IMG/VR virus record: IMGVR_UViG_3300038657_000098
Span: 1-36,755 of that record
Length of the DNA stretch: 36,755 bases
Origin: a virus
Direction: 5' to 3' (one strand)
Below, piece by piece: positions 1-36,755 of this stretch (position 1 is its first letter; each line of letters opens with the position of its first letter). The notes below the pieces were generated by a model. The model searched no databases. It was given only the letters and a program-made list of their open reading frames with translations, and was not told the DNA's origin. Both the position numbers and the translations under genes were made by a program.

Positions 1-19
1 TAGACAGTATATCTGTAGA
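1..19. repeat. Terminal direct repeat, left copy (assembly overlap of a circular genome)
   Basis: These 19 bases are identical to 36737-36755. The reading frame passes through the overlap without a shift. This is most simply the redundant end of a circular or circularly permuted assembly. A genuine short terminal repeat is possible but less likely with a P22-type terminase. Confidence 0.9.
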
Positions 20-143
20 TAACATAAAAGATCTTAATAGTAAGATCGATATTTGCAGAAATAGCATATGCCTTCGCTTGTTATCTTTCTCTGCTGATAT
101 GACATTTTTTCAATCATTTTTGGCTTCATTGCTGGTAGATTAA
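1..143 (+). CDS. 3' part of a tail-fibre-assembly-like protein whose gene crosses the window ends
   Basis: The frame starting at base 3 is open to a TAA at 141-143. Bases 1-19 repeat the last 19 bases of the window. Joined across that overlap, this piece completes the gene starting at 36325 as one 184-residue protein. The part unique to this end encodes about 41 residues, including a hydrophobic stretch near the C-terminus (SFLASLLVD). A Shine-Dalgarno-like AAGGA at 145-149 lies between this stop and the RCC1 gene at 158, which places the two in one transcript. Function is discussed under the 5' part. Confidence 0.8.
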   Translation, partial: DSISVDNIKDLNSKIDICRNSICLRLLSFSADMTFFQSFLASLLVD

Positions 144-157
144 GAAGGATACTTTTT

Positions 158-2338
158 ATGTTAAAAGACAAATTGTTATTTGCTGCTAGTGATAAAGGGG
201 CCACTCCTCCTACGCCGATTCTTGGTGATCTTTATGCGTGGGGGGGTAATAGTGATGGACAGATGGGCTTGGGTGACCCAAGGGATCGTGTTTCTCCCAC
301 TCAAATTAATAACGACACGGACTGGCTTGAAACAGCAACGGGTAAATATTTTACTATCGCTGTAAAAACAACTGGCGAGCTATATTCCTGGGGTCGTAAT
401 ACTTATGGGCAGCTAGGACAAGGGAATACCCTTCGATATTCTTACCCAACGCAAATTGGAGTTGCGACAGACTGGCTCTCTGTTTCAGCTAATGATGAGT
501 CTTCTTTAGCAATAAAAACAACTGGTGAATTATACTCTTGGGGTTATAATGTATACGGACAGCTAGGGCACGGCGATACCGCTAATCGTAATGTTCCCGT
601 TCAAGTTGGGGTAGATACAGACTGGATTGCTGTTTCTATTGGTACACAATTTTCTTTAGCATTAAAAAGCACTGGCGAGCTATATTCATGCGGATATAAT
701 ACTGCTGGACAGTTAGGACAAGGAGATACAACTCAACGCACTACGTTCACAAAAATTGGTACGGACACAGACTGGAATTTAATATCAACAGGATTTGCTC
801 ATACTTTAGCAATAAAAACAACTGGTGAGATGTACGGTTGGGGTAATAATGCGTACGGACAACTAGGGTTGGGTGATTTGGTTCAAAGACTTTCTCCTGT
901 GAAAATAGGTGTCGATACCGACTGGAGCGATGCGTCTGCAAGCTATTTATCATCAGCTGCAATAAAAACAACTGGCGAAATGTATACTTGCGGGTATAAC
1001 GACGTGGGGCAGTCAGGGCATGGTAATACAACTCAGCTTACTGTCTTTACTAAAGTTGGGACGGATACAGACTGGGAGCTTGTTTTTGGGGATATATCTT
1101 ATTTTGTGGCAATAAAAACAACTGGTGAGATGTACGGCTGTGGTAGAAACACTAATGGACAATTAGGGGTTGGTGATAAAACAGATAGAGATGTATTTAC
1201 GCAATCAGGGATAGATACAGACTGGAAAGATGTGTCTTGCGGCAACAATTCATCTTTTGCAATAAAAGACTCAGATGAACTTTATGGTTTTGGTTATGCT
1301 AATGAAACATTAGGAATAGGAAAGTTACTTAACTACTTCTCCCCTGTTTTGGCAGGTAAATATCAAAACTGGATTACAGCTTCAGCAGGAAATAATAGTT
1401 TTTTGGGTGTTGAAAATACGGGTAAATTATATGCCTGCGGAAATAATAATCAAGGTCAATTAGGTTTAGGTGATACAACAGCTCGATATTTATTTACGCA
1501 AGTCGAAGCTGATACCGACTGGATAGATGTTATGAACGGATATGATTATTCTATTGCATTAAAAACCACAGGTGAACTTTATGGTTTCGGTGTAAATGGT
1601 GCTGGGCAGTTAGGGTTAGGGGATGTAGTTTCTCCTCGTCTTTCTCCAGTAAAAATTGGCACCGATACAGATTGGGCTTTAATATCAAAAGGATCTTCGG
1701 CTAATAATAATTCTACTTTAGCGATAAAAACAACAGGCGAAATGTATGGCTGGGGTAGTAATAATTATGGCCAATTAGGGCTGGGTAATACAACTCAGCA
1801 ATTATCTCCAGTAAAAATTGGCACGGATACCGACTGGGTTTTCGTTTGTTACGGATATGGAATGACTATAGCATTAAAAGATACTGGCGAGTTATATTCT
1901 ACGGGTCTTAATAACGTTGGACAATTAGGATTGGGCGACACCGCTAATCGTAATACGTTTACTAAGATTGGTACCAGTACTGACTGGGCAACTGTTATAA
2001 TTGGAACAAGCTGTGTTTTAGCGGTAAAAACAAATGGTGAAATGTACGGTTGGGGTGATAATTCCGGGGGCCAATTAGGATTAGGTAATAACACTGATCG
2101 CAGTTCTCCAACACGTGTAGGATCTGATTCAGACTGGGCTACTGTTGGCGCTGGATCTAGTCATTGCTTAGCAATAAAAACAACTGGCGAAGCTTATGCG
2201 TCAGGTTTTAATAGCGTTGGACAATTAGGATTGGGCGACACCGCTAATCGTAACTTGTTTACTAAAATTGGGACGGATACAGACTGGGTATATGCTTTTG
2301 GTGGGCAAGCCACATCTTATTGTTTTAAAAGCTTGTAG
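158..2338 (+). CDS. RCC1-repeat protein, 14 repeats (double seven-bladed beta-propeller), candidate virion or receptor-binding protein
   Basis: The 726 residues are almost entirely RCC1 (regulator of chromosome condensation) repeats of about 50 residues, each with the pattern Y-x-x-G-x-N-x-x-GQLGLGDTxxR...PxxIGxDTDW...AIKTTGEM. I count 14, enough for two seven-bladed propellers. Repeat 8 (YGFGYANETLGIG) is the most degenerate and marks the start of the second half. The N-terminus MLKDKLLFAAS is almost identical to that of the next gene, so it may be a shared anchor. The gene lies directly after the fibre genes on the late strand, with AAGGA upstream. RCC1 propellers are known as protein- or DNA-binding scaffolds. 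Here a structural or adhesin role is inferred from position only. No signal peptide or enzyme motif is visible. Confidence 0.85.
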   Translation: MLKDKLLFAASDKGATPPTPILGDLYAWGGNSDGQMGLGDPRDRVSPTQINNDTDWLETATGKYFTIAVKTTGELYSWGRNTYGQLGQGNTLRYSYPTQIGVATDWLSVSANDESSLAIKTTGELYSWGYNVYGQLGHGDTANRNVPVQVGVDTDWIAVSIGTQFSLALKSTGELYSCGYNTAGQLGQGDTTQRTTFTKIGTDTDWNLISTGFAHTLAIKTTGEMYGWGNNAYGQLGLGDLVQRLSPVKIGVDTDWSDASASYLSSAAIKTTGEMYTCGYNDVGQSGHGNTTQLTVFTKVGTDTDWELVFGDISYFVAIKTTGEMYGCGRNTNGQLGVGDKTDRDVFTQSGIDTDWKDVSCGNNSSFAIKDSDELYGFGYANETLGIGKLLNYFSPVLAGKYQNWITASAGNNSFLGVENTGKLYACGNNNQGQLGLGDTTARYLFTQVEADTDWIDVMNGYDYSIALKTTGELYGFGVNGAGQLGLGDVVSPRLSPVKIGTDTDWALISKGSSANNNSTLAIKTTGEMYGWGSNNYGQLGLGNTTQQLSPVKIGTDTDWVFVCYGYGMTIALKDTGELYSTGLNNVGQLGLGDTANRNTFTKIGTSTDWATVIIGTSCVLAVKTNGEMYGWGDNSGGQLGLGNNTDRSSPTRVGSDSDWATVGAGSSHCLAIKTTGEAYASGFNSVGQLGLGDTANRNLFTKIGTDTDWVYAFGGQATSYCFKSL

Positions 2339-2369
2339 TCTAAACAGAAGTAAAAGGAATATTATTTAA

Positions 2370-3500
2370 ATGCTTAAAGACCGACTTTTATTTGCAGCTA
2401 GCAATACGTATGGTGACTTATCTACGGGGGAAATGTATTCCTTTGGATCTAATGTAAATGGTCAAACTGGATTAGGAACAACAGTTGGAAATACATTAAG
2501 CCCATTTCAAGTTGAATTTTCACCTAATTGGGATGTTATATCTGCTGGATATCTTCATAGTGTTGCAATTAGATCTGATGGCTCTATGTGGTCGTTTGGT
2601 GCTAATACAGATGGACAAACTGGATTAGGATTATCAGTTGGTGATACATTAACGCCGACTCAAGTAGGTGTTGCAACTGATTGGGTTGATTGCTCAGCTG
2701 GTAGATCTCATAGTCTTGCTGTTAACAACTCAGGCGAGCTTTATGCTTTTGGAGCAAATACTAGCGGTCAAACGGGTTTTGGCACAACAGCTGGCAGCAC
2801 ATTAGTGCCAACTAAAATTGGTGTTGCAACTGATTGGTTATCTGTTTCAGCTGGAGCATTTTATAGTTTGGTAACAAAAACTGATGGAACAATGTATTCT
2901 TTTGGTACAAATAATTTTGGATGTACTGGTCAAGGAATATCAACTGGAGATACATTGGTTCCTACACAAATAGGTATTGCAATAGACTGGTTATATATAT
3001 CAGCTGGATACATTCACAGCTTAGCAATAAAAACTGATGGGACAATGTTTGCATTTGGCGGCAATTTCAACGGTAGAACAGGATTAGGATTGTCAACAGG
3101 TAATACATTAGTCCCAACACAGGTTGGTGTTGCAACTGATTGGATGGATTGCTCAGCTGGTAGATTTCATAGTGTTACAATTAGATCTGATGGCTCTATG
3201 TGGTCGTTTGGTGATAATGCAGATGGGATAACAGGATTAGGATTGTCAACAGGTAATACATTAGTCCCAACACAGGTTGGTGTTGCAACTGATTGGTTAT
3301 CTGTTTCAGTTGGTGAAACTCATAGTCTTGCAATAAAAACTAATAATACAATTTATTCATTTGGATCAAATGCTAATGGGCAAACAGGTTTTGGCACAAC
3401 AGTTGGTAATACATTAACGCCAGCTCAAATAGGAATAATCACAAAATGGATAAAAATAAATGCTGGGGTATCTTATAGTTTATCATTACAAACTCCCTAA
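2370..3500 (+). CDS. RCC1-repeat protein, 7 repeats (single beta-propeller)
   Basis: The 376 residues hold seven RCC1 repeats of about 51 residues with their own consensus (SFGxNxxGQTGLGxSxGxTLxPTQVGVATDW...SAGxxHSLAIKTDGTM), distinct from the upstream protein. Seven repeats are exactly one propeller. The start MLKDRLLFAAS copies the neighbour's N-terminus, followed by a short linker. The ATG follows AAAGGAATATTATTTAA, and the gap to the previous stop is 31 bases, so the two are probably co-transcribed. The stop codon overlaps the end of the convergent endolysin gene by four bases. Nucleotide identity between some repeats is high (for example around 3085-3160 and 3235-3300), which suggests recent duplication or conversion. 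Function is unknown; a tail-associated binding role is inferred. Confidence 0.83.
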   Translation: MLKDRLLFAASNTYGDLSTGEMYSFGSNVNGQTGLGTTVGNTLSPFQVEFSPNWDVISAGYLHSVAIRSDGSMWSFGANTDGQTGLGLSVGDTLTPTQVGVATDWVDCSAGRSHSLAVNNSGELYAFGANTSGQTGFGTTAGSTLVPTKIGVATDWLSVSAGAFYSLVTKTDGTMYSFGTNNFGCTGQGISTGDTLVPTQIGIAIDWLYISAGYIHSLAIKTDGTMFAFGGNFNGRTGLGLSTGNTLVPTQVGVATDWMDCSAGRFHSVTIRSDGSMWSFGDNADGITGLGLSTGNTLVPTQVGVATDWLSVSVGETHSLAIKTNNTIYSFGSNANGQTGFGTTVGNTLTPAQIGIITKWIKINAGVSYSLSLQTP

Positions 3501-3937
3501 GTTAAATATAAAACACTTTCAGCAAGTCTTCTTCTCATTAAACCTAGTAATTTTTCACCCCCTCCGTAAGACCATTTTATAAATTCAGCGGGCACATTTA
3601 AATGTTCATTAGCATTAACAAAAGTTAACAACGTTGAATCTTTAAAGTTTCCATAACCCAGATTATAAATAAAACTAACAAGAGCACTAAATTGATTATT
3701 ACTTAATCTAACAGTAACCAAATTATGTACCGCTTTCTCAGCTTCATATATATCTTGTTTTAATAATTCAGTAGCAATTTGTTTTGTGATTTTTTTTAGA
3801 TTCTCAACTGGTTTAATTACATGACCGTATCCAATTGTTAGTTTTCCACCTGAACAAACGTAAGGTATAGAACTAAAACCCTCATAAGATTTGATAAGTT
3901 CTACGCCAAGGTCGCCTGTTTTCATTCTTCTGCGCAT
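3497..3937 (-). CDS. Endolysin, GH24 lysozyme family (T4/P22-type muramidase)
   Basis: This 146-residue protein hydrolyses the glycan strands of peptidoglycan at lysis. The GH24 catalytic signature E-x8-(D/C)-x5-T is present: E19, C28 and T34, within SYEGF...YVCSGGKLTIGYGH. It uses the Cys variant in place of the T4 Asp20. The family motif around LVSFIYNLGYGNFKDSTLL and the C-terminal GGEKLLGLMRRRLAE are also clear, and the length is typical. There is no N-terminal hydrophobic signal-arrest segment, so export probably needs a holin. The first ATG (3937) follows GGATC at modest spacing, and an internal ATG at residue 5 follows AGAAGA, so the start is uncertain by four residues. The gene converges on the RCC1 gene and lies downstream of two membrane-protein genes. 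Confidence 0.93.
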   Translation of the reverse strand: MRRRMKTGDLGVELIKSYEGFSSIPYVCSGGKLTIGYGHVIKPVENLKKITKQIATELLKQDIYEAEKAVHNLVTVRLSNNQFSALVSFIYNLGYGNFKDSTLLTFVNANEHLNVPAEFIKWSYGGGEKLLGLMRRRLAESVLYLT

Positions 3938-4030
3938 ATATGATCCATGTAAATTAAAACGTCCATGTTAAACAAACTGCCATTTTTTGTTTAAATCCAT
4001 TTATAGTAAAAATATAACATTTTTAATTAC

Positions 4031-4093
4031 TCTTAAAACATCTTAAATCTCTTAAATTATCGTAAGATATTTATCATTTATCGTAAGATATTT
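4031..4093. repeat. Phased repeat array upstream of the endolysin: three TCTTAAA boxes plus two 16-bp TTATCGTAAGATATTT copies
   Basis: The box TCTTAAA occurs at 4031, 4041 and 4050, about one helical turn apart. It is followed by two perfect 16-bp direct copies at 4057-4072 and 4078-4093, 21 bp (two turns) apart. Each 16-mer contains the palindromic core TATC-N4-GATA. A partial copy (TTATCGTAA) is found at 9939-9947 in the stem of another hairpin. The array sits in the 160-bp gap between the endolysin and the upstream membrane-protein gene. Such spacing suggests protein binding on one face of the helix. On the minus strand the sites read TTACGATAA, which resembles the sigma-28 -10 element GCCGATAA, but no correctly spaced -35 is visible. 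Confidence 0.7.
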
Positions 4094-4097
4094 GTTA

Positions 4098-4592
4098 TTA
4101 ACTCAAATTTAAGGACAGACTTTTTGTTTTACGTAAGTCATACTCAATATCAAACTCTGACCCATCAGTAGAAGATTTACTAAACCTTAACACTTCATAA
4201 TATGGCAGCTCTTCAAATGCTTTTAAATTTAAGCTTGCTTGATCTAAATTATTATCTTTCATAATTTCTTCTCGCACAAGCGGGGTTGAATCATGCAGTA
4301 TGATCGGTTCTGTATTATGTCTCGGGCTAAACAGAAGATTACGTAGATTGTCTGAACTATTATGACCTGTTAGCACTGTTGCTGTATTAACTGCTGCAGT
4401 ACTAAAAGATTCGGCACCCTCATGCTTGTATTGAGGGTTGTATAAATCAACAGCAATTCCAAGGCCAGCTGTTAAAATTGGAACGCCTGGAGTTAATAAA
4501 AGTGGAATCCATATTGCACCGACACAAAATCCCACTCCAACAACTATTAGAGTGATACATAATATTTCTCTTTTTTTACGTTTGCTGAGCAT
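4098..4592 (-). CDS. Membrane protein of unknown function, lysis region
   Basis: I do not recognise this 164-residue protein. A basic N-terminus (MLSKRKKR) is followed by two hydrophobic segments at about residues 10-28 and 30-48, separated only by a short turn (WIPLLLTPGVPIL). A soluble C-terminal part of about 110 residues has no recognisable motif. The predicted topology is a membrane hairpin with the tail on one side. A GAGGA Shine-Dalgarno sequence lies seven bases before the ATG. Its place between the endolysin and another small membrane protein on the same strand makes a holin or lysis-accessory role possible, but the long soluble tail is not typical of holins. Confidence 0.6.
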   Translation of the reverse strand: MLSKRKKREILCITLIVVGVGFCVGAIWIPLLLTPGVPILTAGLGIAVDLYNPQYKHEGAESFSTAAVNTATVLTGHNSSDNLRNLLFSPRHNTEPIILHDSTPLVREEIMKDNNLDQASLNLKAFEELPYYEVLRFSKSSTDGSEFDIEYDLRKTKSLSLNLS

Positions 4593-4651
4593 AACAATCC
4601 TCGCATTATTTTAATAATGTTTTTCGAAATGTTAATAACGCTAACTTCTCG

Positions 4652-4861
4652 TTATTTTTTAGTTTGTTCGTCTGTTTTTTTAGCTTGCTGCGCTGATGCT
4701 GCTTTCTTTTTATCAGCAGAAAAATCTACATCAATACCATTGTTTTTTAGAATATTTTCAGCAGCTTGCTCGATGGGAGCATCTATCTTATCGCTTCTTG
4801 TTGAGAAGTATGTACCAGTCGCCATGCATAAGGCTATTATTACGAGAGTCACTATCTCCAT
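4652..4861 (-). CDS. Small single-pass membrane protein, candidate lysis accessory
   Basis: The protein has 69 residues. One N-terminal transmembrane segment (about residues 3-18, VTLVIIALCMATGTYF) is followed by a hydrophilic, strongly charged tail with DAPIEQAAENIL and DVDFSADKKKA. The phrase around IEQAAE..L...GIDVDF resembles small phage proteins found near lysis genes, but I cannot name a family from sequence alone. Translation start is well supported: AAAGGAG precedes the ATG by seven bases. It is the first gene of the leftward set ending with the endolysin and is divergent from the sigma-factor gene, with only about 50 bp for both promoters. Confidence 0.65.
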   Translation of the reverse strand: MEIVTLVIIALCMATGTYFSTRSDKIDAPIEQAAENILKNNGIDVDFSADKKKAASAQQAKKTDEQTKK

Positions 4862-4912
4862 ATTATTCTCCTTTAAGCTAAACTGTATACATATTCTTAA
4901 TTTGATCTGTAT

Positions 4913-5593
4913 ATGTTGTTATCGTCCTATTATCCTTTTGTATATAAAATAGCTAGTTTTCTTAAAAACAATTTACCGCCTTGTCTTGAATTTGATGATT
5001 TAGTTCAAGCTGGAATGATAGGATTAATAGAAGCTAGTAATAGATATGTTGAAAGTGATAATAACAAGTTTGAATCATTTGCGTATCTTAGAATTAAAGG
5101 CGAGATAATAGACACTATTAGAGCCGCACATCCGTTATCCAAACATTCTTTTGTTATATATAAAAATTTAAAAAAAACACAAGATGAATTAGAGAATTTA
5201 TTAAATAGAAAAGCTAGTAATTGTGAGATAGCAGAAGCACTTAACATTGATATAAAAGAGTTAGATAAAATATTATTACGTATAAATAATTATTCTGAAT
5301 TTAGATATGACTCATTAGATAATGAAGAATTGCAGCGTTTTTTAGAAGATAATTTAAATAATGAATCGCACGAACATATTAATATCACTTCAGATTTAAC
5401 AGTATTACTAGAATGTGCTAAATTAAATATAGCTGAATATTTATTGTTAGAGCTATATTATACAAAAGACCTTCGATTTAGCGAAGCGAGCAAAATATTG
5501 CAATGTTCACAGTTATCTTTAAGTATTCAGCACTCTAAAATAATAGAGAAAATCAAAACAAATTGTGTTAATATAATAGAAGAAATTAAATAA
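4913..5593 (+). CDS. Sigma-70 family factor of the FliA/WhiG (sigma-28) type
   Basis: This 226-residue protein has the region 2 signature of group 3 sigma factors. YYPFVYKIASFL (region 2.1) is followed by LEFDDLVQAGMIGLIEASNRYVES and FESFAYLRIKGEIIDTIRA (core binding and -10 recognition). Region 3 (LENLLNRKASNCEIAEALNIDIKELDKIL) is also clear. Region 4 at about residues 165-225 is weak: helices are predictable, but the usual LPExER and HTH signatures are degraded. Length is close to FliA, with a slightly short N-terminus. No good Shine-Dalgarno sequence precedes the ATG, so expression may be low or initiated atypically. It would bind host core polymerase and redirect it. SSB follows 12 bases downstream. 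Whether it serves phage genes or interferes with host sigma-28 is open. Confidence 0.87.
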   Translation: MLLSSYYPFVYKIASFLKNNLPPCLEFDDLVQAGMIGLIEASNRYVESDNNKFESFAYLRIKGEIIDTIRAAHPLSKHSFVIYKNLKKTQDELENLLNRKASNCEIAEALNIDIKELDKILLRINNYSEFRYDSLDNEELQRFLEDNLNNESHEHINITSDLTVLLECAKLNIAEYLLLELYYTKDLRFSEASKILQCSQLSLSIQHSKIIEKIKTNCVNIIEEIK

Positions 5594-5605
5594 GGACTCG
5601 TCAAA

Positions 5606-6067
5606 ATGGCTGGAATAAACAAAGTAATTATCATCGGCGCACTGGGTCAAGACCCAACAACTCATAATAATGTTACAAAAATTTCAATAGCTACATCTGA
5701 TTCATGGAAAGATAAACAAACTGGTGAGATGCAAGAAAAAACTGAATGGCATAGAGTTGTATTCTTTAATAGACTTGCTGAAATTGCAGCCCAATATTTG
5801 AATAAAGGCTCAAAAGTTTATATAGAAGGTTCGCTACGTACTTCTAAATATACTGATAAAGACGGAGTTGAGCGTTACAATACTGAAATCGTTGCAAGCA
5901 AATTAGAAATGCTAAGTAGCAAACAAGACAGTCAATCTAGTAGTGCTACAAAGTCTAGTTACTCTGTTAATAGATCCGAAAAATCAAATCTAGGTGTTTT
6001 TGGAAATGCTGAAAAAAGCAGTAAAAATGACATTGATTTAAATGAGTTTGAAGATTTACCATTTTAA
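5606..6067 (+). CDS. ssb: Single-stranded DNA-binding protein
   Basis: This 153-residue OB-fold SSB protects single-stranded DNA in replication and recombination. The N-terminal OB fold covers about residues 1-110, with family hallmarks [47 protein letters not shown] and [14 protein letters not shown] Ser/Lys/Asn-rich disordered linker ends in the acidic tip [10 protein letters not shown], which in bacterial SSBs docks partner proteins such as recombinases and helicases. AAGGA precedes the ATG, and the sigma gene ends 12 bases upstream, so they are probably co-transcribed. It likely cooperates with the Erf protein encoded just downstream on the other strand. Confidence 0.96.
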
Positions 6068-6114
6068 TTTAAATATTAGATTGATATTCATGTGATATTA
6101 CTCTAATATAAATC

Positions 6115-6163
6115 TGAGGGCGGCATCTCTCTTGTTGCATACATTTTGATACTTCCGCCCTCA
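6115..6163. other. Long-loop inverted repeat between convergent ssb and erf
   Basis: TGAGGGCGG (6115-6123) and CCGCCCTCA (6155-6163) form a perfect 9-bp GC-rich stem with a 31-base loop. The gap lies between the stops of two convergent genes, so a bidirectional terminator is likely, although there is no strong T-run. The loop contains CATCTCTCTTGTTGCAT (6124-6140), an exact copy of the leader of the opposite-strand operon at 7805-7821. Two or three genome-specific signals are therefore nested here. Confidence 0.65.
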
Positions 6164-6171
6164 TCTTTAAC

Positions 6172-6192
6172 CTCTAATCTCTAATCTCTAAT
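6172..6192. repeat. Heptamer tandem repeat CTCTAAT x3
   Basis: Three perfect head-to-tail copies of CTCTAAT run from the intergenic hairpin into the last codons of erf; the stop codon of erf lies in the third copy. It may simply reflect slippage, and I see no evidence of function. Confidence 0.85.
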
Positions 6193-6769
6193 CTATCTTA
6201 TTTATTCTTGCTAGCAATGCTTGTAATTGACTCACTGTTAATAATTCAATAGAACTTGCTTTATAATGTTCTAAAGCTTTTTGTGCTATTTCTTTATTTG
6301 CATCAACATCTAATGTTCTCGATATTGATGATATTAATCCAGCTCTTATTTCTATTGCGCTGTCATCTATGTGATCACCGCCAGATTTTCCATCATCATC
6401 TGTAGAAGATAAACCTAAAATCGCACTTAAAGAATATCGTCTTAAGTAAGTAATAGTCGAACCAGCTGCTTGTAAACTATTCATCTTTTTAGTAGTTATA
6501 TCTATAGCAGTATTTATTGTCTCAGATATAAACTGACCCGATGAGTGCATAAGTATTGTAGTAACACTAACAATACCATCTCCACCGCCAATCGGTTGCA
6601 CAACAGATAAACCATATTTACTAAGAATTGGTCTAATATATTCTAGAATGCTGGATAAATCAGCATAAGTATAACCGAATCCTTTTGAGCTCTTATAAAC
6701 ATCGCTCAACTGGCTTTGCATTCCACTAATCGCTAACGCTAATTCGTTAATATCTTGTGACATTTTCAT
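6188..6769 (-). CDS. erf: Erf-family single-strand annealing recombinase
   Basis: This 193-residue protein matches the ERF (essential recombination function) family, which anneals complementary single strands. The signature blocks are GFGYTYADLSSILEYIRPILSKYGLSVVQPI, then VTTILMHSSGQFISET, then AAGSTITYLRRYSLSAILGLSSTDDDGKS, the strongest ERF hallmark. The C-terminal 60 residues are more variable. In P22, Erf circularises the terminally redundant genome after injection, which suits a headful-packaging phage such as this. AAGGAAAG precedes the ATG at 6769; a second ATG two codons in is also possible. It is the last gene of a leftward operon starting near 7807, with a 2-base gap to the previous gene. 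Confidence 0.94.
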   Translation of the reverse strand: MKMSQDINELALAISGMQSQLSDVYKSSKGFGYTYADLSSILEYIRPILSKYGLSVVQPIGGGDGIVSVTTILMHSSGQFISETINTAIDITTKKMNSLQAAGSTITYLRRYSLSAILGLSSTDDDGKSGGDHIDDSAIEIRAGLISSISRTLDVDANKEIAQKALEHYKASSIELLTVSQLQALLARINKID

Positions 6770-6771
6770 TT

Positions 6772-7077
6772 TTACTTTCCTTTTGCTTTATTGCGTTTAA
6801 TCTTTTTAATATCTTTTCTATACTTTGCTTTCTTATGGCCTGTCATGTTTTTAGCATTCTTAAGAAGCTTATTGCCTATTTCAAAAACTTTCATTAAGTC
6901 TTCATAATCTATATTTAATGTTACAATTTCTTTCTTTTCACTATTCTCTTTAATAAGTAAAGATGATATTGGTAATGCTAACGGGATGTTCCCAACTGTC
7001 ATCATTACTTCAGCAGACTTATCACATTCGTTTAATTGTCTTACAAGACTTTCAACAATAATTTTCTTTAATTGCAT
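6772..7077 (-). CDS. Small protein of unknown function in the erf operon
   Basis: The protein has 101 residues, and I do not recognise a family. The first 75 residues look globular and mixed alpha/beta; the last 28 are extremely basic (KKAKYRKDIKKIKRNKAKGK), suggesting nucleic-acid contact. AAGGGAA precedes the ATG. It sits between erf (2-base gap) and another small gene of the same operon, so a role around recombination is plausible but inferred from position only. Confidence 0.75.
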   Translation of the reverse strand: MQLKKIIVESLVRQLNECDKSAEVMMTVGNIPLALPISSLLIKENSEKKEIVTLNIDYEDLMKVFEIGNKLLKNAKNMTGHKKAKYRKDIKKIKRNKAKGK

Positions 7078-7106
7078 TTCGATTCCCTTCTTTTTAAATT
7101 ACAAAC

Positions 7107-7454
7107 TTACTTTATTAAAAATCTTCTATAACTTTCACCTTGTACTAAGCATTTGTAATAAGCTTCAGGATAAGAAGCTTTTAAAATGTTATTATCAACT
7201 CTATTAACTCCTTCATGTTTAGTATAAGTAGCAATTATTGTCCCGTCTATTCCAACTAGCTTTTCTTTGTCATTTATAAACTCTTTAACTTTTGCTGATA
7301 ACTCCTTCTCATTATCTTGTAATAATTTAATTTGTCTTTTTATTCTTGATAATTCAGCAACAGCTAAATCAATTTCTTCATTAGAATAAGAGCTATCTAC
7401 ATCTAAAGATACATCAAACATTGAGATCATCTTTTCATTATCTTTAACAAACAT
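7107..7454 (-). CDS. Conserved small coiled-coil phage protein, erf operon
   Basis: The protein has 115 residues. An N-terminal helical part contains a coiled-coil-like run (DLAVAELSRIKRQIKLLQDNEKELSAKVKEF), then a small beta region (LVGIDGTIIATYTKHEGVNRVDN). The C-terminus (ILKASYPEAYYKCLVQGESYRRFLIK) resembles proteins often found beside phage recombinases and exonucleases, where a Y/K.LK..YPE.Y...... R.F.IK ending recurs. I do not assign an activity. AAGGAG precedes the ATG, which overlaps the stop of the upstream gene by one base (TAATG), indicating translational coupling. Confidence 0.8.
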   Translation of the reverse strand: MFVKDNEKMISMFDVSLDVDSSYSNEEIDLAVAELSRIKRQIKLLQDNEKELSAKVKEFINDKEKLVGIDGTIIATYTKHEGVNRVDNNILKASYPEAYYKCLVQGESYRRFLIK

Positions 7455-7801
7455 TATAAATCTCCTTCTTTATAAGAAAGACTTAAATTTCTTTCAATGA
7501 TATTTAACCACTCTAATACGCTTCTGATTTCTTCTTCTTTGTTATCACTAGATAATTGTGCTAAGTCAGATATAAAGTCTGACATGCTATCATTAGTTGA
7601 TTTAGATATAATTAAATGCTCACCATCATTATCTACATTAAAAACATGTATCTCAGATTCTGCAAAGCATGAGTTGTCATCATAAGCACTAATTATGTCA
7701 GTAATATACTCTATAACATCTTGTATTGTTTCTAAGTGATTACTGTTCTCTTCATCAGTATCCCAATTTATATTAACTAAGTAACTGTTTTCTATTGTCA
7801 T
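7454..7801 (-). CDS. First gene of the leftward erf operon, unknown function
   Basis: This acidic protein has about 115 residues and no recognised family. It looks helical in its C-terminal half (SDFISDLAQLSS, VLEWLNIIERNL). Two in-frame ATGs exist, at 7807 and 7801. AGAGAG abuts the first and is six bases from the second, so I prefer 7801. The promoter at 7833-7861 and its palindrome lie directly upstream. The gene is therefore the first one exposed to control by the neighbouring ribbon-helix-helix protein. Confidence 0.78.
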   Translation of the reverse strand: MTIENSYLVNINWDTDEENSNHLETIQDVIEYITDIISAYDDNSCFAESEIHVFNVDNDGEHLIISKSTNDSMSDFISDLAQLSSDNKEEEIRSVLEWLNIIERNLSLSYKEGDL

Positions 7802-7804
7802 TTT

Positions 7805-7821
7805 CATCTCTCTTGTTGCAT
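7805..7821 (-). promoter_or_regulatory. Shared leader motif ATGCAACAAGAGAGATG
   Basis: This 17-bp element includes the purine-rich ribosome-binding site of the operon. It is copied exactly at 6124-6140. Close variants occur before the gene at 15482 (TGCAACAAAAGAGAGAG), before the plus-strand gene at 8915 (ATGCAACAAAGACGGATG), and, split, before the gene at 14025 (TTGCAACAA, then AAGAGAGAAG). Confidence 0.7.
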
Positions 7822-7832
7822 CTTGTATTTTT

Positions 7833-7861
7833 ATATTAGAGCATCATGCTCTTACTGTCAA
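7833..7861 (-). promoter_or_regulatory. Sigma-70-type promoter of the erf operon, with operator
   Basis: On the minus strand, TTGACA (7861-7856) and TAATAT (7838-7833) are separated by exactly 17 bp. The spacer is mostly filled by the perfect palindrome described separately. The position just upstream of the first gene, plus a near-consensus -35, makes this the best promoter in the window. Confidence 0.85.
7838..7852. promoter_or_regulatory. Operator palindrome AGAGCATnATGCTCT
   Basis: Two perfect 7-bp arms around one central base lie between the -35 and -10 elements, an ideal repressor position. The adjacent upstream gene encodes a ribbon-helix-helix protein, so autoregulated or cross-regulated repression is inferred. 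An arm copy ATGCTCT occurs at 11501-11507 (with an imperfect partner) and at 15583-15589. Confidence 0.75.
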
Positions 7862-7869
7862 CACTTATT

Positions 7870-8019
7870 TTAAGATTTATATCTTTTTTTTAAAATAAGT
7901 CTTATTAACGCACTAACATTACCGTTCTGCGATAAATTAGCTTCTTCTTGTAACTTATCTAAAATAGGTACAGTTAAAGTTATTTTTCTTGCAACAGCTT
8001 CATCTTCTAGTTTTCTCAT
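7870..8019 (-). CDS. Ribbon-helix-helix (CopG/Arc-type) DNA-binding protein, 49 residues
   Basis: This short gene encodes 49 residues. It fits the ribbon-helix-helix pattern: a basic N-terminus, an alternating strand (ARKITLTVPILDKL, with K-I-T-L-T-V as the DNA-contacting ribbon), helix 1 (DKLQEEANLSQ), a turn with G33-N34, and helix 2 (VSALIRLILKKRYK). Length is right for an Arc/CopG-type dimer. AAGGAA lies seven bases before the ATG, and a strong promoter precedes it. Its stop is nine bases from the -35 of the next promoter, whose spacer contains a perfect palindrome. I infer that it is the repressor of that operon, though the sequence does not prove which site it binds. Confidence 0.82.
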   Translation of the reverse strand: MRKLEDEAVARKITLTVPILDKLQEEANLSQNGNVSALIRLILKKRYKS

Positions 8020-8046
8020 CTTGGTTCCTTTTTTGTTAATTAGATC

Positions 8047-8074
8047 ATTATATCATTGTGTTACAACAAGTCAA
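8047..8074 (-). promoter_or_regulatory. Promoter of the ribbon-helix-helix gene
   Basis: On the minus strand, TTGACT (8074-8069) and a perfect TATAAT (8052-8047) are separated by 16 bp. The spacer includes an imperfect dyad (TTGTTGTAACACAA, overlapping the -35 side). The ATG at 8019 lies about 28 bases from the -10. Confidence 0.8.
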
Positions 8075-8093
8075 GACATTACAAATTTTAGAT

Positions 8094-8119
8094 AAAAAAA
8101 AGACGCAATAAGTGCGCCT
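8094..8119 (-). terminator. Rho-independent terminator of the 8141-8623 gene
   Basis: On the minus strand, AGGCGCA-CTTAT-TGCGTCT forms a 7-bp stem (one G-U pair) with a 5-base loop, followed by a run of seven T. It lies directly after the stop of the gene at 8141 and before the promoter of the next gene, so that gene is transcribed alone. Confidence 0.85.
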
Positions 8120-8140
8120 AATATTATAAAAACTATTTAA

Positions 8141-8623
8141 TTACCCCATCGTGTGTCTAGAAAGAAAATTCATCATTGATGTATGATTTTCAGCGGGTCT
8201 AAATGATGGTTGATGTGAAAAAGTGACGGGTCCAGGCGTCGGCATTTGCATAGGTGTTTGCATTCTCATTGATGCTTGTTGCGCCGATGCTTGTGATGCA
8301 GCTATAGATGCATGTATTGTATTTCTAGCATCAGCTCTAGCGTTTAATGGAGCTACTACAGCTTTAATTTCAGCATCAGATAATCCTTCTTTTTTTAAAC
8401 ATCTAACTATTTCTGCGTCTACAGATGCAGTCGCTATTCCGCCTACTACGCTTGCAGCAACAACACCAGCTGGCAGTGATCTAGTAATTGCTGTTGTAAC
8501 TACTCCAGCTGTCCCGCTCAATATATTAGCAGCTTGTTGATTTGTTTCTGCTCTGCCTTTGCAATATTGTGTACCTTCTACTTTTAATGCATCTAGTGCT
8601 GCTTGCTGTTCTTTTGTTGGCAT
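8141..8623 (-). CDS. Monocistronic Ala-rich protein of unknown function
   Basis: This 160-residue protein is not recognised. It has a helical N-terminus with one Cys (EGTQYCKGRAETNQQAANIL). A weakly hydrophobic Gly/Ala/Val stretch at about residues 38-68 could insert in or graze a membrane. A helical segment (LSDAEIKAVVAPLNARADA) follows, and then a low-complexity Ala/Ser/Gln run leads into a Met/Pro-rich tail (QTPMQMPTPGP). AAGGAA precedes the ATG. It has its own promoter and terminator, unusual in this compact genome. Composition is compatible with a minor virion protein or a host-directed early protein; neither is shown. Confidence 0.7.
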   Translation of the reverse strand: MPTKEQQAALDALKVEGTQYCKGRAETNQQAANILSGTAGVVTTAITRSLPAGVVAASVVGGIATASVDAEIVRCLKKEGLSDAEIKAVVAPLNARADARNTIHASIAASQASAQQASMRMQTPMQMPTPGPVTFSHQPSFRPAENHTSMMNFLSRHTMG

Positions 8624-8655
8624 ACTTATATTCCTTATTAATTTTAAGAAAAAAT

Positions 8656-8684
8656 ATGATATGTAATTAATGATTATGATTCAA
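8656..8684 (-). promoter_or_regulatory. Probable promoter of the 8141-8623 gene
   Basis: On the minus strand, TTGAAT (8684-8679) and TATCAT (8661-8656) are 17 bp apart, about 35 bases before the ATG at 8623. Each hexamer has a near-consensus core; in this AT-rich region such a match is only moderately significant. Confidence 0.5.
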
Positions 8685-8707
8685 TACTGTGGTTATAACT
8701 AGTTATG

Positions 8708-8872
8708 CTAGAAGCAGAATAGTAGAACAACTTCTAGCAAAACTAATCCTGCCTGTGCGGCAGTTAAAGATAATAAACAATCAATAGGAGTAGAAGAAAT
8801 ATTATCAAATGTATTGTAATCTGTTTTTATATTAAAAACAAACATTAATATAGTTAGACAATAGCTGAGCAT
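8708..8872 (-). CDS. Possible small membrane protein (doubtful)
   Basis: A 54-residue frame from ATG 8872 has a hydrophobic N-terminus (LTILMFVFNI) and a hydrophobic C-terminus (LTAAQAGLVLLEVVLLFCF) around a polar middle, so it could be a two-span peptide. The frame can be extended to a TTG at 8932, but neither start has a Shine-Dalgarno sequence. The first base of a divergent gene lies only 43 bases away. It may be real, since it fills an otherwise empty 280-base gap, but evidence is weak. Confidence 0.3.
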   Translation of the reverse strand: MLSYCLTILMFVFNIKTDYNTFDNISSTPIDCLLSLTAAQAGLVLLEVVLLFCF

Positions 8873-8914
8873 AATGATACTATAATTGCATGCAACAAAG
8901 ACGGATGAAACAGC

Positions 8915-9220
8915 ATGACAAAAAAGAAACAAAAACTATCAGATAGAAATTTATATGACTACTTATTACACGTAGCTTTGAATTTAGAGTATAAATCAAA
9001 CCCTGAAATATTTTATTATAAACTAACTCACGATGATGTTTGCGAAGATTTAGAAGTATCAAGCACTACAGCGGTTAGAATGAGACAAACTGGGATAGAT
9101 TTAAATATATTTTATAAAAAACTAAAAGAAGGCATAAGAATTATCTTTACTGTAGACGCTGAAAGAGTAAAAGAATTAATACATGAGTTAGAAGTTAAAT
9201 GGGGAAGAAAAGATGCTTAG
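8915..9220 (+). CDS. Winged-helix DNA-binding protein, paralogue of the next gene
   Basis: The protein has 101 residues. It shows a helix-turn-helix with a following wing: LTHDDVCEDLEVSSTTAVRMRQTGIDLNIFYKKLKEGIRIIFTVD. The pattern (E/D)VxxDLxVSSxTxxxMxQxxID...V.....F/YxVD is shared with the protein at 9213, so the two arose by tandem duplication. A basic N-terminus (MTKKKQKL) precedes it. The leader contains a variant of the ATGCAACAA-purine motif. A regulatory role is inferred from the fold; the similar wing module at the N-terminus of the initiator (11659) suggests common ancestry. Confidence 0.75.
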   Translation: MTKKKQKLSDRNLYDYLLHVALNLEYKSNPEIFYYKLTHDDVCEDLEVSSTTAVRMRQTGIDLNIFYKKLKEGIRIIFTVDAERVKELIHELEVKWGRKDA

Positions 9221-9521
9221 AGATAAAACAGAGCTTGCAAATAATATTAAATTTAAAATTATTAACTATCTTTATCGCAAAGCAGAAGAAATAAATGATG
9301 AAAGTTTTATCTATAAGAGAACAACTGAAGAAGTTATAGCAGATTTAAATGTGTCAAGCGCTACAGTTGCAAAGATGATACAGTTTGCTATTGATAAAAA
9401 GATCTTACACTCAAAAGAAAAAGTTGGAGTCAAAACTATTTATCAAGTAGATATAAAGAAAGCTAAATCTATGTTGATAGATCTCTGCAAAGATCAAGCA
9501 GAGGTTACACATGAAAATTAA
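9213..9521 (+). CDS. Winged-helix DNA-binding protein, tandem paralogue
   Basis: The protein has 102 residues, with the HTH and wing at about residues 33-80 (TTEEVIADLNVSSATVAKMIQFAIDKKILHSKEKVGVKTIYQVD). The N-terminal helix (NNIKFKIINYLYRKAEEI) matches the preceding protein's YDYLLHVALNLEYK region. The gene overlaps the upstream stop by eight bases and overlaps the next gene by eleven. Four consecutive genes therefore form one tightly coupled unit. The two paralogues could form a heterodimer, which is a hypothesis. Confidence 0.78.
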   Translation: MLRDKTELANNIKFKIINYLYRKAEEINDESFIYKRTTEEVIADLNVSSATVAKMIQFAIDKKILHSKEKVGVKTIYQVDIKKAKSMLIDLCKDQAEVTHEN

Positions 9522-9717
9522 TAAAGAATTTATGAAGACAGCAGATAATATAATACTGCTTCTACTTGCAGCATTAATGTTTGCTAGTAAAAGCTTATAC
9601 TCAGCTGCTCTTTGTTTTTTGTATCTAGCTATAACAAAACAATATAAAGCTCTAAGCTATACAATAACATTTTGCATATGCGCTGCGTTAATTATGTATG
9701 TAAGAAATTATTATTAA
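9511..9717 (+). CDS. Small polytopic membrane protein
   Basis: The protein has 68 residues. After a short charged N-terminus it has two or three hydrophobic segments: about residues 13-35 (NIILLLLAALMFASKSLYSAALCFLYLAI) and 48-63 (YTITFCICAALIMYV). No family is recognised. It overlaps the winged-helix gene upstream by eleven bases, so it is translationally coupled to a DNA-binding protein. Small membrane proteins in such early units often act on the host envelope, but that is a guess here. Confidence 0.62.
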   Translation: MKINKEFMKTADNIILLLLAALMFASKSLYSAALCFLYLAITKQYKALSYTITFCICAALIMYVRNYY

Positions 9718-9727
9718 TATTAAAAAA

Positions 9728-9931
9728 TTGATAAACTGGTATTACAAAAACGAAGATTATATAATTATTGTTATATGTTTTTTACATTTTACAACTGGTT
9801 ATACATGTGTTGATATTGCTATGTTTCTTGCAATAATAGCAACAAGAGATATTAATACTGTTAAAATTAGTTTTGTTATGCTGATAATTAGTTATTTATA
9901 TAATGACACATTTGTATTTTATTTTAAATAA
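9728..9931 (+). CDS. Small membrane protein with TTG start (moderate support)
   Basis: The 67-residue frame begins with TTG at 9728, ten bases after the preceding stop, without a clear Shine-Dalgarno sequence. Hydrophobic segments (DYIIIVICFLHFTTGY; DIAMFLAIIATR; TVKISFVMLIISYLY) resemble the topology of the preceding protein. The motif FLAI..TR/KQ followed by a hydrophobic span is shared, suggesting a diverged paralogue. A terminator-like hairpin follows directly, which supports it as the end of the unit. Confidence 0.5.
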   Translation: MINWYYKNEDYIIIVICFLHFTTGYTCVDIAMFLAIIATRDINTVKISFVMLIISYLYNDTFVFYFK

Positions 9932-9933
9932 CC

Positions 9934-9969
9934 TGCTATTATCGTAAAATTTCTAACACGATAACAGCA
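9934..9969. terminator. Bidirectional terminator-like hairpin between convergent genes
   Basis: TGCT-A-TTATCGT and ACGATAA-C-AGCA form an 11-bp stem with one A-C mismatch around a 12-base loop. It lies between the stops of the plus-strand membrane-protein unit and the minus-strand HExxH protein. T-runs are poor, so efficiency is uncertain. Confidence 0.6.
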
Positions 9970-9983
9970 AGTATTAAATAAAG

Positions 9984-11381
9984 TTATACAGTACTAACTA
10001 TAACTGTGTAGTAATCTTTTTCTTTCTCAACGACTTCCACTTTAAAATTAACTTTCAAGTAATCGGTCGGTTCAAATAAGTTACCAAAAGTTTCTAGTCT
10101 TGTAGAGCCACCCCCCGTCCCAGTTGGCACATATAAAGCCATAAACATTTGCACTTTACCTCGCAAACTTTTTCTAGTTAATGATAAGTAAATTGGATTA
10201 TCACCTTGCACAATTTTAACTAGATTTACATAACCAGATCTTGCTTTACTATCCACTGTTTGCACTTTATAAGTAGTTGGCTCATCAGTCTCAGGGGTGA
10301 ATAATGCTACTTGTTTTTCAAAGTACCATCCTTGATAATATTGTTGAACCGCTGTGATGTAAGCAGCAGAGTAAATGCTCATAAACGATGAGCCGTCACG
10401 GGACGATTGAAACTCACGTACTTTTTTCTTGCCTTTTTTGACCCAGGCATATCTGTTCGAGTGATTTAATGCAGTGATGCCATTGCCTTTTAAAATATGT
10501 CCAACTTCGTGCTTGCCAGTAGTCTTTAGCGTACTAGTTAATGAAGCAGAGTTACCGCCAGCATGATTGCGTTTGTCAGCTCCATTTTTAACAGTAACAT
10601 ATAATACTCTGTAACCAGTTGGAGTTGCAGGATACATCTTTTTGATTTTATTAGTAGCAATTGAACCATTAACTTTGCTGCGATTCATACCAGTGTTTAA
10701 AACTACAGTATTAAATTCCATGTGTACACGACCGTTCGACATATATTCATAAGCATCTCTAATAGCACGACCCAGACTTTTAAGTTGTGCATTACTAGCT
10801 CCACCTTTGTCTTTCCATTTAAGAGATCCGATATTTAATAAGTAGTTACCTTGTTTAACAGGCATAACTGGAGCATAAGTTATAGTGTCATCAATAACTT
10901 CTTCTTCAACTTCTTCAACTTCTTCAACTTCTTCTACTAGCTCTTCTTCACTGTCACTGTCTTCGTCTTCTGTCTCTTCTTCATCGCTAACATCATAGTC
11001 TTCATCTTCGTCTGATTCTTCATTACATAAGCAAGTGTCATCTAGTTCTGCTAATTCATCTTCAGCAACGCTTAATAAAGCCTGGAATGGAGTAAAGCTA
11101 ATAACATCAGATATTAACTCTTGTGATATTTTAAGCAGAGTAATTACGTTATAAATACGATATGCATTATCAGTATTATCAGCAACAGATTCTATAGCTT
11201 CTTTAATATCTAGTTTTTGTTGTTCATCTAAAAGTGCAAAGTGATTTAACGGCACGTATTCAAGCAATATTTGTGATGCTTGAATAAGCTCAATAGCATT
11301 AGAAGTGTTATCTGTGTTTGCTAACAATTCTAATGATGTATCAAGTAAGTAGTTAAGTTCTGAAAGTTTTTGATCTCTCAT
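9984..11381 (-). CDS. Putative metzincin-like metalloprotease with acidic linker
   Basis: The 465 residues show three parts. Residues 1-115 are helical and acidic. Residues 120-165 are a nearly pure Asp/Glu/Ser/Val tract including EEVEEVEEVEEE. Residues 178-465 look like a protease and a beta-rich tail. The tell-tale motif is H291-E-V-G-H295 followed by Gly299. H307 is a possible third ligand, further away than in the canonical HExxHxxGxxH. A Met-turn-like SSFMSIYS follows around M334, then VQQYYQGWYF, like the LGW segment after the Met-turn of gametolysin-type (M11/M6) proteases. The C-terminal strands (NPIYLSLTRKS, MFMALYVPTG) fit their beta-sandwich. GGAG precedes the ATG. There is no signal peptide, so action inside the cell or from the virion is likely. 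Substrate is unknown. Confidence 0.6.
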   Translation of the reverse strand: MRDQKLSELNYLLDTSLELLANTDNTSNAIELIQASQILLEYVPLNHFALLDEQQKLDIKEAIESVADNTDNAYRIYNVITLLKISQELISDVISFTPFQALLSVAEDELAELDDTCLCNEESDEDEDYDVSDEEETEDEDSDSEEELVEEVEEVEEVEEEVIDDTITYAPVMPVKQGNYLLNIGSLKWKDKGGASNAQLKSLGRAIRDAYEYMSNGRVHMEFNTVVLNTGMNRSKVNGSIATNKIKKMYPATPTGYRVLYVTVKNGADKRNHAGGNSASLTSTLKTTGKHEVGHILKGNGITALNHSNRYAWVKKGKKKVREFQSSRDGSSFMSIYSAAYITAVQQYYQGWYFEKQVALFTPETDEPTTYKVQTVDSKARSGYVNLVKIVQGDNPIYLSLTRKSLRGKVQMFMALYVPTGTGGGSTRLETFGNLFEPTDYLKVNFKVEVVEKEKDYYTVIVSTV

Positions 11382-11467
11382 CTGTGCTCCAAATTTATAA
11401 GATATAAATAGAGTAGATGATTTATGTTTGATTTGAAAATTGAGGTGTGAGTTTTAGGGGTAAATAG

Positions 11468-11487
11468 TTCTCTCTAGATAGAGAGAA
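11468..11487. promoter_or_regulatory. Perfect dyad TTCTCTCTA-ga-TAGAGAGAA
   Basis: Two 9-bp arms are separated by two bases, the geometry of a dimeric repressor or initiator site. The arm TAGAGAGA is related to the purine leader motif used elsewhere in this genome. It lies between the divergent genes and could control either or both. Confidence 0.7.
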
Positions 11488-11491
11488 AAGC

Positions 11492-11507
11492 GAGCAGTCC
11501 ATGCTCT
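11492..11507. promoter_or_regulatory. Hairpin GAGCA-gtcca-TGCTC containing operator half-sites
   Basis: GAGCA (11492-11496) and TGCTC (11502-11506) pair around five bases. The right half ATGCTCT (11501-11507) is identical to one arm of the 7838-7852 operator, and the left half (CGAGCA) matches the other arm imperfectly. This suggests a second, weaker site for the same regulator, in the leader of the initiator gene. Confidence 0.5.
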
Positions 11508-11590
11508 TTCTGACTTTTCCTCTTACATTTGACTAGACTTTCGTCTTAGCTTCTTGTAAGATAATCTGATGTAGTTAAAAGAAAACTTCA

Positions 11591-11630
11591 AACCCTTTCT
11601 TTTAACAGGTTATCAACCCTTTGCTTTAAC
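11591..11630 (+). repeat. Iteron-like direct repeats AACCCTTTnnTTTAAC x2
   Basis: Copies at 11591-11606 and 11615-11630 match at 14 of 16 positions with a 24-bp period, just before the ribosome-binding site of the initiator gene. Direct repeats of this kind are typical binding sites for replication initiators. Confidence 0.6.
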
Positions 11631-11658
11631 CGGCAACATTAAGAACAGGAGTTCGTTA

Positions 11659-13203
11659 ATGAGAGACAATCTTAACAAGACTATAGATCACAGTCAACAA
11701 AAATATAGCGAATGTCTTACAAAATCTCAAATTAACTTAGCTGTCATTATAAAAGAGACTATTGGAAGCGGTAATTGTTTTTACAAATCGATAGCTGAGA
11801 TATCAAGACAGGCTTCATATAAAGAAACAGCAATTAGAAAAGCTATTAAATACTTTATTTCTATCGGTGTTCTAACTAAAGATATGAATGCTACTAAAGT
11901 CAGTACTACTTACACAGTAGATAAAGACATATTTAATTCTATAGTTTCAGCTAATAAAATTTCAACTCCAACCAGAGCTATGAGATTTAAAGCTGGCTCT
12001 GTAATTAACAAGTTCTTAAAGTACACAGATATAAAAAGAATTGACCAAACAGTGTTAAAAACATTAATGGTCTCTGCTAACAGATTTGGAACATCTAAGT
12101 TAACTTCAAAACAAATAGCTAGCAAATGTGGTTTTAGTTCAAGACATGTTGAGACAGCATTAAAAAGCTTAGCTAAGCAAAACATAATCTCTTCACAGAT
12201 AGTATTTAGAAAAGCAGAAGAAACAACACACTCTGTTAATGCTCGCATAATAACTAACCATATTCAAAACACTAAGACGAAAAACTTAAAAGAGATATAT
12301 TCTAACAAAGTTAACGATCTTATTTTTGCATCTAGAAAAGAAGAAAACGAGGGACGAACGGAAGAAAACGATACCCCTTATAGTAATAATTATTATTTAC
12401 ATAATAATTACGTTAAGAAACCCGTTATTTTAGATAAAGAAAACAAGAAAGAATCTCAAGAACTAACAACTGTTGTTCAGCAAGAGAATATTAAAACTGA
12501 TAAACCTAAGACAGAATACAAACAGTATCATTCAAATAACTTTAAAAAAGACAGAATAACAACGACAGTTATTTATTTTGGCTCTAATACTGAGAAAGAG
12601 AAAGAAACACAATCCTTATTGCATAGCTTGATGAGGCAGAACTTAATAACTCATACAGCTAAAAACAAATCTATTGAACAGCTAATGAAAGAGGGTTTGT
12701 TTTATATTGACAGCATGAAAAATAACATGACAGAAGGTAAAGCACTAAGTATATTTCTAAATCTATTACAAAAAAAAGATGAAAAGAAAAGCTGGAAGAT
12801 GCCAGTAGGCTTACAAGTTAATCTTTCTAAAACAGCATTACAACGTGAAGAAGCATACAAAAAACAAAAAGCTGAAATAGAAGCAAACTTTAATGCACAG
12901 CAAGAACGTCAGAAGAACTCTAAAGACATTAAGACATTAAAGACATCAAACGATGAGGTATCTTCTACGAACAACATTGTTAGCAAACCAGAGATTATAA
13001 CTAGAACTCTAGAGGCTAACAGTGAGAGTCGTGATTTTGATATTAATGCTCCAAGGATTCTTAGTCGTGAAGAGCAGTTAAGACAGATCAACTCAATGAT
13101 GGATGGGCTTCCAGCTAAATCAGCTATTGGTATATTGCAAAAGAATAGAATGATAAACCCTTTAATCTTAAATGAGGTTTTACAATCAAAGGGTCTAAGT
13201 TGA
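11659..13203 (+). CDS. Candidate replication initiator with two winged-helix domains
   Basis: The 514 residues begin with two related winged-helix modules. The first covers about residues 20-98 (KSIAEISRQASYKETAIRKAIKYFISIGVLTKD...STTYTVDKDIF). The second covers about 118-200 (SKQIASKCGFSSRHVETALKSLAKQNIISSQIVFRKAE). The middle (210-310) is polar and probably disordered. A helical part (about 320-390, LMRQNLITHTAKNKSIEQLMKEGLFYIDSMK) and a conserved-looking C-terminal end (EEQLRQINSMMDGLPAKSAIGILQKN) follow. Plasmid and phage initiators or helicase loaders often have this two-winged-helix plus disordered layout. The direct repeats upstream support an origin-binding role. AGGAG is seven bases before the ATG. 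There is no polymerase, primase or helicase motif. The assignment is by architecture and context, not by a specific family. Confidence 0.6.
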   Translation: MRDNLNKTIDHSQQKYSECLTKSQINLAVIIKETIGSGNCFYKSIAEISRQASYKETAIRKAIKYFISIGVLTKDMNATKVSTTYTVDKDIFNSIVSANKISTPTRAMRFKAGSVINKFLKYTDIKRIDQTVLKTLMVSANRFGTSKLTSKQIASKCGFSSRHVETALKSLAKQNIISSQIVFRKAEETTHSVNARIITNHIQNTKTKNLKEIYSNKVNDLIFASRKEENEGRTEENDTPYSNNYYLHNNYVKKPVILDKENKKESQELTTVVQQENIKTDKPKTEYKQYHSNNFKKDRITTTVIYFGSNTEKEKETQSLLHSLMRQNLITHTAKNKSIEQLMKEGLFYIDSMKNNMTEGKALSIFLNLLQKKDEKKSWKMPVGLQVNLSKTALQREEAYKKQKAEIEANFNAQQERQKNSKDIKTLKTSNDEVSSTNNIVSKPEIITRTLEANSESRDFDINAPRILSREEQLRQINSMMDGLPAKSAIGILQKNRMINPLILNEVLQSKGLS

Positions 13204-13209
13204 TTTTAA

Positions 13210-14025
13210 TTAATTTTTATGACTATTTCTAATAACTGAATCAAAAAAACTAAATTCTTCCATGTGATTTTTTTCAAAGAAACTTTCTATTGCTGCTTTA
13301 TCTGATTCAAAGAAAGCTTTAGTAAAATTATAATCAATAGATCTATAGCAAGGATTTTTACTAAGATCATAGATTACTGTATATATTTTATGATAAATTT
13401 TTATCTCGTTAAGGTTTTTAACGTCATATATTCTGTACTCTACACAATCACATATTTTGATTACATTATCATCTAAATCCTTATCCTCATCATAATAAAC
13501 AATAACGTTATTTCTTTTAAAGTATGTGTTAAGTTTACCGACAAATTCTATATACCCCCTAAGGTCATCTTCGATATCTATGGGATGCATTTTTTTATAT
13601 GACTCAATTATCCATTTATCAAAAATATCTACGTTATTTATATATTTTATTGTTTGATTATTCTTTTTAATATCATCCATGGTAATTTCTAGATTACTAT
13701 TTTTGTATAACTCTTCAGCAAGAGCGTCATCTCCAAAAAAATCAATAGTTCCATTAATTGAGCTATAAGCGTCATATTTAGAAACAGAACCATCTTCTAT
13801 TGTTTTTGACGTCTTTTTTTCACATACAAAATATCCATCTATAGACTTATATAAAAAAAATATTACACAAAAAAAATCTTTTGTATCAAAATCTATTGCA
13901 TAACCTATTAAAGATCCTGTAAATTTTAAATCTCTATCATTATCCATTTGGAAAACATATTGATATGGATTATTTTTTTCTTTAACTTTTGTATGTTCGA
14001 ACATTATTTTTAATTGTTCTTTCAT
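13210..14025 (-). CDS. Conserved unknown protein, larger member of a two-gene family
   Basis: I choose the ATG at 14025 (271 residues), preceded by AGAGAGAAG; a TTG at 14046 would add seven residues. The N-terminal 105 residues match the protein at 15102-15482. Both have FxGxLIGYAI, an aromatic-rich strand ending in GxYFVCE or GNYVCTE, then Y-DA or YARA, SIN/SIEE, (I/T)xFFGxDxLAExLYxxxxI. I recall similar GxYVCE...FFG...LAKELY proteins in bacteria and plasmids with no known activity. The other 165 residues (including YRIYDVKNLNEIKIYHKIYTVIYDL) are unique to this copy. The gene converges on the initiator gene, with six bases between stops. Confidence 0.72.
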   Translation of the reverse strand: MKEQLKIMFEHTKVKEKNNPYQYVFQMDNDRDLKFTGSLIGYAIDFDTKDFFCVIFFLYKSIDGYFVCEKKTSKTIEDGSVSKYDAYSSINGTIDFFGDDALAEELYKNSNLEITMDDIKKNNQTIKYINNVDIFDKWIIESYKKMHPIDIEDDLRGYIEFVGKLNTYFKRNNVIVYYDEDKDLDDNVIKICDCVEYRIYDVKNLNEIKIYHKIYTVIYDLSKNPCYRSIDYNFTKAFFESDKAAIESFFEKNHMEEFSFFDSVIRNSHKN

Positions 14026-14172
14026 ATCTTCTCTCTTGTTAATCAACTAATTGTTGCAAGATAATTGTATCATGATAAGATTAATTATTAATCAATAAAA
14101 CAACAAAATAAGATGGATAAAACTTTAAATATGCTATTATTAAATAAGTCTTTAAATTTTGAGGGTTATCAA

Positions 14173-14475
14173 ATGCATAAGAGTACTCACATAGAAGCTG
14201 AGCAAACTGCTAAGTCTCCTAAAACTCCAAACAACTCACCTGCCCAGATGTTTTTCGCATCACGTCCTAAAAGCAAGCGAATTAGTTTTGGCGGTGTAGA
14301 AGTATATGAAGAGATAGATTTACTTAATGAAGAAGAAGATAAACCACCTATGCGTGTTGATACTCCTCGTCCGCTGGCTAATATGACAGCTCACGAGCTT
14401 GAAAAAATACAAGTACAACAATTATTTCAAGAAACACGTAAGACACTAACAAAGTTAAAGTTAACAAGAAGTTAA
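14173..14475 (+). CDS. Small polar protein of unknown function
   Basis: With the ATG at 14173 the protein has 100 residues. It is polar and Pro/Glu/Lys-rich and likely largely disordered (QTAKSPKTPNNSPAQMFF; LLNEEEDKPPMRVDTPRPL). A C-terminal helix (AHELEKIQVQQLFQETRKTLTKLKL) may mediate contacts. GAGGG eight bases upstream supports this start; an in-frame ATG at 14113 has no Shine-Dalgarno sequence and would add 20 residues. It precedes rusA by 29 bases on the same strand. Confidence 0.65.
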   Translation: MHKSTHIEAEQTAKSPKTPNNSPAQMFFASRPKSKRISFGGVEVYEEIDLLNEEEDKPPMRVDTPRPLANMTAHELEKIQVQQLFQETRKTLTKLKLTRS

Positions 14476-14504
14476 TTAGCAATTAAAAACAACAAGGATG
14501 TGTA

Positions 14505-14897
14505 ATGATAGGTTTACAAGTAAATGAGTTAATGCCAGAAACAGAACGTAGTAGACATTTATCTATCACATTACCGTTTCCACCAAGTGTAAATAATTAT
14601 TGGTTAGCTTCAGGCAATAGAAGATACATATCAAAACGTGGTGTAGATTTTCGCAATGATGTGAAGATGATATGTCCTAAAAACTGGCAGACAACAAAGA
14701 GCAGTCAAGTTCATGTTGTTATTAAAGTTTATCCACCAGACAAGCGTCGTCGTGATTTAGATAATTTATGTAAAGCTGTGTTTGATGCGTTAGAGCATGC
14801 GGGGATATATAGCGATGACTTTCAAGTAAGTTATTTTTCTGTTGAGAGAATACATATTGTGAAAAATGGTAGACTAGATATTACTTTAACTTGTTGA
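14505..14897 (+). CDS. rusA: RusA-family Holliday junction resolvase
   Basis: This 130-residue protein belongs to the RusA family, dimeric endonucleases that cut four-way junctions using metal bound by Asp residues. The family features are the N-terminal LPFPPSVNNYW (residues 23-33), the metal-binding D84-x-D86-N with K90 in RRRDLDNLCKAVFDAL, and a third acidic site at D104/D105 in AGIYSDD. Length is right for the family. AAGGA lies seven bases before the ATG. In a headful phage it would resolve recombination intermediates before packaging, working with Erf and SSB. Confidence 0.95.
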   Translation: MIGLQVNELMPETERSRHLSITLPFPPSVNNYWLASGNRRYISKRGVDFRNDVKMICPKNWQTTKSSQVHVVIKVYPPDKRRRDLDNLCKAVFDALEHAGIYSDDFQVSYFSVERIHIVKNGRLDITLTC

Positions 14898-14904
14898 GAA
14901 AATT

Positions 14905-15033
14905 ATGATATTGATTTTAATAATAACTGCTTTTATATTTTTAAATGTTATTATGATTGCAAACTATTTAAATAACGACCTTAAAGATTCACAGACAAAA
15001 TTAAGATCGTTAAAAGAGAATATTGATTGTTAA
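14905..15033 (+). CDS. Short membrane-anchored peptide after rusA
   Basis: This frame encodes 42 residues: one hydrophobic N-terminal span (about residues 2-20, ILIITAFIFLNVIMIAN) followed by a charged helical tail (NNDLKDSQTKLRSLKENID) that could be a coiled coil. GAGAAAA precedes the ATG, and it begins seven bases after the rusA stop, so it is probably translated from the same message. The anchor-plus-coil layout recalls inner-membrane spanins, but it is far from the lysis cassette and much shorter, so I leave its function open. Confidence 0.55.
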   Translation: MILILIITAFIFLNVIMIANYLNNDLKDSQTKLRSLKENIDC

Positions 15034-15101
15034 GTCAGTTTTTCAATTTCTATAGTTTTATTTTGTGCGTGAATAATATGTTTTTGTGTGTTATATCTCC
15101 T

Positions 15102-15482
15102 TTAATCTATATGTCTAGTAGTATCAATCTCAGCGCTTTCATATAAGTCTTTAGCTAATTTATCAAAACCGAAAAATTCTGTTATTTCTTCTATTGAGTT
15201 ACAAGCTCTAGCATAACAATTTGTATCTGCATCGCCCGACTCTGTTTCTGTACATACGTAATTACCGCCGACCGTTAAGTATAACTTTAGTAGCGTGTAA
15301 TTATAATCTTTTGAATCATCTTCTTGTTTTATTGCATAACCAATTAATTTTCCTTCGAATGATATATCAGCTTGATCATCAACAGTAATAAGATAATCTG
15401 TATTAACTGTTTTTGAAAGATTTTTTAAAAGAGTTAACATCATTTTTAACTGTTTTACACTTTTCATAGTGTTTTTTTTCAT
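15102..15482 (-). CDS. Conserved unknown protein, small member of a two-gene family
   Basis: This 126-residue protein is paralogous to the N-terminal part of the protein at 13210-14025. Shared blocks are FEGKLIGYAIKQ, LLKLYLTVGGNYVCTETES, and SIEEITEFFGFDKLAKDLYESAEID. The second half matches a widespread GxYVC...FFG...LAKxLY pattern that I recall from bacterial proteins without known function. The ATG follows AGAGAGAG in the shared leader motif. It has its own promoter. Both family members read leftward and have the same type of leader, so they were probably duplicated with their control region and remain co-regulated. Confidence 0.75.
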   Translation of the reverse strand: MKKNTMKSVKQLKMMLTLLKNLSKTVNTDYLITVDDQADISFEGKLIGYAIKQEDDSKDYNYTLLKLYLTVGGNYVCTETESGDADTNCYARACNSIEEITEFFGFDKLAKDLYESAEIDTTRHID

Positions 15483-15775
15483 TTTATCTCTCTCTTTTGT
15501 TGCAGTAAATCAACTAAGATCATTATGTCACCAATGCTTTTAAATGTCTACTATTATTTTAAATTATTTTAAATTATTTAATATGCTCTGTAGAAATAAT
15601 AAAACAGCATGCTTAATAGTAAGCAATGAACTATTGTTTGTAAGACTAACTGTGTGACTTTAAGTTTTGTTTTGAATGCAATTGAAAATATATTTATCAA
15701 AATCGTCTCAAATCTGTATGTAATATATATATAGTAGAATATAATATAAGTGAGCTCTTTAAAAAAGGATTTTAA
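15483..15775. promoter_or_regulatory. AT-rich divergent control region (293 bp)
   Basis: It separates the leftward gene at 15482 from the rightward gene at 15776. It contains the leader motif (15487-15504), a probable leftward promoter (15522-15550), tandem ATTATTTTAAA-type repeats (15553-15580), the half-site ATGCTCT (15583-15589), the palindrome AGCATGCT (15607-15614), and a very AT-rich run (15720-15750) with several possible -10 elements. No gene is supported inside it. Confidence 0.55.
15522..15550 (-). promoter_or_regulatory. Probable promoter of the 15102-15482 gene
   Basis: On the minus strand, TAGACA (15550-15545) and CATAAT (15527-15522) are separated by 17 bp, about 40 bases before the ATG. 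Both differ from consensus by one base. Confidence 0.6.
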
Positions 15776-16180
15776 ATGATAAACAGCAGAACAAATAAGA
15801 CTAGCGTTTGGGTTCCAATCTGGAAGAATCTAGGTGAGCGTGAGATGTCATTCATTGAGCATCGTATTATTGATACAATGAGACTGTCAATCAGATCTAC
15901 AGATATACTTGATACTATGCTAGATATAAATGGCAATAAAGTATTGAGAGCTAGAACGTCTTACAAAGAATTAGATGATCACAATGTATTTGAAGTTAAA
16001 CATAAGTATCATTTCTTTCCCATTTTATTTTTAGATCAAGCAACACTGCAAAATGATTCTTGTCAATACAAACAACGTAAAGATTCTTTGATAATTAATT
16101 CTTGTAATATGAATGTATTTAATAGAGAAGAGTTTATGAAAGAATTGACTAGATTCTATTTTAAGAAACAAAACTATTGA
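15776..16180 (+). CDS. Unknown protein at the head of the rightward module
   Basis: The protein has 134 residues and no recognised family. It starts with polar residues and a Trp-rich patch (SVWVPIWKNL), then an acidic/basic helical stretch (EHRIIDTMRLSIRSTDILDTMLDI), and a Tyr/Phe-rich central part (VKHKYHFFPILF). AAAGGA lies seven bases before the ATG. It stands apart from the next gene by 161 bp containing a large inverted repeat, so it may be regulated separately from the structural genes. Confidence 0.72.
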   Translation: MINSRTNKTSVWVPIWKNLGEREMSFIEHRIIDTMRLSIRSTDILDTMLDINGNKVLRARTSYKELDDHNVFEVKHKYHFFPILFLDQATLQNDSCQYKQRKDSLIINSCNMNVFNREEFMKELTRFYFKKQNY

Positions 16181-16249
16181 TTAAATGCTTGCTAAAGTTT
16201 ATAACTCTAAGAGACTAATAATATATGTTACTCTTTAACAAGCACTTAA
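16181..16249. other. Large inverted repeat after the 15776-16180 gene
   Basis: The arms at 16181-16197 and 16233-16249 (17 bp each, 35-base loop) match at 15 of 17 positions. The two mismatches are A-C in a plus-strand RNA but U-G in a minus-strand RNA, so the fold is more complete in an antisense transcript. It begins immediately after the stop codon. It could be an attenuator, a stability element or a binding site; no T-run follows. Confidence 0.6.
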
Positions 16250-16275
16250 AGTATAGCAGCAATGATTAAATATTG

Positions 16276-16304
16276 TTGCATAATGTCACTAATAGTTATA
16301 TATT
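16276..16304 (+). promoter_or_regulatory. Possible promoter of the structural module
   Basis: TTGCAT (16276-16281) and TATATT (16299-16304) are 17 bp apart, about 38 bases before the ATG at 16342. The segment is AT-rich and a second -10 (TATACT, 16304-16309) overlaps it. If real, it could drive the terminase and structural genes downstream. Confidence 0.4.
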
Positions 16305-16341
16305 ATACTGTATATATAAGCAATAAATATGAGAGATAAAA

Positions 16342-16635
16342 ATGTTAAAAATTGATGCGCAAATAATTAGAGACACTGAAAGCTACAAGCTAGTTATGAG
16401 AGTTGTGACAAATAATGAGATTGAAGTTGCTCATACTAAGTTCATAGAGTTGTCAGCAGATGTTATAGAGTCTTTTGTAATGTTAAGAAATACTTTTGCT
16501 GTTGAGTTTGAACATATTGAAGACGTAGTTAGTGATAAAGACGCAATCAAAACTGTTAAAGAGCAAAACGAGAAAGCTGAAAAAGCTTTAAAAGCATCTG
16601 AAGTTAAAGAGCAAAACGAGAAAGCTGAAAAATGA
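16342..16635 (+). CDS. Small protein with a duplicated C-terminal coiled-coil motif
   Basis: The protein has 97 residues and is not recognised. Residues 1-65 are a mixed beta/alpha domain with alternating strands (YKLVMRVVTNNEIEVAHTKFIEL). The C-terminus is a charged helix in which the same ten residues (VKEQNEKAEK) occur twice. This duplication is encoded by two perfect 30-bp copies. GAGAGA precedes the ATG. The stop overlaps the next start (ATGA), so the two are translationally coupled. Confidence 0.75.
   Translation: MLKIDAQIIRDTESYKLVMRVVTNNEIEVAHTKFIELSADVIESFVMLRNTFAVEFEHIEDVVSDKDAIKTVKEQNEKAEKALKASEVKEQNEKAEK
16555..16632 (+). repeat. Two perfect 30-bp direct repeats, 48-bp period
   Basis: Copies at 16555-16584 and 16603-16632 are identical and in frame. 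They end exactly at the stop/start overlap with the next gene. Identity at every base suggests recent duplication or slippage. Confidence 0.9.
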
Positions 16636-16844
16636 TGATAAACTGCCCAGCGTGTCGAGGACTAAAGCAAAACATCGGGCTCGGTTCAATGAGACTCGTT
16701 GACTGCGCTCATTGCAAAGCAACGGGAAAAGTTGAAGATATTAAAGTATCAGCTATTATAGAAAGTAATAAAGATGTTGCGACGATGGAACTTGCTAAAG
16801 TTCTTGAAGTAAAGAAGCCATCTCGATCAAGACGTAAAAAATAA
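16632..16844 (+). CDS. Small zinc-finger protein (DnaJ-type CxxCxG pair)
   Basis: The protein has 70 residues. Two CxxCxG-like motifs, CPACRG (about residues 5-10) and CAHCKATG (about 26-33), form the pattern of half a DnaJ zinc-binding domain and could hold one zinc. A basic C-terminus (KKPSRSRRKK) suggests nucleic-acid contact. The first ATG overlaps the previous stop; a second ATG follows at once, at 16635. It lies just before terS and might assist packaging or late expression, but this is only positional. Confidence 0.75.
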   Translation: MMINCPACRGLKQNIGLGSMRLVDCAHCKATGKVEDIKVSAIIESNKDVATMELAKVLEVKKPSRSRRKK

Positions 16845-16856
16845 CTTGGAGCTTTG

Positions 16857-17315
16857 ATGACAAAAAAAAAGCTGGAATCTGAAAAACTAAAGATGGGCAG
16901 ACCGACTGTTTATAGTGAAGCTCTTGCGAATGAGATTTGCAACAAGATTGCTTCATCAAATGTCGGCACAAGAAAGCTTTGCGAAATGCACGAAGCTTGG
17001 CCATCTCAAGATACAATCTTTACGTGGATCAAAACTTATCCTTACTTTTCAGAGCGATATTCGGAAGCTAAACGACTTCAGATTGAAGTTTTCATGGATG
17101 ACATCTTGTTTATCTCTGATAACATTGAGAATGATAAGTTGACTGACCAGGATGGCAAGCTAGTTTTAAACTCTGTTGCTGTTAGTCGAGCTAAACTGCA
17201 AGTAGACACTAAAAAGTGGTTGGCGGGCAAGCTAATGCCACGCATGTACGGCGATAAAGTACAGCAAGAAGTGACGCTAGTTAAACACGAAGACGCATTA
17301 AAAGACTTAGAGTGA
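16857..17315 (+). CDS. terS: Terminase small subunit
   Basis: I choose the ATG at 16857 (152 residues), preceded by GGAG at five bases. The small subunit recognises the packaging site and stimulates the large subunit. An N-terminal helix-turn-helix is visible (RPTVYSEALANEICNKIASSNVGTRKLCEMHEAWPSQDTIFTWI), typical of the phage small-terminase HTH family. A central helical oligomerisation part (YSEAKRLQIEVFMDDILFIS) and a C-terminal region KKWLAGKLMPRMYGDK follow; the latter is a recurring feature of this family. Position immediately upstream of the large subunit confirms the role. Confidence 0.88.
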   Translation: MTKKKLESEKLKMGRPTVYSEALANEICNKIASSNVGTRKLCEMHEAWPSQDTIFTWIKTYPYFSERYSEAKRLQIEVFMDDILFISDNIENDKLTDQDGKLVLNSVAVSRAKLQVDTKKWLAGKLMPRMYGDKVQQEVTLVKHEDALKDLE

Positions 17316-17325
17316 CGCATAAAAC

Positions 17326-18885
17326 ATGGATGAAAACGAGAGAAGGATTCGTTCAAAACTCAAAAACAATTTCATTCATTACGCATCCAAATGTTTAAGC
17401 ATTAGAACAAAATCTGGTGCTATCAAGCGATTTGAACTCAACAAAGCACAACAATACATACATGAGAAACTAGAAGAACAGCTAGCCAAAACTGGTAAAG
17501 TTAGAGCGCTGATACTGAAAGGCAGGCAGCAAGGTTGTTCAACTTACATAGGTGCACGCTTCTATCATAAAGTCACGCATACGCATGGCGCACAAGCATT
17601 CATATTAACTCACGCACTAGATGCAACTAACAACTTGTTCAAGATGGCTAAGCGCTTCTATGAACACACCCCTATTTTAGTTAAAGCTGAAGTATCTACG
17701 TCTAACTCTAAAGAGCTTATTTTTGGTCTACTTGACTCTGGGTACAAGCTTGGAACAGCAGAGAACAAGAACGTCGGCAGGTCTTCTACTATACAACTGC
17801 TCCATGGAAGTGAGGCGGCTTTCTGGAATAATGCGGCTGATCATGCAGTAGGTGTTATGCAAGCAGTCCCGAACTCTGATAATACTGAAGTAATTATGGA
17901 GTCAACAGCTAACGGGGTCGGTAATTATTTTCATCAACAATGGCAGTCAGCAGAAGCAAATAAGTCAGAATTTATAGCTATATTTGTCCCGTGGTTTTGG
18001 CAAGATGAATACAAAAAAGATGTTAATGATGACTTTCTAATAACAGCTGATGAGTATGACTTAGCTGCTCAATACCATTTAACGAATGAACAGATAAATT
18101 GGCGTCGCTCTAAGATTGTAGAGCTGTCAGTCAATGGACAGAACGGGTTAAAAGCTTTTAAGCAAGAGTATCCATGTAATTCTGCTGAATCATTTCAATT
18201 AACTGGTGAAGATAGCTTTATTAGCTCTGAATCTGTAATGAAAGCGCGTAAGAGTGAGTGCGAGAAGTATGGCCCGTTATTACTTGGTGTTGACCCTGCA
18301 AGATTTGGGGACGATAGAACTTCAATTATCAGAAGGCAAGGACGTTGCGCTTTTGAGCTAGAGAGCTATTCTAAGAAAGACACAATGGAGATTGTCGGGA
18401 TAGTTAAAACTATTATCGATGAAGAACATCCCACTAAAGTGTTTGTTGATGTTGGCGGTCTGGGTGCTGGAGTGGTAGATAGACTACGTGAACTAGTACC
18501 AGGTGATGTTATTATTGCTGTGAATGCTGGAAGCTCTGCATTAGACGGTCGAAAATACATTAACAAGCGTAGTGAGATGTGGGCTCTCTGTAAAGAGTGG
18601 TTAGATATGGACGGGGGTGCTGACATTCCTGATTCTGATTCATTGCATGCAGACTTATGCGGGATAAAGTATCGAGTTGATTCGAACTCTCGTCTTGTGA
18701 TGGAGCAAAAGTCTGAGATGAAGAAACGTGGTATTCGTTCACCTGATGAAGCTGATGCGCTGATGTTGACGTTTGCGTTACCAGTGTCCGCATATAGCAA
18801 AGAACGTAACAAAGTTTTAAATGCTTTATCAACAAGTTTTGAGAAGCAGATGTTAGCTAGAAGTAGATTGTATCAAGATAAATAA
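17326..18885 (+). CDS. terL: Terminase large subunit, P22-like
   Basis: This 519-residue protein is the packaging motor ATPase with a nuclease domain. The Walker A-like motif KGRQQGCST is at about residues 65-73, and the Walker B-like IQLLHGSE at 156-163 carries the catalytic Glu in E163. A motif III-like MESTANGVGN is near residue 190. The RNase H-like nuclease has acidic residues at D323 (GVDPARFGDD), D375 (VDVGGLGAG) and D474/D477 (PDEADALM). The order and spacing match P22-type headful terminases. The ATG has only a weak Shine-Dalgarno sequence ten bases after the terS stop, so translation is probably coupled. Confidence 0.95.
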   Translation: MDENERRIRSKLKNNFIHYASKCLSIRTKSGAIKRFELNKAQQYIHEKLEEQLAKTGKVRALILKGRQQGCSTYIGARFYHKVTHTHGAQAFILTHALDATNNLFKMAKRFYEHTPILVKAEVSTSNSKELIFGLLDSGYKLGTAENKNVGRSSTIQLLHGSEAAFWNNAADHAVGVMQAVPNSDNTEVIMESTANGVGNYFHQQWQSAEANKSEFIAIFVPWFWQDEYKKDVNDDFLITADEYDLAAQYHLTNEQINWRRSKIVELSVNGQNGLKAFKQEYPCNSAESFQLTGEDSFISSESVMKARKSECEKYGPLLLGVDPARFGDDRTSIIRRQGRCAFELESYSKKDTMEIVGIVKTIIDEEHPTKVFVDVGGLGAGVVDRLRELVPGDVIIAVNAGSSALDGRKYINKRSEMWALCKEWLDMDGGADIPDSDSLHADLCGIKYRVDSNSRLVMEQKSEMKKRGIRSPDEADALMLTFALPVSAYSKERNKVLNALSTSFEKQMLARSRLYQDK

Positions 18886-18897
18886 CTAGGATATCAA

Positions 18898-21120
18898 ATG
18901 AGAGAATTAGCAAATAAGCATAAGAACAAGCTCGAAGAACACAAAAAGATGGTGGAAGATTGGAATTTATATTTTGGCAAGAATAACGATCGTTACTGGG
19001 ATTACACTAAGTTTGTTTGCGCTACTAATTTAAGCTCATCTGATGTTGCGACATTGAATACATTAAACAAGCCTGCGGTTCAATTCAACATCTTAGAAGC
19101 AATGGTAAGTAAACTGCGTAGTGAATTCGCTAAACAAGAACCCAGCTTCCAAGTAAGAGCGGCTGATGGCATTATGCCGTCGATGTTAACAGAGGAGTTC
19201 ATTGCAACTTTGAAGGTCGTAGAGGGCTATATAAGGGCTATATTTGATGACTCAACAAACGATGGATTGCAGTCAAATATTAACACTGACCAGCTAGTTG
19301 GCGGCTTCTCTGTGGTGTGGATTAGAACTGATTACGTTAATGAATATAGTTTTGAACAGAACATTGTTGTTGAGAGAGTGTTTGACCCGACAATGACTTT
19401 CTTTGACCCGCTGGCACGCACAAGTCATAAAGGTGATGGACAATACTGCGGTACTTTAATTCCATACACTAAAGAACGATTTATAATTGAGTACGGTGAA
19501 GCAGCTGCTAAAGATATCAAGTTCAATCGTGGTGATAACCTTGGTGGCTTTAATTGGAGCTATCAAAATCAATCTGAAGATATTGTACTTGTTGCTCATA
19601 TGTTTGAGAAGAAATACAAGAAACGCAAGATTGTAATGTTGTCGAATGGTCATGTTGTACCACTTGAGAACTATAAAAAGCTACTAGAGATGTGGGATGA
19701 TATTGCTCAGCCGCCAATCATACTTGATGAGAGAGAAACAACTGAAGAGAGTATTGTTTGTTACGAGTTCTGTGAGACTTGTGAGCTTGCTTATAGAGAG
19801 ACTGATTACAAGCAGTTACCGCTGGTCTTTATCGATGGCAACAGTATGTTAATCAGGGGAAACGACGGTAATAGCAATACTGGTTCAGGCTCAGGTTCTG
19901 GGGGTGCTACTCAACAGATGACAAGACCATATGTTTATCATGCTAAAGATGCTCAACGTGTAATGAACTTTGCGGGTCAAACAATCTCAGCAGAGATTGA
20001 ACAAATGGTGATGCACAAGTGGATAGTAGCATTAGAAGCTATACCGAAAGACGATGACAATTATTTGCAAGCTTATCAGAATCCACAGTTAGCATCAGTG
20101 CTAGTTTATAACGCTTTTGATGACAAAACGGGTCAAAGACTTGAGGGTCCACGTGAAGTTCAGCGTACACCAACACCCCCAATTGTTGAATCAACATTCT
20201 TAAATGCAAGAAACACGATTCAATTTACACTGGGTAGTTATGACTCTCAGCAAGGAATAGTTGGAGATAATCTGTCGGGTAAAGCAATCATGCAAGGTGC
20301 TATGCAATCGGACGGAACAGCTGGTCCATACTTAATTAATTACATTAAAGGCTGGAATAGAATTGGTGAGATTGTAGTTGATTTGATACCTAAGTATTAC
20401 AAGACTCCAAGAAGTTTACCCGTTATTGATATAGATGGTAAGCGTCGTTTTCAAATAGTAAATGCTCCTAAAAATGAGATGCAAGAGCAAGCTCAAAGTA
20501 GAGAACAAATGCAGCAAGGTGAGACTGGTAGAGACTTTGAAGATTCACAAGAGCAACAAAGTGTTAGCTTAGAGTACGACCCAAATAATCTACAAATTAA
20601 GATTGAAGCTGGTGTTAATAGCTCTGTTCAGAAGCAAAAAGATTTAGATATATTGACAAGACTGATGGGTAATAGTGAGCAGTTTAATGCGTTCATGAAT
20701 ACTTATGGCTTAGAAGTGTTAATCGGTAACTTAGAGATTAATAACGTTGATAGCTTACAAATGCTAGCTGCTAAATACATGCAAGAACAAGCACAACAAG
20801 CAGAAGAAGCAGCGCAACAACCAGACCCAGCTACTCAAGAGCTTGAAACTCTAAAAGAGATAGAAATGGCTAAAGTTGCACAACGTCAAGAGCAAGCCGA
20901 GGGTGATTTAACTATTAAAGCTGCTAACGTTGCAGTAGCTCAAGAGAAAAATGAGATAGAGTATCAAAAGTTATTAGCAGAGATAAACGAGTTTGAAGCT
21001 AAGAAAGCTGAGACTGCATATAGAGCATCAGCAGAAGATACTAAAGCTGCTGTTGATTTAGCAATTGAAGTAGCAAAGATGCAACATGAGATGAGTAGTA
21101 AAGACAGAAATAATCAATAA
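18898..21120 (+). CDS. Portal protein, P22-like
   Basis: This 740-residue protein forms the dodecameric portal at the capsid vertex. P22-type features are the N-terminal region with NKPAVQFNILEAMVSKLRSEF, the DPTMTFFDPLARTSHKGD segment, and VYHAKDAQRVMNFAGQTISAEIEQMVMHKWI in the clip/stem part. A Gly/Ser-rich loop (NTGSGSGSGGATQQ) lies near residue 330. The last 220 residues are Gln/Glu/Ala-rich and helical, the likely barrel that enters the capsid. Length agrees with P22 gp1 (725). TAGGAT precedes the ATG, and the terL stop is twelve bases upstream. Confidence 0.93.
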   Translation: MRELANKHKNKLEEHKKMVEDWNLYFGKNNDRYWDYTKFVCATNLSSSDVATLNTLNKPAVQFNILEAMVSKLRSEFAKQEPSFQVRAADGIMPSMLTEEFIATLKVVEGYIRAIFDDSTNDGLQSNINTDQLVGGFSVVWIRTDYVNEYSFEQNIVVERVFDPTMTFFDPLARTSHKGDGQYCGTLIPYTKERFIIEYGEAAAKDIKFNRGDNLGGFNWSYQNQSEDIVLVAHMFEKKYKKRKIVMLSNGHVVPLENYKKLLEMWDDIAQPPIILDERETTEESIVCYEFCETCELAYRETDYKQLPLVFIDGNSMLIRGNDGNSNTGSGSGSGGATQQMTRPYVYHAKDAQRVMNFAGQTISAEIEQMVMHKWIVALEAIPKDDDNYLQAYQNPQLASVLVYNAFDDKTGQRLEGPREVQRTPTPPIVESTFLNARNTIQFTLGSYDSQQGIVGDNLSGKAIMQGAMQSDGTAGPYLINYIKGWNRIGEIVVDLIPKYYKTPRSLPVIDIDGKRRFQIVNAPKNEMQEQAQSREQMQQGETGRDFEDSQEQQSVSLEYDPNNLQIKIEAGVNSSVQKQKDLDILTRLMGNSEQFNAFMNTYGLEVLIGNLEINNVDSLQMLAAKYMQEQAQQAEEAAQQPDPATQELETLKEIEMAKVAQRQEQAEGDLTIKAANVAVAQEKNEIEYQKLLAEINEFEAKKAETAYRASAEDTKAAVDLAIEVAKMQHEMSSKDRNNQ

Positions 21121-21294
21121 GATTAAAACCCTTCACGGTGCAAATTTTTGATACCGTGAAAGAATGACGATTGATTTGACAAGTTTTTAGGTGCTATCTA
21201 TAGTGTATACAACTAGCTGCAAACTGGTGAAACCTCTTCAAGGGTAAATGATTGAACAAAACCGAAATAGTTCGGGAGACCGTCACGGGGTTAA
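21121..21294 (+). ncRNA. Candidate structured leader RNA between portal and scaffold
   Basis: This 174-base non-coding stretch is the longest gap inside the structural genes and has several perfect short stems. TTCACGGT (21132-21139) pairs with ACCGTGAA (21153-21160) around 13 bases. CCGAA-ATAG-TTCGG (21262-21275) is a compact hairpin. The second arm motif ACCGT recurs at 21279-21283 (GACCGTCACGG), so the first arm has an alternative partner. Short core-like segments (AACTGGTGAAACCT...AAGGG; TTCGGGAGACCG) recall group I intron P4-P6 and P7 strands, but the region is too short and no P7 partner or splice sites are evident. I treat it as an unknown structured RNA or leader. Confidence 0.4.
21132..21160 (+). 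other. Hairpin TTCACGGT/ACCGTGAA after the portal stop
   Basis: A perfect 8-bp stem with a 13-base loop starts twelve bases after the portal stop codon. No T-run follows, so it is more likely an RNA-stability or processing element than a terminator. Confidence 0.65.
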
Positions 21295-22050
21295 GTGAAA
21301 ATAGAGGATAAAAAATTGGAAGACGAAGTAATAGAAGTATCTGAAGAATTAGCACCAGTTGAACAAGTACAAGAGCAAGAGCAAAAGCTTTTATCGCAAG
21401 ATAAAGTCAATGATATTGTGAAGCGTGTTCGAATGGAAGAGCGTAATAAAATTCAAAGAGACTATGGGGTTGATTTAGAAAGGCTTAAAGCTGACAAGCT
21501 ATCTGCATCTCAAAGACAAGAATCTTCTCAAGAGCAAAATGCTCCCAGGGATTCTAACAATGAAGATGTTGTTGGTCGTCAGATTGAAGAACGTTTGCTT
21601 AGAATGGCTAACGAACATAAGCTTAAAGTTGAGCAAGAAGCAGAGCAGTCTAGATTACAAAGTATTGCTGACACATATTATAAAAAGATGGAAGAAGGCT
21701 CAGAGCTTTTTGAAGATTTTGATGATGTGATGAAAGACTTTAATCCTAGTAAAAATGCTGACATTATTGAACTCGCTCATGAGTTTGATAACCTGCCTCA
21801 AATTATGTATGAACTAGCTAATAATCGTACTAAAGCTTCTGAGCTTAGACGTTTAGCAAGAGATGATAGAGAAGACGCTATGTATGAATTACAAAGACTG
21901 TCTAAATCAATCATGCATAATGAGAAAGCTCAACAAGATTACTCCCCTGCTAGAGCACCGTTGACCAAACATAAAGCCTCAAACGTGGGTGCTGATAATG
22001 GTACAATGAATCTTAAAGATTTTAAGAATGCGAGCTGGTTAAAAGGTTAG
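21295..22050 (+). CDS. Scaffolding protein
   Basis: The protein has about 250 residues. It is highly charged and helical, with Gln/Glu-rich segments. Family-like features are LLSQDKVNDIVKRVRMEERNK near residue 50 and a C-terminal PLTKHKASNVGADNGTMNLKDFKNASWLKG, the coat-binding tail typical of P22-like scaffolds. It directs coat assembly and exits before packaging. There is no ATG start. GTG at 21295 has poor ribosome contacts, while TTG at 21316 is eight bases from AGAGG. Either start follows the structured leader, so a weak or regulated start is likely. Confidence 0.88.
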   Translation: MKIEDKKLEDEVIEVSEELAPVEQVQEQEQKLLSQDKVNDIVKRVRMEERNKIQRDYGVDLERLKADKLSASQRQESSQEQNAPRDSNNEDVVGRQIEERLLRMANEHKLKVEQEAEQSRLQSIADTYYKKMEEGSELFEDFDDVMKDFNPSKNADIIELAHEFDNLPQIMYELANNRTKASELRRLARDDREDAMYELQRLSKSIMHNEKAQQDYSPARAPLTKHKASNVGADNGTMNLKDFKNASWLKG

Positions 22051-22085
22051 TATCTTTTAATATTTAAGTGCATGGATTGTTGAAG

Positions 22086-22113
22086 CACCTGTAAAACTAA
22101 TACAATACAGGTG
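22086..22113 (+). promoter_or_regulatory. Hairpin covering the Shine-Dalgarno sequence of the coat gene
   Basis: CACCTGT (22086-22092) and ACAGGTG (22107-22113) form a perfect 7-bp stem with a 14-base loop. The ribosome-binding AGGTGA (22109-22114) lies in the right arm, seven bases before the ATG at 22122. Upstream GTGC (22068-22071) can pair with GCAC (22085-22088), giving a competing fold that would free the site. Confidence 0.7.
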
Positions 22114-22121
22114 ATTAAAAT

Positions 22122-23369
22122 ATGGCTTCTCCAGTTAATATATTGCAAGTCGTTCAAACATACCAAATGGCGGGTCTTGCAGCTCTTCAAAATTTAAACT
22201 GTTTCATCGGAACAGCTAATACTAAATTTAAAAACTTTGATAAAATCAGTGCTAACTTAGGTGATACAGTTACATTTGATTTAAATCCTCGTTTCACTTC
22301 TACTAACTCTTTGGTAGTTGCTTTCCAACCTGCTGAACAAAGAGTTCAAGCGTTAACAGTTGATCAACAATTGTCTACTGCTTATGAATTCAGCGTTCAA
22401 CAATTCATATTCCAAGCCCGTGAATACATGGATAAGTTTGGTAAGTTTGCAATCGCAGAAATCGGTTCTAAGATTGAAGCTCAAGTTGCTAGAAATTGTG
22501 TAACTAATACTTACAGATTCTATGGTGACGGTACTAACCAAATTAACTCTTATGAAGAAATAGCAGTCGCTCTAGCTAGGTACAGAAACTACGGTTCTGC
22601 TAATGGTCGTGCTAAGGCTTATGTGTCTGATATGGCTGTTCCAGCGATAATTGGTACTGGTTTAAGTAAGTTCGCTCCAACTCGTAATAACGAGATAGCA
22701 AACTCCTGGGAACTAGGTTCTTTCTCTAATTGTGATTTCTATCAGTCAAATTTACTTCCAGTTCACCACGCAGGAACTGCTGGTAATCAAGGTCAACCTT
22801 TAACTGTTGTTAGTTTCACTAACGGTGGAATCGGCGGCGCTATTGATACTATTACTTTCAGCGGCGCTACTGCTTCTGATACTCAAGCTATCAAAAAGTA
22901 CGATAAAATGCAGTTCACTGATGGTCAAGCTGGTTTACCAAACTTGCGTTTCAGAACTTTCATTGGTCATATTGATTCTAACTCTCCTGTTCAAATGCAA
23001 GCATTAAGTGATGTTGCTGCTGATGGTGCTGGTAACGTTACTATCTCTATCAATCCACAACTTCAAGTTCTTCCTACTAATTCACAAAACATTAACGTGC
23101 CAGTTCAAGTTGGTATGAAAGTGTTAGTACTTAGAAGCCATAGAGCTGGAATGATTACTGCTGGTGACCCATTGTTCTTAGCAATGCCTCAGTTACCTGA
23201 TGAGAGTCCTTTCCATACTGCGAACATGATGGATCCAGAAACTGGTGTGTCAATTAGACAGTACTATGGTTCTCGCTTTGGAGAAAACGCTAGGGGAATG
23301 GTGTTCGATTGTATCTGGGGAAGTACGTTGGTCGCCGAGATGTCGATGGCTTTAATTTTTCCATTGTAA
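22122..23369 (+). CDS. Major capsid (coat) protein, P22-like
   Basis: The 415 residues follow the scaffold gene, as in P22 (gp5, 430). Visible features are the N-terminal ILQVVQTYQMAGLAALQN, an N-arm and spine region (DFNL-like FDKISANLGDTVTFDLNPRF; AYEFSVQQFIFQAREYMDKFGKFAI), the A-domain segment VALARYRNYGSANGRAKAYVSD, and the C-terminal PFHTANMMDPETGVSIRQYYGSRFGENARGMVFDCIWG, which matches the end of P22-like coats. It assembles as an HK97-fold shell. Codon use is smoother and less AT-extreme than in early genes, consistent with high expression. Its ribosome-binding site sits in a hairpin. Confidence 0.93.
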   Translation: MASPVNILQVVQTYQMAGLAALQNLNCFIGTANTKFKNFDKISANLGDTVTFDLNPRFTSTNSLVVAFQPAEQRVQALTVDQQLSTAYEFSVQQFIFQAREYMDKFGKFAIAEIGSKIEAQVARNCVTNTYRFYGDGTNQINSYEEIAVALARYRNYGSANGRAKAYVSDMAVPAIIGTGLSKFAPTRNNEIANSWELGSFSNCDFYQSNLLPVHHAGTAGNQGQPLTVVSFTNGGIGGAIDTITFSGATASDTQAIKKYDKMQFTDGQAGLPNLRFRTFIGHIDSNSPVQMQALSDVAADGAGNVTISINPQLQVLPTNSQNINVPVQVGMKVLVLRSHRAGMITAGDPLFLAMPQLPDESPFHTANMMDPETGVSIRQYYGSRFGENARGMVFDCIWGSTLVAEMSMALIFPL

Positions 23370-23379
23370 CCACAATTAA

Positions 23380-23417
23380 CTTGGGGTATACTGTCAATAC
23401 ATGATACATACCCCAAG
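23380..23417 (+). promoter_or_regulatory. Hairpin CTTGGGGTAT/ATACCCCAAG before the HNH-type gene
   Basis: The perfect 10-bp stem has an 18-base loop and starts eleven bases after the coat stop codon. The right arm ends inside AAGGAA (23415-23420), whose spacing to the ATG at 23423 is unusually short. Folding would partly hide the ribosome-binding site. It could also block read-through or 3' decay of the coat message. Confidence 0.75.
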
Positions 23418-23422
23418 GAATT

Positions 23423-24211
23423 ATGGCAAGAAGTATTTACTGTTCTGTGTGTAAATTAGAGAAAGGTCCCAATAGAGAAAATGAAAGCTGTTGCAAAGAG
23501 TGTAAAAGTAAGAGAAATAAAGAAAAACGTGCCGCAAAGCGTGTTGAACTTGGAATGCGCCCTTATGCCTCTGGCAGAAAGCCTGAATGTTCTAAATGCA
23601 ATGAGATTAAAGAAAACATTAATTACGGCTATTGCAATAAATGTAATCGAGAAAAGGATAATGCGTGGCGATTGGAAACTGGAAGGACAAAGAAGCATCA
23701 AACAGGGTTATGCCCTTGCGGTGCAGAGCGTGCTCTTTCCAATACAGCATATTGCCAGCCTTGTGCTACCGAGCAATCTAAGCAGTGGCGTAAGATTAAT
23801 GGATTTACACTTAAGGAAATTAAAAGAAGCAATGAATTACAGAATCAAAGATATGTATCTGTTAGCAAAGGGCGAATTAGAAAAAAAGGAACCCTTGTTA
23901 ATGGAATTGCTGTCAACTGTAAGGAGTGTGATTCTCTTAGTGAAGGATGGTGTGAAAAATGTGATGAACAATACAAGAGAAAAGTTGAAATGTATCATGA
24001 AGATGAAGTGTTTAAATTTAAATCTCAAGTCAGAGCTCTCACAAGAAGTTACATCAGAGCAGGAGTACTTGTTGAACAACCGTGTGAAGATTGCGGAGAA
24101 AAAGAAGTGCAAGCCCATCATGATGACTATAATAAACCAATGGATATACGCTGGTTATGTGTAGTTTGTCATAACGAGCATCGTAAAAATGAGAAACAAA
24201 GTAATAAATAA
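23423..24211 (+). CDS. HNH-type endonuclease-like protein with four tandem zinc ribbons
   Basis: The 262 residues hold five Cys pairs. The first four are C7/C10 with C24/C27, C56/C59 with C71/C74, C97/C99 with C111/C114, and C166/C169 with C177/C180. The C-terminal block has C221-x2-C224, H232-H233-D234-D235-Y236 and C246-x2-C249-H250. The end (VRALTRSYIRAGVL...CEDCG...VQAHHDDYNKPMDIRWLCVVCHNEHRK) matches small phage HNH/zinc-finger proteins usually annotated as endonucleases. The catalytic His pair is present. The N-terminal ribbons are probably DNA-recognition modules. It interrupts the coat-to-completion gene order, as free-standing homing endonucleases do, and has a hairpin over its ribosome-binding site. 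Activity is not certain. Confidence 0.75.
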   Translation: MARSIYCSVCKLEKGPNRENESCCKECKSKRNKEKRAAKRVELGMRPYASGRKPECSKCNEIKENINYGYCNKCNREKDNAWRLETGRTKKHQTGLCPCGAERALSNTAYCQPCATEQSKQWRKINGFTLKEIKRSNELQNQRYVSVSKGRIRKKGTLVNGIAVNCKECDSLSEGWCEKCDEQYKRKVEMYHEDEVFKFKSQVRALTRSYIRAGVLVEQPCEDCGEKEVQAHHDDYNKPMDIRWLCVVCHNEHRKNEKQSNK

Positions 24212-24223
24212 AGGATTGAAAAT

Positions 24224-25123
24224 ATGGCAATAGTAATTCAAAAACCACAAGTTCCAGTTGAAAACGCTGGTTTTTTATATGTAAACGGCATGAAGTTAAG
24301 CAATAATGCAGGCGCTCCAACAACTGTTTTAAATATAGCTCCAGGTCAATGTCGTGACCACACTAACACTAACGATATAGTTATTAATGCAGTGTATGAC
24401 GTTAACGCTGTTCCTCCTGTTTTAGTATCTGACTATGTTACTACTAGCGTAGCTGTTCTAGGTGCTGGCGGGATAGATACTGGTGTAGTAGAAGCTGATA
24501 CTATGTATGCAGTGTATGCAATCGGTTCTTCTGCTAATCCAGAGTACTTGGTTAATTATGCTCCTATAAACCAAAAACCTCCTGTTGAACTGCCATTCTC
24601 TAAGTTCCCAGGTGCAGCTATTTTATCTAAAAGTTTTGTAGCTCCAGTGTTACCTAATGGTTATGACATGTTTAGAAGAATAGGTACAGTTGTTACTGGT
24701 GCTGGCTCTACTATCAAACCATTCGTGCAAACTGGTCTTAATGATCAAAGCAGAGTAATGAACTACAGCGCTTCTATTGATGTTCTTGTTGCTGGTGCTG
24801 CGGTTGCTTATGCAAATGTTGATTTAAATGCTATTACTCCAACAGTGCCAACTAAACCAGTAATGTTAATGTTATTAGTAGTATTCGATCCAAACGCTGC
24901 TGGTGATTTCGTATCTATTAAACCTGTAACTGGTGTTGAAGCTTTTGCTACTGTGTCTGCTAGTGTGGCGGGCGTTGTTAAAAGAGCGCAAGTTTTATGC
25001 CCGTGTTCAGTATCGGCTGGTGGAATAGCAAGAATTAGTTACAAAATATCTAATGTTGCTGGTGCTGCTGCTGCTGGTGGTGGTGTTGATATAGAAGTAA
25101 TAGGTTTCACTGACTTACTATAA
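24224..25123 (+). CDS. Structural protein of unknown role, possibly capsid decoration or accessory
   Basis: The 299 residues are rich in Ala, Val, Gly, Thr and Pro with alternating strand patterns and few charges, which is typical of beta-rich virion proteins. Examples are VENAGFLYVNGMKL...NIAPGQCRDHTNTND, ADTMYAVYAIGSS and GGVDIEVIGFTDLL. No signal peptide or enzyme motif is seen. AAAGGA is eight to nine bases before the ATG. It lies between the HNH gene and the gp4-like gene, where P22 has none, so a head decoration or fibre-like surface protein is the best guess. Confidence 0.65.
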   Translation: MAIVIQKPQVPVENAGFLYVNGMKLSNNAGAPTTVLNIAPGQCRDHTNTNDIVINAVYDVNAVPPVLVSDYVTTSVAVLGAGGIDTGVVEADTMYAVYAIGSSANPEYLVNYAPINQKPPVELPFSKFPGAAILSKSFVAPVLPNGYDMFRRIGTVVTGAGSTIKPFVQTGLNDQSRVMNYSASIDVLVAGAAVAYANVDLNAITPTVPTKPVMLMLLVVFDPNAAGDFVSIKPVTGVEAFATVSASVAGVVKRAQVLCPCSVSAGGIARISYKISNVAGAAAAGGGVDIEVIGFTDLL

Positions 25124-25132
25124 GGATTAAGT

Positions 25133-26149
25133 ATGGCTTACACTGTCACGAATTTAGTAACTGACGCATTCTATGCATCTGGCATTGTCTCGCGTGACTT
25201 TGAACAGCCAACTGGTTCTCAGTTTGAAGTAGGGTTAAATGCTTTAAATAGTGTTGTCTCTGATAAAGCTATTGAATCAGATATGATTCCTTATTATACA
25301 AAATATAGTTTCAACGCTGTCAATGGCGTTGAGACTTATTTTATTCCAGGGTTAGAAACTGCTGATACTTTAGTATTCTTTTTAAGTGGTGTTCGTTATC
25401 AAATGAGAGAAGTTCACAGGATTCAATTCCGTGGTTCTCCTCGAGCTGATATCAATTCATTACCATTTAATTGGAATCTTGAACGTTGTACTGGGGGTGC
25501 ATTAATCAGTTTGTATTTCTTTCCTGACAGAAATTATCCCCTCGAATTATGGGGTCTTTTTAGACTTCCCCAATTAACTTTTAATCAAGATTTGCAAAAT
25601 AGTACAGCTACAGCAAACCTTGGTATATGTAATGTTACAGGCACAGGTACATTATCATCAGGTCAATTTTTAATTAATAATGTTAATATTGTTAATCTAT
25701 CTTTTGCTAATCCTGCTGCATTAGTAGCACAAATAAATACTGGAATAGTTCCCAATGTTACAGCGTCAATAGAAACGGGTGACTTTATTCTAACCTGCAC
25801 GCAAGGACCAGGTATTACCGTTTTCACTGACGGAACAGCTGACCCTTTAAACAGTGTTAGCTTTAGTAATTTTAGCACTATATCTAGTCCAAATACTTTG
25901 AACTTTAATACGTTCTCGTTAGACCAATTTTACATTAGTTATTTAAAGTTTTGTTTAGCTGACAGGTTATGTTCTGAATATAATTTTATAGCCCCTCCTG
26001 GCGTTGTAAAGCAGCTAGAACAGTATCAACGATGGATATCTAAACGTAGCGGTGGTATGGACTTAACAACTCAATTGACAAGTACATTAAGTAGTAGCAA
26101 TCCAATCAATTACGCACAGGCCAATATTGGAAAAGGCTGGACAACTTGA
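25133..26149 (+). CDS. P22 gp4-like tail accessory factor (packaged DNA stabilisation) with an inserted domain
   Basis: The 338 residues split into three. The N-terminal part (residues 1-145; LVTDAFYASGIVSRDFEQPTG, DALNSV-like GLNALNSVVSDKAIES, PLELWGLFRLP) and C-terminal part (about 255-338; YISYLKFCLADRLCSEYNFIAPPGVVKQLEQYQRWI) resemble gp4, which closes the portal and seals the DNA. Residues about 150-250 are a Thr/Asn-rich insert with a repeated strand pattern (FLINNVNIVNLSF..PAALVAQINT...VTASIETGDFILTCTQGPGITV), like small adhesin or hook-type domains. P22 gp4 is only 166 residues, so this insertion explains the doubled length. RBS: AAGGAT upstream. The stop overlaps the next start. Confidence 0.8.
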   Translation: MAYTVTNLVTDAFYASGIVSRDFEQPTGSQFEVGLNALNSVVSDKAIESDMIPYYTKYSFNAVNGVETYFIPGLETADTLVFFLSGVRYQMREVHRIQFRGSPRADINSLPFNWNLERCTGGALISLYFFPDRNYPLELWGLFRLPQLTFNQDLQNSTATANLGICNVTGTGTLSSGQFLINNVNIVNLSFANPAALVAQINTGIVPNVTASIETGDFILTCTQGPGITVFTDGTADPLNSVSFSNFSTISSPNTLNFNTFSLDQFYISYLKFCLADRLCSEYNFIAPPGVVKQLEQYQRWISKRSGGMDLTTQLTSTLSSSNPINYAQANIGKGWTT

Positions 26150-27726
26150 TGGAACAGTGGTCTAGAAACAACTTTAAAGTTACTCCTAATGCTGAACCAG
26201 TTCCAATTGAGATAGTTGGTAGCTCCACATTTGGTCGTTATAATAAAATTGGCTCTGGTTTAACTTATAACATGTATATAAGTGAAGATTGGCTGGTTAA
26301 TTTTGCTGGTTACAAAAGAACAATTGAACTTGTTGCTAATAATGTTGGACAAGGTAGAGGATTATTCCACTCAGTTAGAGGTAACCTATTAATAGCAGTT
26401 GTTGGCTCTGCAGTATTTCAAGTTAGTAATAATTTAAATGTTACAAAAGTTGGTGACCTTGAGACTGAGAATGGTGAAGTATTTATAGATGAGAATCTTA
26501 ATAATCAAATATGTATTGTTGATGGTTTAAATGCGTATATTTATAACTATAAAACTAATTCCGCTGTTGTAAAACAAACTTCGGTTAGTGCTGATATTAA
26601 TCCCAGTTATGTATGTTTTCATAATACTCACTTTTTATTTGGTAATCAGAGTAGAACTAATAATGGAGCATTATGGTATGCATATGTATATGACAACGCT
26701 GATATTACAGGTGCATCTATAAAGCAACAAACTCAATTTGCACTGCAAACCAAGCCTGATTATGCGATTGCTGTTAAGCGATTACCAAGCCAAGGTAGTA
26801 ACGTTATTGTATTTGGTACAACAGTTTGCGAGATATGGACGCAAGTTGGTGGGATACAAAACTACAGAAAAAACTCATCAGAAAATATTGATTACGGTTG
26901 TTTGTCTGTTTCTACTATTGCGTCTTCTGATCAATACACTGCCTGGTTAGCAGTAAATGAAAACAATTCACCAGTGATTTTAACTTACAGTCCATCTAAT
27001 GGTTTAAACAGAATATCTAGCGATGGTATAGATTACTTAATGGATAGTCTTAAGTTCCCAGAGCAATCTACTGCAATATTTTACACACAAGATGGTCATC
27101 TTTTTTACCAGCTAACCTTTTACAATGATGCTGATAATTTAACTCTTGTATATGATTTTAATACGCAGAAGTTTTTTAATTTGTCAGATGAAGGCGGTAA
27201 TTATCATCCAGCTCGTCAACAAGTTTACTTTAAAGGTTATCCTTATTTTATATCTTTAAATAATGCTTCTTTGTATATATCTGATACTGATATCACTGTA
27301 TATAACGAGAATTTAACTGATGTTGTGTCTCAGTACGATCCAAATTTGATACATATTATTCCAAGAACTAGAGTTTGTGAATCAATTAGGAAACCTGATT
27401 CTGGTCGTTTTGTAGTCAACTCTTTTGTGTTCACAATTGAGCAAGGTGAAGATAAAAATTATATTGAAGCATCTAACCTAGGAGTTAGTAATGGTTACTT
27501 GCCGCCAAGTAGTGTTATTTATAAGCCTCGCGTTGACCTGGCCATCTCAAAAGATTCGGGTGCAACATGGAGTAGTTATGTCAGCAGAGATTTAAATCCT
27601 GCAGGTAATCGTAAGAATATTATTACATGGAATAGCATGGGTGCTGCTAATGATTTTAGTATCAAGCTAAGATTTTGGGGCTCATCTAGATTTGTAGTTA
27701 GCAACGGATTTCTGGAGATTTATTAA
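26149..27726 (+). CDS. P22 gp10-like packaged DNA stabilisation / tail hub protein
   Basis: The ATG at 26149 overlaps the previous stop (TGATG), giving 525 residues; P22 gp10 has 472. The regular strand-rich pattern (RGLFHSVRGNLLIAVVGSAVFQVSN, GEVFIDENLNNQICIVDGLNAYIYN, PDYAIAVKRLPSQGSNVIVFGTTVCEIW, GCLSVSTIASSDQYTAWLAVNENNSPVI) fits its beta-propeller-like hub, which joins the portal/gp4 stack to the tail needle and spikes. Location directly after the gp4-like gene is conserved with P22. The C-terminal portion (about 400-525) is diverged. Confidence 0.85.
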   Translation: MEQWSRNNFKVTPNAEPVPIEIVGSSTFGRYNKIGSGLTYNMYISEDWLVNFAGYKRTIELVANNVGQGRGLFHSVRGNLLIAVVGSAVFQVSNNLNVTKVGDLETENGEVFIDENLNNQICIVDGLNAYIYNYKTNSAVVKQTSVSADINPSYVCFHNTHFLFGNQSRTNNGALWYAYVYDNADITGASIKQQTQFALQTKPDYAIAVKRLPSQGSNVIVFGTTVCEIWTQVGGIQNYRKNSSENIDYGCLSVSTIASSDQYTAWLAVNENNSPVILTYSPSNGLNRISSDGIDYLMDSLKFPEQSTAIFYTQDGHLFYQLTFYNDADNLTLVYDFNTQKFFNLSDEGGNYHPARQQVYFKGYPYFISLNNASLYISDTDITVYNENLTDVVSQYDPNLIHIIPRTRVCESIRKPDSGRFVVNSFVFTIEQGEDKNYIEASNLGVSNGYLPPSSVIYKPRVDLAISKDSGATWSSYVSRDLNPAGNRKNIITWNSMGAANDFSIKLRFWGSSRFVVSNGFLEIY

Positions 27727-28034
27727 TGGCTGATACAGTGTTTATGAATCTGCCAACTTATTTAAGAACAGAAGATGAAAGCTCTTATCATGAGTATTTA
27801 AATCAAGCATTAAGACAGGGTTTAAGTAGAAATGGATGGACTGTTCCGCAGTTAACACATAATGAATTAACAGCAATTCCCGTCATGGATCCAACGACAG
27901 GACAAGAGTCTCCATCTTTAGCTCAACTTATGCCCAATGGAACTTTATGGTTTATAATAGATGCAGTTCCTGCTTGTTATGTGGGAAAAATTAACAACTC
28001 GCTAGTTAAATTAACAACTACAGCGTACCCTTAA
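27726..28034 (+). CDS. Small tail/head completion protein
   Basis: The protein has 102 residues. It begins MADTVFMNLPTYLRTEDESSYHEYLNQALRQGLSRNGW and ends with a beta-rich part (GTLWFIIDAVPACYVGKINNSLVKL). Start and stop overlap the neighbours (TAATG with the previous gene). No family is recognised with confidence. In P22 the slot after gp10 holds gp26 and gp14; this may be an equivalent small connector or needle-associated protein. Confidence 0.65.
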   Translation: MADTVFMNLPTYLRTEDESSYHEYLNQALRQGLSRNGWTVPQLTHNELTAIPVMDPTTGQESPSLAQLMPNGTLWFIIDAVPACYVGKINNSLVKLTTTAYP

Positions 28035-28047
28035 CGGAGAATAATAT

Positions 28048-28848
28048 ATGGTATGGCCAGCATTAATCGGGGCGGCGGCAACACTAGGAAGTGCTTACCT
28101 TAATAACAGAGGAAGGAATAGAAACGCAGGTGGTTCCCAAGGTAGCGCTGATAGTTATTTGAGTCAAATCGACCCAATGGCTCGTGGACAGTTCAATCCT
28201 TATATTCAGCAAGGTAATGAAGCTCAAGGTTTAGCTAGTGGTAAATATAATCAGATGGCATATGACCCAATGGATTATATTAATCAACTAATTTCTGGTT
28301 ATAAGCCGTCTGAGGGTTACAAATTCAAAGAGCAAAAAGCTTTAGACGCAGCTAGAAATAGTGCCGCAGCTGGTGGATTTTCAGGCACTAGAAATGACCA
28401 GATGCAACAAGGTGAAATGGCACAAGGTATGGCTGGCCAAGACATGCAAGAGTGGTTATCTAATGTGCTAGGCGTTCAAGGTGCTGGTCTGTCTGGTCAA
28501 CAACATGTAGCTGATAGAGGTTACAATGCTAGTCAAAACTTAGCTGGGATGTTAGGTGATGCTTTAGGTTCTAGATCTAGCCTTGCATATGAAGACACCA
28601 AACAAAGACAAGGTAATAACCAAGGTATGATGGGTGGTCTAGCAAACATAATTGGTATGGGTGCTAATGCTATGGGTAATAGCGGAATGTTTGGCGGTGG
28701 TTCTTCTGGCGGTGGTGCTGCTGGTGGAATGCCTATGGGTGGAAGAGGTATCCAACCTTTTGGTCAAAACTATAGAGCAGGTTCAGGTTCTGGCATGTTT
28801 GGAACTGGTGGAAGATTTGGAAGTATTTATGGTGGAGGTCGTGGTTAA
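28048..28848 (+). CDS. Candidate ejection protein, Gly/Gln/Met-rich
   Basis: The 266 residues open with a hydrophobic Ala/Gly stretch (VWPALIGAAATLGSAYL). They are rich in Gln, Gly, Ala and Met, with helical blocks in the middle (AYDPMDYINQLISGYKPSEG, QDMQEWLSNVLG). The tail is Gly-rich (GMFGGGSSGGGAAGG). Internal ejection proteins of P22 (gp7, gp20, gp16) have similar compositions and occupy this slot between tail-hub and spike genes. GGAG precedes the ATG by ten bases. Its stop overlaps the next start (TAATG). Confidence 0.7.
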   Translation: MVWPALIGAAATLGSAYLNNRGRNRNAGGSQGSADSYLSQIDPMARGQFNPYIQQGNEAQGLASGKYNQMAYDPMDYINQLISGYKPSEGYKFKEQKALDAARNSAAAGGFSGTRNDQMQQGEMAQGMAGQDMQEWLSNVLGVQGAGLSGQQHVADRGYNASQNLAGMLGDALGSRSSLAYEDTKQRQGNNQGMMGGLANIIGMGANAMGNSGMFGGGSSGGGAAGGMPMGGRGIQPFGQNYRAGSGSGMFGTGGRFGSIYGGGRG

Positions 28849-29855
28849 TGGCTCTTAATTTACCTAATTTCCTAGGGCATGGTCCAAAAGATACTGCTTA
28901 TGGAAACATCTTAAAACACAGTAACTTGGCATCACAGAATGCTTATGCTCCTCAAATGGACCAGCAAGCAGCTCAAAAAGAACAGCTAATGAATGCTTTC
29001 CAATCTATGAAGAATCAATATGCTCCAAAGCGTTTTGAACAAGAAGAAGAGCAATTAAGATTAGCTAATATGTTTAAACAAGCTGAGGAGCGTTATGCGC
29101 CACAGTACGCAAGAAACAAAGTTGATAAAGATGCTGGTCCACTAGGAAGAGATTATCTTGATTTAGAAATGATAAAGCAAAGAAGTGGTGAAAACTCTCC
29201 AGAATATCAACAAGCAGTGCAAAGAATTATACAAAAATATTCACCTAAAGAAGAAGCTGTAGATAAAGATCAAAGGTCTGCTGATCAAGCAAGAGCAGGA
29301 TTTGAAGTTTTAAATGAGGTTGAACAACCTTATGTTGGAACTGGATCTACGTTTGACTTAATCAAGGATGGTTTTAGTTATTTATTTGATAAAAATCCAG
29401 AATTGTTTGAAAAATTAACTAATTCTGCATTATCTTATAAGCTAAACCCTGAAAAATCATCCCTAGCTTTAAGGTCTAATTTTGTAAAATCACCTACTTT
29501 ACATGATAAAAGAGGGCAAGAAGATGCAATGACAAAAGGCTGGCCAACTTTGGGTAATTTTTTAACTGGGTTTCTTCCAAATGAAGTTATAAGAGAAGCT
29601 GATAAAAGGCTTTCTGAGAATTTAGAAAAATCTTACGAGGCACAGGGTCAAACTGGGAAAAAACCTGTTGTTAAAGATCAGAATCCATTGGTACAACTTC
29701 TTAATAATAGCAATAACAATAAACAAAAAGGTAAACGTCCTGGTTATTCACTTCATCCTGTTCACTCAGATGAAGATTTAATAGCAACTGCTAACGAAGA
29801 ACGTAAAACTATAAAAGAAGTATTAAAAAAGTTAAAGGAAGACGGTTATGGCTAA
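28848..29855 (+). CDS. Candidate ejection protein, second of three
   Basis: This hydrophilic helical protein of 335 residues is rich in Gln, Asn, Lys and Glu. The first 90 residues contain repeated Ala/Gln/Tyr blocks (QNAYAPQMDQQAAQK, QYAPKRFEQEEEQLR, RYAPQYARNKVDK) that share a Y-A-P motif. The middle has a hydrophobic helix (TFDLIKDGFSYLFDK). No enzyme motif or signal peptide is seen. Start overlaps the previous stop; its last 8 bases overlap the next gene. Position and composition suggest an internal head protein delivered with the DNA. Confidence 0.65.
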   Translation: MALNLPNFLGHGPKDTAYGNILKHSNLASQNAYAPQMDQQAAQKEQLMNAFQSMKNQYAPKRFEQEEEQLRLANMFKQAEERYAPQYARNKVDKDAGPLGRDYLDLEMIKQRSGENSPEYQQAVQRIIQKYSPKEEAVDKDQRSADQARAGFEVLNEVEQPYVGTGSTFDLIKDGFSYLFDKNPELFEKLTNSALSYKLNPEKSSLALRSNFVKSPTLHDKRGQEDAMTKGWPTLGNFLTGFLPNEVIREADKRLSENLEKSYEAQGQTGKKPVVKDQNPLVQLLNNSNNNKQKGKRPGYSLHPVHSDEDLIATANEERKTIKEVLKKLKEDGYG

Positions 29856-31455
29856 AAATCTTTTCACTCATTATGGTATTAATAAAAACTCAAATCCTAG
29901 GTCTCAACAACAAGGTCAGGCTGCATCTGGTAAAGCATTAAATCAAAATTATCAGCCAAACAATCAGCAGCCGCAAGATCAACAACTTCCTATGGAAAAC
30001 TTCAATGATTTGTTAGCTGAATATGGATTACCTCAACAAGAAGGCCAAGACAATTTATCAAATCAAGAGCAGCAACCTCCTATGAATAGCTTTGATGAGA
30101 TGCTAGCTCAATCTGGATTGCCATCTCAAAACAGAGGTCAAAATAACTTCTCAAATGAACAACCATCTAATCAAAACATGCAAGGGAATTCTTTTGATCA
30201 ATTTGGTATGGCATCTGGTGATTTTGAACAACAAGAGAATAATACTCAACAACAAGGTTCTAATAGTGCACTAGAAAACTTTGCTAGAAATAATCCTAAA
30301 TTAGCTGAATTTTTAGGCAATATGCAATGGCCTAAGAGCAAAGGGTTTCAAAAAGCTGGTGAAATAGCAGGCATGGGTAATAAGGCTATTGAAAAAACTG
30401 GTCTTCCAGCTCTTGCAGGTGGGCTATTACAAGGGCTTGGCAATACGGGAATTTCAACAGCTAATCTTATACCTGGGGCAGAGATTCCACATCTTGATTT
30501 AAGAAAATTTTCAGCACCTGGAGCATTAAATAGCGTAATGCATGGAGCGGGAAACATTGGTGGAAACTTGGCTGGATTCTTTGGGGCTGGTGCAGGTTTG
30601 GGCAAAATTGGACAAGCATTAAATATTGCTCGCCCAACTGGTAAAACTGGTATGTTAGCTGATTTTTTAAAGAATGCTGGAACTGGTTATGCTACGGGTG
30701 AGAATGCAGACCATGGTAAAAGCGGTAGAATTATATCCGCTGTGTTATCTACTATTCCAACAGCTGCTAACTGGATGTCTGATAAAAAGAATGCTGCTAA
30801 AGTTCTTGCTGATAAAGAATCTGTTTTTAAAGCTGGCAATAAAATGTATGACAAAGTTTTTGATATGGCTAGAAAAGAAGGTATCACCCATGCCGATAAA
30901 GCACCTAGTATTGATATAAATACATTAAAGAAATACATGGATAAATCATTCTCTGAATCTTTAACTAAAATGATGGATAACCCTACTTTAAGAAATCTTC
31001 ACAATGCTCAAAGTGATTTAGGAAAATATATTGGCTCACTAAAAAGCGACGTTGGCAAACTTCCTTCGGGAAATATAAATGCTTTTAATAAAGCTGTAGA
31101 AGCAAGAGATATAATTAAAAATTTATTAAAGAACACTCTAAATAAATCATCTAGTAAAGAATTAGCAAAAGAATTAACTAAAGCTTCTGACTACTGGAAA
31201 AATACTGTATCTCATTATTATGATTTTACAAAAGATATTTGGAAATTTTCAAATAACAAAACATTCCCGTCAACTTTCCTAAAAGGAATAAAAAATGTTG
31301 ATGATGTTTTTGCAAAGAATATGGCTGGAAGACTTCCAGAGGTTATGTTAAAAGATTTTCTTAAGGACGGTTCAAAAAAGATTACTAAAGTTGGTGCTGC
31401 TGCTGGCACTATTTATGGTGTAAAAAAGGGAATAGATCTTCTAGATAGAAGCTAA
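29848..31455 (+). CDS. Candidate ejection protein, largest, with repeated N-terminal motifs
   Basis: The 535 residues begin with about 140 Gln/Asn-rich disordered residues carrying two close copies of a motif: PMENFNDLLAEYGLPQQ and PMNSFDEMLAQSGLPSQ, with a third weaker copy (GNSFDQFGMASG). Residues 155-290 contain Ala/Gly-rich amphipathic stretches (GIAGMGNKAIEKTG, GNIGGNLAGFFGAGAGLGKIGQAL) that could enter a membrane. The remainder is helical and basic. This layout fits an ejection protein such as P22 gp16, which crosses the host membrane during infection. No lytic transglycosylase motif is visible. Confidence 0.7.
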   Translation: MAKNLFTHYGINKNSNPRSQQQGQAASGKALNQNYQPNNQQPQDQQLPMENFNDLLAEYGLPQQEGQDNLSNQEQQPPMNSFDEMLAQSGLPSQNRGQNNFSNEQPSNQNMQGNSFDQFGMASGDFEQQENNTQQQGSNSALENFARNNPKLAEFLGNMQWPKSKGFQKAGEIAGMGNKAIEKTGLPALAGGLLQGLGNTGISTANLIPGAEIPHLDLRKFSAPGALNSVMHGAGNIGGNLAGFFGAGAGLGKIGQALNIARPTGKTGMLADFLKNAGTGYATGENADHGKSGRIISAVLSTIPTAANWMSDKKNAAKVLADKESVFKAGNKMYDKVFDMARKEGITHADKAPSIDINTLKKYMDKSFSESLTKMMDNPTLRNLHNAQSDLGKYIGSLKSDVGKLPSGNINAFNKAVEARDIIKNLLKNTLNKSSSKELAKELTKASDYWKNTVSHYYDFTKDIWKFSNNKTFPSTFLKGIKNVDDVFAKNMAGRLPEVMLKDFLKDGSKKITKVGAAAGTIYGVKKGIDLLDRS

Positions 31456-31470
31456 CATAAGGAATAAATA

Positions 31471-33720
31471 ATGGCTCAAACTCCTCCAGATAACTACATC
31501 TCATCAACATCATTAGATGAGTACTTTGTTAATGAAAACACTGGTTTGCCATTAGCTGGTGGTCGTGTAACTTTCTACGAAGATAAATCTAGAACAACTA
31601 CTAAGCTCGTTTACAAATTAACTGGTGACCCTGATAGTGTGGGTGGTTATGATTTTGCGTTCTTACCAAATCCCATGATATTGTCAGCAACTGGAACGTT
31701 CGTAGATAATAACGGTGACAATGTCGCTGTTTATTACAAGCCTTATGATGCTGATGGTAATCTAGATTTATACTATGTAACTGTTGCTGATAAGTTTAAT
31801 ACTCCGCAGTTTACTCGTTCTGCATGGCCTCCGATTGCTAATGAAATAGATGACAGCGGTCAAAGTATATCCTATGAAAATCAATTATCTAATTCACAGT
31901 TTGTTGATATTTTGTTTTCAAATTTAGCTAATGGCTCACATACTTATAATATCCCTAATGCGGGAACTTTTGAATATAACATTGCTCCTGACTGGGTCTT
32001 AGTAGTTGTTGCTAGTGCTGCAACAAGTGTTACAGTAGAAAGAAATGCTATAACTGGTAATGCATCATTAGTAACTAATCCACCATTTTCTTTAACTATA
32101 ACTCCAGGCGCTAATATTAATGCAAATGGTTTATATTTAAGGCAAAGATTGCCTGACAATCCTGGGATATGGTCTCAATCTTCAAGTGATGACACTACTG
32201 GTTATGTATCAGCTAGTCTTGTATTAAGCTCTGGTTCTACTGCGCAGGTTGTTTATTTTCCGTCAAACGGAACTGCAACCCAGATTTTAGCTGCCACTAA
32301 TGGCGGTGTATCTTCAGCTAGATTTGAAAAGACTATACAGCTTCCAGTATCAGATAATCTTGAAAGCCCATATGATGGATATGTAGATATAAATATTTCT
32401 ATATCGAATAACAGTCAAACCACATTAACAAGCATTCAATTCGTTGGGTTACCGTTTAAACAAGATTCTGTACCGTATATTCAAGAAACTGTTAGTAGAC
32501 AATTAGATAATCTATATCACTACTATCAGCCACAAATATTTTACAAGCCGATTCCAAGTTATCTTGTAGGTTGGGATTTTCCATTGAATCCAGCTAATGT
32601 TACTGGCTATGTTAGTCAACCATTAGATAATCTTGCTGGTGAATCTCAATACGTTTGGGATCAGACAATTGTCTGGACAGAAACCGCTGGTAGTAATATT
32701 ACTTATGATAGAACTAATTCAGGTGCATTAAAATTAACAGCTGGCGCCTCTGATTCTCAGGTTGCAGTGATTCAATACTTAAGTAAATACAAAGTAGCGA
32801 AGATACTAAGTGGTCATTCTTCTGTTAATATTTCAGCATCTACCTCTAAAGTTGGTGGTTTATCTGGAACTGTTTCATTGTATTACAGTAAAGGTGCTGC
32901 ATTACCTAGTTTAATATCACCAACTAATCAATCAATTGTTGCGTCATTAAATGCAGACGGCTCTGTAAATGGTTTGAATCAGACAACTGGTGATGTTTGG
33001 GTTCCACATATAAGAAGTTTAGTTAATGATGTTCCTGGTTCTTTTGATATAACTTCTACTACTGCTGGATCTTATAGTGATTTTGGTATTAGTGGTTGGG
33101 GTGCTGCTGCTGGAGCTGATGTAGAAGCTGCTAATTTCTTTGCAATCGTCGTTGGTTTTGAATCAATCCCAGCAAATGGATCAGTAACTTTAAATTCTAT
33201 TTCATTAGTTCCTGGTGACATTCCAACCATACCTGCCCCTCAAACTCAAGATGAAGTTCTTCGAGAATGCCAAGCTTATTTTTGGCGTACTTATGCACCA
33301 GATGTTCCACGTGGAACAGCAAATGAACCAGGGTTTATAACTTATATAATGCAAAATACTTCTGGTACAATTTCCGGGAGTAACACTGCAAATGTATATA
33401 CGTTTAGTGGGTTTGCTATTGAATTTCCCTCAAGTATGCGTATAGACCCTAATTTAACATTTTATAATTTAAACAATGGAACAATTTCCGAAATATCAAG
33501 CTATGTAAATATTTTATCAACAGCTACTGTTTCAACATTTCTACTTAATGAGTCAATTAATAAATGGTCTACAAGCTCAGGGATAGGATATATTAATAAT
33601 AAGTATGCAGTTTTAGATCCATCTGGGATAATGTCTGATGTTTTAGGTGAGTTTATTTCTCGTAAGCAAGTAATGATGGTTTTTCACTTAGTAGCAGATG
33701 CTCGTCTAGGTATAAATTAA
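31471..33720 (+). CDS. Tail fibre or spike protein with head-binding N-terminal domain
   Basis: The protein has 749 residues. Residues 1-120 form a recurring phage tail N-terminal domain: SLDEYFVNENTGLPLAGGRVTFYED...KLVYKLTGDP...YDFAFLPNPMILSATGTFVD...YYKPYDADGNLDLYYVTV...PQFTRSAWPP. This is the type that joins spikes or fibres to the tail. The remainder is Ser/Thr/Asn-rich and beta-structured, with a likely distal receptor-binding part. No catalytic spike motifs are recognised. AAGGAATAAATA precedes the ATG. The order ejection proteins then spike matches P22. Confidence 0.85.
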   Translation: MAQTPPDNYISSTSLDEYFVNENTGLPLAGGRVTFYEDKSRTTTKLVYKLTGDPDSVGGYDFAFLPNPMILSATGTFVDNNGDNVAVYYKPYDADGNLDLYYVTVADKFNTPQFTRSAWPPIANEIDDSGQSISYENQLSNSQFVDILFSNLANGSHTYNIPNAGTFEYNIAPDWVLVVVASAATSVTVERNAITGNASLVTNPPFSLTITPGANINANGLYLRQRLPDNPGIWSQSSSDDTTGYVSASLVLSSGSTAQVVYFPSNGTATQILAATNGGVSSARFEKTIQLPVSDNLESPYDGYVDINISISNNSQTTLTSIQFVGLPFKQDSVPYIQETVSRQLDNLYHYYQPQIFYKPIPSYLVGWDFPLNPANVTGYVSQPLDNLAGESQYVWDQTIVWTETAGSNITYDRTNSGALKLTAGASDSQVAVIQYLSKYKVAKILSGHSSVNISASTSKVGGLSGTVSLYYSKGAALPSLISPTNQSIVASLNADGSVNGLNQTTGDVWVPHIRSLVNDVPGSFDITSTTAGSYSDFGISGWGAAAGADVEAANFFAIVVGFESIPANGSVTLNSISLVPGDIPTIPAPQTQDEVLRECQAYFWRTYAPDVPRGTANEPGFITYIMQNTSGTISGSNTANVYTFSGFAIEFPSSMRIDPNLTFYNLNNGTISEISSYVNILSTATVSTFLLNESINKWSTSSGIGYINNKYAVLDPSGIMSDVLGEFISRKQVMMVFHLVADARLGIN

Positions 33721-33734
33721 TATAAGGAAATTTT

Positions 33735-34127
33735 ATGTCAGTAATCAATAAATACAGTATGAACTCTTTTACTCAGTTCAATAACGGATACTCTTTGCCG
33801 ATATCCAATACTTGTTTTAGCTGTGTATTATTACCAGCAACTAATACACAATTTACTGTTCCTATAGGACCGGTAACAACTGGATCATCTGGTGAAACAT
33901 TGAATAAATTCATAGTTCAACTAAAATATAGTCAAGACAGTGCGAATGATAAATCAGATGTGTGGATGGCAGTTAATGAAACAGCATCTGTTACCGCTTC
34001 TAATGCTTTTGTCTCTACTGATTCTGTTCTTAATCCAGAAAATAGAACAGTAAAAGCTGGAGATGTGCTTAACTTTATTACAACAAGCACAGGAGCATTA
34101 GTCTCGATAGAGTTGTTTGCAATATAG
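33735..34127 (+). CDS. Small virion-associated protein after the fibre gene
   Basis: The protein has 130 residues. It is beta-rich with many Ser, Thr, Asn and Val, and one Cys. Examples are SCVLLPATNTQFTVPIG and SDVWMAVNETASVTASNAFVSTD. No family is recognised. Its composition resembles small decoration or fibre-associated proteins. AAGGAAATTTT precedes the ATG, and a terminator follows, making it the last gene before the large repeat fibre. Confidence 0.7.
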   Translation: MSVINKYSMNSFTQFNNGYSLPISNTCFSCVLLPATNTQFTVPIGPVTTGSSGETLNKFIVQLKYSQDSANDKSDVWMAVNETASVTASNAFVSTDSVLNPENRTVKAGDVLNFITTSTGALVSIELFAI

Positions 34128-34143
34128 TAGTTTTAGTATTTTT

Positions 34144-34165
34144 CCCTGTAAAAAACAGGGTTTTT
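34144..34165 (+). terminator. Strong rho-independent terminator inside the late gene cluster
   Basis: CCCTGT-aaaaa-ACAGGG forms a perfect 6-bp stem with a 5-base loop followed by five T. A second small stem, GCGG-taatc-CCGC (34172-34184), follows. It would reduce expression of the large repeat fibre and RCC1 genes relative to the structural genes upstream, unless there is read-through. Confidence 0.85.
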
Positions 34166-34210
34166 GTAGTTGCGGTAATCCCGCTTGGTTTCAAATAAGA
34201 GGTTAAATTT

Positions 34211-36307
34211 ATGGGAGTTTTATCAATAACAACTCAACCAACTGGGTTGGCTGGCGTTAATCCGTCTTTCATTTATATAGAGACAGACAGCACATTATCA
34301 CAGGTATTAGTCCCTGGGTTTTTAACTGCTTCTAGATCCATGGGGTATAGCTTTTCAAATACTGAAAGCGCATTAGTATTCACAACTGATAATGGTAATG
34401 TATTATTAAATATTTCTAAAGATTATTTCAATGCTAGTTTAGTTTTCCCTACTGGTGGCGGCGGCGGTGGTGGTGCTCCATCAACTGCATCTTACTTAAC
34501 GCAAACTGATCAAACAGGTCTTTTACCTAATAGTTCTTTTTTATCTAGTTACAGTACAGGATTTTTAACTAATACTGCTGGTGTCGGCGCATCTGGCTCA
34601 GTTGTATTAACTGGTTCTGCTAACGTTGCTGTGACGAACGGAACAGGTTCTGGTAATCCAGTATTTAATTTAACTACAAGTGGAGTTACTCCAGGATCTT
34701 ACACTATTGCAAGCTTAACTGTTGATTCTTTTGGTAGAATAACTGCTGCTTCATCTGGTTCTGCATTAGTTGCCACTGTTTCTGGAACTTTAACTGAGAT
34801 TGCATCCACTGGTGGCGCTAATCCTGTTCTTAGCTTGATTAATACTGCTGTTACTCCAGGGTCTTATACAAACGCTAACTTAACCGTAGATAGTAAAGGT
34901 CGTTTGACTGCTGTTGCAAATGGTGCTGCTGGTGGTGGCGTAACTTCTGTTTCTGGTACATTAACTGAGATAGCTTCAACTGGCGGTGCTACCCCTGTTC
35001 TTAGTTTAATAGCAACCGCTGTTACTCCAGGTGCATACACTTATGCTAGCTTGACCGTTGATGCTAATGGTAGATTAACTTCTGCGGCATCTGGAACAGC
35101 TCCTGTAACAACTGTATCTGGTACTTTAACTCAAATAGCTTCAACTGGTGGTGCTACTCCTGTCCTTAGTTTGATTGATACTGCTGTAACTGCGGGTTCT
35201 TATACTAACGCTGATATTACTGTAGATGCTAAAGGTCGTATTACTCTTGCGGCTAATGGTGCTGCTGGTGGTGGCGTTTCAACCGTTAATGGAACTCTAA
35301 CAGAGATTGCTTCAACTGGCGGTGTGAATCCAGTTCTTAGCTTGATAAATACTGCCGTAACCGCTGGAGCATACACTTATGGTAGCTTTACTGTAGATGC
35401 TAATGGTCGCTTAACTGCTGCTGCAAGTGGTACAGCTCCTGTAACAAGCGTTGCTGGAACTTTAACCGAGATTGCTTCAAGTGGTGGAGCTACTCCAGTT
35501 TTAAGCTTAATAAATACTGCTGTAACTGCGGGTTCTTATACTAATGCTAGTCTAACTGTAGATGCTAACGGTAGATTGACTGCTGCTTCATCTGGCACTG
35601 CTGCCGTGACTTCTGTTACTGGAACTCTTAATAGAGTTACTGTATCAGCTGGCGTTACTCCTACTGTAGATATTGCTGCAACTTATGTTGGTCAAGCGTC
35701 TATTACTACTTTAGGTACTATTACTACTGGTACTTGGAATGGAACTGTTGTTGGCTCTACCTATGGTGGCACTGGTGTTAATAATGGTGCGAGCACAATT
35801 ACCCTTGGTGGAAGCTTAACTACTGCTGGTGCATTTGCTTCTACATTTACAATGACTGCTGCAACAAACGTAACCTTCCCAACAACTGGTACATTATTAA
35901 CTTCTGCTGGATTAGCTGATTATGCTGTATTAAATGCTACTAATAGTTTTGCGTTTAACATTCAAGATGAGATGCAAATACAAAGTTACTCTGAAACTTC
36001 AACAGCTTCGGGTGCAATGGGTGCTACTGAAACTTTTGATTTGGATTCTGGTAATGTGTTTACTGCTACTGCTGATGCTGATGTTGTAATTACTTTTGCT
36101 AATCCTGCGGCTGCTGGACAATGTTCAAGTATCTCTTTGATACTAACTAATGGTGGTGCTCATGCAATCACCTGGCCGGCAAGTGTTGATTGGCCTGCTT
36201 CAACTGCTCCAACTCTAACTGCGGCTGGTGTTGATTTGTTAGTGTTTACAACTGTGGATGCTGGTACTACTTGGTATGGCGCATTAGCTGCTCTTGACTT
36301 AGGTTAA
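34211..36307 (+). CDS. Repeat-rich tail fibre protein
   Basis: The protein has 698 residues. After about 90 N-terminal residues and a Gly hexapeptide region (GGGGGGGAPS), about six repeats of 50-57 residues follow, with consensus VSGTLTEIASTGGATPVLSLINTAVTAGSYTNASLTVDANGRLTAASSGTA. A diverged seventh repeat leads to GTWNGTVVGSTYGGTGVNNGASTITLGGSLTTAGAF, common in phage fibres and bacterial adhesins. The C-terminus (about 600-698, QEMQIQSYSETSTASGAMGATETFDLDSGNVFTAT...ITFANPAAAGQ) is a typical capping domain. AGAGG precedes the ATG. It lies after a terminator and before the assembly-like gene, so it is likely a second, variable receptor-binding fibre. Confidence 0.85.
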   Translation: MGVLSITTQPTGLAGVNPSFIYIETDSTLSQVLVPGFLTASRSMGYSFSNTESALVFTTDNGNVLLNISKDYFNASLVFPTGGGGGGGAPSTASYLTQTDQTGLLPNSSFLSSYSTGFLTNTAGVGASGSVVLTGSANVAVTNGTGSGNPVFNLTTSGVTPGSYTIASLTVDSFGRITAASSGSALVATVSGTLTEIASTGGANPVLSLINTAVTPGSYTNANLTVDSKGRLTAVANGAAGGGVTSVSGTLTEIASTGGATPVLSLIATAVTPGAYTYASLTVDANGRLTSAASGTAPVTTVSGTLTQIASTGGATPVLSLIDTAVTAGSYTNADITVDAKGRITLAANGAAGGGVSTVNGTLTEIASTGGVNPVLSLINTAVTAGAYTYGSFTVDANGRLTAAASGTAPVTSVAGTLTEIASSGGATPVLSLINTAVTAGSYTNASLTVDANGRLTAASSGTAAVTSVTGTLNRVTVSAGVTPTVDIAATYVGQASITTLGTITTGTWNGTVVGSTYGGTGVNNGASTITLGGSLTTAGAFASTFTMTAATNVTFPTTGTLLTSAGLADYAVLNATNSFAFNIQDEMQIQSYSETSTASGAMGATETFDLDSGNVFTATADADVVITFANPAAAGQCSSISLILTNGGAHAITWPASVDWPASTAPTLTAAGVDLLVFTTVDAGTTWYGALAALDLG
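34600..35640 (+). repeat. Tandem repeats of about 165 bp inside the fibre gene
   Basis: Six full units encode the 50-57-residue fibre repeats. Units alternate in their linkers (AAGGG versus SGTAP), a two-unit periodicity that indicates amplification by pairs. High similarity between units would allow length change by recombination. Confidence 0.8.
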
Positions 36308-36324
36308 TAAAAAAGGAATTAAAT

Positions 36325-36755
36325 ATGACTAGATATGCATTAATAGAAAATGGGGTTGTAGTGAAAACTAGCGGACTTCCTAAAAACACTGCAAAAATCA
36401 GCGGTTTTGACAAATTATCAAATGAGAAATTAAAATCTTTCGGTTATTTACCATATGAGTACACAGCTCCAGTTATTGACTTTATGACTCAAAAAATGGG
36501 TGACGTTGAGTTTACTATTTTAGAAGATAAAGTTTTAGGTACTAATAAAGTTGTAGAATTAACGCAAGAAGAAGTAGACGGCATTAAGTCTTCTTTTGTT
36601 GAGCAAGCAAAACTTGGTCTTGTTGAGTTTTTGTACAAAACGGATTGGTCTATGGTTTCTGACTCAAGCTTAGACGTAGAACAAGCTGCATCTTATGTTG
36701 CATTGCGTGTTAACTTGAAAGCTGTTTTAGATGCTATAGACAGTATATCTGTAGA
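36325..36755 (+). CDS. 5' part of a tail-fibre-assembly-like protein (continues at the left end)
   Basis: The first 143 residues run to the window end and the reading frame continues at base 3 of the window, making 184 residues. It starts MTRYALIENGVVVKTSGLPKNTAKISGFDKL...LKSFGYLPYEY, which resembles small proteins that follow phage fibre genes and act in fibre assembly or attachment. I cannot confirm the family. AAAGGAATTAAAT precedes the ATG, and the fibre gene ends 17 bases upstream. Its position between a fibre gene and the RCC1 gene at 158 supports an accessory role in adsorption. Confidence 0.75.
   Translation, partial: MTRYALIENGVVVKTSGLPKNTAKISGFDKLSNEKLKSFGYLPYEYTAPVIDFMTQKMGDVEFTILEDKVLGTNKVVELTQEEVDGIKSSFVEQAKLGLVEFLYKTDWSMVSDSSLDVEQAASYVALRVNLKAVLDAIDSISV
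36737..36755. repeat. Terminal direct repeat, right copy
   Basis: Identical to bases 1-19. The gene starting at 36325 is open through this copy and continues from base 20 of the window. The repeat is therefore the overlap of a circular assembly. Confidence 0.9.

Follow-up and report, generated by a model that had tools for sequence, protein, structure and literature searches.

A phage-encoded candidate zinc metalloprotease with an acidic N-terminal region and a likeness to M11 (gametolysin-type) peptidases

Analyses of a 36,755-nucleotide stretch of viral DNA (IMG/VR virus record IMGVR_UViG_3300038657_000098, positions 1 to 36,755; hereafter the window) identified a gene whose product we read, from its translation, as metzincin-like, leaning to the M11 (gametolysin-type) peptidases and falling below membership of that family. 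Our leading, still tentative, interpretation is that the gene encodes a cytosolic, single-gene zinc protease with a divergent M11-like metzincin domain, which would be held latent by an acidic pro-region and would probably cut a host protein; its fold, zinc binding, activity, latency and substrate are what we infer in this interpretation, and the reading frame, the motifs with their spacing, the distribution of charge and cysteines, the isolated position of the gene and its absence from related phages are what the sequences show. On the sequence evidence, the protein is a good candidate for biochemical testing, short of a demonstrated new enzyme. The features referred to below are as follows.

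9984..11381, minus strand: putative zinc metalloprotease gene, 465 aa, ATG start, stop included, with GGAG 5' of the ATG
11022..11381, minus strand: acidic N-terminal region (residues 1-120; pI 4.1), for which no relative was identified
11019..11033, minus strand: T-C-L-C-N, residues 117-121 of the translation, which contains both cysteines of the protein and opens the acidic linker
10878..11033, minus strand: acidic linker, residues 117-168, 60% Asp/Glu, no Lys or Arg
9987..10856, minus strand: putative catalytic part, residues 176-465, basic (pI 9.9), cysteine-free
10497..10511, minus strand: HEVGH (residues 291-295), which would supply zinc ligands and the general base
10461..10463, minus strand: H307, which may be the third zinc ligand and lies six residues downstream of its canonical place
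10380..10397, minus strand: DGSSFM, residues 329-334, candidate Met-turn in the same register as the M11 [DN]xxxxM[GS]
10326..10334, minus strand: QGW, residues 350-352, with Trp 18 residues past Met as in M11-type proteins
9931..9972, no strand assigned: imperfect inverted repeat directly 3' of the stop of the protease gene and of the convergent gene
11468..11487, no strand assigned: perfect palindrome TTCTCTCTA-N2-TAGAGAGAA, lying where the protease and replication genes diverge

The reading frame was found exactly where the first-pass annotation had placed it, with an ATG and 465 residues on the minus strand at 9984-11381 of the window. Its GC content by codon position (0.49/0.34/0.24 for positions 1/2/3) resembled that of the neighboring genes, and the plus strand over the same interval was closed by many stops. 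An antisense or artefactual reading frame was rejected on the basis of the long frame, the ribosome site, the terminator hairpin and the closed opposite strand. The inverted repeat at 9931..9972 folded at -20.7 kcal/mol (z -6.6) when read on the minus strand and is likely a terminator common to the protease gene and the convergent gene. The palindrome at 11468..11487 lies in the divergent promoter region and is a possible operator.

The two parts of the protein differed markedly in charge, the N-terminal part and linker having a pI of 4.1 versus 9.9 for the catalytic part, and C118 and C120 were its only cysteines. Both the acidic linker and the lack of a signal peptide noted in the first-pass annotation held up: residues 117-168 were 60% Asp/Glu with no Lys or Arg, and no signal-peptide-like or transmembrane stretch was detected in the protein, the highest 19-residue hydropathy being 1.2, at residue 89. 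The absence of both a signal peptide and cysteines in the catalytic part suggested a cytosolic location. The acidic N-terminal region may plausibly be a pro-domain. AlphaFold models built from the single sequence and from six sequences had pLDDT values of 32 and 40 and gave no usable fold.

HEVGH (291-295), H307, M334 and QGW (350-352) were all located at the positions previously given for them. Relative to H295, H307 was 11 residues on, D329 was 34 and M334 was 39, with H307 lying in an LNHSN string that begins at residue 305. The unusual distance of the third ligand was thereby confirmed, H307 being six residues beyond the canonical position; the candidate third ligand is oddly placed because it sits 11 residues past H295. 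The metzincin (clan MA(M)) motif HExxHxxGxxH/D was not found in the corresponding segment, HEVGHILKGNGITALNH, which has Lys298 and Gly301 and its His, H307, six residues late.

To place the protein among metzincins, comparison sequences were gathered by two motif scans of IMG/VR, and further M11 proteins were taken from Pseudomonadota genomes. The Pfam M11 family (PF05548) has a gathering score of 21 bits; the protein had no Pfam match up to E 10 and PF05548 gave none on the window. In contrast to this, PF05548 scored 60, 31 and 52 bits against the IMG/VR proteins L140, L180 and L218, with L198 and others being close to these. Contigs L140/L228, L180, L198, L214, L218 and L167 of IMG/VR encode diverse M11-type metzincins, of which the L140 protein had no match in 50,697 phage records; some of these contigs may be misassigned bacterial DNA. 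Weak M11-profile matches were also seen in genomes of an alphaproteobacterial order.

The order and spacing HExGH...H...[DN]xxxxM[GS]...G[WY] were common to the phage protein and M11 proteins, including the uncharacterized members L140/L228, L180 and L218. D329, M334 and W352 fit the M11 arrangement of [DN]xxxxM[GS] followed by G[WY] 17-19 residues past the Met, and the GG preceding HEVGH in the phage protein corresponds to the GG or GK stretch before HExGH in M11 proteins. The whole spacing pattern arose in 14 of 300,000 shuffles of the protein's own tail, a figure that overstates the case because the pattern was set after the motifs had been seen. Among 268 HExxH reading frames from metzincin-enriched loci, the pattern occurred only in M11-type proteins. 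Profile comparison and hhalign aligned DGSSFM with the Met-turn of M11 proteins; with the register left free, hhalign matched HExGH, H307, D329, M334 and GW to M11 with a six-residue gap (pairwise P=0.039).

A core M11 profile of eight sequences scored the protein at 12.6 bits, and only one of 1000 HEVGH-preserving shuffles did as well (0.1%). Profiles of 13 and seven M11 sequences were less discriminating, with 54 of 1000 (5.4%) and 36 of 996 (3.6%) shuffles as good, respectively, and for seven profiles of other zincin groups, constructed in the same way, 4.7% to 79% of shuffles were as good. Divergent M11-like proteins that had not been used to build the core profile reached 35-118 bits versus 12.6 for the phage protein, which places it well outside the M11 family. 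MAFFT did not bring the N-terminal half of the catalytic part into register with the M11 proteins. The statistical support for an M11 likeness is thus suggestive only. The gametolysin-like layout originally proposed for the protein was weakly supported, by the order of the motifs, the Met and GW spacing and the core profile; the other two M11 profiles separated the protein from shuffles less well (3.6% and 5.4%), and Pfam M11 gave no match.

Several properties set the phage protein apart from M11 proteins. Its third His is six residues further from the second than in M11 proteins, it scores below any family threshold, and it has an acidic pro-part and linker. Its catalytic part is cysteine-free, whereas the M11 proteins compared have several cysteines. 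Characterized M11 members are secreted enzymes with a signal peptide, and no hydrophobic N-terminus of that kind was present in the phage protein.

The alternative that survives best, although unlikely, is a zinc protease of another zincin type, in which the third ligand would be a residue other than H307, such as the acidic D329, and the M11-like spacing would be coincidental. Such an enzyme would account for the missing canonical third His, as D329 and several Glu lie downstream of HEVGH, and two of the three M11 profiles separated the protein from its shuffles unclearly. Aspzincins (M35-type) similarly have HExxH followed by an Asp about 30 residues on, and D329, 34 residues past the second His, is within the range of the aspzincin ligand Asp. 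However, the GTxDxxYG motif of aspzincins was absent from the translation, the protein has the M11-specific spacing of Met and GW, and none of the profiles of other zincin groups fit as well as the core M11 profile.

We consider it decidedly unlikely that the protein is a decayed, catalytically dead relative of metzincins, in which the longer loop removed the third ligand, and which would act, if at all, by binding. A six-residue interruption of HExxHxxGxxH, in which Lys and Gly occupy the places of the canonical Gly and His, is what would be expected of a decayed enzyme, and there was no relative with which purifying selection could be demonstrated. Against this, the 465-codon frame was intact, with a base composition by codon position like that of its neighbors, and HEVGH, the His, the Met and GW were all retained, which drift would not have kept.

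It is improbable that HEVGH arose by chance in an unrelated protein lacking a zinc site. Although there were no database matches and the structure models were poor, HExGH occurred once in the 73,506 six-frame residues of the window, in a real gene, and was followed by a His, a Met and GW at M11 spacing. The DNA motif pattern had no matches in 100 shuffles.

Judged by its surroundings, the gene belongs to a P22-like podovirus, and the portal and capsid proteins of this virus were 23-27% identical to their counterparts in phages of Pseudomonas, Vibrio, Shewanella and Thalassomonas. IMG/VR contained many phages with terminases up to ~70% identical to that of this phage, and similar terminases were found in genome contigs of an uncultured alphaproteobacterial bin, Endozoicomonas and a Salinisphaera assembly. 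The protease gene stands alone on the minus strand, flanked by short plus-strand genes and a replication-O-like gene; it has replication genes around it and is outside the structural block, which runs on the opposite strand. In a gene-by-gene comparison, it was absent from all ten of the nearest phages. As most of these have head, tail and terminase genes in common, the protease gene is an accessory one, outside head assembly.

No relative of the protein was identified in family scans of Pfam, NCBIfam and PHROGs with the whole protein and its parts, in IMG/VR and 84,980 species genomes queried with the full-length protein and with its catalytic and N-terminal parts, or in 540 sampled genomes. 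PDB sequences gave no meaningful match (antibody chains and other chance matches), and phage and plasmid records gave unrelated matches only. A search of IMG/VR for the HExGH-x11-HxN spacing by DNA motif patterns returned 19 loci, none related. Based on this lack of relatives in databases, in genomes and in the ten nearest phages, we consider the gene to be an orphan accessory gene.

Elsewhere in the window, tandem RCC1-repeat (beta-propeller) proteins at 158-2338 and 2370-3500 were 41% identical, had a common start (MLKDKLLFAAS and MLKDRLLFAAS) and had relatives in two of the nearest phages; a receptor-binding or fiber role for them is a guess. A sigma factor encoded by the phage (4913-5593, plus strand), in which regions 2 and 3 were recognized, was missing from the ten related phages and may read special promoters of this phage. 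Also missing from those phages, and with no Pfam or PHROGs match, were two paralogous proteins on the minus strand (13210-14046 and 15102-15482; 33% identical over 123 aa). Two adjoining small paralogous proteins (8915-9521, plus strand) were 41% identical over 64 aa, the second having a sub-threshold match to the restriction endonuclease ThaI.

A virion-borne or prohead-processing role, which the first-pass annotation had raised and which an acidic pro-part would suit as a packaged latent enzyme, is very improbable and was unsupported by our data because the gene is among replication genes, outside the structural block and on the strand opposite to it, and is missing from the ten nearest phages, most of which have the terminase-portal-capsid block in common with this phage.

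Returning to the cytosolic, M11-like protease that we tentatively favor, the catalytic domain would be the C-terminal part, a divergent metzincin that resembles M11 peptidases most. The zinc helix would contain H291, E292 and H295, with the two His residues binding zinc and E292 acting as the general base. H307 would be the third ligand, provided by a loop six residues longer than usual, and the turn with M334 would lie below. The acidic N-terminal part and linker would pair with the basic catalytic part and keep the enzyme latent, possibly with C118 or C120 near the zinc, until the pro-region was cleaved or displaced. The gene would be expressed in the infected cell as an accessory unit of one gene, ended by a hairpin terminator of its own. 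The substrate would be a host or phage protein, a host protein being likeliest in view of the accessory, single-unit nature of the gene. We regard as rather unlikely the more specific proposal of a new family of phage metzincins that work in the cytosol, have a longer zinc-binding loop, are kept latent by an acidic pro-region of complementary charge carrying a CLC cysteine switch, and cut a host protein during infection.

A metzincin-type protease gene of phage origin has a precedent in Mtz of Listeria monocytogenes, a phage-derived gene whose secreted product acts on the cell wall and has a TIMP-like lipoprotein as its partner (PMC8235301). Unlike Mtz, the protein described here has no secretion signal and no evident partner gene. 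The Mtz case shows that metzincins are indeed used by loci of phage origin.

If the protein is inactive, it would indicate that HExxH strings in orphan phage genes require biochemical proof. If it is active, its acidic pro-region would be a simple latency device, and its six-residue insertion would probe the limits to which the zinc motif of metzincins can be extended. Most metzincins are secreted, and an active protein would be a metzincin-type protease used by a phage inside the bacterial cell.
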